This document shows, one piece after another, positions 1-64,000 of a DNA stretch of 64,000 nt; positions within the stretch are counted from its first letter, which is position 1, and each line of letters starts with the position of its first letter. This DNA is from Coffea arabica (lineage: Eukaryota > Streptophyta > Magnoliopsida > Gentianales > Rubiaceae): positions 15,873,557 through 15,937,556 of the forward strand of contig NC_092320.1 in NCBI RefSeq assembly GCF_036785885.1. The letters are read 5' to 3'. The notes below the pieces were generated by a model, which made no database searches, was not told the DNA's origin, and was given only the letters and a program-made list of their open reading frames with translations. The position numbers and the translations under genes were made by a program.

Positions 1-957
1 ATCATCATAGTCATTCTTTTGATCAATGAAATTTGCCTCAACACCTTTGTCTTTCTTTTTCAACGATACTTGATAGAGGTCAACAAGATGTTCGGCCGTA
101 CGACAGGTACGAGACCAATGACCTTCCATACCACACCGGTAGCATTTTTCTTCATAAACTTTCTTTTCTCCATTTTTCTGATCGTAGTTATTTTCCCTCT
201 TTTGGGAAACATTTTGTTGCTTGCCACGGTTAAAATTTTCACGGGACACAAATTTACTACGATCACGTTCACAGCCACGGCCACGTCCGCGGCCTCCTCC
301 ACGGCCACCTCTACGGCCACGTCCACGACCTCGACCAGAATTTTGAAATTGGATCGCATTCGCTTCAGGGAATGGACTTGCACCAGTTGGTCGGGACTCA
401 TGATTTTTCAGCAACAATTCATTATTTTGTTCAGCCAAGAGAAGACATGCAATAAGTTCAGAATATCTTTTAAACCCCTTCTCTCGATATTGCTGCTGCA
501 GGAGCATGTTAGAGACATGAAAAGTAGAAAATATTTTCTCTAACATATCTTCATCAGTGACTTTTTCGCCACATAATGATAATTGAGAAGTGATTCTGAA
601 TATAGCTGAATTATATTTGTTGACAGATTTAAAATCTTGCAGCCGTAAATGAAGTCAATCATATCGGGCTTTTGGAAGAACGACCAACTTCAGGTGGTCG
701 AATCTTTCTTTCAAATCTCGCCAAATGACAAGAGGATCTTTAACAGTAAGATATTCTGATTTTAATCCTTCATCTAAATGATGACGAAGAAAAATCATAG
801 CTTTGGCACGGTCTTGGTTTGAGGATTCATTTTTTTCCACAATAGTATTACCAAGACCCATTGCCTCAAGATGGATTTCAACATCCAATACCCATGATAA
901 ATAATTTTTTCCAGAAATATCAAGAGGTACAAACTCTTGTTTTGTAAGATTAGCCAT
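1..957 (-). pseudogene. Copia retrotransposon gag, one in-frame stop, runs off the left edge
   Basis: Gag capsid/nucleocapsid polyprotein of an LTR retrotransposon. It starts at the ATG at 957-955 (MANLTKQEF), with a UBN2-type gag domain (FVPLDISGKNYLSWVLDVEI). After RYD there is a TGA at 657-655 where related Copia proteins have Trp (RYDWLHLRL). The same frame then stays open to base 1 through the rest of the gag domain, a long Arg/Gly-rich tract (about 355-265) and a CCHC zinc knuckle, CYRCGMEGHWSRTC, at 144-103. The pol part (protease, integrase, reverse transcriptase) would lie left of the window. Only one lesion is visible, so the element looks fairly young. Gag packages the element RNA in cytoplasmic particles. 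The Arg/Gly tract in other frames gives low-complexity shadow ORFs that should be ignored. Confidence 0.88.
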
Positions 958-1116
958 AAGAAATTGAAATAAGATTTTGACTTAGAAATTTACCTCAAAA
1001 GTCACTTGAAGAAATACGGGCAGAATTTCGGCAAAATCTTGTGCTTCACTTTTGTTCAAAATAGCGCCTCCGTTTCCACCTTTTTGCTCAAAAGTAGAGC
1101 TTTCGTGCTGATAACG

Positions 1117-1458
1117 TGTTATAAAACTAATAAAATGAAGATACTACAATAGGAATTGAAGAAGTACTAGAGAAAGGAGTAGAGAAAGGGAGAACGATAT
1201 CCTTATATTTCAACAAGATACAAAAGTACCCACAAAAGGTCTCAATGTACCTCTATATATAGGCACTACAAGATTAAAGGTACATAAATCTTATTAATCA
1301 TCCACTCCTACAATAATATGAAAAAACCTATGAAACGGTTTGTTCACTACATGAATGGATTTATGAATTGTAACTTATATACATAAGTAGCCATAAAATC
1401 ATGAATTAATTCTCTTGGAAATACAAAGGGACATCCACATTTTTGTTATTTCATAACA
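1117..1458 (-). mobile_element. 5' LTR of the Copia element
   Basis: The long terminal repeat lies immediately upstream of gag on the minus strand. It is bounded by the inverted hexamers TGTTAT and ATAACA (1117-1122 and 1453-1458) and is 342 bp long. A TATATATAG box lies near 1252-1262. Just inside the element, minus strand from 1116, CGTTATCAGCACGAAAGC is a probable primer-binding region of the kind that follows many plant Copia LTRs. The outer flank is ggggg at 1459-1463, a candidate 5-bp target duplication; its partner is outside the window. Confidence 0.7.
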
Positions 1459-3194
1459 GGGGGCTTGTTTTGTTTTGATTTTTTCCATCCCAAATTACAT
1501 TACAATGAATTATACAGTATAACAAAAATCTAAGACTACATTGTACTTCCACCCAAAAGCTACTAACTCTCGCCATAATTAATATTTAAAGAGTAGTAGA
1601 GAATATAAAACCAGATTTGAAAAAAAAAAAGTAGCATTTAGTTTCAAGCATTCAACTTCAAGATTCTTTTAAGGCTCGTGCTTCCGTTAAAGTACGTAAG
1701 CAATGAGAACAGAAAAGAATTATTGAAAACTTTGTGGTGGGAAAAGTTAACTAATTAAATGGCATCCTTTTTATGATTTAAAGCATTACATAATTAAGAT
1801 GCCGGAGTAATCTTTTGATTAATTAACCATCCTTTCTTTCAATAGTTATCGCGTTAAATATACTTCACTTAAGTTCTTGATTTTGCTATACTTTATTTTG
1901 ATCAGAGTAGAATGATTTTTTCTCTTGTAAATGAAAATTTTTTAATATAAAATCTCCTATTACCTATCATCGAACTTTATCACCCAAGCCAACTCTCTCT
2001 ATGATTTGATCCAACGTCAAGTTGACGAGAAAGTCATAAATGCACATGGCATTTATTCAACTTTGATTGAGGCATAGCCCAATTAAGAACAACAAAATTT
2101 TGGCCCAAAAAAAAAGAAAATGAAAGAAAGAAAGAACAACAATAAGTCATTTCATAAGTCAATATTATGTAGGTTGCCAATTTCGACTACAATAAAAAGC
2201 AACAATGAATATTATCTGGGTTGCCAATTTTGACGGCCATATCTTAAGCTTTTTTTTTTTTTGTTTTTGAGCAACCATATCTTAAGTTTGTTGATTGAGT
2301 TACTCATTTCATAGCTCCTTTTAGCCCATTTGCTAGAATTTTTACACACTGGAGAAGGCAGTAGTCGACCTCAATCTCAGGTACAAATGGTTTTCTGGGA
2401 GAGCAAAAATGAAAAAAAAAAAAAAAAAAAAAAAAGGAACAGAACAAAACAATACTCAATATCAAACTTGCATCTCTTGAATTTTAAAGAACTTTTCTAT
2501 TTCCTTTTTGCTGAATGAATTTTTACTCGGTTACTAGCAAAAATACATAACATACACAATATTGGAGGTTGCATAACCCACCATATTGCAGACATGTAAA
2601 GTCAGAGTTTAGATGAAACGTCAAATCAGTGTAAATAGTAGTTAAGACCAAAAGGTCTGGAAGTAATCCCACAGATGAAAATGTTCAAGAATAGACAACA
2701 GTCAGCGATTACAAATCCCAACTCCTAAGCAACTAGTGACTGTTTGAACCAAATGATGCAGCCAATTGATGGATCTATTCACAAGGGTTCATGTCGGATG
2801 CAACATTTTGTTTCTCCAACACTAAATGCAGTGTAAATTATATTACAATACGGCACAGAATTGTTTAAATTGGAGTAGAAAGTAAAGGGATTTCTGCTGC
2901 CTTCAGAAAAGAAAAAGGTATCATGAAACTGAATTGGAGGTACTTTTCAACAAGAATAAGCATAGCAAAGCCTCTATGAAATTTGGTAGGAAACAAATGA
3001 ACATGCAACACATACTCCTTGCTGTTTTCTAAGCATTTACATGCATATTTCTTTCTGTTCTCTAGCTTTTCTGGAGGGCACCTATTTCCAGACAAAAGAT
3101 GCATATTTCTGAGGAAAGGCATTCAAAATGAGAGTAAATTCAAGCAATATGTACAAAACGGGGAAAAAGAACTATTTTTCATTTCAATCCAAGT
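1459..3194. other. Gene-free stretch, probable 3' flank and 3' UTR of the receptor-like kinase
   Basis: AT-rich sequence with no convincing ORF. It contains an A run at about 2412-2435, a T run at 2250-2260 and nothing protein-like. The part nearest 3194 is the likely 3' UTR of the minus-strand receptor-like kinase. Confidence 0.5.
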
Positions 3195-6100
3195 TCAGAA
3201 ATGAACTGAACTTTCACCAGAAGATGATAATTCTTTGCTTGCTAAGCTATTCCTTGAGTTGATGGACTGAAGTGCTTTCAGGACTTCAGACATACGTGGC
3301 CGTTTCTCTGGCACCACACTGGTGCATTGCACAGCAATCTCCAGGACTGCCAGCATTGCTTGTTGGCAGTTTTGTGAAATCTTTGGGTCAAGAACTTGAA
3401 CTGCCCCATTTTTTAAGTTGATCTTTCTTCTTACCCATTTCACAACATTGAGGGAGTCCATTGCTGCTGGTTGCTCTGCTTGACGGCCAGTAACAAGCTC
3501 TAAGAGGATGACACCAAAGCTGTATGCATCCGACTGTTCTGTAGCTTTTTTCGTATGACCATATTCTGCAAATAAAAATAGATACAAACGAGAAAATTGA
3601 ATGGTTAACTTGTCTATTTATGTTTTGAAGTACCAACTAACAATAGATAAAGAAGAACAACAATTGTTATTCAAAACTAGCAGAAATTTTCAAAGTTAAT
3701 TGAGAAGAAACTACATTTATGCGACTAGAGGGTGAAGTTACTATGATTCCAAATATTAACTAGAGATGTGCACTGACTAGCTTGTCAGTGGTGCACTATA
3801 TCGAAGAACTCGAATGATTAAGGTTGCAGAAAGCTGAAAATTTGCTGAAGCTACTTAATCAAGAACTGATCAGATACTTGTCGTCCTATATAATTCTTCA
3901 CTGGTAAGGTAGTATTTCAGTTCATAGAACAGACTACATGGCATTCATCTAACAATTGGAATTTAGACATCACCTCTATGTCAGATGTACCCGAGGGACA
4001 AACACTAGTAAATCATCAAGACAAGATTTTTCCAGGAACTTTTGTTCAAGTCACATGCTTGATAGCATGCCAGACACAACTTGCACCGTATAGAGATGAA
4101 TCACATCAGCTGCAAACTCAAGTTCCTCAAACAGCATTTACAAGACAATTAATGCAAGTAGCACAATCAGAACAAATGGATCATAGTAAAGAGTTCTAGA
4201 CCATTTCAGTACCTGGTGGAATGTAACAAGACTTCTCAGATCCCGATGCCAGGGATAGCTGATATGCAGTTTCACCAACAATTCTATCCAGAGCAAAATC
4301 TGTAAGCTTTGGTTCAAAATCAGCATCAAGAAGAATATTTCTTGACTTAATGTTCCTATGAAGCAAACGTGGAAGATAATCCTGGTGAAGATAAGCCAAT
4401 CCTTGAGCAACTCCAATAGCTATCCTCAACCTAATGGTCCAAGGTAGCTGAGAGTCGGGTTTTCTGATTACATCACCAAGACTCCCTCTTGATATATTCT
4501 CATAAATCAACAAGAGGGAATCATCATTGTGGCAGAAGCCTAGAATTTTAACAATATTTCGGTGCCTAATCTTGGCCAAGGTTTTAACCTCTGTCTTCAA
4601 AGCTTTGAAAGATTGACTTCTGAAATTCTCCAATCTCTTTACAGCAACGCTCTCTCCATTCGGTAAGTTTACGATATAGACTTGTCCAAAAGCTCCACCA
4701 TCTCCTCTAGCAGCCTTTCCATCCATAGCCATTATCAAATCATGCTCATTAATTCTCATAGGATAAAAGAAAACAGACTTCCAAGCATCCATTTGAGATT
4801 TTTGCTTGTGGGATTGTCTCAATACGTAGACTCCAAAAGCAACAATGGCTACCACAAAAACCAAAGCTATTGAGCTCAGTGCACCAGTTAATTTTGAAAG
4901 ATTAGCTGTTCTGTGCCTAGACTGGTCACCTGAACAAGTATTTGGCAATCCTGGACCACATAGATCAGGATTTCCTTGCAAAAAGGAAGCAGGAAGGCCA
5001 GAAATCAGTGACAATGGAACTCTACCAGACAGCCTATTAAAGGACACATTGAAGAGAGCAAGCTTCAAGTTCTGAAGGCCTTCCGGAATTGGACCAGAAA
5101 GGTTATTGTGGGAAAGATCCAGGTAAGTCAACACAGGCAAGTCTGCTAGTGATTGTGGTATTTCACCAACAAGATTGTTATCAGCCAGAGATAGTGAGAC
5201 TAACTTCCTACACTTCTTAACTTCAGGAAATCCCCCTGAAAGGTAATTATGGGAGAAATTCATGATGCTCATCACAGGTGAATCACAAAAGTTTGGAGGA
5301 AGCTCGCCATATAACTTATTCTGGGATGCAGAAAATCTATACAAGCTGCTTACCAGCCCAAGACCTTGAGGAACTTTACTTACAAAGCTATTATTATCAA
5401 TTTGAACTTGCTCCAGCTGAGTAGCTTTTGATATTGAATCAGGTATCTCTCCAGAAAATCTATTGTTCTCAGCTCTAATGAGCTTTAATTTGGGCAAAGA
5501 CCATAACCAAGAAGGAAAATTCCCAGTAAACATGTTGTTCTGAACCTGAAATCTCTCAAGGTTGCTGCATTCTTTAATCAAGTCATTGGGTATTGAACCA
5601 TTAAAAGAATTGGAATATAGACCTAGATTTGCAAGATCTTTAGCCTCACATATCCCATTTGGAAATGGCCCAAAAAGCTTATTTTGTGAAACATCAAAAG
5701 AAACCAAATTTGGTAGAGACATACCAATTGGAGGCAAGCTGCCAGTCAGATTATTAACAGACAGGTCTAAAATGGATAAACTTTTTAAACCCTCGAAAAT
5801 ATTTGGGATTTGACCATAAAAGCCAGAGCTTTGTAGCAAAAGCATCTCAAGCTTATTAAGCTTACCGATATCAGCTGGTATCTCACTCAGCAAGAAAGGA
5901 TTTTGAGATATATCAAGAACCACAAGCTCACTGCAATTTCCAAGAACCATTGGAACACTACCTGTAAGTAAGTTTCCACCCAAGTTGAGAACTTGAAGGT
6001 TATTAAGTAAGCCAATGCCTTCTGGGATTTTTCCTTCAATGTGGTTTCTGCTGAAATCAAGCACTTTCAGGAACTGGAACTGAGAAATCTGTTCTGGGAT

Positions 6101-6496
6101 TGTGCCCCAGATGAGATTGTTACTGATATTCAAGGTTTCCAAAGAAGCACATTGTGAGAGATGCAAGGGGATAGCTTGGTTGAAGAGATTGTCAGCAAGG
6201 TTGAGGTTGGTGAGATTAGGAAGCTGACATATAGATGGTGAGATTTCACCTGAGAGATTCATGCTCTGGAGGTCAATGAAGTAGACATTCTGAGGAAATG
6301 TATTTGTGCAAGTGACTCCAGTCCAGTTACAATGATGAATGGCTGTGGTGTTGGACCAACTAGAAAGAGTGTTCGAAACATCTTCAATTGAGTCCTTGAA
6401 TGAAAGAAGAATATCTGCTTCAGATGAAGCAGAGGCCAGGAGGAAGAATGAGAATGAAAAAGAGAGAAGAACAAAACACCTGCTGAAGATAGCCAT
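3195..6496 (-). CDS. Leucine-rich repeat receptor-like pseudokinase (At5g06940 type), two exons
   Basis: Spliced as exon 1 6496-4213 and exon 2 3565-3195 (2655 bp, 884 aa). The 647-bp intron has a GT at 4212 and an AG at 3567-3566, and rejoins phase 1 as IPP-EYGHTKK. The ATG at 6496 gives a good signal peptide (MAIFSRCFVLLSFSFSFFLL); an in-frame ATG 47 codons upstream would bury it. Order: signal peptide 1-25, LRR N-cap with the Cys-Asn-Trp motif, about 20 LRRs, a transmembrane segment about 537-560, kinase-like domain from about 597. Lys620 (AVKRL) is kept, but the catalytic HRD is HRN (HRNIKSRNILLD, Asn at about 715) and DFG is DFA (about 733-735), so phosphotransfer is unlikely. Exon 2 supplies subdomains VIII-XI (DAYSFGVILLELVTGR, RPRM). 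Arabidopsis At5g06940 is annotated as probably inactive with the same architecture, so the loss is probably ancestral. It would act at the plasma membrane; the ligand is unknown. Confidence 0.93.
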
Positions 6497-7354
6497 TGGA
6501 AACAGAATGAAAGATTGGCTAAAGTGTATGATATCAGAAAGTTTCTCTCTACAATCAGTGAAGTACCGAAGTGTAAGTAGTGAAGGGAGGATGAGAGTCT
6601 GTGACTGAGGGAAGTCCAATCTGTACTCATTTGTCAAAATGACAGTGAAAGGTAACCTTGGCTTTGTCTTTCCTTGTCAAACGAAAACCTCACGAATTTT
6701 GACTCTTGTAGATGGCATCTATGGAAAGTAAAGCCAAGAAGTCAATGATGGTTAAACTTTTGATTTTTAGGCCACAAAAAAAAATATTTTTTTTCTTTTA
6801 ATGTTTGCTTTGGCATTTTCTTTTTCTAGTCTAACATAATGCATTGCGTAATGATTGTAACTTTTTTTCAAAGTTTGGGAAGTTATATACAATGGATCAA
6901 TATAATAATGATAATCAGGTATTGTATTCTTTTTTTTATTTTTTATTTTTTAAAAAAAAGATAATTAGGTATTGCGTATTCATCTTGTTTGTTAATTTCA
7001 TACACAGTGTCGTGTTTACTTACTTAACTTACCTCATAATCTGTGGTTTACGACAATATGACTTTGAAATCAATTCAATTTTATCTTTATTATTTTCTAA
7101 ACTTATTAGATAAAGTGATTTTTTTTAAAATTTTGATGTTTCTATCACCTGCATTTACACGATACCATCTTCCAGATTCAACTCTTTGGTTAAAACATCA
7201 CTTCTGAGTTGAGTTCTGAGGGGCCTCTCTGTGGTTTTTTCTTGGCTTCGGCAGGAGACTTCACTTCGATGGGAATCCAAGAAAACTCAACCGGATCAAT
7301 TCAGTAGTTAGTTTGTGTATTTAATTATTCAACTATTTAAGAAAAAGTAAATAC
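6497..7354. other. Upstream region of the receptor-like kinase
   Basis: 5' UTR and promoter side of the minus-strand kinase gene. It is AT-rich with T runs near 6790 and 6940, and no ORF worth reporting. I cannot name a TATA box with confidence. Confidence 0.4.
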
Positions 7355-7503
7355 TCCTTTGGATTGCAATTTTTTTAAAATTTATTATATAAAAAATATA
7401 CTGTAATAATGTGATGTATATAAAGTAAAATAATAATTCAAAAATGTGTCCAGAGAACATTTAAAAAAAAAAATTGTTCACAAAAACTCACAATCCAAAT
7501 GGA
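7355..7503. mobile_element. MITE family A, copy 1
   Basis: Short fold-back element with ends CCTTTGGATTGCAATTTTT and CTCACAATCCAAATGG and an AT-rich centre containing GTGATGTATATAAAG. The same ends and core recur at 8475, 11577, 61133 and 63520, so this is a dispersed non-autonomous DNA transposon family. Confidence 0.6.
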
Positions 7504-7543
7504 TTTGTCTGGTTATTACCTATTGAATCAATAGTCAATACTA

Positions 7544-7892
7544 CTCCCTCCGTCCCACTTTGATAGTCTTGTTTTCTTTTTTCGTTTGTTCCAAATTATA
7601 GTCCACTTTCTCATTAAGAAATGTAGTAATCTTTCAAATTGTCTAAAATACCCTTATTAAATATCTTGTTATTAATACATTATTATTAAATACTAACCCA
7701 CTACATTGAATACATTGAGTTTTTCCAATACTAACCCATTAGCTGTAACTTATATTAATTGGCACTCTTCGTGATTAGCATAAGGGTATTTTAGGAAATT
7801 ATTAATCTAAATTTATGTTTCCAACCAAATTAATTACACTTTCTTAATCTGTGTGAAAAAAAACTAAAACTAACAAAACGGGACGGAGGGAG
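7544..7892. mobile_element. Stowaway-like (Tc1/mariner) MITE
   Basis: 349-bp element with perfect 13-bp terminal inverted repeats, CTCCCTCCGTCCC at 7544 and GGGACGGAGGGAG ending at 7892, flanked by TA on both sides (7542-7543 and 7893-7894). The CTCCCTCCGT end and TA target duplication are the diagnostic Stowaway signature. It has no coding capacity. Confidence 0.93.
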
Positions 7893-8474
7893 TACTATAC
7901 TACCACTAATGCCAAACAACTAAAAAATTGGTCTACTAGGTGGTTATCCCACATCGGGTTGGGACGGAATTTGGGTGGGTTTATAAGTCTCCTGAGGAAA
8001 CTCAAGAGTTGCCGACTTTTGAGGTTTACTCGAGATTTAGGTTTGTAAAGTCACAAAAGTCTTACGAAAGGCTTTGACAAAAAAAAAAAAGTCTTCAAAC
8101 CAATTTCAAGCTTTCTAATTTACCTCCTTCAAAAGTTTTTCTTTTTCTTTTTTTTTTGGTTTGTTGTTTAGCTTACAACAAATAAAAATTCAATCTCTGT
8201 ATGTGTTTTAAACTGTCTCTCTGAAACTAAATACCAAATGCCTCACAAATTTGGTACTCAAAAATAATATCAATTGTCCATGCTTTTGAATAATATAATG
8301 TTGAAAAGAAGTAATTGACTAGTACACTTAAATGTTATAAAAGAAATGCTTAAATTAATATTTATTCTTTCTTTGATGTAAATTCAGTAAATTTGGAAAC
8401 TCTAAAAATTGGAATTGCTAGAAAACAAAGAACGTTTCACAAACACATTAAGGTGAAATAATCAATGGATCATA
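7893..8474. other. Intergenic, possible old repeat with CCCACATCGGG motif
   Basis: No gene. At 7948-7965 the motif TCCCACATCGGGTTGGGA, followed by TTTATAAGTC, resembles the start of widespread plant LTR or TRIM-type repeats, but I see no second end. The rest is AT-rich. Confidence 0.3.
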
Positions 8475-8664
8475 TTGGATTGCCATTTTTTTACAAAAAA
8501 AAAAAAAATATTTTACTTTTTCTATAAAAATATTTCTCAATTATTTTTTAATCTCACGCACATCACTTTTTACCTTACACATATCAAATCTTTTTACCTT
8601 ACACACATCAAATGGCTACAATATTTTTTTTTATATAAATTCCAGAAAACAACAATCCAAACGG
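8475..8664. mobile_element. MITE family A, copy 2
   Basis: Ends TTGGATTGCCATTTTTT and AACAACAATCCAAACGGG. The interior contains CACATCAAATGGCTACAATATTTTT, shared with copy 5 (CATCAAATCGCTACAGTATTTTT). A short tandem duplication of TTTTTACCTTACACA(C/T)ATCAAAT is visible at about 8567-8612. Confidence 0.6.
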
Positions 8665-9589
8665 GCTCTATAATAAATTTGATTATCTGATTTCTCACTT
8701 AAAACTGAAAATGCCTATGGGATAAAAAGTGGCTGGCAAATTGGTATAACCGTACGAGTACTGCCAAAAAAAAAAAAAATCGCAAATTTACCAGAAGGGT
8801 AAAAGGACCCAAGGTGAATGGGGGTGGCATGGGGCTTTGCTTTGATACCCGTGACTCGGTTATTATGGTTGGGTTCCGAGTTCTGATCAGAGCAGACCGA
8901 GAAGACGACAGAATTAAACCACCCCCATGAATGCTTCCATTAAAGGACCTTTGTATGCTTTCTTCCTTCTCTTTTTTTTTTTTTTTTTTGAATCAAGGAC
9001 CCTTGTATAATTGTATCCTACTACTGCATGTTTCACTCATTACACACATCAAGCATGAAGTTTCTCATAATTATGAACACCCTCATTATTTTACTCGTTT
9101 CTACATAAAAACTCTCATGGAAAAATGCATTAGTAATTATAAGTTACACCCTACATGTAAATGTCATAGAATTGGATACTATAGAGATTTAAAATTAGAA
9201 CAAAATAGTTAAAAGCAATTTCAAGAATCGATGAATAAGTTTAAGCTATTGTAATTAAGAGGAGGTATGAGTTGGATAGTACGGAAGAACAGAATGTAAG
9301 CGAGAGATTTTGGATTCGTAACTTTTCAGTTGAACTAAAAAAATGGTATTATAATTAATTGCATAAATCGATAAGGCATCATTATCATAAAATAATAAAT
9401 CTCAAAGAATATTAGACTTTAACTAATGTTTCCATGTCTAAATCTTGTGCTACTATCCTTTGGATACGGTAATTGAAGGCATTAACTATACTCAAGAAAC
9501 AATAAATTAGAGAAGTAGGTTACATTGCAATTCTTGAAAGAGTGATGTTCTTCCTCCCAAATTATTAAAAAAAAAAATAACCGTTCCTT
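8665..9589. other. Gene-free AT-rich stretch
   Basis: I see no gene, RNA or clear transposon end here. Short ORFs are low-complexity (T and A runs at 8767 and 8970-8990). Confidence 0.4.
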
Positions 9590-9904
9590 TTAGTTTTAGG
9601 GCAAATTATCCAATTGACCCTTGAACTCTTTGTCTAAGTAAAAATAACTCTTTGTCTAAGTAAAAATAAGCCCCTCATCTATTTTTTGCTGACTTTAAGC
9701 CCTCGAACTTGTAAAATTGGACACCCGTGACCCTTTTAGCCAGTTTCTCCGGTTTTGCAACCGGAAAGTGAATTCACACGAATGCCAGTATGCTTTTAAG
9801 AAAGGCATTTTTGTCAAAAGATTCAAAACTCGCGCGATGCTAGGGTTTCAGTACCCCCTCTTGCGATCTCTTCCACACACAGTAGAACACGGTAGCTAAT
9901 ATTC

Positions 9905-10050
9905 TGGGTGAAGAATTGGGGGCTGATGCCGGGCTTGGCCTTCTCCAACAAGCTGATCTCGCGGGACGACGGGTTTCACTGTGACTTCGCATGCCTGTTG
10001 TACGGGCTGCTGAGGGCGAAGCTGAGCGAGGAGATTTTGATCTCAGAGAT
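9905..10050 (+). pseudogene. Captured fragment of ribonucleotide reductase small subunit (R2)
   Basis: Reading TTC TGG GTG AAG at 9903 gives [22 protein letters not shown], then [22 protein letters not shown]. This matches the conserved R2 segment [34 protein letters not shown], which contributes radical-site and core helices of the enzyme that makes deoxyribonucleotides. Only about 45-48 residues of a roughly 330-aa protein are present, with no start, no diiron ligand set and no stop of its own, so it cannot be an enzyme. After SEE the frame runs into unrelated sequence, where TTCACTGTGACTTCGC (9975-9990) is repeated at 10058-10073, probably a template switch or fill-in during capture. Confidence 0.85.
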
Positions 10051-10795
10051 GGAGGGCTTCACTGTGACTTCGCCAATGGAGGCCATGGTCATATAAATAG
10101 CTGGCTTTTCTACCAGAGACACCGACTTGCTTGAGCTGCTGAGTAGATAGACCCAGCACATTGTCGGGAAGAACTGCAGTCTCGCCACCGCAGAATGCTA
10201 CAAAGCGATTGTAGATTGAGGTGCTTGCTTTGTAGGCGAGTTGCTGATAGAGAATGCTCTTGGTGAGGGCAAGGAATGGGGAGTGGTGAGACTCAAATGC
10301 CGGAGGCTGGTGGGTATCGATCAGGGTAGCAAGTAAAGGGTCAACAACGCGGAGGTGGTGGAGAGCGGCGTTGATTTCACCATCGGGCGACAGGGGTTTG
10401 ATGATCTGGGGCAGAACCCTAGCTGATTGGACAGCACTACGCCTCCGATTCTTGGGCGTAGATGCCGTGGGTGTGGAAACTGTGGTGGAAGTAACAGCAG
10501 TGCTGGTCGACGCGGAGGTGGAGGTGATGGTAGTGGTGGTGGTAGAGGAGGAGGAAGCAGTGGTCGGAATAGGTATGGCAGAAGGGGAGGAGGAAGAATC
10601 AGTAATTTGTTGGGCTTTGGCCTCGGAAGTCTGCAAGGTGGGCATGGAGGAGGAGTTAACGACGGTGAGAACAACGGGGGTGGTGGCAATGGTGGAAGTA
10701 GGGTTAGATGACAGCTTTCGGATTTTTTGAGGTCGAATAGGTATTTTGGAAGGATTGGAGGGCTTCTGGGAAACGTCGGCATTGATGGTGTCCAT
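10043..10795 (-). pseudogene. Captured 5' part of an AlkA-like DNA-3-methyladenine glycosylase gene, ORF still open
   Basis: 250-aa ORF from the ATG at 10795 (MDTINADVSQKPSNPSKIP). It has a Ser/Thr-rich N-terminus, then LSPDGEINAALHHLRVVDPL, PPAFESHHSPFLALTKSILY, QQLAYKASTSIYNRFVAFCG and VLGLSTQQLKQVGVSGRKAS. This is the N-terminal half of the HhH-GPD glycosylases that excise alkylated bases (Arabidopsis At1g75230/At1g19480 type, from memory). Homology ends near YLYDH (about 10100); the last 18 or so residues are filler, some read antisense to the DNA next to the R2 fragment. The helix-hairpin-helix and catalytic Asp are missing, so no glycosylase activity is expected. Host 5' UTR sequence (10796-10913) seems to have been captured too. 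Functional only if transcribed, perhaps as regulatory RNA; the parent gene is not in the window. Confidence 0.88.
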
Positions 10796-11119
10796 GGGGG
10801 AGGAGACGAATGGGAGGGAGAGGGAGAGGTTGCGGGAGAGAGGAGAGGAGAGGGGACGGCATCGGTGGAGAAGTCAATGAGAAAAGAGGAAAGAGGAGTT
10901 GTTCCTTTTTTGCTTGACAAAAATGCCCTTCTTAAAAGCATACTGGCATTCGTGTGAATTCACTTTCCGGTTGCAAAACCGGAAAAACTGGCTAAAAGGG
11001 TCACGGGTGTCCAATTTTACAAGTTCGAGGGTTTAAAGTCAGCAAAAAATAGATGAGAGGCTTATTTTTACTTAGACAAAGAGTTCAAGAGCCAATTGAA
11101 TAATTTGCCCTTAGTTTTA

Positions 11120-11576
11120 CGAAGACATGCTCCTATTCATGACTTTTGCAAATTGGTTGAGATGGGGCCATCACCATGCATGGGTAAATTGCAACTTGCT
11201 TGCTGGCATCAAAGGTTAGAATAGAAGAAAGATGGGACGTCAAATTCATGAGATCGAAGAAAAATGCAGTGAATTTCAGGTTCTCTTGCTGGCATGCCAT
11301 GATGGCGTTAGATCCTCATGTCGTAGGGAAGAGAGAAAGCCTATTCAATTAATCCATGGTGTCTTGATTACCATGCACGTGCTTGTTCAAAGGGGTTAGT
11401 ACTAACTTCTATGATTATTAATCATTCTACTCATTTCAATTTCCACACCAAAATCCTCCCCAACCCTAAATTACTTGCTGCTTTTCTTTTTGCTTTTCAC
11501 TAATGAAAATCTTGCTCCAATCCTAGATATAAAGCTTCTTTTGAGTCTGAAGTTTGTATTTCATAGCCTCTCAGCC
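11120..11576. other. Gene-free stretch
   Basis: No ORF or element end recognised. Ordinary mixed-composition intergenic DNA. Confidence 0.35.
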
Positions 11577-11720
11577 GCGTTTGAATTGTAATTTTTTAGA
11601 GTTTCAGTAGAAAAATATTCTGTATCAATTCAAAATATGTGAAATAATAAAAATATAATTAAAAAATATGATCATGAAAAATATGTAAAAATTTTTCTTT
11701 GAAAATTTACAATCCAAACA
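11577..11720. mobile_element. MITE family A, copy 3
   Basis: Ends GTTTGAATTGTAATTTTTTAG and TTTACAATCCAAAC with an AT-rich core; same family as 7355 and 8475. Confidence 0.6.
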
Positions 11721-11971
11721 AGTTACTAGAAACAAGCAGGATGCCTCTTCTAATTCCAACTACAGTTACTTACAGGATAAGCATTTTTATGCTTTTCCCC
11801 TCCTTTTTCTCACGAAGGGCGGGACGTCAAAAAAGGGAGAAAGAAAGCATAATGAAGATGTTGAGAGGAACTCTCATTCTAAAACAAGAAACAAACACCC
11901 CTAAGTCCTATTCACTAGCATGTGTGATCCTCAGTAATGGTATCTAGTTTTGCTGCAAAGACCGCAGGGCT

Positions 11972-12170
11972 TATTTGGCAAACAAATTTTTTGCTATGTT
12001 TATCTGCTACAAGTTTTTTAACAACTTTAACTACAATAATTTCAAAAATATTTTCAAAATTTTTTAAGTGTTTAAGCTATGCACTTCAAAAAAAATTTCT
12101 ATAATTTCTACAGTAAATTATAATAAAATTTTAGACAAATATCAAAAAATTCGTTTACCCCAAACGGGCC
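11972..12170. mobile_element. MITE family B, copy 1
   Basis: About 200 bp with ends TATTTGGCAAAC and TTTACCCCAAACGGGCC. The interior motifs TTTTTTAACAACTTTAACTAC and AAATTTTAGACAAATAT are shared with the copy at 36812-37020. It is a non-coding DNA transposon derivative. Confidence 0.6.
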
Positions 12171-13445
12171 TGCATTGCTTCAAGAAGAGTCAGGTCTGGC
12201 TTAAACTTCTCCGGGTCTGTCAAAAGAATTTATCTCTGGAAAGCAGAAAAATTCCACCAAATTTCACACTTTCTCTAGATGAACTGGCAGCCATGAAAAA
12301 GTTCTCATGCCTTTTTCGCTGCGAAAGCAGCAATCTTACCTGGTCCTGGAGGATGGCTCGACGGATATTGGAAAGGAATCTACACAACAAGAAAGACAAT
12401 AATGTCTACGTGGGTTAAAAAACAAGTTGACTTTTCATTTTCGAATATCAACTTTTAACCTCTGCTGGAAAGATCTAAGACAACATTTCATGTCACGTCA
12501 CATCAGTAAATGTTCCTTTCTACGAGAGATTCTTCGTTCTCAGATTACAGAAAAGATGATCACGTGAGCTCCTGCGTTGATAAATGCTTTATTTCGTCAT
12601 TTTCTGCAGGTACTTGGAAATACATAATTTTACTGCTAAAGAAAAAGGATTTTTATTAAAGGCAGAATCATTTTTTTCATATTTTATCAAATGAATTTTT
12701 TCGACCTTCACTTTTAAATTTTTCATTTTACTTCCCTCGCAAATTTAAATTAGTAAAATTTGATTACAATCTAAGTTTTCGACCACTTTTTAGTTTGAAA
12801 TTACTACATGACCCATATGCAACTATTTTTTATGTATAAAAAAGTCAGATTCTACATTTTTTAGTGACAAAATTAAATATAAATTTGGCTCAATCCCACT
12901 TTTTTAGAAAAAAAAAAAACAAATATGATTCACATCAACTCTTATTTTTTTAAGAACAAAAATGAATATAGATCAAATCATTTGTTTAATAACAGATAAG
13001 ATCTAATTTCTTCCTCCCTAAAAATAATGATCATCTATATATCACGTGATAGATTCGAGGTAAAAAATGGTCAAAACTAGGTTTTGACTAAATTTTATTG
13101 ATTTGATTTTGTAAAGAACATAAATTTTACTATTTTAAAAGCGAAGAACGAAAAAATTTATTTGGTGAATTGTAATGTACGTTTGGAGCAATTTAGTAAA
13201 TAAAGATGGCAACAAAAGAATCCCCCTCCCCAACTTCACACAACTCCCTCGACACCACCCCTGTTCCTTCTACCCTCATCTTGCTCTATTCTCGCCACGA
13301 GTGTTCATTTTATTTTATATTTTTCAAATGGTGATGTAATTGATCCCAAGAATAGCATGTTTAGTGATGTGTTTAAGCTTAACAAATCAATATTAATTAG
13401 AAACACCTCTAAACTACGAAACTAGTTGTGACACTACTACATTAA
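12171..13445. other. Gene-free AT-rich stretch
   Basis: No gene seen. Long AT-rich tracts and A/T runs; short ORFs show no protein-like pattern. Confidence 0.4.
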
Positions 13446-13953
13446 TAGCTAATTTGGGAGTTTAGAACTGAAAAGAAAAGAAGAGAAAGGGTAAGTTAGA
13501 AAAGAAAAGAAAGGATGGGAAAGATCCAAGTTTCTATTTTAATTGTTTGGGAATTTTAAGAAAGATCCAGTTTTTTTTTTTTTTTTTGGGAGTTGAATAC
13601 AAATGAAAAGAAAAGATATTCAAAAAAGTTACTTTACAAATATTCCTTTTCTATAAAGTAAAAGGAGGTATTTTAGTGAGGGTTTTATAACGGGGGAACT
13701 CATCAAAAATTAAAATTTTTGTATCAGGATTTTAACTGTAGTTTTATTCTATTTGAAAACTCACTTAAGACTTCCACACTTTCCTTCCCTTTCTAACCAA
13801 TTTTAGTCGGAAAGTTTTCCTTTACATGAAGAGAGATGAAATTTTTCCAAATCTTTTTTTTCCTTCACATATTTGCTCCCAAACAATGAAAAAACTTTAT
13901 TATCCTTTGAAAACCTTTCTTTTCTTTTCATTTTCTTCCTCCCAAACTGGCTA
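13446..13953. mobile_element. TIR-type MITE
   Basis: Ends TAGCTAATTTGGGAG (13446) and CTCCCAAACTGGCTA (to 13953) are inverted copies, followed inward on both sides by purine-rich GAAAAGAAAAGAA tracts. About 508 bp, non-coding. I could not define a convincing target duplication. Confidence 0.5.
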
Positions 13954-14128
13954 TAAAGCTTTACCCAGAATTTGACAGCAGCAAATCATAGCACAACTTT
14001 GGAAAAAAAAAAAATCATAGCACAACTTTCAAACCTGTCTTTTCACAGACCACAATTTACTGTTAAACATCAATAAGCAAGCAAAGCGCACCGCGTGCCT
14101 AAAACTAGAAGCATATATAATTATATAC

Positions 14129-14633
14129 AAAGGAGGAACCTTTCCGGAGAGCTCCTAAACTATTGTTTTTGTACGATTTTTGCCTCTCAACTATAAATTG
14201 TCACAAATAAGTCCTTAAATTAAAAAAAATGCTCAATTTAAAGACTTTTCGTTAATTTTGACCATTAAAGGTGATAGAATTAGGGCCAAAACCGACCAAA
14301 CAAAAAAAAAACTAACCCTCAAAAACAGTTTAAAAAGTCTCGTTGACTAATTATTTGATCAAATTAAGGTTAGAGAAGGTAGAAAATGAAAGAAGAGGAA
14401 GAAACATTGAACTTCATATTATTAGTTGACTTAACATAGTTTATTTTTAATTAAATCGTGGGTTAGTTTTTTTGTTTGAATGGTTTTTTCCGTTATAATT
14501 AGTGTCCAAAATTGACAGAAGTTCTTAAATTAAGCATTTTTTTTGTTTAAGGGCTTATTTGCAATAATTTACAGCTGAGGGGCCAAAATCCTTCAAAGCA
14601 AATAATTTAGGGGCCTATCAGAAAGCTTCCTTT
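14129..14633. mobile_element. MULE-type MITE with about 120-bp inverted ends
   Basis: The left part (CTCCTAAACTATTGTTTTTG, then CTATAAATTGTCACAAATAA) matches the reverse complement of the right part (TTATTTGCAATAATTTACAG, then CTTTCTGATAGG-type end). Long imperfect TIRs without coding sequence suggest a MULE-derived MITE. The target duplication is not clear. Confidence 0.55.
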
Positions 14634-15834
14634 ACACAAAATCGATTATGATTGCAGCTGTGGAGATTTACTGAAGAGTTTATTTTTAATTAAGACTAAT
14701 TTATAATAATTATTTTAAACTATATAATATTTATTTATATTTGTCAAGTGATGTCGCCCCCTTACTCCTTCCACGGGGTGGGCACCCATCTCCCCGTTGC
14801 CATCCCTAATGTTCACCTCAATTGACCAAGCAACAATAGCTGTATAACACTTGATATAATAGAGACATGTATGACACATATAGCTGTATTACACTTCAGA
14901 TAAAAGAGTTAGCAAAATATAATTGAGACAACAAAACAAACAAGAGTTTTGCAGTCAAACCGTTCTTTATTAAGTTTCTGCCGTCCAATTCTTTAGCTTT
15001 TCTGCCGTCCAGAACCCCTATTAAGACCAAATGATTTCTCGTTTACGAAGCTGTTTCGGCATTATCTGGTAGGTATGGTCATATTAGTCAGCAGCAATTG
15101 GTGAATCCTCTGACCTGACAATGAACAGGACAATTTTGTACATTGGAGTCGTGAAATGGAATGCTATGGGAATGCTTTGCCATTAGTTGGATAGATTTGA
15201 GCATCTTTCAGTAGTACGATGATGCTATAAAGCAGATAAATCAAGGAATCCAACCCGTCAAACTTCGTGTTCAAACCTCAAAAAACGTCCGCTTTTCTGG
15301 GCAGCCCGACATCAGAATTATTCAGGTACATTTACATTAGAAAACGAACGCGTTTCTTTATCTCGAGGAGAAAAATAAGCAGGCATAAAAGAACCAAACA
15401 CTATACCAGTTCCACTCTGTTCCACCAAGCTGCAACAAATTGCCTGGAAACATTTGGTATCTCCCCAGAAAATCAAAGAGCTCTCCTCTTTACCAAGTAG
15501 TAAAAAATGCTACAAGTTTCAGTAATCACACACACAACAAAAAGTGATAACATCCCAAGTTTCAGTGATCACAATAAAAAGGGCACAAGTTTCAGATCTA
15601 AAAGTGATAGCATCTGCAATCTACTTACATACACAAAATACTCCACGACTCACCGATAGAAACTCTCACAAAAATACAGTAAATGCCACATAGAAACATC
15701 CAGTTTGGCAAGCCTAAGAACGGCGCTGCGAAAAAGTCCAAGAATTTCAAATATAGCAAGCAGCCACAATGCGATATAAATTCAAACTTTCAGCCAATTA
15801 TCAAGGCAGGAACTAGCAGCTTTAGAAGTTTTGA
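14634..15834. other. Gene-free stretch upstream of the duplicated SAP block
   Basis: No ORF with recognisable homology. The last part may belong to the distal 3' flank of the SAP gene. Confidence 0.35.
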
Positions 15835-16030
15835 CAAAGAAATACTAGCTTCTGAAAAAATGTAATCCAAGTTAGATGGAACAGATAATCCATTGCACAT
15901 ATTTCTTCTATCCATCTCACAAGAAGCGATAAAGAAAGACTAGCTTCTGACAAAACGTAATCCAAGTTAGATGCAATAGAGAATCCATTCCAAACATCAT
16001 CTCCTGTATCCATCTCAGAAGAAACAAAAA
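15835..16030. repeat. Two tandem copies of a 98-bp unit in the SAP 3' flank
   Basis: 15835-15930 (ACTAGCTTCTGAAAAAATG, TAATCCAAGTTAGATGGAAC) and 15933-16030 (ACTAGCTTCTGACAAAACG, TAATCCAAGTTAGATGCAAT) are tandem diverged repeats. A single related unit is found near 28705-28810 downstream of the second SAP gene, so the tandem duplication arose after, or was lost in, one of the two segmental copies. Confidence 0.75.
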
Positions 16031-16565
16031 AGTGAAAACGAGGCAAGTAAAGGTTGCTGAGCCATAGAAAATGGTTATCCAAAAGCTCGATCATTCTTCC
16101 TTTTATAGCAAGGACAAACATCTATACACATCTAGTATTATGTCTGGGATTAACTCATCCCAATATGTAGAAACATACAGCAGATGAATAGTTTCTTTTT
16201 TCAATTTTCCCGCCTTTTCTCTTAGAAATACCCACCCCCCCACCAAAAAAAAAAGAGTTTTCTTGAGCCATGACGCAGTTGCTTTACGATGACACAAATG
16301 GAAAATAACCAGGAGGACAAATGCACATTGCACAAAGACATCACCAACCCAGCACAAAGAACTAAGATACTGAAGCAACCCAAGCAATCGTAGCCAGTTG
16401 TAGAGGACTTCCAAAGTTCACCAGACAGCAAAGATGCCCAAATCCTTATGCCTTACACGTTGAGCATTGCTACAGCAGACACAATCAGACAAGTGGTCAA
16501 CTTATAACAAATAGCAAATTCATTGAGAAAAAGCTGCATACTTTATAAAACTTCAGCCCTGGCTA

Positions 16566-17084
16566 CTAGATCTTGTCGAGCTTTTCTGCTTTGACAACAG
16601 GATTAGCTTTAGCTATTGCATCTTGAGCAGCAGCGCGATAGTCAAATGGACACTCATGCTTATCAGAATAACGATGCACGGCGCAGAAAAGATTTCCACA
16701 TCTGCAGTTAAAACCAGTTAAACCCACACGTTTGCGGCAAGTGCTGCACCTGTTTGGGCCCTCTTTTACCTTCGCTTCTGAGCCCTGCCCCACTAAAATC
16801 TCAGGGGATGCCTTAGTCGAAACAACTTCAAAGTCCGCTGACACAGCTTGTACAGCCAAAGCACCAGTAACAACAGGCTCTTTCTCTTTACTACTTGAAC
16901 TGCCATTGACGATGTTCTCAATCGATGAAGCAGCAAGTTTGGCTTGCTCCTGCTTCAAGATCATCTCCTTGTGGCACTTTGAACACATGTTCATGGTTGC
17001 TGCACTACCAAAAAACCCACAATTGTTAATGCAAAGAATTGGACCTTCCGGAGCTTGGCAGCCTGTCTCTTCTGAAGACTCCAT
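16566..17084 (-). CDS. A20/AN1 zinc-finger stress-associated protein (SAP), copy 1
   Basis: 172 aa, intronless coding region. N-terminal A20 zinc finger ([20 protein letters not shown], Cys near 18, 22, 34, 37), a variable linker about 45-110, then a C-terminal AN1 finger ([20 protein letters not shown] to [13 protein letters not shown], about 111-150) and the usual VKAEKLDKI end. Plant SAPs of this class (AtSAP2/OsSAP8 group) bind ubiquitin and act in abiotic-stress responses in nucleus and cytoplasm; that role is family knowledge. The start at 17084 is the conserved [18 protein letters not shown]. The leader is spliced in the 5' UTR (AG at 17098-17097, 12 nt before the ATG). A paralogue lies at 29424-29942, differing mainly in the linker. 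Confidence 0.96.
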
Positions 17085-17096
17085 TAGACAAATATC

Positions 17097-19090
17097 CTGC
17101 CAATTAAGGATGAACAGAAAACTAAGTTTACCAACTAACTGAAGTACAAGATAACCTAGAAAACTTCAGAGCCATTTTGCTGATAAACAAATACCTTCAT
17201 ATCTGAAAACTAAATTCGGCAATGCAGTAACTAGTTACTTTTTTTAATATGCAACCACATATGATGTTAAGAATCTCTAACAAATTGTCGACAACTTATC
17301 ATGAATGAAGCCTATTTAACTCAGCAAAACTCAACATACCTCTATAGTATGTAAGCAAAAGCATACCAAGTTGTTGGCTTCAAGTTCAGCTGAACAAGAG
17401 AAAAATCCTAGCATCGTGCAGGAACGTGGCACACAATCATCATAACATAATTTATAGTCAGGGGGAAGAAAAAGTTAGAGATAGCAAACCACTAGAGGTC
17501 AGACATGAGAATAGCATGGTAACAGAGAAGCTGCCATTCATCTCCTACAGCAGTACCCAATTTTCCATACATTCTTGTAGTTCAATCTAACAGCAAAATC
17601 CAGGGAATGTGGAAAAATATCAAAGCATTGGCACTTTCTCACGTTACGTGACCCCCAAAACAAGGTTTGTTAAGTGGCTGTTTAACTTCAACTAAGTTGC
17701 CTTTTATAACAATATTGTATTCCAGCGTTTCATGAACTGGCAACATTACACTAAAGGACGGTAAACAACAAAAACAAATAGTGATCTTCAGAAAAAGGGA
17801 AAAAGAATGAAGTTAGAAAGCTACAAGCTAAAAAGTGCAATAGTAATTTACAGAATTCTTTCTAGCAGAAATTGCAAGTTTACTGATATTCAATTAGAAT
17901 GAAATGGAAAAGCAAAATGCAAAACTGCTATTCTATCTACTTGCACTCTTTTGTTTCCTCCTGATAGAAATCCATTCATGAGCTCATCTGAATTATGAAA
18001 AAGATCATTAGAGTAGACATGGTATGATGCAAGAGAACCATTAAGATATCGACACTAACACAGTCATCCACAAGTCAAAACACAAAAACTGAGATAATAA
18101 CTTATCTAGATGAATAAATTCCACCAAAATTTGTTGGTAAATATCGTACAAGCATGCCAACAGCTGGAAACAGCTAGCCAAACACATACGGAAGGCAGAG
18201 TTAACATATTATTATCATCGGTAGCATCATTTAAAATCTCCAACCATACAAATTTTTCCATAAATTATCATGTAAAACACACAACTAGGCAGAACTTCCA
18301 GAAGATAACAGACAATCAAATTAAATTGCACTAGCAATAATCCAAAATATGTACTAACCAAACAAGTCCGTATCCTTAAAGAAAAGAATTTTTTTAAAAA
18401 ATTAAATAAACAAAAACTACTTCTTACTGCCCATATTAGCGTAAATCAGATGGGATTCACAACAAAAATTCCAAAAGACCAAAACTTTTCACCATCTAGA
18501 AATAGTGGAACCCCTTACCACTAATTCTCAAAAAAAGAAAAAACAAAAGTACAACAAAACCCACCAAAAGTATTCATTGCTCAGACAATCACAAAAACCC
18601 CCCCAAGCAAAAATGGGGGTGAAACCTTTCTTTTTAAAAAACAAAAATTCTACAATTCCTGCATCGATTCAGGGATAAATTAAATTTATAACTAATCAGA
18701 AACCGATGAAAGAAAAAGAGAGAGAAAAAAATCCTTACGTATTGATGAAATTGAAGGAGGTTTGGCCGATCTTGACGTGCAAAATCGAACCAGATGCTAA
18801 TTCTGGAACCCTTCAGGGTAAAAATATATAAAAAGGAATAAATATACTAAAATTCAAAAAGGAATTCCGAAGAGAAGAGTAAATAAATAGATGAGAAACA
18901 AGAAGGAGAATACGAAGACTGCAAATATATTAATAGTATTAAATACCTTAATATGTACAGTTTCAATTAAACTGAAGCTATAATAATCAGCAAGGTGAAG
19001 CCGCGGAAAGAGAGAATGTGGAGAGCTACGGAGGAAACGGCTGGTGTGAATTGGATTGATAATTGCAAAAATTGGGCTAGGACTTCAGAT
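17097..19090 (-). other. Spliced 5' leader of SAP copy 1 (two introns)
   Basis: By comparison of the two SAP copies: leader exon 1 from about 19090 to 18947, intron 18946-18811 (donor AAG|GTATTT, acceptor CTGAAG|GGTTCC), leader exon 2 18810-18739, intron 18738-17097 (donor AC|GTAAGG, acceptor GGCAG|GATATT). Exon 2 contains GATCGGCCAAACCTCCTTCA, almost identical in copy 2. The transcription start is inferred, not seen. Confidence 0.65.
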
Positions 19091-19238
19091 ATTTTGAACC
19101 ATTTTTGTTTTTTCACTATCTTGCTTTTTGGGAAATTTTGGGAGAAGGGCGGATGTTAATTTTTTTAGGTTTTTTTTTTAAGTTAATTTTTTAGATTCAT
19201 CTTTCCTACCTTGATATTATTACACTATGGATTCTGGT

Positions 19239-19241
<3 letters not shown>

Positions 19242-19302
<61 letters not shown>
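19242..19302. repeat. (TA)n microsatellite, about 60 bp
   Basis: Uninterrupted alternating AT, bordered by similar sequence on both sides (ATTATTACACTATGGA before, ATTATTACACTACGGA after). Confidence 0.97.
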
Positions 19303-19307
<5 letters not shown>

Positions 19308-19454
19308 ACACTACGGATGGAATGCATATGTATGTCACTTAAATATTAATTTAATCTCAATTTAAATTTTTTAATTTATGCTGATATGATGCGTTCTGTT
19401 TAGAAAAAATTAATTCTAATTTTTTTATTGTTACAATTCGTGAATAAGTAATAA

Positions 19455-19674
19455 GGGAAATTTGTCAAATTGGTCCCTAACATTTATCAAAAACACTTTT
19501 TTAGTTCCTAACATATAAAATCAGCCAAAATGATCCTTCACATTTAAATTATGAGCCAATTTGGTCATATTGTTCGTTTTTGCTCATTTTTCCGGCTAAA
19601 AATAGCACGCCCTCCTCACGTGGTCATATTTTTAGGGGCAAAATCGAAAAACACATTTCATTATCGGTTGAAAG
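19455..19674. repeat. Left TIR of the two-gene MULE
   Basis: 220 bp, inverted partner at 25382-25601. It contains CACGTGGTCATATTTTTAGG, an E-box/G-box-like CACGTG core, and ends AATCGAAAAACACATTTCAT, then TATCGGTTGAAAG. TIRs of MULEs usually hold the promoter and transposase-binding sites. Confidence 0.93.
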
Positions 19675-20151
19675 TAAAAGGATAAGGGACCACCACCAAA
19701 ATACACATTTCACCTTTGGCCCTCAAATTATAGTTTCAAGAAACCCTAATTGCATCCCCGACTTAACAAGCATAACTTGAAAATGTACTGCCGATGATGA
19801 CGACGACAAACCTGTAGGGTGTGATTGAGAAATGATCGAAGGTTTGGTCAGAAAATCGTGAAGAAAATCTTCGAAAAGATGCAGAATGAATCGGAAAAAT
19901 GGGACTTCACAATGGGTTACGGTAAGTTTTTTTTTTTACCAATGTGGTTAGCAATTGTTGACGAATCTTGCTTAGGACTATATTTTATGTTAATTAATTG
20001 AAAATTGTTCATTATTTTACTTAGTTTTGCTGTGGTCCCCAAATTTTTTTTTAGTTTTGTTGTGGTCCCCAATTTTTATTATGAAAGGCTCCACATTTCT
20101 GTTATGGTTCCAAAGTAATTGTCGTTTTAATGGCTGACAGGGGCCAATGAA

Positions 20152-23100
20152 ATGCATTTTTCTATTCGTATACACTTTGGAGATGAACTTAGAGATACAG
20201 GAAATAGAGACTATGTAGGGGGTTCGGTTGACATAGTCGATGGTTGTAACCCAAAAAAATGGTCTCTGTGTAAGTTGGACGAAATAGCTAATAAACTTGG
20301 ATTTGAGCCTTATATAGTGCGTTACTACTACCTGATTCCTGATAGGAATATGGCAGATGGATTAGTGTATATGTTGCAAGAGGATGATGTTGCTGAATTG
20401 GCTAAATTAGGGAGTACGTATGAGTTAGTTGATGTGTTCTTCATTCATCGAAGAACATATAATTTGCTTCATTTTGCTGTTGATGAAGAAGGAAGAAGGC
20501 ATGATAGTAATAGAAATAATGAAGAATCTGTACGTGTGACCACACCAGAGAATGTTCAAGAAGAATCTGTACATGTGGCCACACTAACACCAGCTACTAA
20601 TGGTGGTTTTCAAGACGCTAACATGGATGGAGGAATCCTTCACGTACTAGTAAGAGGATGAAACAGATTGCGAAGAAAAGAATTTCACATGCAAAAAGAT
20701 TGAAAATGCAGCAGAGGAGAAAGGATGTTGGCCATCAAGATGTTGCTGCTCAGAGTGGTGTTAGTGGCAGGAGTGGATCATACCAAAGTGCATCTCATGT
20801 TGCTGAACATGAGAGTGGAGGAACTACAGAAAGTCATCCTGCTGATCATGAAACTCCTGATGCTGCTGAATATGAGACTGCTGAGGCTGTAGAAACTGAT
20901 GTAGGTAAACATGCAACTGATGGAGCTACAGAAATTGATGGTAATAAAAATGAAAGACATGGCAGAAGCAGACAAGGAAGAAGAGCACCAACTAAGTCAA
21001 GAAAGACATCAAATAGAAAGACTGAAGGTAAAAAGTCATTCAAAAAAAATAAGGAGCAGATCATAGAGGATATTGTCTCAAGTGATCCCGAGATTTTGTA
21101 TGATAGCGAATATGCCATAATTGATGAGGAAGAGCTAATGAAATCTATTAGTGAAATACCTCCAGATTGGGCTAATGTTGCTAAACAGTTCAAGACAGCA
21201 AAAAAAGGTAAAGAAAAGGTACAGGAAACTGCTGTTAATAAAGAAGATAATGAGTGCAGCATGGAGAAATCAGATAATTCATCACATGATGGGCTGCACA
21301 ACAATGAGAGTTCTGAAAATGAATGAGGGAGTAAAGATGTGGACAAGAAAAAGTTTAGGGTATTCAATCCTGCAACAGAGATGGATGACCCAAAGCTTGA
21401 ACTTGGGTTATTATTTAAGTGTAAGATTGACTTTATCAATGCTGCAAAATCACATGGAGTGAAGTATGAAAGGAAAATCAGGTTTAAGAAAAATGATTCA
21501 AACAGATGCAAAGCCATATGTAGAGGCAAGAGATGCATGTGGAACACATATTGCTCAATTAGGAGTGATAAAGTGACATTCCAAAGCAAAAGCATGCTGC
21601 TGACTCACATTTGTGGTAGGACAACCTATCATGGCCTGACAAGTGTGACATATTTGGCCAACAAGTATTTGGAGGACATTAGGCTGAACCCAAATTTTAA
21701 TGTAGGTGATTTTATGACAAAGGTCCACAAGGACTTGGGAGTTAGTATCACACCTAATGTGAGGTATAAGGTAAGAGCAAAAGCTAAAGAGATGATACAT
21801 GGTGATGTCATGTTCCAGTACAGCAAACTTTGGAGCTACTGTGAAGAACTTCAAAAAGCAAATCCTGACTCTAATGTGTTCATGACTACAACTGAGAATA
21901 ATGAGGGTGATGATAAGTTTCAAAGATTCTATGTGTGTCTAGATGGTTGTAAAAGAGGGTTCTTGCAGGGTTGTAGATATGTTGTAGGTCTTGATGGATG
22001 TCACTTAAGAGGCTGTCACAAGGGAGTTCTTCTCACAGTCGTTGGTATTGATCCAAATGATCAATTATTTTCGATAGTATATGCTGTAGTTGAGACTGAA
22101 AATAAGAACTCTTGAAAATGGTTTGTAGAAGAGTTAAATGGTGACCTTGAAATTATTGATCAAAGCATTTGGACATTTATAACCGACAAGCAAAAGGTAA
22201 TATATAACTAATTTTATCAGCCTTGTTGTTATGATAATACTTAGTGACAGTAATATAGGTTTGAATTTTTATTTCATTTATACAGGGGCTAGTTCAAGCT
22301 ATTCAAGAGGTACTGCCAGGGGTTGAGCATCGCATGTGTGTGCGGCACATGTATAATAATTTCAAAAAATAACATCCAGGCCTAGCTCTCAAGGAAAGGA
22401 TATGGGTTGCAGCACGAGCTTCTTATAGGGACGGATTTGCTGGATTGATGAAGTCACTAAAAGAGGTTGATGAAGGTGCTTACAAAAGAAGTGGACAAGA
22501 TCACATTTTAGAACAAGTGTAAAATGTGATATTTTGTTAAATAATCTGTGTGAAAGTTTTAACTTCACAATCCTTGATGCTAGGCAGAAACCAATTCTTG
22601 ATATATTGGAGACCATTAGATTTTACTTAATGGTTAGGATAGAAAAAAAGAGGGAATGGATAAAAAAATACACTGGGGAGATATGTCCTAAAATTCTGAA
22701 AAAGTTAGAGAAAAATAAGCTTGCTGCAAATGACTGCATTCCTAGCCACTCCAGGGACTGGAAATTTGAAGTTAGGTGCATGTATGGTGATAGGTATACT
22801 GTGGACCTTATTAGTAGATGTTGTAGTTGTAGAAAGTGGGACCTTAATGGCATTCCTTGTGCACATGCCATTGCTGTAATTTGTGACACTGGAGAGGAAC
22901 CTGAGAAGTTTGTAAATAATTGCTACTCCAAAGAAGCTTACATGAGGGCATATGAACCCATGATAAGCCCAATGAATGCTGAGCACATGTGGAAAAATTC
23001 TGACATGCCGCCCGTGCTACTTCCTGAGAACATAAAACTTCCTGGTAGACCACGAAAGGCTAAACGAAGGGAGTTAGATGAACCAACATCAGGTAAAAAG

Positions 23101-23608
23101 CAAAATAAGCAGCAGCAAAAGCTGTCTAGAATTGGGCAGATGGTATATAAGTGTCGAAAATGTAACAAGACTGGCCACAATAGTAGGAAGTGTTGAAGCC
23201 ATAAACAAAATGCCTCTACTGAGACTGATTCACATGGATTTGTTAGACCTACACCTCCAGTTCCTAAGTCAAATACTCAGATGTCTAAGGAACTCATGGT
23301 AGATGCACGATTGGGAAGTCAACAATCTATATCAAACTATTCTATTGCTGCAACTATTCCAGTGAGTATCATAAACATCTTTTGCTTGTCAAATACTCAT
23401 ATTTTACCTTTATGTTGTCTAACAAGCCTTCGTTAAAATTGTCAAGGTGGAGAATATTGGGAAGTACAAGTGCTCTATTTGCCACCAATATGGTCACATC
23501 AAAGGCAGGTGCACTTCCACTGTTGCAGAGCTTTCTCAAGGGCAGGCACATGAATCTTCAAAAATTAGTGAAGCAAAAAAAAAATTGAAGTGCTGGTGGC
23601 TTGTTTAA
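20152..23608 (+). pseudogene. MULE transposase (mudrA-like), broken by at least six lesions
   Basis: Order: PB1-like N-terminal domain (20152-20650; YVGGSVDIVDG, YYYLIPDRNMADGL), a charged linker, a MuDR-type DNA-binding region (LELGLLFKCKIDFINAAKSH), the DDE MULE domain, a SWIM zinc finger (CCSCRKWDLNGIPCAH, about 22818-22868), then two CCHC knuckles (CRKCNKTGHNSRKC ending at 23193; CSICHQYGHIKGRC in the last exon, 23447-23608). Catalytic candidates survive as codons: D in GLDGCHL (21993), D in FITDKQKG (before a phase-0 intron at 22197-22285), E in NNLCESFN. Lesions: frameshift near 20650; stops at 21324-21326, 22113-22115 (TGG to TGA in KNSWKWF), 22370-22372 and 23194-23196; frameshift near 22490. 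It would cut and join TIRs in the nucleus if intact; it cannot now. Confidence 0.93.
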
Positions 23609-24826
23609 GCATCTTTTTGTGGCTTTAGCTACAACTTTTTATGTTGTATTTTGCTTTTGGGATATTATAGTTCATGTATTACGACTTGAGCTAAGACTTT
23701 AGCACTGTCGTAAATAGCATCTTGGCTATTAGTTTTTGATGCAAATATTTTGCTGTTAGTTTTTGGCACTGCTGTAAAAAGCATCTTGGCTTCTTATCTT
23801 TTGTGGAACTGAGTTTGGCCAAGTTTCTTTTCCCTCTATTAAGTATTTTGGACAGGTATAATTTTGTTTTTGGCTAGTCTAAAGCAAGTAAATAATTTCT
23901 GTGTGCATGATATGAGAGATCAATTTTGGTGCCTCCTTAGCCTCTGATGTTTTGAAAAATTTTGCATACTGTATTAGGTTCAGCAAGCCTGGCTCCATAG
24001 ATCAAGGAGATGGACAAGATGTTACAATCCTGCTGTATCTAATCTTATTTTTTATGTTTGTACTATTATGTGGTTCCAATATCTGGTTGATATGATACAT
24101 TCATGGGATCACCTGAAACAGTTGGCAAGAGGACTTCCATGCATGTTGCTGCAGTATCTAGATATTTGCACTATTGCTGCCAAAATGGGATCCTTCAGAA
24201 GTTGATAGTACATTTTTCTTTGTTGTTAGGACTGGACCAGTAGCAGAAATGATCGATAACCATGTAGCTCTTTAAGATTTGACCAGCTGTAACAATTTTA
24301 TTTAGATCATATTGATACTTTTATCTTAGTTTAGTAAACATACATTTGGTTGTAAAGTTTCCATTAACAATATCTTGTAGGTTTTGTTTCTGGGATTTCA
24401 GTTTCCATTCACATAATAGATGTAACATTTCATTGTCATTTACTTCTATTGTTGTGTGAATCCATCCATTCTTATCAATTGTTGATGTTTAAATTTGAGT
24501 GTATCTGCAGCTTATTGTCTTCAAATTCAATGTTAAGAGACAAAGCCATTCATCATCTTCACTTTCACATTAGCAAATTTCCCTTTCCGACAATCAATTT
24601 ACCAAAAGGCAGCTTTGCATTCATAATTGTAAATGGTACAAACATAAGCCTTTCCTATTACACAATAATTACCAAAAGTGCTGCTGTTACTATTACACAA
24701 CCACTAACAAAAGTGCAGCTAGTACAAAAAGCCTCCTCATATTTTGGATACTGCTACATGCTCTCGGATTCACATTCTTCGATAAAGCCAGACAGAATTA
24801 AAACAACATGTTAGACCCATCAATAA
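23609..24826. other. Non-coding spacer between the two MULE genes
   Basis: About 1.2 kb between the convergent transposase and GRF genes, presumably holding both 3' UTRs. No further ORF with domain-like sequence was seen. TAGCACTGTCGTAAATAGCA and TTGGCACTGCTGTAAAAAGC (near 23700 and 23764) form a short diverged repeat. Confidence 0.5.
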
Positions 24827-25275
24827 CTATCTTTCAATTTTTGTTTGATTCCAACTTATTAACAACAGCAAAGTGCACATCCAAGAGGCAACCAAAGCAG
24901 CCCAAAACAATTTCTCTCTTCGGATTCTCTGTTCTTGATCAGCTTGTAGCCGGTTGATTGATTTTAATAAACCAGATATTATTGACACAGATCTACTACA
25001 TATTGGTGGATCATACCACTTAAAGTAGCCACAAGCACGAGTTACCTAAAATGCATGAAGAACATCAGATATCAAGAAACCTGAAACCTGAAACTAACCT
25101 GAACATCAGTTACCAAATTTTAACCCCACATCCCAAACCCAAACTGACCTGAAATTTCAAGAAAACTTACTTCATAATTTGGACAACCATAGAATCTTCT
25201 CCCTGGATTTGCAGGTTTCCAAGAAGTCACAATGATGGGTTCCTTTTCACAAAGACATCGCTCGTTTGGATTCAT
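24827..25275 (-). CDS. MULE-borne GRF zinc-finger protein with C-terminal membrane helix, two exons
   Basis: Exon 1 25275-25171 (35 codons), intron 25170-25046 (perfect GTAAGT donor, TTTTAG acceptor, phase 0), exon 2 25045-24827, 107 aa. Exon 1 reads MNPNERCLCEKEPIIVTSWK then PANPGRRFYGCPNYE, exon 2 starts VTRACGYFKWYDPPICSRS. This is a GRF-type zinc finger (Gly-Arg-Phe as GRRFYGC; likely zinc ligands Cys7, Cys9, Cys31, Cys40; FKWYD after the last Cys). A short charged, probably helical segment (LLKSINRLQADQEQRIRREK) and one hydrophobic helix (FWAALVASWMCTLLLLISW) follow. GRF fingers in other proteins bind single-stranded nucleic acid; the role here is unknown. No lesion is visible although the neighbouring transposase is dead. 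It lies inside the right end of the MULE, reading inward. Each exon is too short for a usual ORF cutoff. Confidence 0.85.
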
Positions 25276-25381
25276 TTTACTCTCCAAGGGTCAGCTTCTT
25301 CTTCCCAATTTCTTACTGCTGTGTTTTCCCTCTTCAATTTCAATGGGTTAGTGAGGCGATTAGATGAAGGAAAGATGGCTT

Positions 25382-25601
25382 CTTTCAACCGGTAATGAAA
25401 TGTGTTTTTCGGTTTTGTCCCTAAAAATATGACCACGTGAGGGGGGAGTGCTATTTTTGGCCGGAGAAATGAGCGAAAATGAGCAATAGGACCAAATTGG
25501 CTCATAATTTAAATGTAAAGAATCATTTTAGCTGATTTTATATGTTAGGGACTAAAAAAGTATTTTTGATAAATGTTAGGGACCAATTTGGCAAATTTTT
25601 C
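25382..25601. repeat. Right TIR of the two-gene MULE
   Basis: Inverted copy of 19455-19674. It lies about 107 bp upstream of the GRF gene start, so it is the likely promoter of that gene, as the left TIR would be for the transposase. Confidence 0.93.
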
Positions 25602-25610
25602 AAGTAATAA

Positions 25611-28600
25611 ATATGTTAAAATGCCCTTTCTTTTTTTGTTTCTTTTGAAAAAATAATTATGTAGCATTCCTTTCAAATCATCTTCAGATTGAGGAAAATT
25701 ATCCCACAATCAAACACATGAATAAAAATAGAGCTTTTTCGGGCTTGCAACGTGTTTGAACATTAGCGCATCATTTGTTGAGAGTACCTTGCAGGAAAGA
25801 AAAAGTTTTTTACAAATTTTTTTTTTAATTACCAAAATATTCCCCCCAACTAAGGTCACGTTTCTTGGTAAGTACCATAATCTGGATAAGAAATGTTGTA
25901 CAAACGTCTCAACAAGGATTTTTTTTGGTAATTTCAAACACTAATCGAGGACTAAATTGTATGAAAAGTGTTGTAATAGGTGGCAAAGGATGGGTTGGAT
26001 GTTTTGGAAGAAAAGAGTGTAAGTGAGAACTCTCAAATTTGAGTCATCTCGAAAAACAAAAGCGTCTCATTAAAAAAAAAAGTGTTGTATTAGTGCCTCA
26101 TTAAGGATTCTGTGGTAATTTTTTTTGCCTTTTAATGAAGATTAAACTCTAGGGATTTTACTCATCTTTTTCAAATATTATATCTTCAAGTTAAATCCAC
26201 CATTAGATGGTGAAATAAATTGTAGAGTACTGCACTAACTAAGTAAAAAAGTTAGAATTTGAGCTTATTGAGTTCTTCAAAGTTGAACTCGAACTAGAGG
26301 TCAAACTTATCTTATCTTACATGAATTCAACCAAATCAAACTTAATCGAGTTAATCAAGATTTCAAGCTCGATTGTTTAGTAAATTTCATAATTTTATAA
26401 TAAATATTTAAAAATTATCTTAGCATATCTTGACAAGTACTCGAGTTTTGATTTTTTTCTATTTGAACTTGATTCGATAATCTTATCAAGTAGTTCGAAC
26501 TCAATCAATGTTGAGTTCGAGTCGAATTTTTGATCGAGTTACTTGCAAGCCTGAGTCGAGTGGCTTGATTTAGACATGGTCACAGTTCCAAAACTGTCGG
26601 TTCTAGTTTAAAACCGACAATTCTGGTTCTTTTGAAAGTTGAAACCAAAATTGGCCATTATAGGGACAATTATGGTTACAAATATTGAATCTCTGGTTCT
26701 TGTTACAATTCCGGCTCTTTAAGTCATGTTTAAACACTTGTTATAAATTTGATTCTAAGAAAATATGAAAATGAATGTTAAAAAGGAAAGAAAGAAAGAA
26801 CTTTATTATATTATCGTGTGCAAGGAAAAAAAAAAGAATGAAGCAAATTTTATGAAAAAAAAATCTCATTATTGATTAGATTAGATTCATCTTGGATTTA
26901 GATTAGTCACAAGGTATAAACTTACTAATGGAATAAAACAATGGGTTGTTGAGTTAGGGTTGGAGTTACTGGTATTAAATACTGACTATTGATATTGAAC
27001 TTTAAACAAGTCAAATATGTTTAGGTAGCAAATGTTTTTTTAAACGGTTTGAATAGGTCGTAAACCGTCAGTTTCGATTATGGTTCAGAATTTCGATGAA
27101 CTTGAACTTGAACCCGAACCTTTATCATGATTATGGCTCCAGTTCCAATTTCCGAAATCTAATTCCAATTTCAATTCAACAATCTACTAGACCGATTCCA
27201 ATCTGATTTTCGATTCAAACTTGAACCATAGGCACCCTTTACTTGATTAATTTAGACCTCTATTGTTGAACATTAGATTATAACCATTTCAAAGAATTAA
27301 ATTTTGAATAATTATCTTCATTAAGATACAATTTTGAGGAAATGATACCTAAAACGACATAAAAATTTGCTAAACTGCATCATTCCCTATTCCCACCTTA
27401 TGCAATAGTTGTGCATAATTACATATTTTTCCACTGAGAAGGTTTTTATCTAGTAGTTGAAGTTGAGACTTCAAGATATAGAAGTTCTGGGTTTAAATCC
27501 TCTCTCGCTCTTTCTACTTCTTCAATCTCACCCTTCCATACTATTTTTTTTTTTTTTTAAAGATTGTATCGTTCCTTTGCCCTTTAGCCACATTTTTTTT
27601 TACCTTCTTTTTTTAACTTAAAAGCAAGCTAGAGAGGACTAACTAATGCATCCAACTTGATTCATCCTTCCACCCTAACTGTTGTAGTGTGTAAGCATCA
27701 TTGTGAAAAAATCGATCCATGACAATGAATTTGTTTTGACATACCTACTTAATTTGGAAAGTACAAATTTGTCATCCTAGGCATGGTTAATTTAGGCCTG
27801 AAGTCATGTCCACTTGACTGGGAAAAATAAAAATTGCAGTAGAACCTGTAATAGTTCAATTAGGTAAAACCATCCCTTCTGTGGTAATCAGTTCACTTAA
27901 CAACCACATTTGAAAGTGAATTTGATTATAGGGTTTTTCTAACGAGCACTCGTTAAATACCTAAAATCTATTAACAACCACATTTCTAACTGCATTTGAT
28001 CATGAAGTTTTTTTAAGAAGCGTCCATTCTCGTTAGTACTCCTAAATTTTATTAGACTTATTATATATATACATACTAACAAGTTTTTCTTGTATTTATA
28101 CACTTCTCTAATGAATCTTACTTTTCCCAAAATCTGATACCTAAAGCACATTTTAACGAATATCCAATGAATACTTATTTGGCAAACCCTTAACCATGAT
28201 ATCCTTTCTTACCTTTTCCCTGTCCAGGGTCATACCTCATAGAAAGGACCCAAAAAAAAAAAAGAGACTGTGACAGCCTGTCCAATTCTTGTGTCCAATT
28301 CTTGCAGCGGGATTCCAAATAGCCAAACTTTTTAATAGTATAAGTCTTTCCCAAAATTCTTTAAGTTTTTATTTTTTATCAAATTGAGGGCAGAGAATTC
28401 TAACATAACACCTCAGTATCAGGTCAATCTCCTTGGCAAATTGGCTAACCGTTTGAATTGCAATTTTTTGTAGTAAAATTTTTAGTAGAAACTTCCAATC
28501 CAAGAGACCAAAGCGTTTGGGGTCACAATCACTAGTAATCATAAATATTCGCGAAGATCTTCGGGAAATTTGTGAACATTGACCGCGTATAAAATTACTT

Positions 28601-28690
28601 CTAAGAGAAGGAAAACTCGAGTCCTCCTGAACCCGTGTTTACCAGAGTCATGTACACACGCACAATTCCTCATTGGAGGAGGAGCTTGCA
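25611..28690. other. Gene-free repeat-derived stretch
   Basis: No gene. Degenerate CTCGAG-rich sequence at about 26270-26560 recalls the hAT MITEs at 36116 and 45978. 26570-27240 is rich in GGTTC/GAACC motifs typical of old hAT elements, but clear ends are not visible. 28452-28512 has a partial family A MITE end (CGTTTGAATTGCAATTTTTT). Confidence 0.4.
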
Positions 28691-28694
28691 GCCT

Positions 28695-29420
28695 TGAACG
28701 TTACAATAAAGAAAGACTAGCAGGATTTTCTAAACAATAATATAACCCAAGTTTAGATGCAATGGAGCATTCTTGGGAACATCTTCTCCTGTATCAATCT
28801 CAGAAGAAACACTTTGGGAAACCCCCAAAAAACAAAAAAAAAAAAACACATTGAAGAAAGTAAATAACAGGTTGTAGAGAGCCACTAAAAATGATAACTC
28901 AAACGTGATGGTTCCTAGGCTCAAAAAAAAAAAAAAAAAAGAAAAAAAAAAAGAAACGCGATGGTTCTTCCTTATATAGCAAAGACAAACATCTATACAC
29001 ATCTAGCATTATGTCTGGGTTTCCCAATACGCAGGGACATACAGCAGATGAATATTTCTCCTTTTCAATTTCCCTCTTTATCTTTCTTAGCATTCCCCAC
29101 ATCTTGAAGAGCTCTTAAAGCATGCTACATTTGCATTAAGATGACAGAAATGAAAAAGAACCAGAAGGACAAATTAAACATTGCACAAAGACATCCACCA
29201 AGCCTGCACAAAGAACTAAGATACTGGAGCAACCCAAGCAATAGTAGCCAGTACAAAAGGATGGACTTCCAAAGTTCACCAGATTGCAAAGATGCCCAAA
29301 TCCTTATGCCTTACACCTTCAGCAATGCTGCAGCAAACATAATAAGACCAGTGGTCAATCTATAACAAAATGCAAAGACATAGGACAAAAGATGCGTACC
29401 TCATAATGCTTCAGTTGGTA
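28695..29420. repeat. 3' flank of SAP copy 2, segmental duplicate of 15835-16560
   Basis: Shares blocks such as GACAAACATCTATACACATC, ACATACAGCAGATGAATA, AAGAACTAAGATACTG and GCCCAAATCCTTATGCCTTA in the same order as the region downstream of SAP copy 1. The duplicated unit therefore covers far more than the coding sequence. Confidence 0.85.
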
Positions 29421-29423
29421 ACT

Positions 29424-29942
29424 TTAGATCTTATCCAGCTTTTCTGCTTTGACAACAGGATTTGCTCTGGCTATTGCATCCCGAGCAGCATTGCGATAGT
29501 CAAATGGGCACTCATGCTTATCAGAATAGCGATGCACAGCACAGAAAAGATTTCCACATCTGCAGTTAAAACCAGTTAAACCCACACGTTTGTGGCAAGT
29601 GGTGCACCTGTTTGGCCCCTCTTTCACCTTCACCTCTGAGCCCTGCCCAGCTAAAACATTAATCGATGCTTGAGTAGAAACTGCTTCCAAGTCCACTGGC
29701 ATAGCCTGTATAGGCAAAGCACCAGTAGCCACAGGCCCCTTCCCATTGTTAGTTGAGCTGCCATTGACAATATTCTCAATTGATGAAGCTGCAAGCTTGG
29801 CTTGCTCCTGCTTCAAGATCATCTCTTTGTGGCACTTAGAACACATATTCATGGTCGCTGCACTACCAAAAAATCCACAATTGTTAATGCAAAGAATTGG
29901 CCCTTCTGGAGCTTGGCAGCCTGTCTCTTTTGAGGATTCCAT
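29424..29942 (-). CDS. A20/AN1 zinc-finger stress-associated protein (SAP), copy 2
   Basis: 172 aa, the same length as copy 1. A20 finger ([20 protein letters not shown]) and AN1 finger ([20 protein letters not shown] to [13 protein letters not shown]) are essentially unchanged; most substitutions are in the linker ([20 protein letters not shown] against copy 1). The reading frame extends upstream of the ATG, but that part is intron: the true start is [15 protein letters not shown] at 29942, with an AG acceptor 12 nt before it (29956-29955), the same position as in copy 1. Both copies look functional, so this is a retained duplicate pair. The family binds ubiquitin and tunes stress responses; the individual roles cannot be told from sequence. 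Confidence 0.96.
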
Positions 29943-29954
29943 GAGGTAAATATC

Positions 29955-32900
29955 CTGAGGAAGAACAAAATAGGAAGTAAACCAAATGATTTGAGTAAAT
30001 GAGAACTTAAGGCATACATTTCTAGAAAACACATAGCCATAGCTCTATACTGATTATTGAATGTTGCAGTGCTCTAACTAGTTGCATCTCTAGGCAATTT
30101 TCAAAAACTGCATTGCAAATGAAGCCTACTGAATTCACCAAAATGCAGAAGTATACTTGACATACTAACTAACTCACCAAAGACAAAGGATACATAACAC
30201 AGTAAAATTGCTTAATATACTAAATCGGCAAAGACCTCCGGATATGTAGGGCTTCAAGACAACTGAAACGTGTTCTACATCTAATAGACCAAGAGAAAAA
30301 TCTGAAGATCTCCCAAGAACATACACAGTCATCTTAACATTATGCACAAGGAAAACATAAAGAAAGCATATCTGTATTAAGTATCAGAGAAGTGACCAAA
30401 TTCATCTCTTAAACTTAAGAATTTGTACTACAGCAGTTCCCAACTATGTTGCAGTTCAATCTAATCAGTACAAAATTCAGGGAAGACAGCAAAATATGAC
30501 AGCATGCTCAAATTACATAGTCACATAACAAGGTTTTTATGCTGTTTTAAGTTTCAACTATGTTTTCTCATTTTACTACTTCAATAAAGCATAAACCCTT
30601 TTATTACTTTTCCACTAATGCCCTTACCCCCATGTTGCTACTTTTGCATAACATGCCATTAATATCCCATTATCTACCAATTCGAGTCAGCTCCCCCTTA
30701 AACTTCCCCATCACCTTTACTAATTCTTTTTTTTTTTGGGCTTTTGTCAAATTGCACATTATGCCTTTTTCACAAGTCAGACAATTGAGTTCCAAAATGG
30801 TGCTGGACTGGAAGCATATTTTTCTTCAATTATTCCAGACTCATTTAAAAGTTTTAATTGTCTTAGACTTGCTTTAGCTCAGTCTTCTATCAGATAGCTA
30901 GGCCTTCCTAGTTGTCTAGCTATATATTCTGCAAAAATATTTGGGTTTCCCAATTTTGTAATTGCTGTTCTATTTTTAATTATATCTTCCAGCCTAAGAA
31001 TTAGGGCTTAAGTTAAATTAGGACTTTGAAACAGGAAAGGAGTCTATTAAAACTTGATTCAGTTCTATTTCAGTTTAGTTTTAGCTGAACATTTTCAGAG
31101 GATTTCAGAAAGTTTCGTCAACATTTTTAAATCTATCAACAGCTATTGCACCCAACCTCACCCCCTTCCCCACCCCCCCCAAAAAAAAAGGCTAATTTTC
31201 ACTGACAATTTGGCATAATTCTTTTCCAAGAACAAATCTTTCCAGACCATCCTTCTACTGCACAACATGTCACAAACCAACCATCTTACACAAGGATGAT
31301 ATACAACAAACTAACAAATACTGATATTTGAAAGTTAAAAGAAAAGCAATCTACAAAGCTCAAAATTCCAAGAGTAGTCTATAGAATTTTTTCCGACAGA
31401 TACCGAACTTGGAGAATGTGAGTAGACCATTACGATCCCGCTTTCTTGCACATTGTGTGCCCACTTGACAGAATTCCATTCATAATCAGCTCAATTATGA
31501 GACGGATTATGACAATATATTTTGTTAGATACAAGTCAAGGCTACAAGAACAGAAAAGTTACCCATCAACTATCTAATGATCAAAACAGACAGCAAAGAT
31601 CATGTGTCCACAAAACCACAACATCCGCCAGATACCCCCCACCATCTTTTCCCCACAAGGCCAAAAAAGAGGGCAATTTCATGAATAGCTCCTTCAAGGG
31701 CTTGCGATAAAGGATAAGATGTTTGACCCAATTGCCACAAACCCATATGGATAAAAAATCACAATAGCAGCAAAGCTTGAAAAACAATGTCAAGAAGACA
31801 AGGCTCCTCATTTGAGTGTCCCATCATCAGTGAAGTGTAAGATTTTTCTAAATCTATCTTGACCATCATGAAGACAAGCACAAGCAAATGCAGATGGCTC
31901 TTGGCAAGAGACAAGTGCCTCGTAGAAGATATAATATCAATGAAAAGTTGGAGAGGATTTTGTGAGATCCTACAACAAAACTTGCTTTAGGCAGCTAGAG
32001 TTTGACCTGGTGTGTGTCAGAGACTGTTTAGGAATGCTTTCTAAAGCTGGAGGTTGTTCAATATAAAGGGCAAAGAATCTGCTGCCCAGGAGACAGACCA
32101 TTCTACAATGTATGGATAGTGAACAAAAGCGCCTTTCAGGTAAAGTCACAGGAGAAAAGTCATCCAAACAATATCCTTTCTAACAAGTTATGTTGAACAA
32201 ACAAGAATTATCCATCAAATCATTCTTAGCTTTCAGAGAGGATTTGCTTCACCACAGATGGATGCAATACCTGCTATAAACAGCAGGGAACCCATCCGCG
32301 TCCTCAATAAAATTTGCCTTCTTTTCACCCCTCCTCCCAGGGGTGGTTGAGTTGTAAACTACCACCTCACGCATCTAATTGCAAGAAAAATCTAAAGTGT
32401 TCTTGATGAGGAGGCCCCTTAGATTAGTGAGGTATACCCCATACATGACCCCCTGCCCCTGCATTTCATGTCATATGAATCTATGAGGACTCCCTAGCTA
32501 TGAATCTCCCTATTATGTGTAATGCCACTTCAACACTAACACCAATTATCCTCAAGTCAAGATCGAGTGCGAGATCATAAATCAAGAAGGCCACCATAGA
32601 AGCCTAAAGGTTACTTAATTGAATACTTTGATGATTGAAAACCCAACAGAATTTAGACTGAATATTGTCCACAGTCTACCAACAGTTGAAAACAGCTAAA
32701 TAAAGTTAAGCTGAAGGTACACTAAAGATACACTAAGCATCATTTAAAATATCCAACTATACAAATTTAAATTACGCTAAGAACACAGCTTGGCAGAAGT
32801 TCAACAGGATACAGACAGTCAAATTACATCAAACTAGCAAATAATCCACAAAGATACTTAACCACACAGCCCCCACCCTAAACATAGTAGAAAATCTTTC

Positions 32901-33530
32901 CTAACCAACCAAATTCACAACAAAAAAAAACGAAAGATCAAAACTTTTCACCCTTTAACAATAGCACAACATATTTCCAACTAATTTTGGACAAGAAAAG
33001 AACAAAGTACAACAAACCCACCAAAGAATTTCATTCTTTTGCATATTGATACATAATCATACACCCGGAAAAGGGCAAACAACCACTTCTGCTACAACAG
33101 CAATTATTGACCTAATACTAGTATAAGAACAGCACAAACAAACCTCTCCTATGCTTCAACAAATTTGAAGGAACTTTGGCCGATCTTGACGCGCAAAATC
33201 GAACCAGATGTTAATTCCCGAAACCCTTCACCCACAAAAAAGGAAAACAATGAACAGGAAAAAATGAATTAAAATTCAAAAACCTTCATATCAAAATCAT
33301 GGAGGATTGAAAAAACAATAGAGATGATAAACAAGGGATGAATATCATTCAATAGTACCTTAAATTAATTAAAATTAGAAAATAAGAGATAATAATCGCA
33401 GAAATCGAGAGGTGAAGGCGAAGAAAGAGAGCGTGTGGAGAGAGAAAATCGAAAGCAAAGACAGAGAAAAAGAGTTGTGTGGGTTTGGTTTAATAATTGC
33501 AAATTCGGTACTCTATGCCTGTACGTATAT
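29955..33530 (-). other. Spliced 5' leader of SAP copy 2 (long intron, two introns)
   Basis: Homologous to the leader of copy 1: exon 1 from about 33530 to 33359 (donor AAG|GTACTA), acceptor GAAG|GGTTTC at 33227-33226, leader exon 2 from 33225 to about 33150 (GATCGGCCAAAGTTCCTTCA), then an intron of about 3.2 kb to 29955. This intron is twice as long as in copy 1. Conserved blocks at both ends flank about 1.1 kb (31520-32640) and about 0.7 kb (30540-31200) with no counterpart in copy 1. The donor of the long intron is uncertain: GAGAG|GTTTGT is the best candidate. Confidence 0.55.
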
Positions 33531-33806
33531 AAGAAGCCTGATACTGAAGACAAAAAAATTAGGGGGTAAAAAATGATAGGCCCGATCTTGGCCCACTCAG
33601 CCCAGAAAAGGGTCCGAGCCTCATGAAAAGCTCGACACGGTACAGTTTGAACCTAAATATATGACCCGAGAGTTAATTGTAAACTGATTGTTGACTACAC
33701 TAAACTGAAAATTAAGTCCCATTAAATTTTGACCCTAATTATATATTTATATACTATCATATAAAATATCTTGCTTTTAAACATAATATATTACATATGG
33801 ATAAAA

Positions 33807-34454
33807 TACAAAAAAAATCCCGTTAACCTGCGGACAAGTCTCTTATGATTGTTTCAAATCATACATTTTAGACCTTTATGGTTTGAACTAATTTGAAATA
33901 TCAACGGAAATCATCAAAACTAATGGAGGTGGACGAAATGGCACAATTACCCTATTACATATAAGCAATAAAAAACCTTTTAACAACCATCTTATTAAGC
34001 AAACTTATGAAAAAATCCCCTGTGGTTAAACCAACCTACAAAAAAACCTCCTATTGTTATATGTTGCTTTTATTTATTTATTTTGTGTATAGGAATAAGG
34101 AAACTTGTATTTGAAAGTTTTTATTTATTTATTTTATGTATGGAGATAAGGTAAGTTTTATTTGGAAATTTTTATTTATTTATTTTATGTATAGATATAA
34201 GGTGAGTTGTATTTGAGAGTTTTGGGTTGTTTTTGAAAATTTTATGAGTTCTAAGGCATTTAATAGGTATATTAGCTAAAAATTTGAATTAAAAAATTAT
34301 TTTCCATGTTAAGGAACCTCAAACTTGTTAGTTTAAATGATTTTTGTTGATTTTTCACATTAGTTCAAACTACGAAGTACTGGATTGTATGATTTAAAAC
34401 TATAAGAGACTTTTTTTGTAGGTTTACTTAACCACAAGGGGGCTTTTTTGTATT
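33807..34454. mobile_element. MULE-type MITE with long inverted ends
   Basis: The left arm (CAAGTCTCTTATGATTGTTT, CAAATCATACATTTTAG, TTTGAACTAATTTGAAATAT) is matched in reverse complement by the right arm (GTATGATTTAAAACTATAAG, TTCACATTAGTTCAAACTAC). No coding sequence. A related partial arm follows at about 34530-34625, and a short internal one at 34013-34065, so several copies have inserted near each other. Confidence 0.55.
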
Positions 34455-35302
34455 ATAATTCTAAGGATATAATAGGTATATCAATTGAAAATTTGTTTGT
34501 TTCCAGTATAAATACTCACAAAAAAAGCACGTGTATTTCAAACTCGTTAATTGATTTTTGTCGATTTTTTAAATTAGTCCAAACTGTGAGATATCAGAAT
34601 ATATGTTTTGAAACTATAGGAAGTTAAAATATCTTAGACAATAAATTTTGTTAAGTTATGGCTAAAAAATTTTTCTAACGCACAATAATCTTTTCCTTTC
34701 CTTCACCATTCTAGACAATGTATACGGTGATTTTTTTTTTCCCGTTCCACATGCAATTCAAATAAAATGGATGAAAATCTTTCTCTACTTTCTCTTTTAT
34801 TTCTTTTCCACGGGAGTGCCTTTTCTTTTCTTTGCATTCGTCTGCTTCAATCCAAATGGCGTCTAAATCATATGTATACATTTTTACTATCTTAGACGAC
34901 TGCAAGTCTACAATATCTTTTATTTGTGGTCCTCTGCATTCCATGTCAAAATGTTCGCAAACATTTTATTTGATGTAAAGGAAAACAATTCATTGCCAAC
35001 AAAAAACAATTATCTACTAGGATTAGCATCATCAAGAAGTTTTCCACGTACTGATTTGATCGGTTTCAATCACGAAAGTTCTTTTCTTTGATTAAATCCA
35101 CGATGAAGTTAAATTACAAGGTTGGATCGGATTAACAATTTAACAAATTCACTTCGATAAATATGAAAACAATATATTTGTTCAACACATATGCCATTCG
35201 AAGCTTGCATCTCAACTTTTTTGTACAAAACTATAGTGTAAACGAACAATGATTTGATTTTGAAATGATCAAAACTCACTTGATTGTGAAAATAAAATAA
35301 GA
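34455..35302. other. Gene-free AT-rich stretch
   Basis: Apart from the partial repeat arm at 34530-34625 I see nothing coding. Confidence 0.35.
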
Positions 35303-35587
35303 GCAAATGTCACATATTGTAACTAAACTATTTAGGATTTTTTCATTTCAGCCACTAAACTTTTTATTTAGCTAAAGTGGTCATTCAACTAATTAAAACA
35401 TGCATTTTGTGACTGAAAAGTATAAATTTTCATTAGTTGATAGACTAAAAATGAACCTTTTCATTAATTGAGTGACTAAAAGCATATATCTTTATTAGTT
35501 GAATGAATAATTTGACTCAAGAAAAAGCTTAGCGACCAAAATGGGGAATTTTAAATAATTTAGTAACTTTTTGGCCATTTTCTCTAA
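35303..35587. mobile_element. MULE-type MITE
   Basis: About 285 bp. The left end AGTCACATATTGTAACTAAAC-like arm (GAGCAAATGTCACATATTG, TAACTAAACTATTTAGG) is inverted at the right end (TAAATAATTTAGTAACTTTT, GGCCATTTTCTC). The interior carries repeated ATTAGTTGA(A/T)TGA motifs. Confidence 0.5.
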
Positions 35588-36115
35588 AGGTAATTAAAGA
35601 TAAGTGAAAGTAATTTATTAACTTACACACTGATTATCTATTATTACTGTAATACCCCGAAAAAATAACTCTTAAGGGTTTATTTCTATTTTAATAGATT
35701 GAGTATATATAAAAAAGAAATTGTGGTATTTCTAAGATTAGGGCTAACTATAGGGACCAAATTTGAAATTTACGTCTAAATGCAAGATAGGTACATACGT
35801 CACGTTCATCATTTAACCTAATCTTTTCATTTGTTTTTCTCCAATAGATTAAATTCCAGATTCAGTAGCGGCTAGAAGAGGCTGAAGTAGCCCAACCAAA
35901 CAACTAACTCAAACTACTAGAATGGAAAAGAAGAACAAGAAAAGAACATATAGATGAAGCTTCAATGGAGGCATGCTAACATATGATTGTATATGATGAA
36001 GAAAGAGTAATTTCGAACACTAGAAAATTGAGGTTGTTAATTTATAATTGTTTATGATGAAGTCTTCACTGTCCATTAACAGTCGTTCAAAACCACGACT
36101 TGGTTTTGGCTTCAG
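35588..36115. other. Gene-free stretch, possible old LTR start
   Basis: TGTAATACCCCGAAAAAATA at about 35649 looks like the start of a plant LTR, but no matching end or internal region is visible. Confidence 0.3.
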
Positions 36116-36605
36116 TAGAGCTGCAAATGAACCGAATTCGCGAGCGGCTCGAGTCAAAACTCGACTCGAGTTCGATCAATATTGAACTCGACTCGCGAGC
36201 TCGAATATATATAGGTATATATATATTTATTTATTTATTTATTTTTTATTTTAATAGTAAAATTACATATATATTTCTAATATTCTATTATTTATTAAGA
36301 AAAATAATTATTTGTTATTTTTATTAGATTAATTTCTAGAGACTCGAGCTAACGAGCTGCTCACGAGTCAGAAATTCGACCTACGTTACAGGTTGACAAT
36401 TCGAGCTGTTTGCGAGTCAGAAATCGAGCTACAATGGTCGCGAGCCTTGTCGAGTTGAGCCTGGTTTTTCCTTGGTCGAGTTGAGCTCAAGCTCGATTTT
36501 CTTGGCTCGTCGAGTTCGAGTTCAAATTCGAGCCCACCTGTTATTAAGTCGAGCTCAGTTCAATAAATCTAAAATTCGACTCAACTCGACTCATTTGTAG
36601 CCCTA
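36116..36605. mobile_element. CTCGAG-rich hAT MITE, copy 1
   Basis: 490 bp. TIRs TAGAGCTGCAAATGA and TCATTTGTAGCCCTA, flanked by 8-bp direct repeats GGCTTCAG (36108-36115) and GGTTTCGG (36606-36613), 6 of 8 identical, consistent with an aged hAT insertion. The subterminal regions are made of many CTCGA/TCGAG motifs in both orientations, able to fold back; the centre is almost pure A/T. Confidence 0.72.
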
Positions 36606-36772
36606 GGTTTCGGTTTTACTTTCATAGAATTAAGAACATTTCGCTCTACACTTTCAAACATATCAATATTTTCTCTTTGGAGAAAAACATATAAATCGAA
36701 AATGGTATTACAAATTTTCAAGAGAAGAAAGTTATAATGAGGCATTCGTTGTTCCAAATAAGCATCCAAGGA

Positions 36773-38200
36773 TCACCTCCAGTATTGTTATCGATTGAAG
36801 TTGAAGCACAAACTTGTTTGGCAAGCAAGTTTTTGAGCAAATTTGTCTGCTTCAAATTTTTTAGCAACTTTAACTACACTAAACTCAAAAAACTTTTCAA
36901 AAATTTTAAATTATACACTTCAAAATATTTAAAAATTTACACACTTCAAAATTTTTTTCTACAACTTCTATAGTAAAGTTTTAGACAAATATTCAAAAAA
37001 CTCATTTGCCAAACGGGCGCGTAGTATTCCACGTTCAAATGTGCACTTGAACCCCTTCTTGTGCGAAAACTCCCATTCTTTGTTAACTATCCGGATTGCC
37101 TGTGTATGAAAGCAAATAAATCAGTTTTGTTCAAGCAAAAACACTAGCCAAGGAGGAAATAAATCAGTTTTGTGCAATTATTGGTTGGCCAGAGGAGGAA
37201 ATTACTACGTCTTCATAACACCTGATGATGATCTACGTCTCTGAACTATATATCGCCATCCTTCTCGATGGCATAATCGGAGCTTTCCCTTTATCAAGAA
37301 GATATGGATAGAAAATGTTGAACTTGTACCTTTGTACAATCTTCAGGGTCAGTTATCGTGGTCATAGTGGGTTTGATTGTGCTTATTCCACTCACAACCA
37401 GTATGAACACGATTGAAATATTTTTTTGGTTTTCTTGGTCTGTTCTTACCAGTATAGATAGCCCTGTCCTCTTCAGGTCAATTGCTTCTTCGTTTTCATT
37501 ACCATGAATTTAACTGTGGTGAAAATGATATAGCCCCTTTATCTACCCTCTGGAGTCTCTTCATGCATTGTAGGTTCTGAAGAGATAATTTCAGTATCTG
37601 CACAGGATGTCAACCAAAGATCAAGGTGCAAAATCCAGAAGGAAAAGTCCCAGGCATGATAAGATTTCATCACCTTTTTTGTCATGACCAGCATCTTCCT
37701 CGTCAGGCTTTGGATTCAATACTCTTTCACTATCTCCAACTCCCAGCGGTTTTTCAAAGCACTGTTAATGCTTGCGTAAAATTTTGGCAGGTATTTCCTT
37801 CAGAAAGCCTGAAATTGAGAATATGAATTAATCAGGGCAACTCTCGGTTTTGATCACAAACTCTAAAGCAGCACAGAGGCATCACCCCAATATTTGACGT
37901 TTAAGAAGGGCTTCCCAATATTCGACCACCTTAGCCATACCAGACAGCATCTGTGCCTCAATCTGAGACTGTAAAGCTTTTAGTTCGCCGTAGGAATTCC
38001 CTTGTAAAAGTCTCTTGAATTGACATGTGCCTCAATGTTTGAATGCATTCCTCTTTCTTCAGCAAGTAGTTCAGAAGGCAGTTGCTTTCCACGCCCCTCT
38101 GGCTTGATCCAAAGCATCTTTTTTCCTTACTTCAGCAAGTTCCCAATCACAAACCACCCAGCAGTTGCGCAATTCCAAGTAGCTCAGATAAGAAAGATCT
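36773..38200 (-). pseudogene. CTN: Unprocessed CACTIN pseudogene (C-terminal half), interrupted by a MITE
   Basis: Minus-strand reading in shifting frames recovers, in order, VVCDWELAEVRKKDALDQAR (about 38155-38095), YGELKALQSQIEAQMLSGMA with KVVEYWEALLKR (about 37990-37905), FLKEIPAKILRKH (about 37812-37770), DEEDAGHDKKG, KYFNRVHTGCEWNKHNQTHY with DHDN (about 37430-37355), then RIVNKEWEFSHKKGFKCTFE with RGI (37092-37022). These are hallmarks of the Cactin mid and C-terminal domains, a spliceosome-associated nuclear protein. Intron-like gaps with AG acceptors remain before FLKE and before RIVNKEW, so it is a DNA-level copy, not a retrocopy. It carries stops and frameshifts throughout. A family B MITE (36812-37020) splits the last codons; FNF plus a decayed RYRYRR-type tail continue on its far side to about 36773. 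The functional parent is not here. Confidence 0.85.
36812..37020. mobile_element. MITE family B, copy 2, inside the CACTIN pseudogene
   Basis: Ends CTTGTTTGGCAAGCAAG and CATTTGCCAAACGGGCG; interior TTTTTTAGCAACTTTAACTAC and GTTTTAGACAAATATTC match copy 1 at 11972. CACTIN-derived sequence lies on both sides, so it inserted after the pseudogene arose or inactivated its 3' end. Confidence 0.75.
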
Positions 38201-38339
38201 TCAAACTAATGTTAATTAGAAATTTAGATTGTAGCATCCCAACACCATTTATCTAATATTACAGATGATGTGAATTGGAAATGCAAAAACTGCAAAAAAA
38301 AAAAAAAAAAAAAAAGTTATCACAAGTGGACCATGTAAG

Positions 38340-39059
38340 TAAGGGTGGTAATTTTTGACACGATCTAAAACATAATACGAAACTAATACAAAATTAATGG
38401 GTTGGATTAAGACTCCACGGGTTTGGATTAGAATCGGATCAAACTCGATGAACTTGAAAAAAAGGATTGAATTTAGGTCACCCACGGATTGACCCGATAA
38501 CCCGTTTATGAATTAAAAATAATTTAATAAGTAAAAAAATATTTTATCTAATTAAACTAAGTTATTCTTTTCTCCCAAAGGCATTAATTACTTAATCCTA
38601 AATGAATTTGTTTAACTTGTATGAAGTTGGAATTGTTATATTTGGACAAATGATGTATTACATTATTTTCTACTTTTATAGTGTCTTAACATATTTCAGA
38701 CCTGGTTTGGGATAAAATACTTTTACCGTATTTTAATTTATTTCAGATTTGGTTTGAGATTATTTTATTGAAATTTTTATTACTTGATTATGTACTTAGT
38801 TTTGTGCGGAATTGGTTCTGTTAGAAACTACAGTGATAAATTCGTAAATTGGAGTTATGTTTCGGGTCATACCAGGTCATTTTGGTGATCTGCCAACCCG
38901 AAAATTTCAAGTTCTGATCTGGTATGACCAAAATGACGAAGTTGGCGGATTGGGTTGAGACTCAGGTTGGCGGATCAGGTTCTGATCAATAAATTTCCTA
39001 TCGTACCTGAGTCTCAACCCAATCCGCCAACTTCGTCATCAACCGGATTGCCACCCCTA
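38340..39059. mobile_element. hAT-type MITE with perfect 8-bp target duplication
   Basis: 720 bp. Ends TAAGGGTGGTAA and TTGCCACCCCTA are inverted copies; the flanks are CATGTAAG at 38332-38339 and 39060-39067, a perfect 8-bp duplication diagnostic of hAT. It contains a long perfect inverted repeat near its right end (see separate entry). No transposase. Confidence 0.92.
38934..39038. repeat. Perfect 34-bp inverted repeat with 37-nt loop
   Basis: Arms 38934-38967 and 39005-39038 are exact reverse complements (TGACGAAGTTGGCGGATTGG at the left start, reappearing inverted at the right). The loop is 38968-39004. It lies inside the hAT MITE near the right TIR and would fold into a strong hairpin as DNA or RNA. 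Confidence 0.95.
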
Positions 39060-39067
39060 CATGTAAG

Positions 39068-40060
39068 CATATTCGACAAGCAATTTTGAAAACGAATCAA
39101 TGGGGTGAAGCCTTAATCAAATAGGGGGCAGGTTTACACCCGTAAATGTCTCAGTGGAGATTACCTAACTACCTTAGGGTTGTTGACTTCGATCGAGAAG
39201 CAGATGACCAAACAACTTTCATAATGTTAACATCATAAAATTAAGATACACTGTCAAAGAAGGAAAGAAACAATAGTAATGTCTGAAATAGACTTTCAAA
39301 ATCTTCACTCGAGTTGAGTACATAGAAAACATAGGATATTTCACATATGGATGAAGGTTTCACTGACGAAGACAGGTAGCCCTAGGATTTCATGACAGCT
39401 GACATATTAGCTCGATGTGAGGTAGTAGGAACACTTCTACATGCAAGTTACTAGATGTTGGATGTGATTCACATAAAATAAAAATTTAATTTTGGCACAA
39501 ATTCAGCAACCAGGTCAATTTTCAAAAGACTATCCTAGTAGCACCTTCATCATGTGACTAGAAATTTTAATTAGAATAATCCTCCAGGCAAGAACATGGA
39601 CCAATGAATCCAGCACATATTCAAATACACAATTCGCTTTGCCCATTCACGCAAGGAACCAAAAGACTATCCCAACACCTTCATGTGTGTGATACAATTG
39701 TTGGCGGAATTTGATGCAAAATTTGGCAACCTGTCATTTGTTATCCACTTTAATAAATGAATCTAAGGTTTTTTTGGCTTTTTGGTATCAAATACTACGA
39801 TTAATTCATTGACTGTTCCCTGAATTTTGGAAAAGCGTGCTTCCCAGTGCTAATTCCAGGATTTGGCAACAATAATATTAATGCTTGTACACATGGCCAT
39901 GCAATCTGCAAATTTGAAGGGTTAAACTATAAGTTGAGAGAGGGGAAACATGGGTAGGGAATGCTAATGAGATAAGGGTGTTGGAGATGAGGTTTCTTGG
40001 CAGGCAGTTGGGGGTTTGGGATTTTGGAGGGTTAAGGGAGGGAACTAGAAAAAATAAAAA
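39068..40060. other. Gene-free stretch
   Basis: No ORF, RNA or element end recognised. Confidence 0.35.
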
Positions 40061-40457
40061 GGGTTAATTACATTTACCTCCTCTGAGGTTTGACCATATT
40101 ACCAATCAATTCCTGTAATTTGTCCAAATAACGGTCTCACGCTTTGACTGATCAAACATTTAACAAAAACCCCCTTGATGCCGAAAATGCCCTTATTAAG
40201 GCCATGTTGCATTAAAAAAAATATATTTTTATTTTATTAACCCTGAAGCAATTCAAAAAAATAGAAAAAAGTTTTTGTTTATTATTTTATAAAAACGATA
40301 TCTTTGCTTTCATAAATAGTTTTGAATTAATAATTATTTTAAATCTTAAAAATGAATATTAAAAATTAGATAAGTTGAAAGAAAAATAAAAAAGAAGCAA
40401 TTATTTTAAATCCTCAAGTATGGTTCGAACCTCAAGGGAGGTAAATGTAATTAACCC
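40061..40457. mobile_element. MULE-type MITE with perfect 9-bp target duplication
   Basis: 397 bp. Perfect 21-bp TIRs beginning GGGTTAATTACATTTACCTC (40061-40081 and 40437-40457). The flanks are AAATAAAAA on both sides (40052-40060 and 40458-40466), a 9-bp duplication, though of low complexity. Non-coding. Confidence 0.85.
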
Positions 40458-40541
40458 AAATAAAAATGAAAAATGATAGAATGGAAGGAGGAGGAAAATA
40501 AATACTATAATTGGCTGTAGGATGATATTCATGGAAATAAA

Positions 40542-40705
40542 CATCTGGAATCAGTGCGTATTTATCATTTCAGCTATTTTAGTGGTGAGTTAGAGCCTAC
40601 TAAGGGTGTAAATAACTAGGGGGTGTAAGCATTTGAAACCGGAGTGTATTCGTTATTTGAGCTATTTTAGTGGTAAATTAGAGCCTACTAGAGCGTAAAT
40701 GAGCG
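40542..40705. repeat. Diverged tandem duplication of about 80 bp
   Basis: GCTATTTTAGTGGTGAGTTA with GAGCCTACTAAGG (40573-40605) recurs as GCTATTTTAGTGGTAAATTA with GAGCCTACTAGAG (40661-40694). Confidence 0.7.
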
Positions 40706-41278
40706 AATTAAACTGAATATTCTAGTGTTTAAATTTATTTGATTATTTTAACGAGTTTAAAATTTTATTTAAATTTGACTTATTTATTTGTTTAAAAGTT
40801 ATCAAACATAAAACGCCTTTCAACCTTATATTGACATTGACGGGTTAACGAGCCAAAATCGGACGAGTTTTAAACAAGTTAAACTCGATTTTGACATCAA
40901 CTTGTTTAATTTGTCTTTCAACGTTATTACAAGCCTAGCATAGAGGGTGAAGAAACCTGCTAAACAAACCTATTTGGTCGAGCGTTCTTTTTCAATCCCA
41001 AGAAAACAAAAAAAGAAAGAAAAAAAAAAAGAATCCAATTAAGGTTCATACCTCATACGGTGGTATATTTTAACGCGGGAAGAAGTGAAAATCAAGAAAG
41101 AGCTAAGGCGGGAAAATCATAAATCTCTATGGAGTATAGAGATAAATAGAATTGAAATCCCCCACGCAAACCAGTAATTGCCCATTTTCTCCGCCGAACT
41201 CAGCTTAAATCAATTACGTCAAGGCAAAGCATTCTGCTTCAACCGCATTTTGGCAAAACTGCTTCCAGGAATTCTGAA
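40706..41278. other. Upstream region and 5' UTR of the J-domain gene
   Basis: Contains an old AT-rich repeat to about 40930, then the promoter and 5' UTR. CTCCGCCGAACTCAG-type sequence at about 41190 is probably transcribed leader. No sure TATA box. Confidence 0.4.
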
Positions 41279-44200
41279 ATGGGGAAGAGAAAGAAGACGG
41301 CTAGGGTTTCCGAAGAAAACCTAGAAGAAGAAATTCCGGAAAACCAGAGCAAATTGGAAGCTTCTTCTCCCACAGAAAAGACCCTTTACGAGGTACCATT
41401 CTTTTCTCCGTCATCTGATTCTTTTTTTCTCTAATAATTGCTGGGCTTCTTTTTATTCATTTATTTATTATTATTATTTTTGCATATGGTTGGAAATGTT
41501 GGAAAATAGGGCGAAGAGTCGCATTTTCTTTCTTGCTTTTTTATTTGTTTGTTTGTTATTGTTTAATTGAGAATAGTAGGTCTTCTATGTTTCCTTTTCA
41601 TAATTCTGAGAAGTTGGGTTGCAGGGAAGTTAGTCAGTACTACTTCATTGCCTGTGTAATCTGAAGTGCCTCTAATTTTTGAATTCTTCTTTTATTGTAC
41701 CAATTTGGTAGTTTAGATTGGAAAGTGTGATTCTTGCGACTGTTGATTTGGCATAAGCTACAAAACTTGACCGAGCAAAAAATGAGCTGATGGGTAATAA
41801 TTAATGAGAAATTGTGGAATCAAGATACTGCTGTTTTAGCAGAGAAGTAATTGAGGGTTTTTATAATTCTTTTTTTTTTCCTGGTCTAATAGGAAATTGC
41901 ACCTGAGGGAATGGTTACACTATTGTACGTTCATCTTTTAGGTTTGAGATGTTGTGCCATTATTCTCAAGCATCATATGTACAAGAGATTTGGTTTGAAT
42001 AAGTCAGCCTGCTACTCTGGGTTTTAGAAGAGCTGTCCTATGGTTAATAAGGTCTCAAGTAAAAGGATTATGTATTTCCTGCTTATAGAGGAATTATGTA
42101 TTTTTCATTGATGTTGCTTTCCTAATGGTACAATCAAAGTTTATTTGTTTGTTGCTATCCCTGTGATGGTTTAGTTTAGCCTACATCTTCAGCTCACTAA
42201 ATAAGCTGAATAAGCTTACAAAAGAATATACCAACGGAGCTCTTGTAGCTGGCCTGTAACTCTTTTGAGATAGACTAATTAAAGGCAACCTTAAGCCTTA
42301 TTCACAGCTCCTGTTCTATTCCAAGCAATGCCGGTGACAAGTAATAATCACCTTGGGCATCTCATTCACTCCCTTAAGATGATCAGGCAATTGCTGTGAT
42401 GTTCTCCTTTAGTTATTTCCTTCATGGTTAACCAAGAAAGCCTCCTATTTACTTTCTGAAAATGAGAATTGTCATCAACATGACCCATGTAGTCCGTGGT
42501 AGATAAGCAGTTTCTGTGAGTTCCTTTTTGTACCATTTTCTTGTTCATCTCCTATAGTATTCTCGCTTTTCAACAAGCATGCTTCTGTGATTTTTTTTTT
42601 AAATGCTCTTACTTCTGGTATATTTCAAGTGTGTTGTTTAATGTTTGCTGAGTGTTGGATTTGCTTTACAATCCATCCAAATTCAAGCAATAGAGGTTCC
42701 CTGATAAGTTCTTTCTGTTGTAGATTCTTGGGGTAGAAAGAACTGCATCCCAGCAAGAAATTAAAAAAGCTTATTACAAATTGGCTCTACGTCTGCATCC
42801 TGACAAGAATCCTGGTGATGAGGTAACTCTCCATCCTACTGTTTTCTTCTGTAAGTGTTTTGGTTGTTTTTGTATTGAATTTACATTCAGGTTATGTTTG
42901 AACCTCAGTGTTAGTTTTGCTTGATCTTAAAAAGAGTCAAACTTTTGCTTATCTTTTCTGTAGGATGCTAAGGAGAAATTTCAGCAACTACAAAAGGTTA
43001 TGTCAATTCTTGGTGATGAGGAGAAACGGGCACTATATGACCAGACTGGCTGCGTTGATGATGCTGTAAGTGGCCATAAAAAAATTTTCAGTTTTTGCTG
43101 TTTTGGACAGAGTCAGTAAGATCGGGATATACTGAAAAGATGCTTGTTGGCTTTAAAAGTACTGTAAGTCCCTTTATTTCGGGGGGCCTGTGCTCAGAAT
43201 TCACCCTGGGAGATGCATTCAGAATATTGTTACAATTTTGCCCTTTGAAGTCTTGGGAGTGTTTTCTGTTAGGCTTAGCTTTTTACTTGAGATCATGCTT
43301 AGAAGTCAGGACTGTGTTGGTGAGTTTTCTTGGTAATCTTTATTTTCTACATTTGTGACTGTTGTGATTATGCATGTGGATATTCTTAGATGTGCTTTCT
43401 GTATTTTCTTTTCTATTTGGTTCAGTGGAGTTCAGGTAACTTGTTTGGTGAAATCTTGATTATGCTTTGTTCCAAACTTGTGTTTATTCTTCAACAACTG
43501 TTTTTATTTGGTTCCTATTTAAAATTGGAAAGAATGGGCTTCCCTGGGCTCCTTATTCTATGTATATCCGGTCCTCCTCGAGTAGTCTTGACACATTTTA
43601 TTGCTCACTTACAGGACCTTGCAGGAGATGTCTGCCAGAATTTGAAGGAATTTTTCCAAACCTTGTATAAAAAGGTTATTATTTTCTCAGATTGTCAACT
43701 TCTCCACCCCCTTTCTGATATATCCTTTCTTAATATGATCTCCTTTGTTCATAGGTCACTGAGGCTGATATTGAAGAGTTTGAAGCAAGCTATAGAGGCT
43801 CTGAGACGGAGAAAAAGGATTTGATTGATCTGTACAAGATGCACAAGGGTAACATGAATAGGTATGATAGGATCTATTTTCTTCTCCCACCCTTGGAACT
43901 TTAATGGGGCAGATTATCATCGAAATTTTGTTGTTTGTTTAGGGTTTTCTGTTACATGCTTTGCTCTGATCAAAAGTTGGATTCACATCGGTTCAAGGAT
44001 TATCTTGATGAGGCAATAGCTGGAGGTTTGTTTTATGGCTTAATTTGTATTCATCAGGAGTAAATAACTTGTTACAACATTGCTGAGTCAATATCGAATC
44101 ACTGTTTAGGGCTGACTTTGATACGTGCAAGATTCAATAACTCTATGCTTATTTGTTGTGATGTGTTTTTTGGAGGCACGTATCTAACTGTCCTTCCCTT

Positions 44201-44611
44201 TACCTGGCTTCTTCTTTTTTGAACAACAATATTTAGGAGCTCTGAAGTCAACTAAATTGTATGAGAAATGGGCTAAGCAAGTTTCTGAAACAAAACCGCC
44301 TACTAGTCCATTAAAGAGGAGGAAAAAGTGAGTAGTTTTTTATATCTGATGTTGGTGCTTCAGTAATCTAATTTTAAATTAAAACTCAAGCAAGCCATGT
44401 TATTAACATCAGAGTCCTATCCAGAGAAAAGAAAAACTCGGAAGATTTGCATGCTATCATCTCTCAGCGGCAAAATGAGAGGATGGGCAAGATCAACTCT
44501 ATGCTCTCAACTCTGGTTAGCAAACATGGTGGGGAACCAGAGCCTAGTGAAGAAGAATTTGAAGCTGCTCGACAAAAACTTGAAAGCAGGAAGGCATCCA
44601 AGCGGAAGTAA
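41279..44611 (+). CDS. ATJ6: J-domain co-chaperone, dnaJ 6 / DNAJC9 type, eight exons
   Basis: Exons 41279-41392, 42724-42822, 42964-43065, 43615-43674, 43755-43861, 43943-44025, 44237-44327, 44413-44611. All introns are GT-AG and phases join exactly; 855 bp, 284 aa. Basic N-terminus ([20 protein letters not shown]), J domain about 36-103 ([23 protein letters not shown] at 63-65), then [20 protein letters not shown] and [20 protein letters not shown], and a Lys/Arg-rich end ([11 protein letters not shown]). There is no Gly/Phe region or zinc finger, so it is a class III J-protein. The C-terminal layout matches DNAJC9, a nuclear histone H3-H4 co-chaperone that recruits Hsp70, and Arabidopsis dnaJ 6 (At5g06910), also recalled as 284 aa. 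Function in plants is inferred from that similarity. It is complete, with no lesion. Confidence 0.95.
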
Positions 44612-45947
44612 CTGTGATTTTGAGCAATATGTATGCAACAGAACTCTTCTGCTGTAAATTTAACCTGCCTGATGTAGTCATTTAAAATTAAACAGCGGCT
44701 TGGCTTGTACTTTTCTTTTCAGTTTTCTGGTCTTCAGCGTTTCCCTTGTATTATATTAGCCTTTTGCTTTTTAATTGGGAGTAAGAGCCTTTTTTAGCTC
44801 TACATGGTAATGTGCATCTGGGCTTGCTATTTGGAAAAGAATGATCATGTCCAAATCTTTCTCCATTGCAATGGCAATTTCTGCAGGACTGTTACTGTGG
44901 CTACTTGAATAGCGAGTACTGAGGCAGCCTTAAAGTCAGTGTCAACTTGTAGGGCATTGTAGAACCTGGGCTGTACGAATTGATTGCTAGTCGAAATGTG
45001 AGTGCTAAGTCAGTCTTAGAACCAATGTCAACTTTCAAAAGTTTAATGAAGAAACAATCGACTGCTGTCGAATCAGTGTGAACACTGGATATAATTTCTC
45101 ATGCAAGGCAAAATCTGGGCAAGGTGTGGTTAGGGTTAGTTGCACATGAAAGGTGGTTTAGTTCTAAAGGATGGATGCATGCACAAGAAGAACAAAACTC
45201 AAGAAAGAAATAGGTTTTCTTTCAACAACTTTTCTCTTTCATCCACCAACTCTATTTACACAATGTAGGTCCATTTGGTAGGGAGGTACTCTCAAGAAAA
45301 CAAAAAGCCAAACTCCTTCATTTCAAGAGGGGGCCCAAATTCCAATGTTACACGAGGACAACTTTTTTTTTTTTTTTTGTGGGGGGGGGGGGGGGGGGGG
45401 GGACGACAGCTTTATCCTTGCTTGACTATAATATCTTCCACAAAATAGCATGCCAGTAAAGGGTCCAGAAATGAGTTGTTTCGTCTATTTGATCAAGAGT
45501 TCTAAGTTTTAGTCTGTCCAATTGTTAATGCTAATTGTGATGTCCAACTCATGAAGTTTGAGAGTCACATCCGACAAAAACTTGGAAAAAAATTGGTTAA
45601 CAAATGTAGACTGTTTAAACGGGAATCTGAGAGAAGTAAATAGGTGCCACAACCCTCATCTCTGACAAGCAAATATCGCTGGGGTCACCTGAGGATCTTT
45701 TTAGCAGTATTCAAGCTGTACTGAAGAGGAAAGTACCAATCATTCATGGGATTAACTCTTTATTTTCCTGTGAAGGTTTGGATTGGAATATGGAACCAAC
45801 GTCCTCACGTACAAATAGGAATGACAGGGAAATTTGGAGCTTTTGCTTGTGTCTGTATCCTTTTGAAGGATTGCTGTCTTGGAGATCATCAACCCGTCAA
45901 ATGATCACGTTCTTTCTTTCTTTCTTTCTTTCTTTTTGCGAGTTCAA
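44612..45947. other. 3' flank of the J-domain gene
   Basis: 3' UTR then intergenic DNA. It holds a T16-GT-G22 tract (45363-45402) and a (TTTC)n run at about 45911-45935. No gene seen. Confidence 0.45.
45381..45402. repeat. G22 homopolymer preceded by a T run
   Basis: T run to 45378, GT, then 22 consecutive G. It could form G-quadruplexes; the exact length is prone to sequencing error. Confidence 0.95.
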
Positions 45948-45959
45948 GGGACAATGTCA

Positions 45960-46529
45960 GGCTCCGTGGGGTGGAAGTAGGGCTGCAAACGAATCGAGCC
46001 GCTCTCGAGTCAAACTCGAGCTCGAGTTCGAGCTCAAAATATTAAGCTCGTTAGCTCGCGAGTTTGGGAATATATATATTTTTTATTTTTATTTTTATTT
46101 AATAATAAATTTACTTATTTTATTTTTTTATTTTTTTATTTTTTATTTTCATAGTAAAATTACGTATATATCATTAATATTTTATTATTTATTAAGAAAA
46201 AAATATTATTTTATTTATTTTTTTAAAAATAAAATAATTATTTTTTATTTTTTTTCGAGCTCGAGCTCGAAATTTGCCGGCTCGTCGAGCTCGAGCTTGA
46301 TAAAATTTAGTCAAGGCTCGGCTCGATTAGCTCAAAGCTCGACTCGACTCGACTCGTTTGCAGCCCTAAGTGGGAGGCAAGATTCATCAAAAAATCCAGA
46401 CGGATGCACCACGCATCCGTCTGGTTCGGTGGTGGTTCTGTCATCACCAGTCCTCCATAGATATCTCCGTAGTTAAATTAGAATAGAATAGGAGTAGGAA
46501 TAATGATTGATAAAAAAAAAAAAAAAAAA
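45960..46529 (+). mobile_element. SINE copy 1, split by a hAT MITE
   Basis: Starts GGCTCCGTGGGGTGGAAG at 45960 and ends in an A run (46512-46529). Flanking perfect 12-bp duplication GGGACAATGTCA at 45948-45959 and 46530-46541. Excluding the hAT insertion (391 bp plus one 8-bp duplication) it is about 171 bp. It contains a hairpin at 46398-46422 and a weak B-box-like GGTGGTTCTGTCATCACC; I could not define a clear A box. The poly(A) tail and target duplication show retroposition by LINE machinery. A 5'-truncated copy is at 60479-60626. Confidence 0.8.
45978..46368. mobile_element. CTCGAG-rich hAT MITE, copy 2, nested in the SINE
   Basis: 391 bp, TIRs TAGGGCTGCAAACGA and TCGTTTGCAGCCCTA, flanks GGTGGAAG and AGTGGGAG (6 of 8 identical). 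Same family as 36116-36605: TCGAG-rich arms around an A/T centre. Confidence 0.78.
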
Positions 46530-46541
46530 GGGACAATGTCA

Positions 46542-47232
46542 ACATCTTCAGGTGTTAGCACCTTATAAAGAATGACTGTTCGGAATCCCAAGATGAATGC
46601 CTCGTGAATTGAGGTAGTCCAACTGATGGATGCTGAGATAAGGTAAATTATAGGCAAAAAGAAATAAAAGGAATTGAAGTTTCTTGCATTAGCAAGAAAT
46701 GATTTGCTTCCAAATGAATAAAGAAAGAAAAAGTTTTAATGCACCTAGCCTCCTCCTATTCTTAAAGTGATCTTTTTCATGGTAGGGGGCCGGGTTGCTC
46801 AACTAACCACAAAGTAAAAACAAAAGAAAATGGAATCTATACAACAGAAAGCCAAACAGAGGATCACTAGCTTTAAAAGGCCTAAGCATCTTTATATTCA
46901 TTCAATGAACAAACTTAATTTGCAGTTTAGGTCAATGATAGATGGCTTAAAATATGAGGAATCGGGGGTTGGTGGACGATTTAGCTTTCCTAAAAAACCA
47001 CGCTAAGATGGAAGGAGGTACACATTAGGCTACTTGGACAAGACTTCATTATTGCACCACTAATACAATTAGGGTTTTCCTTACGGGTGTTTAATAGACA
47101 TTCGTTCTAAATTCCATCCAATTTATCATGTATATACACACATTAATAATTACTAGCCCCTTTGCATTTATACATATTTTCTAATTGATCTTATCTTTTC
47201 AAAAATCTAACATCTGAAATATATGTTAATGA
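46542..47232. other. Gene-free stretch
   Basis: No gene. 47090-47225 resembles 27930-28170 (TTTATACATATTTTCTAATTG, AAAATCTAACATCTGAA-type blocks), an unnamed dispersed repeat into which the adjacent Helitron may have inserted. Confidence 0.35.
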
Positions 47233-49415
47233 CTAGGGAGGGACAGCCCGCGCGATGCGCGGGAATTTGGTGCTTGTGATTCAAGATAATTAATAATTAT
47301 TGTTTAATATTTTGTAGGATAAAAACTGAAGTTTGATGGTTTTATCATATGATTTTAATAGAAAAATCATAAGTTATATAGTGAGTCAATAAAAATAATA
47401 TGCAATAAGACATCCTTATCTTTATACTATATAAGAATCCGTTGCGATCAAATGTTATGTTTGAATTTCAACTGCAAAGATAAGGGTAGTTTGAAAATGT
47501 AAAAATATTTGAAGTGCAATTGAAAAGTATCCAAAAGTGTCTTCTAAAACTTATCCAAGATGATAAAACATTTTAAAGTATCAATTGGATCCTTCATCTC
47601 TCGAATCTATCTATGTTCGTGAAAGATCTCTCAAGCAATGCTTCTGATTTCTCCCTCGACTTAAGCTCAACCTGAATTATCAAGTCAAGTTGATCCATCA
47701 ATCACTTTGCGTCCAATCTAATCTAAAATAATTTTATTTTTTACTAACTATTTATATAATTTGGTGGGTATAATACGACTTAATCACATGTTTCTTACAG
47801 AGATAATAATGCTAAAAAATGATAGATAGATAAGAAACTTAAGTGATTTTTTTTAAAGTTTTGTAGAAACTATTTAGATTTGGTGTTTTTGGCTAGGGGC
47901 ATTTCTTTATAATCTCATAAATAAGTTCAAATCTGCGTAATTGTTAAAGATCTGAATTGAAACTACCTTGATTATAGAAAATTAGTGCAAATAATATTTT
48001 CTAAATTTGAAATTGTAGAAAATGGTAAGTAAAATCAGAAGAAATTTCTCATATGAATTCGAATTGCAAACTATAGGTAGAAATTGCTTAATGATATTTT
48101 CCAAAGTTTACTTATATAAGTATCCAATATAACATTTCTACTTAATTGACTCGTTTGAACTATGGATAATAGTTGCTTCAATCAAATCAAGAAACATTAT
48201 TTATCATTGTACAACATACAATTATGAGTAAATAAATTAATACAATGCAATCAAAATGGTGTTGTAGCTAAAGCATTTAAACTCATCAAGTTTCACTGCA
48301 AATTCTTTTACATAGCATAAAAAAGCAAATTTTTTGTATTTGAAACTATATAAACAGTATAATACAAGAACGAGATCATAACATGGAAAGTAAATAGAGT
48401 GCAAATGACATCTTAGTACTATGTAGCATGATTAATTTTCTTTTTCAGTTTCAATGAAGTATAAAATTCTAAGTTAATAAATTTTACAATCATAAAATTT
48501 CCAATTAAAATAAACACAACCTGAATTCCAAATCATATTACATGAAAAAATAACTACTTGAACCATAACTGCTGGAATGTAGTCAACAGATCCCTGGAAT
48601 CAAGAATAATAGGAGAAAGTTCATGAGAAATAAGATTATTTGACTTAAATAAAGAGATAATACCTTGGTTGAGGAGAAAAGGATGATAAAATTGCTTTTC
48701 TGATTATTTTAGAAAGTGACAACATTATCTCAAATTGTACTTTAACCAAAGACAGAATCTCTGGGATCTACTAAGAAAAACAATACAATTAGTTAGTTTT
48801 TGGAATTAGAAATATTAAAAAGCAAATTATATGGAGTTGTTGAATAAACTAATCATCAGGAAAAAAAACTACAATCGAAGAGAACAAAGCTAAAGAACTC
48901 ACCTCAATTTAAAGGAAAAGTTATGCATTCCACCAAATATTTAATAGCCATAATAAAATCAAAGAGGTGAAACCGAAAAAGAAAAAAGGGTATCAGCTAA
49001 ACATGGGGGACATAAATATGATAATGATTGTTCAGATAATAATTAAGTTAATTAATTGTAATTAAAATCCAATTATGTAAACATCCAATTAATTCCTTAA
49101 CGGATGAGAAAGGTTTCAGGAAATTGGAAGGCTTGGATGTTAGTATAATAAATGATTAAAAGGACTTTTATGTAATTCTATCAAAATACAAGATTTATTC
49201 AGTTGTACTTGATACTCAACTTGGCACCAAAAATTGTAACATACCAAACATGCCCCTAATCTTAAATGTCTGAAAGGTTATATAAGTAATTATAATGAAA
49301 TTAAAGTTATAATGACTTGTATTCAATGTTCCAATCACTCTTCAAACATTCCCAAAATAACCTTACCCCTGCGATTGAAATCTAGTCCTTAACTCGTTCT
49401 TATATAGTATAAGGA
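47233..49415 (-). mobile_element. Probable non-autonomous Helitron
   Basis: On the minus strand the element would begin TCCTTATACTATATAAGAAC at 49415, the typical plant Helitron 5' end. It would end with the GC hairpin CCCGCGCATCGCGCGGG (47263-47247), about ten bases, then CTAG (47236-47233), followed by T. Interior 2.2 kb is AT-rich and non-coding. Weakness: the base before the 5' TC is T rather than the expected A. A second, plus-strand 5'-like end (TCTTTATACTATATAAG at 47419) suggests a nested or inverted partial copy. Confidence 0.6.
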
Positions 49416-49840
49416 AACAAGCGTTCAATTGACACTCGTTAGACATGTCTGTCTAATTATACTGTTCAAGTCTTTCTTCACATTACTAGAGAGGTGTCAA
49501 GTATACATCTTGCCCCATAAAGGGATGGGAAAAAATTACACACACAGAGACAAAAAAAAGAATGGCGGACTGATCCCGACTTAATTTAATAATATACAAA
49601 ATTTTAGCATAAAAAGTTTTACAAAATCTTTTTGATGTAACTCCTGTCTGCACCAAGATTTTTTTTGAAATCTTTGTCTCCTCATCTAGTCCCATTTAAG
49701 TAATTACAAATATTTTTAACACTGTCCCGTGGAAACTAAATATCAAATGCCACATTTGAAAGAATTTGAGATGCCTAAAGTTAAATATGTAAGATTGACC
49801 ATGATATGCACACAGACTTCGATTCTTCTTCCATTACAAG

Positions 49841-49877
<37 letters not shown>

Positions 49878-52328
49878 CACACAGAAAAAGATGGTAAATA
49901 ATATGTTACACGAATGTTGGCAACCAGTTGATGTAGTGTCCAATAAATCATGGTAGAAAATTGGAAGTAAAAAGAAACCTCTACTGCATGCATTGAAGTT
50001 GTGTGTGTGTGTATATATCTGCATGTATATGTATATATATATTCTTCTCTTTTTAATTTTCAAGGGCCCGAACCAGTTAGGAAGAAATCATGAAAAATGA
50101 GTTAATAATTTTAGTACGTGGGACTAGTCATTTTCTGATAAAGAAAACGTCGAAGATTTGATTAGCAAGCAATCGGGCTCCTCAGAATCTTTCTAGCTGT
50201 TGGACTAATAAATGGGTAGGAATTAGGAAGCATCTTAATCTTCAATATGCATTCCTTGGTTGGTATTATCCTGCAGTGCACTTTCGGCTTTAGAGGTAGA
50301 CTTTGCAAATTTTGTTGCCAATTATCCATTCCACCGACGAAAGCTGTAGTACAATTGTTTATCATCTTCTCTTCCTAGTTCCTACCTATCTATCTATCCA
50401 TCCATCTCTCTGCCTACAAAAACCATTCATGACTCTGCATTTTTTGTACCATCTTGTTGCTGTGCACACTGCACACACTAAGGGAAAACGACATGCCAAT
50501 CACTTTTGCAAGAAGCCAATAAGCATTGAGGTCATTCCTGGCTTTTCCCTACCATGCAAAATTTGTCCCCAGAGAAAAAATAAATGACCAGTTCCCTAAC
50601 AACCAAAGGAATCTTGGTCTTGATTGACTCCTAAAGAGTTTAAACATAAAACAAAATTGAGAGAGAAGTTCCTTTATTAAAAAGAAAAAAAAAAAGGTTC
50701 TTCCATTGAAGATAGTTAGGTAGATCTATGGAGAGTAACATGCATACTTTGGAATTCAATTTCACGTAGCTACTTACTTTTTTGTACTCAATCTTATTAT
50801 TTTGTTACTAGCACTCCAATCACATTGTAAATTTTATACATAAATAGTTAAGTGGAATGTTAATAACAAACAACAAAAATGCCAATATTGCTTTGGGAAA
50901 AAAAAAAAAAGGAATAGGCATATTATCCTTGGGATAAACCAAAAAAGAATTGACTGACTTTTATCAATTTGTCGCTTTGAACTTTAGGGATCTATGCCAT
51001 CCAAAGTTACAAATTGAATGGTCATATACTAAGAGACTTCTTCTAGAGAACACAGAGTTTGATGAAAGTACTATACGTTATATTTGAGCTTCGCTGGTCT
51101 TCAGCACCACAAAAGTAAGAGAAAAAGAGAGCCCTTTTTAACTGTCTATTTGTTGTTTCTACACCTCTTTTCTCTTTTTCCATTTCATTCATAACTTAAC
51201 AAATGTAGTGATGAGTACAATACTAACTTCTTTCCTAACCTCTGTGTAGTGTACTTGACTCCTTGTGTGGAAATGCCATTTACCGTTTCATTCTTGAAAG
51301 TTGAATCAATACCTGTCGATTTTAAGTTTCAAACGATTCACCTTCTTAGAGATTGGATACCCTTTGTGGTAATGAATAGTACAATAAATGCTTCTCTTCG
51401 AGGTGAAATAATAAATGCTTTACCCATGTAAATTCTTTACCATGTCTAAGAATGTGGTTTTGTATTCTTTGCCCTGGTGGGACTCATTATTACCTAAGAA
51501 AGAAAAAACTTACCACAATTTATAGAGTCAAAAAAGGTATTCATGGTAGTGGGGAGAAACCATAGCGTAAAATAAATGAGCTAGAGGAAAATTTTGAAGA
51601 TTTCTGGTAGAGATGGTGACACTATACCAGCGGTCAATGAAAATGTTCTGCACTTCTTTGGTGTGAAATGATTAAATACTACTCCTTTGAATCTGGAAAT
51701 ACAAGCAAAGTTTTTTCTTTGGCTGTGGCCCCTATTCTCCTCTTTCCTCTTCCACACCTTTCGCTCCAACCCTCCCCCCTTCAACAGCAAAAAGACTCAT
51801 TTTTCCCGTATTGGTAAATTTCTTACTTTCCCACTTCGCTATTAGCATTAATTTACTAGTGTCATGTTGCTTTACTTGACTCTGCCTCTCTAGCCCTCCG
51901 TCTTCCCCTCTCCGTAACCCACACTGAAGGTGAATAGCATTCACGAAGGACGCATACTGATTGAGTTTATAGGTGCATAAACCTTTTCAGTTCAAATCTT
52001 ATTAGTAGTGGTAATCACCTTTTTCATTAATTAGTGCAAATATATAACTATGGCCATACCCCTATTATTATTGCTTTCATTGAGTGTGTCTTGGCATCCT
52101 CCTCTCTCTCTCACAAACTTGAACAGTTTGTCATAATTGTGGAATGCTGCCTTTCTGCAGACTTTATTTCTATGCCTAGTCATTGCTGAAATTGTCTATC
52201 AAGAACCGAACTTTGAAGGGCATCTTTTGCTTGATTGCAGCTGTGCAAAACCCAAGATTCTTCCTTTGTTCGTTGCTTCTAAGGATTTAGCTGTGAGCCC
52301 ATAATTTTTTTTCCTCGGTTAAAGCAGG
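49416..52328. other. Long upstream region of the NEK kinase gene
   Basis: No ORF with homology. It contains a C33 tract at 49843-49875, a (GT)n/(TA)n tract at about 49999-50042 and several A/T runs. The end, to 52328, is likely promoter and leader exon of the NEK gene. Confidence 0.45.
49843..49875. repeat. C33 homopolymer
   Basis: 33 consecutive C, generating artefactual poly-Pro and poly-Gly ORFs on the two strands. i-motif or G-quadruplex potential; the length is uncertain. Confidence 0.95.
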
Positions 52329-52422
52329 GTAAGTGCAGAAACTGCTTCAATCAGCTCAGGTTTGTATCTTTGGCTGGATTTGGACTGACCCTTTTGGTTT
52401 TTTGTTTTTCCTCTTTAAACAG
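52329..52422 (+). other. 5' UTR intron of the NEK gene
   Basis: GTAAGT donor at 52329 and TTTAAACAG acceptor ending at 52422, 94 bp, ending 13 bases before the ATG. Inferred from splice consensus only. Confidence 0.6.
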
Positions 52423-52435
52423 AGGAAGAGGCCTA

Positions 52436-55400
52436 ATGGAGACAGAAAATGGAGATGGTCAATCCCGGTTGGAAGAATATGAAGTAATGGAGCAGATTGG
52501 CAGAGGAGCTTTTGGAGCAGCATTTCTTGTTTTGCATAAAATTGAGAAAAAGAAGTAAGAATCTCTTAAACCTTAGTTTTGCCATGTGGGTTGTGCCTAA
52601 GTGTGCGTGTTCTTATGAATTTGTGTGTCTATATATTCTTTTTAATTTATGGGGTCTGTTTATTGGGTTATTCTGCACATATTGGTATATTTAATGAAAA
52701 TCGGATAAAAATTCATAATTCTTTATCTTTTTGGTGTTCAGTTAATTCTTCAAAAATAAAAAAATAATAAGCATTATTGGCTTTTTCTTCCCATTCTTCT
52801 TCCTTCTTTCCTTCTTGTTTCTTCTTTCTTCTTTGGCTGCTTCTTCCTCTTTCTTTTTTCCTCTAGCCATGTGAATTTAAGCAGAAGTATTTCAACAAGA
52901 CATAGAAAAATCAGTTAATACCAAGAAGAAGATGCTAGAAAAAGCCCATTACAAGTAACTCAAGTAGGAAACAGAAATCAAGAAATTGATATAAAGAACA
53001 AGCAAGGATTCACAGAATTAACACCTAAATAAAAATAATGGCTCTTGGGAAGAATACTGGCAGAAAATTACTTGACATTTAGTTCACAGTGGTTGTAGCT
53101 ATTTCTTTACTAATATTTTCTTGAAATTTTGTAATTGAGAAAGCAAAAGGAGCCCTTTTTGCTGATAATTTTAGTAATAATTAATATGCATCTGGAAGTA
53201 ATGTTGAAGATTGAGAAGTGAAGCTAATATATGATGCCTGTTTTCTGTTGGCTTGAAAATATAGCACAAGAAATTGTTTTGGTGTTTTTATTGTTATTTA
53301 TTTTCATGAAATAGTGCACAAGAATATGAAGTGCCATTTCACTTTTTGCAGAGAATCTGATTCTTTCTATTCAACTTAATAAAAACAGTTTATGACCATG
53401 ACCTTGGAACTAAAACTTTAGCATGGTCACTTTCATTTGCAGTTTGGAGCAGACTTTTTTTTTCCCTGACAAATTGTGTAATATGACCTTTGGTTTGTTT
53501 TTATTTGTTGCAGCAGTATAAACTTAAATCAGAATCCTAGTTTAATCTGGAAAATGTTGAACATCAAGAGTTATTGTGTTAGGACAACTCTTAAAGTATT
53601 CCTTTATTCATCTCTGTTAGGTATGTTCTGAAAAAAATTCGTTTGGAAAAGCAGACGGAGAAGTTCAAGAATACAGCACATCAGGAGGTAATTCCACAAG
53701 ATATTTGGAAGTAGGCTTATCTGATTTGTTATACATGTAGTGCAATGCAGTGGTTCATAGGTAGTCAGAAGCTATAACTTGATTATTCTCCCATTTCATT
53801 ATTTTGAAGTTTTTCTAAACATTGATACTCCAGAAACAGTTGAACTGTTTCACCAGTCATCGTCCAACTCTTTTTTCCTTTCTTTTTTCTTTTTCTAACT
53901 CATTTAATGCTCAATAGATTTATCAGTTAGTTGTAGTCTTGCCTTGTTTGGATATTGGAATATATAGAATCAGATTCAATAGTAAATTTCCTTGGAAGAA
54001 GACTGAAAGGGTATACGTCTAATGTGGTTGGGAACTGAGCTGAACGATGGCATTTATAGGTTTGTCTTTTTGTATTTAACTTAAGTCAGGTTCATGTTCA
54101 AATTTGGAACCTGTTTGATTTAATTCTTGAGCTCAAGTTCAACTATGATAAGCTTGAATTTGAATTGGAAGCTCTCTCTCTCTCTCTCTCCCTTTCCTCC
54201 CTCCCGGTTTCCTTTGATTAGCTCAAGACATGTTTCTCAAAACTTATTTTGGGCTCAAAACTCATTGCTTTGAAATACATATATATGACACCGAGGAATC
54301 AATTATATTGCTGTTGAAGTACATGCCTACTGTGTTTGTAAAGATATATATTTAAAAGGATAATCTTTAAATATATACTTGAACTAACTCATAGAGACAT
54401 TGAGCCTCATTTTTCTGTGTTTGGATTTGAAACTGCAATAAAAAATAACACTAGAGTTAAAACTGAACTTATTTGAGCTTTATTCTGGTTAAATTTGCAT
54501 CAAGCCAATGAAAACTTGAGCTTCAATAGCCAAGATAAGCTTCAAATTTGACAGAAATCTGTATTACGTGAATAATCACTGAAGATCTATTGATAGAATA
54601 TTTCTTGGCATGGTGAAAATTATAACGTGTCCTTTGCAGATGAATTTGATTGCTAAACTGAATCATCCCTACATTGTGGAGTACAAAGATGCTTGGGTAG
54701 ACAAGGTATTAGTTGGTTTCCTCATATTAGACTTTTATGGGACTGAAGTCCACCATCAATATTCCTTTTCAATTGAACAATTCTTGCTGAAGTTGGGTAT
54801 TGGAGAAGCCTTAACTTGTAAAATATTGCACAGGGTTGCTTCATATGCATCGTCACCAACTATTGTGAAGGTGGAGACATGTAAGTATCATTCTTAAATA
54901 GGACTGACATGTTGAGTAATGCTCCCTATCCTTCCACTCTCTCTCTGCCATTGCCGATTCCTACCTCATATCCCAACATTACACCAATTATGCTCTAGAA
55001 ATTTTGATTTCATGATCATCTTCTTGTAAAACAGTTTTGCTAAACAAATTGTTCAATCCTTTTTCTTTTTTGTTTTTTACCAGGCGAGGGGTGGGGTTTA
55101 TGAAGCGGAGAGGGGGGAGGGAAGGTGTGAACCCAAGACCTCTAATTCCTAGGGCCTCAACCTTAGCCACTAGGCCTAGGCCTCCTTGGTCGAATTGTTT
55201 AATAATTCTGGAGGAATCGTAAGGGGAGATGGGGGATGTTTAACTTGCAAATTTTGTAACTAGTAAAGGTCTTGCTAATGTGAGTTCTTTTTTGTATGGT
55301 TCCAGATGTTTTTCCAATAGCTTATTCTAGAAAGATTGCATAGGTGTTCAACTGTTCCAAGTATTAGGTCTAGGAGATTACAAATTTGGGTAGTGGGCTG

Positions 55401-58112
55401 AAGAATTTATATTCATATCTACTGTCTCTGGGAATGAATTACTCTTGAGGTGATTATGGTTTTGGATGAGCAGGGCTGAGATTATCCGGAGAGCTCGAGG
55501 AGCACTTTTTCCAGAGGAGGTAACCAAATAAAATTGCATGTAATTGAAGTTCCTTCACCCCAACTTTTGTTCACTTACCCAGTATTTCTTGTTATTGATT
55601 CATAGAAAGTCTGCAAATGGCTGACTCAGCTTTTACTGGCTTTGGACTATTTGCATTCCAATCGCGTCCTGCATAGGGATCTTAAGGTACAGTGTAAAGC
55701 AATTATCAGATTGAAGGAATAATCAGTAGTTTGAAAGTTTAAACCATTCTGACCTGAGGTTAATTGACTCCAGTTATCAAACATATTCCTGACAAAGGAG
55801 AATAATATCCGTCTTGGTAAGGGGCCCAAAACTAGGGTGCTTTATAACCAATAGTTTCTATTTGTATCTGATCAGATTTGGTCATAAATGACTTATGCAG
55901 GTGACTTTGGATTGGCAAAACTGCTTGATGAAGAAGGCCTGGCTTCCTCGGTACGAATATACTTTGTCCACCTAGACATGAGTTCTTTTTATTCTTCTGT
56001 ACCAGCTTACTCTATGCCACCTTGAACAAGTGACACTTAGCTTGCCATTAGGTTTCCCTTATGCACGCAGACAGGCCCATCCAACACAGAAATACACACA
56101 CACACAGCCTTGCTACCCAAGAAGTGGTAGAGATGTTCCAGACTCTGTTTGTAATCTAATCACTTTCTTCATATCGCAACAAATTAGCTAGGATGTTGTT
56201 TGTTTACTGTAATTACTTTTGGTTATGTGGAATCCTTGTTCTAAAATGAGATAGCCAATTCAAATGTTTGCCTCAACCTTTTACTGAGCTGGTGCTTGAA
56301 AACAGGTCGTTGGTACTCCTAACTACATGTGCCCTGAGCTCCTTACTGATATACCTTATGGCTACAAATCTGATATATGGTCACTTGGTGAGGAACAACG
56401 ATGAAAGAATACGTACTTTCATATATTCAATCGCATATCACTATAATTGACATCATTTTTCCATTTCAGGTTGCTGTATGTTTGAGATTGCTGCTCATCA
56501 AGCTGCATTTAGAGCTCCTGTAAGTTTAAATTTATGTTCTTAGATTAAAATGACATGTCATGGAGAGCAAACTATTAGCTGTTTAGAAGTAATAAGCCAC
56601 TAGTGATGTACTCACTAGAACTGAATCTAACAGGACATGACTGGACTTATTAACAAGATCAACAGATCTGCCATTTCTCCGCTACCTATAGTTTACTCCT
56701 CCACGCTGTAAGTATTTCTTCCCCCAAAACACCCAGGTAGTTATTCATTTTTGACTCTATCACTCAAGTATTCTGTTCGGTAAACTCACGGGTCAAGTAT
56801 TGACTGTAACTTTACAGGAAACAGATTATCAAAACCATGCTCAGGAAGAGTCCCGAACATAGACCCACTGTAAGTTGAGTCACATTGTCTCAAAATGATC
56901 AAATTATTGTAGCGATTCATTCTAATATCCCTATATCATGAATTCTAGGCTGCAGAATTATTAAGACATCCCCATTTGCAACCTTACCTCCTGCGGTGTC
57001 ACAACCCACCACCTGTCTTTGTTCCTGTGAAGTCTCCGACTAACACCAAAGAGAAAGCTACAAAATCCTCGCCCAGAAAATCTAGTGGTGGTAATAGTAG
57101 CGGGGACCGAGTGGTTAAAGTAAAAGAGAGGGGCCGAGTCCTGCCATTTGATGAGCATACTGATCTGCAGCCCAGAAATGTGCTGGAGACTAAAAAGCCA
57201 GTTAAGGAAAAACTTGAGACTAAGCGAGTTGATCCAACTAGCTATTCTGCAAAGATCTCCAATGATATGGATGATTCAAAAAGTGGGGACACAACTTGCG
57301 AAACCATTGTTTGCAATGGTGATTATCAGGAGAATTCCGACTCTTCATCACATAAAGAAAGCGTCAACACCGCAAACTCTTCTTGGTTACTATCAAATTC
57401 TCAGCCAGAAGAGCAAGAAAAGGCTGCTTCTGAGCATATTCTACAGTTTGATGAGGGCGAGACGGATTGTGTAAGAATTGAAGATTGGGAGACACTGGAC
57501 AGTCAACACGTCAACGAGGAACCTGTAAATCGGTTAGAGGACCCTATTTTCGAAAGGGGCAGTAGGTTGTCAGTATCCAGCGCAACCCATAGTGATAAAG
57601 CTGCATCTCTCGACAAAGAGGATATTTTCACAGAAGAGACTGCACCAGGATGTGTAGGAGATGCAGAGAGAAGCTCTCAGACAGACAAAATCGAAAATGC
57701 CGGTGCATGTACAGGAGTTCCATTTGACAATGTAACAAGTGAGAGTAATGACACAAATCCTGCTAAGCCTGAGACAGAAATTAAAGCAGATACAATTGAG
57801 CGTTTAATGCAGCCCAAGAAAGAAAGCAATGATGTAAAGAGTAAGGTATTAGATGACATTTTATTGCTGAAGACACTAGCTGCAAATGGTAGCGATGAGA
57901 GCAAGAATGAATGGGAGAATCCGAGCCGACAAAGAGCTGATGCCTTAGAATCCCTGCTGGAGCTATGCGCACGGCTGCTTAAGCAAGACAAACTCGATGA
58001 GCTTGCTGGTGTTCTGAAGCCATTTGGTGAAGATGCAGTCTCATCCCGCGAAACAGCGATATGGTTGACAAAAAGCCTCATGAATGCACAAAAATTAGCC
58101 AACGGATCCTGA
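52436..58112 (+). CDS. NEK5: NIMA-related protein kinase, NEK5/NEK6 class, thirteen coding exons
   Basis: Exons 52436-52554, 53621-53687, 54640-54705, 54834-54880, 55474-55519, 55606-55686, 55774-55816, 55901-55950, 56306-56387, 56470-56519, 56634-56707, 56818-56869, 56949-58112; 1941 bp, 646 aa, all GT-AG with matching phases. Kinase domain about 15-268: Gly loop GRGAFG 22-27, Lys44 (YVLKKIRL), HRDLK 138-142, DFG 158-160, activation loop [13 protein letters not shown]. All catalytic residues are present, so it should be an active Ser/Thr kinase. A long acidic, low-complexity tail follows, ending in a conserved block ([40 protein letters not shown]) shared with Arabidopsis NEK5 and NEK6. Family members act on microtubules and control directional growth of epidermal cells. 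After HRDLK the residue is Leu where homologues have Cys (LSNIFLTKE). The NEK5 symbol is by C-terminal resemblance; NEK6 is the alternative. Confidence 0.94.
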
Positions 58113-58898
58113 TCCTTTTTTTTTTTTTTTTCAGTTTTAATGACAGTTGGAGATTTTAGATTTTTTAAGCTTCTAGTAAGTTGCTGTAAAAAGAGTGGTG
58201 CATTTGCTGAGTTGCTAACATAGACTGTTGTGTTTCTTGAAGAGTCTTGTTCCAACTTCCATGAAGTTCTTGAGGATTGCATTTGAAGACAACTTGTTTA
58301 GCGGGTTTTTTTGTTTGTTTTTTTTCCCTGTTTCTTGTGGACGACTTTTTGGATTGAGGAGCTTCAGCATTTTTGTCAATGAGCTTCACCTTCAAAACTA
58401 CTATTGTACTTAAAAAGTTCATTGGTATGCAGCTTGTGTTGTTTTTTTGGGCTTCTAGACAAATTAAATTCTCATGGTATTGTTTATCATTGCTAAAAAT
58501 GTTGCAACGCTGGTTCATTGATTTGTTTTTCACACGGCACCTCTACTTCTATTGTAGTGATTGAACCGGTTTCCAGTTGCATCTTGGAAGTCCTTGCGAC
58601 AGAAGGGAGCGGCAAAAGATGAGATAAGATAAGATGCCAAGTTTGACCCGAAATTTATTTATAACTAGAAGTGATTAGGGGGCTTTGATGGGCAAAATTT
58701 TCTTCACCACTGATTGATTAATTGTGGACTTTTTAATTTCCGGTTCTTACACGGCTCAATTAGTCCATTTTCAACATAAAATCATCAACTCTATAGTCTT
58801 GGCATTTCTGGTAATGTTGAAAGCGACAAGCACTTGTATGAAGTTCCATTTATCTGTTCGCTTGTTTTTTCTTTGAGAAGATGTTACTTGAAAAATCA
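58113..58898. other. 3' UTR and flank of the NEK gene
   Basis: T-rich 3' UTR followed by intergenic DNA. No gene seen. Confidence 0.45.
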
Positions 58899-59300
58899 GA
58901 CAAATATTCAAGATTGAGTTATTTTGGTGATTGATTCTTAATTTGACTCCAACAATCTTTTGAACTTCATTAGCCAATTTGTCCTCGGTAAGTTTTGACC
59001 ATCAAAAGAGATCTAAAATCTATATTTGGATTGCTGGTCAAAGGTTCAAATCTCGCGCCTTACAATTAAAAATCTCTATTTGGATTGTAGGTCAAGAGTT
59101 GTCGGTCACGAGTGCTATTTGAAATATCAATAACACATTATTTGACAAATATTCAAGATTAAGCTGTTTCGGTGATCGATTCTTAATTTGACTCCAACAA
59201 TCTTTTGAACTTTATGAACCAACTTGTCCTAGATAAGTTGACTATAAAAAACAATCTAAAATCTCTATTTCGATTGTAGGTCACGGGTTCAAACCGCTTC
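58899..59300. repeat. Tandem duplication, 245-bp unit
   Basis: 58899 (GACAAATATTCAAGATTGAG, TTGACTCCAACAATCTTTTG) and 59144 (GACAAATATTCAAGATTAAG, same second block) start two direct copies, the second partial. A third fragment of the 3' half (AAAATCTCTATTTGGATTGT) lies at about 59069. Confidence 0.85.
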
Positions 59301-59334
59301 ACCATGAAGTTAAAACAAAATGTAAAGAGTGTAC

Positions 59335-59665
59335 CAAAGCATTCCTTTACTCTAGATAAACATTTCTTCGTTCTAATTCCTTAGACAACCCAGTTGGATT
59401 CCTCCTAGCATTCCTTTGATCTTAATAAATATTCTTTCGTTCTAACTTCTTATACAACCTAGTTGGATTCCGTCTTCCCTCCTAGTATAGCTGTTGTTGA
59501 TTGACTAAAAATAAACATTTCTTCGCTCTAACCCCTTAGACCACCCAGTTGGATTCTCCCTAGCTTTCCTTTGATCTGGATAAACATTTCTTCCTTCTAA
59601 CTCTTTACATAACCCAATTGGATTTCCCTTCCTCTGATAATATTAGGTATTGTTGATTGACTGAA
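59335..59665. repeat. Tandem array of about four diverged units, roughly 55-105 bp
   Basis: The block ATAAACATTTCTTCGTTCTA followed by AC(A/C)ACCCAGTTGGATTC recurs about four times (59357, 59427, 59511, 59580), and TTGTTGATTGACT appears at 59496 and 59650. Non-coding minisatellite-like array. Confidence 0.8.
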
Positions 59666-60464
59666 AAAAGGCCAAAAAATGCATAAAAAATGAAACAAAA
59701 AAAAATAAAAATTGTATACATTAAGCAGCCCAATAAGATCAATGGTATGCCACCAGGAAAGAAAATCAGTAGAAGCCCAAAAGGAACTTGCAAAGAGCCT
59801 GCAAATAGATACAAGATGTTGGCCCAATTGGGGGAGAATCAACCTTCACAGCAAAGCCATTTTACTTAGTTATGCATTGTGGAAGAAGCTTTACATACCA
59901 ACTACTATTGGAGTAATTGGTCACCACATGTTTTTGTGGGATCGGAGTTCAAAGATTCAGATCTTGTCTCCTATCGCATCACATTGCTAGTAAGCTTTAC
60001 AACAATTAGGACTCTAGAAAAGGCCCAAGGAGGTGGGAGACACGCTGTAAACATTTTGTTAGGCCCTTGGACTAAACGGACTAGGGCTAGGTGTTTTTTG
60101 TGCATGATTTGGTGTATATCATATAACTAATTTGAACATTTAAATTTTATTTATATACATGATACTATAATACATCAGCTTAATGTATAAAATAATTTGG
60201 TATACAAATAATGTGCACAAAATTTTGGATGAAGTACTTGCTTCAATCCCACATGAAATACTATCTTACTTGAGTTGATATAACACAATAATGATTCTCA
60301 ATTGCACAATAATGTTCGTACATTTATTAAAAGAGGTAACCTAGACATTATAGGACAACAATATGAAAAAACATAATAAAATTTGTTACTCATTAAAAAT
60401 TGTTCCCAATAATTAGTCATATCTATGGTGCAATTACTTTGACAATTACAAAAAGTCTTATACC
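59666..60464. other. Gene-free stretch
   Basis: No recognisable gene. A minus-strand hydrophobic ORF (59597-59842) has no visible domain and is not supported. Confidence 0.35.
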
Positions 60465-60478
60465 AAGAATTGGAATTG

Positions 60479-60626
60479 TTTAAAAAATCCAGGCGGGTGC
60501 ATAGTGCACCCGTTTAGTCCGGTGATGGTTCAGTCCCCTCCGAATTATCCCAAGATCTCTTTAGGCCCTTCCCCTCCCCATAGTGTAGGAAGCTATTGTA
60601 TCCACACAAAAACAAAAAAAAAAAAA
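60479..60626 (+). mobile_element. SINE copy 2, 5'-truncated
   Basis: Begins within the element (TTAAAAAATCCAGGCGGGTG) and ends in an A run to 60626. Perfect 14-bp target duplication AAGAATTGGAATTG at 60465-60478 and 60627-60640. Shares with copy 1 the AAAAAATCCAG start of the common part, the 25-nt hairpin (60491-60515) and GGTGATGGTTCAGTC, a good B-box-like sequence. 5' truncation is typical of target-primed reverse transcription. Confidence 0.85.
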
Positions 60627-61132
60627 AAGAATTGGAATTGCTTTGAAATCTTAAATGTAACATCCAAGCCGGTCACCTAATTAGCATTGCCTAAGTGTGG
60701 CATCCACTATTTAGCATCTAATTGTTCACAGAGTGTCACAGATTTAAAAAAAATAAATATGATAAGACCTCTTTTTTCTAATTATTATTTACTCGTCTCT
60801 GTTTTTGTTTTTGGTTTAATAATCCCAAATAGTCAGGTCAATTAGGGAAATGACCAAATGGTCTCCGCTTTGTGAATGAACCGAAATAGTAGTGACCGGT
60901 TAACGTCAAGAAACCGTATTTTGATCTGTTGTGACGCAGACTAAGAAACCTCCGAACCCAATCTCGATGCGCCTCTCAAATTCGACGGTTAAGATTACAT
61001 CTACAAAGACCAAACCAGCTGGCTGACTCCGAGGTCCTACCAACCTTAGTTTTTTCGTCAAATGCAATGTCAAGTATCAAGAATTTTCAGTTTTTCATTT
61101 TCACCCCCAATTGCCATAAAAGTTAAAGAGTC

Positions 61133-61287
61133 CTTTAGATTGTATTTTTGCGGAGTTTTTTTTTTGTAAAAAAAATAATATTATAATATTTTTTAAGATG
61201 TGATGTATATGAATAAACGGGGTGATTGAAAAATATTTTGAAAATTTTTAAATATTATTTTGCACAAAACTAGCAATCCAACGGCTC
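61133..61287. mobile_element. MITE family A, copy 4
   Basis: Ends CCTTTAGATTGTATTTTTG and CTAGCAATCCAACGG; core GATGTGATGTATATGAATAA matches copy 1. Confidence 0.6.
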
Positions 61288-61731
61288 TCAACTCGTTAAA
61301 AAAAAGAAGGAAAAAAAAAATGCTCCTCCCAAGCCCCATATAGATGAAATTTTCTATCATCAATCAGACACCACGTTAGAGCTAAGAAGAAGTAATAGAA
61401 TAAGAGCAACACACCTAGCATTTCCCAAAATTTCCAAACAAGTGTTTAGAAACCAGAACTAATTAGGAGGCTACCAATATAATTAATTAAATTCTAGCTA
61501 GTCACTAATAATGAACTTCTCTCGTACTTGACATGTACCATGCAGCTTGTATGTGATATTTCTTTTGCCAAATGAAATGAGCCATTTTGGTGACATGTCC
61601 CCCTCCATTTTTCTTGATCCCACCACATAACTTGAAGAAAAAGGCAAGAAACAAGTACACTTAATTACTGATTCATGTTTGTACTTGACAAACTACATTA
61701 ATTATTAATTAATTAATACAAAACAGGCCCC

Positions 61732-61738
61732 TATAAAT
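61732..61738 (+). promoter_or_regulatory. TATA box of the AGP-like gene
   Basis: TATAAAT 177 bp upstream of the ATG, preceded by CAGGCCCC and followed by a pyrimidine-rich leader. Confidence 0.55.
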
Positions 61739-61914
61739 TCAGACTATTCCTCAATGCTTCCTTGCACCATACAAATCAAAACGATACTACTGCCTCTCTC
61801 GATTCTTGATCTTTGTTTTTTTTTTTTGGTTTTTTTTGGGTTCAGTCCGGATTAACTTACATTCTTCAAGGCCAGGCCTCCAATCCAAACAACGTATTCT
61901 ACCCCATAAAAAAA

Positions 61915-62109
61915 ATGGCACATTTTGGTGCCTCTCCAACCTGTGTCATCATTGGAATACTTTTCTTATCACTAACTGCGGCAGCCCAAGAAGTCGCGTC
62001 TGCACCTAAGCCTGCCATGGACGCAGGAAACGGGGACTCAGTCACGTTTTCAGCAGCAGTTTTTTGTCCCCTATTGATGGTGTCCTTGATTGGCGCTCTG
62101 TTTCATTGA
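61915..62109 (+). CDS. Arabinogalactan-peptide-like GPI-type small protein
   Basis: 64 aa. Signal peptide (MAHFGASPTCVIIGILFLSL, likely cut after TAAAQ), a very short mature part with Ala-Pro motifs (EVASAPKPAMDAGNGDS) and a C-terminal hydrophobic stretch (FSAAVFCPLLMVSLIGALFH) that would be replaced by a GPI anchor or stay as a helix. This layout, with the P(S/A)MD(A/T)G motif before the hydrophobic end and a final His, is that of plant AGP-like peptides, cell-surface proteoglycan precursors whose prolines are hydroxylated and glycosylated. The start at 61915 was chosen over the upstream in-frame ATG at 61813, which would add 34 residues encoded by the poly-T leader. The gene has a TATA box and is intronless. 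With only two Pro, heavy glycosylation is not certain. Confidence 0.8.
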   Translation: MAHFGASPTCVIIGILFLSLTAAAQEVASAPKPAMDAGNGDSVTFSAAVFCPLLMVSLIGALFH

Positions 62110-63519
62110 TTTGTAGGGTTTTCTGTGAAGCAAGAAACGTTTTCATACCACGTACTTGGACCTGGTTGAGGCCTTGATCTTATACCATATTGCTGTTCTG
62201 GGCTGTTGTTCAGGATTTCTGCTACTATTCTTGCGCTGTAATAATAGAGGAATATTCATATGAGTTGATATTTGGCTTGCGATTTTCTACTATGGATTAC
62301 AATAACTGATTACACCCATGTATCCTTCTTCTGGAATACAATCCTTTCATTGCTTTCTTTATATTGATGGCTGAGTCTAGTCCGGTCCCATATCATTGAA
62401 AACTTCTATTCTTAGTTTTGGAACATGTTCAGCTGTCGTATGCACTTTGATATTTTTTTTCCACCTTTCCTAGTGTAAATTCTGTTTCCATTTTTTTTTC
62501 CAAATAAGCAAAAATAATAGATCTGACTGTGTTTGGATATGTCATCAGTTGAAAAAAAAAATGTGTGCTTATATGATATGACAAACACGATCTATGATCG
62601 CCGTTCTGTTTTACATACGTCACGTCACAGGAAGTGTTAAATTTCATTTTTTATTGGATTTTTTTTTTTGCCATTTAGCTAACCAAAAAGAGAGGAAAAT
62701 AGAATTTAATTATAAAGTGAGACATCTTCCTCTTTTTATCTTTTATCACTTGATTCGCTCAGTCGTATTTTATATTTTTATTTTTTATCACTTGATTCGC
62801 ATAGTCGTATTTTATACGTTTTGCGTGATTTATATAATGATGATCATAGTTAATAACAATCGCTTGGGTTGTAAAAATTTCTTGATGGAGGATTGCAACT
62901 TTCATGGTACCAAAGCCCAAACCCAAAATGAAGTTTTCGTGTCGTTTGCCAAACAGACCAGCAATGGGCATGTACTAGTCGAAGACAACAGACTGGTTTC
63001 GCTTAATTTGTTTACTTTAACACCCAATTCGTTTTCTTTATTGGGCCTAGTGGTTTATTAATTAGAAAAAGGAAACAAAAATGACCAATCTTGGTTTATA
63101 ATCACAACTAAATTACGTGAACAATACTAAATCGAAAAATCAAAGTGGGGTGGGTTTCATTAGCGGGCTTAGTAGCAGCCTCCCTGTTTTCCCGTCCCGC
63201 GTCTCACATCGATCTGTTGGGGTCTGTGGGTTTAGGATTTAAGTTCCATAGGAGGCTCTAAAAGTTAGCGCCTTTTGGGGTTCTCCTGGAATTAGCTTAG
63301 ATGTTAAGTTTGCCGATTTCAGTGGAAAGAACAATACTAAATCGAAAAAACACAAAATTTGTACCGTTTACCATGAAAAACTCAGAATTCATTGATTCTC
63401 ATCCACTGATAAAACTCAAGTAAATGCAGCCTAGGTAAATTTGCTCGTCAATCCACGTAAAATTTGTTCTAAAATATAAGACTCCAACATGATTTTTTTT
63501 TTTTTTTGAACTCTTAGGC
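62110..63519. other. 3' flank of the AGP-like gene and gene-free stretch
   Basis: 3' UTR, then a short direct repeat (CTTTTATCACTTGATTCGC at 62741 and a near copy at 62782, each followed by TCGTATTTTATA). 63207-63320 has TCTCACATCGATCTGTTGGG and GCGCCTTTTGGGGTTCTCC, reminiscent of old TRIM/LTR repeats; unproven. Confidence 0.4.
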
Positions 63520-63646
63520 CCCATTTGGAGCGCCGGAAAATTGAGACATTTTTTGTCAACACATTTTTCTATTACTTTTTTTTCTCATATACATCAAATC
63601 GCTACAGTATTTTTTTTCTATAAAAAAATACAATCTAAACGGGCCT
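63520..63646. mobile_element. MITE family A, copy 5
   Basis: Ends GCCCCATTTGGAGCG and ATACAATCTAAACGGGCC with the core CATCAAATCGCTACAGTATT. Confidence 0.55.
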
Positions 63647-63768
63647 TAATTTACAGCCAGACGCCAACTTCTCTAAAGCGAGCTGGTTATTTTCACGTGG
63701 TAGTAATTAAATGCGTAATTGGTGATGTAAAGTACTCAAGAAAGAAAGTAGTACTAGATCACTAGTAT

Positions 63769-64000
63769 GAGGTCAAGGTCATGGTCAAGAAACTTGTTAT
63801 CATTTGGTATGAAGCAGACTAAGAAACCTCCGTACCCCACGGATTTCTTATAATCAACGGCTATAGTTGCCAGCCGCGGTAAAGCTCCTACCGTCCTTGA
63901 TTGAAGCAATTAAAGATCCCCACTTCATTGAAATGTCAACCATTTGCACTGCCAACTGATGTCACAAATGTTGGACCATGCAACATTCGGATGAAATTAT
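63769..64000 (+). promoter_or_regulatory. Partial copy of the AGP-gene upstream region at the window edge
   Basis: GCAGACTAAGAAACCTCCG (63816-63834) and the sequence after it (CGTACCCC, AACGGCTATAG, TCCTACCGTCCTTGATTGAA) correspond in order to 60947-61050 upstream of the AGP-like gene. This may be the promoter of a tandem paralogue lying to the right of the window; only its start is visible. Confidence 0.4.

Follow-up and report, generated by a model that had tools for sequence, protein, structure and literature searches.

A chimeric Pack-MULE of Coffea arabica with pieces of three parent genes and a probable history of layered capture

The Pack-MULEs described in rice, Arabidopsis, and tomato have long inverted arms, a 9-bp target duplication, host gene fragments, and G+C-rich cargo, with no transposase seen. 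The Coffea arabica element analyzed here is alike in these respects. It differs in that pieces of three parents are present in one 1.5-kb element and in that one genome contains the parent genes together with the sister and final forms of a single lineage, so that the joints, and the probable sequence of captures and deletions, can be read directly. Gene pick-up by such elements has been termed perplexing, and animal Pack-TIRs, for which gap-filling and FoSTeST models are described, show the same short joint microhomology and template switching as proposed here (PMC8277862, in the part of its text available). In contrast to those elements, ours is Mutator-like and not animal, and several captures occur in one lineage. 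CACTA elements that carry genes (Pack-CACTA, Tgm-Express) likewise have multi-gene cargo, according to extracts of PMC1947982 and PMC8903248; they belong to another superfamily, whereas the present element has a 9-bp duplication and arms of ~200 bp. Literature searches pairing Pack-MULEs with ribonucleotide reductase or with DNA glycosylase matched only one review (PMC5745447), and a search pairing them with “sequential acquisition” had no match.

The element lies at positions 9599-11110 of a 64-kb window, the whole stretch of DNA that was analyzed (C11:15873557-15937556). It is 1,512 bp in length, Mutator-like, and non-autonomous. The original prediction, made from the letters of the window, had described a chimeric Pack-MULE with a perfect 9-bp target duplication, terminal inverted repeats of about 200 bp, and pieces of two unrelated host genes in opposite orientation. 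Most of this description holds: the duplications are identical, the arms pair as inverted repeats with 190 of 197 sites identical once a 22-bp tandem duplication on the left side is set aside, both the parent genes and further copies occur in the same genome, and the ribonucleotide reductase (R2) and glycosylase pieces are recognized by Pfam on opposite strands. The gene count has to be amended. The R2 and glycosylase pieces stand, but a third is present, the leader of a dynamin-type gene. The element is an ordinary Pack-MULE, a chimera of fragments from three parents, and its history is well resolved. Its features are collected in Table 1.

Table 1. Features of the Pack-MULE and its borders, in positions of the window
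Feature	Positions	Strand	Remarks
Left target-site duplication	9590-9598	.	TTAGTTTTA; perfect match to 11111-11119
Left terminal inverted repeat	9599-9817	+	contains 22-bp tandem duplication
Dynamin-type gene leader sequence	9813-9899	+	93% to L056, 92% to L057
Ribonucleotide reductase R2 fragment	9899-10034	+	Pfam Ribonuc_red_sm, E 9.5e-10
Linker, not R2	10035-10086	.	common to R2 sister family
250-aa open frame	10043-10795	-	ATG from element, glycosylase codons, then 14 antisense linker codons
AlkA-like HhH-GPD glycosylase fragment	10087-10788	-	Pfam E 2.1e-6
Overlapping upstream frame, 206 aa	10321-10941	-	starts inside right arm, out of frame with 250-aa frame
Right subterminal sequence	10789-10913	.	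found in 19/19 aligned members
Right terminal inverted repeat	10914-11110	-	
Right target-site duplication	11111-11119	.	TTAGTTTTA, 9 bp

All seven mismatches between the arms are transitions. At substitution rates of 2.5e-9 to 1.3e-8 per site per year, this divergence would mean ~1.4 to 7.4 million years, assuming that the arms were identical at insertion. The tandem duplication in the left arm (9624-9645 and 9646-9667) is private to this copy: of the 19 aligned copies, the remaining 18 do not have it. The interior consists mostly of host pieces and subterminal sequence, and its parts have a G+C content of 0.48-0.60, compared with 0.30 and 0.35 in the flanks. Pfam recognized no transposase in three frames of the element. 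It shows the following features of a Pack-MULE: a duplication of 9-11 bp, long arms (50 bp or more in the authors' own search in PMC3310237, as far as its extract goes), no transposase, host fragments with parents in the same genome, and mobility as a unit. A 30-base pattern from the arms had no match among viral contigs.

The genome (1.198 Gb, 131 contigs), whose gene content suggests a plant nuclear genome, was queried with the element, with a sister element, and with a sister interior. Scoring covered 40 of 388, 40 of 397, and 40 of 52 candidates, respectively, such that all counts are lower bounds. The search recovered both what the prediction had asked for in copies with the same terminal repeats and a wider set of relatives. 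At least two further full chimeras, on C21 and C7, are 98.6% identical over 1,465 bases, and at least one reduced copy without R2 is present (C14a). At least nine elements with the same ends carry dynamin and R2 pieces; two of these, on C2, are identical in their flanks, as if a segment with a single insertion had been duplicated. At least three sister elements with the same ends carry glycosyltransferase (UGT) and glycosylase pieces, and a third family of at least three has an interior that Pfam did not recognize in the one member scanned. Together with the window copy, these make up the 19 aligned members, and one member each of the dynamin+R2, UGT+glycosylase, and third-family groups was scanned with Pfam. 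The right subterminal sequence carries a deletion in C14a, and in the R2 family it contains a block of 46 additional bases. Target duplications are perfect at 9-11 bp in 16 of the 19 and have one mismatch in the other three, with four of the 16 perfect ones resting on AT-rich repeats or shifted ends. The three full chimeras are flanked by three different duplications (TATTTTTTA on C21, TTTGTTTTA on C7, and TTAGTTTTA in the window), which show that the copies moved to new sites.

Fourteen further loci have related arms. A perfect 9-bp duplication surrounds ten of them; two have one mismatch, one has no duplication, and in one no second arm was found. For six types, a single frame apiece was scanned, and five were recognized, as cytidine deaminase, LRR, P450, purine transporter, and DUF761. 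The P450 frame comes from L037, the locus at which no duplication is seen, and this locus is perhaps not an element. The other cargo-bearing types are represented by L035 (with L031, L032, and L036 alike), L033 (with L038 and L042), L040 (with L041), and L034; only the first-named of each was scanned, and these account for the cytidine deaminase, LRR, purine-transporter, and DUF761 cargos.

Parent genes were also found in the same genome, as the prediction required: for R2 on C14, for the glycosylase on C13 and C14, and for the dynamin-type gene on C3 and C4. The likely R2 parent (C14:1889053-1889292) lies inside a 381-residue stop-to-stop frame and matches the R2 piece at 126 of 136 bases. 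There are six amino-acid changes in 45 residues, two of which (KR to NW) are also found in the sister element on C22; another replaces Glu by Asp in DEGLH, a residue that we take to be a metal ligand. In the linker, positions 10054-10073 are a second copy of R2 bases 9971-9990 at 19 of 20 bases. None of 1000 shuffles of the linker region reached this match (best 15), and the repeat is also present in the R2 sister family; it is possibly a trace of template slippage during capture.

The likely glycosylase parents are C13:6691259-6691960 (98.3%) and C14:8490626-8491324 (97.7%), compared with element positions 489-1190. Both parent frames stay open through the 150 bases read beyond the capture point, and the first ATG in the stretch read is ~38 codons before it. 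Because the parent frames continue past both ends of the piece, both capture ends lie inside coding sequence. A comparison with exon boundaries had been proposed, and for R2 as well as for the glycosylase the breaks fall within open coding sequence and not at exon borders. The HhH-GPD match stops at profile position 58 of 108, leaving the second half of the domain missing. A search of viral contigs with the glycosylase frame gave 83 pattern stretches, none of them confirmed, and in plasmids a single record matched, a glycosylase of bacterial type with 38% identity across 71% of the 117-aa query.

The dynamin-type gene, possibly DRP3, has its likely parents at C4:19000218-19000667 and C3:19087755-19088204. 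The window copy keeps 87 of its bases, all of them 5' of the first ATG in the parent frame. A longer piece is present in the C22 sister (Dynamin_N, E 1.3e-16), where dynamin-type GTPase and R2 pieces are fused in one 177-residue open stretch (L015, C22:61063246-61064569); in the C4a and C3 elements, a stop interrupts this frame where the R2 piece begins. For the UGT piece, C3 and C4 contain at least six additional matches (96-98%) that may be its parents. Near-identical pairs of parent genes are found on C3/C4 (dynamin-type, UGT) and C13/C14 (glycosylase), and this pairing hints at whole-genome or large segmental duplication.

Layered capture in one Mutator-like lineage very probably explains the chimera. 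Judging from the sister copies, an ancestor would have gained the 5' part of a dynamin-type gene together with a segment from the middle of R2. The joints suggest that ~700 bp of glycosylase coding sequence then replaced ~22 bp of the dynamin+R2 interior. The R2-family interior and the glycosylase parent overlap by GG (2 bp) at the left joint and by GATGG (5 bp) at the right joint, which would fit break repair with template switching. The joint between glycosylase and element on the right is the same in seven of seven carriers, and one glycosylase substitution occurs in all seven and in neither parent; these shared characters point to a single glycosylase capture, which probably went into an element already carrying dynamin and R2.

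Subsequent deletions would have produced the present forms. C14a retains dynamin bases missing in the window copy, and the window copy retains R2 missing in C14a. As a result of this reciprocal retention, neither derives from the other, and we infer an ancestor that carried dynamin, R2, and glycosylase. One descendant would have lost most of the dynamin piece and the 5' part of R2, giving rise to the window, C21, and C7 copies, while a second, separate deletion would have removed nearly all of dynamin and R2 on the way to C14a. Copies then moved to new sites, with transposase presumably supplied in trans. Among the candidates scored (40 of 388 and 40 of 397), none combined full-length versions of the three pieces. 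Our confidence in layered capture is held down because the backbone and glycosylase trees do not resolve key groups. The backbone tree, which covers 18 of the 19 rows, gives support of 100 for the R2 family, 97 for the third family, and 95 for the UGT family and places C14a with the last of these (78), with the order among the families unsupported and the deciding forks at 57-78. In the glycosylase tree, the seven element copies do not form one group apart from the parents. At two glycosylase sites, the window copy agrees with C14a and not with C21 and C7. A plain capture of two genes directly from their parents was rejected, given that the R2 piece and linker are common to nine dynamin+R2 elements and a dynamin leader remains.

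The main competitor is an exchange between two Pack-MULEs, in which a glycosylase-bearing element would have kept its own arms and acquired the dynamin/R2 block of an R2-family element through conversion that began at the inner edge of the shared arm. At diagnostic sites in the three chimeras, the arms are of the UGT/third-family type and not the R2 type in 23 of 24 and 15 of 15 cells; inside, at positions 220-302, six of nine cells are of the R2 type and three are other. The UGT/third-family type at 1-219 switches to the R2-family type from ~237, where the left arm has its inner edge, and exchange between elements would also give such a switch. It would agree, too, with the grouping of C14a with the UGT family in the arms (support 78) and with exchange points that lie within a few bases of each other across families. 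Set against this, divergence of the R2 block from the R2 family (0.047-0.074) resembles that of the arms (0.068 and 0.078), which favours common descent over recent exchange, and the GATGG overlap at the right joint argues that the target of capture already looked like an R2-family interior. We regard the exchange as unlikely compared with layered capture. A broader proposal, that the arm family is a system of exchangeable cassettes with a fixed frame (left ~236 bp, right ~320 bp) and interiors swapped repeatedly at nearly the same two inner points, is similarly doubtful. If it were true, successive break repairs would assemble, shorten, and reassemble multi-gene chimeras much more frequently than expected from single captures.

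A merger of two adjacent elements that moved as one and then lost their inner arms, as proposed for other Pack-TYPE elements in the extract of PMC8903248, is highly improbable even with R2-bearing and glycosylase-bearing sisters with like arms to hand, as the joint between R2 and glycosylase has a 2-bp overlap and no arm remnant and parent sequence reaches it directly.

As a gene, the chimera has no demonstrated function. The glycosylase frame had been credited with its own ATG, but the start codon is element sequence and the parent's first ATG is ~38 codons upstream; the last 14 codons are the linker beside R2, read antisense. The frame is 250 aa long in the window, C21, and C7 copies, 257 aa with another tail in C5a, and shortened to 129 aa in C8a and C19 and 30 aa in C14a. 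It is very unlikely that the 250-aa frame works as a truncated or regulatory protein, or that antisense RNA of the element controls the parents. The frame is open in three of seven carriers, but it would be expected to stay open with a chance of ~0.70 without selection and is broken in three of seven related copies, two of which share one stop. Openness is therefore uninformative as a sign of function. Ka/Ks to the C13 parent, with few changes each, is 0.73 for the window, 0.36 for C21 and C7 (four replacement and four silent changes), 0.41 for C14a, 0.64 for C8a and C19, and 1.01 for C5a; it is 2.02 between the window and the C14 parent and 0.92 between the parents, again on few changes. The window and C21 frames differ by four replacement and no silent changes. 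These values give no clear signal of selection, and those below 0.5 would allow weak constraint. The suggestion that the open frame hints at function is not supported.

In favour of a function, a transcript from either arm would by its geometry be antisense to one of the two parents, and in other plants promoters in the arms drive Pack-MULE interiors (PMC3310237, in extract). Against a functional protein, the second, catalytic half of the HhH-GPD domain is absent and three ATGs precede the start codon, two inside the right arm and one opening the 206-aa overlapping frame. Any transcript or small RNA would most likely be a by-product of the element. The pairing of DNA synthesis with repair had also been thought meaningful. 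Among the sister cargos are pieces of dynamin, glycosyltransferase, LRR, and DUF761 genes, and, judged from these, the theme is probably a coincidence; cytidine deaminase and purine-transporter pieces also touch nucleotides.

Other features were observed in the window. Rfam at gathering thresholds gave no match in the 64 kb. A second Mutator-like element at 19455-25601 (6,147 bp) has a perfect 9-bp duplication (AAGTAATAA) and arms of ~217 bp that are 92% complementary, with pieces of a MuDR-type transposase (DBD_Tnp_Mut, MULE, SWIM) spread over separate frames. It is probably not a partner of the Pack-MULE, as its arms show no clear similarity to those of the latter (best match 20 bases, E 0.02). 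Two similar minus-strand genes, at 16566-17084 and 29424-30032, belong to a longer duplication and are separated by ~12.9 kb. The former is an A20/AN1 zinc-finger protein by Pfam and the latter resembles it in translation.
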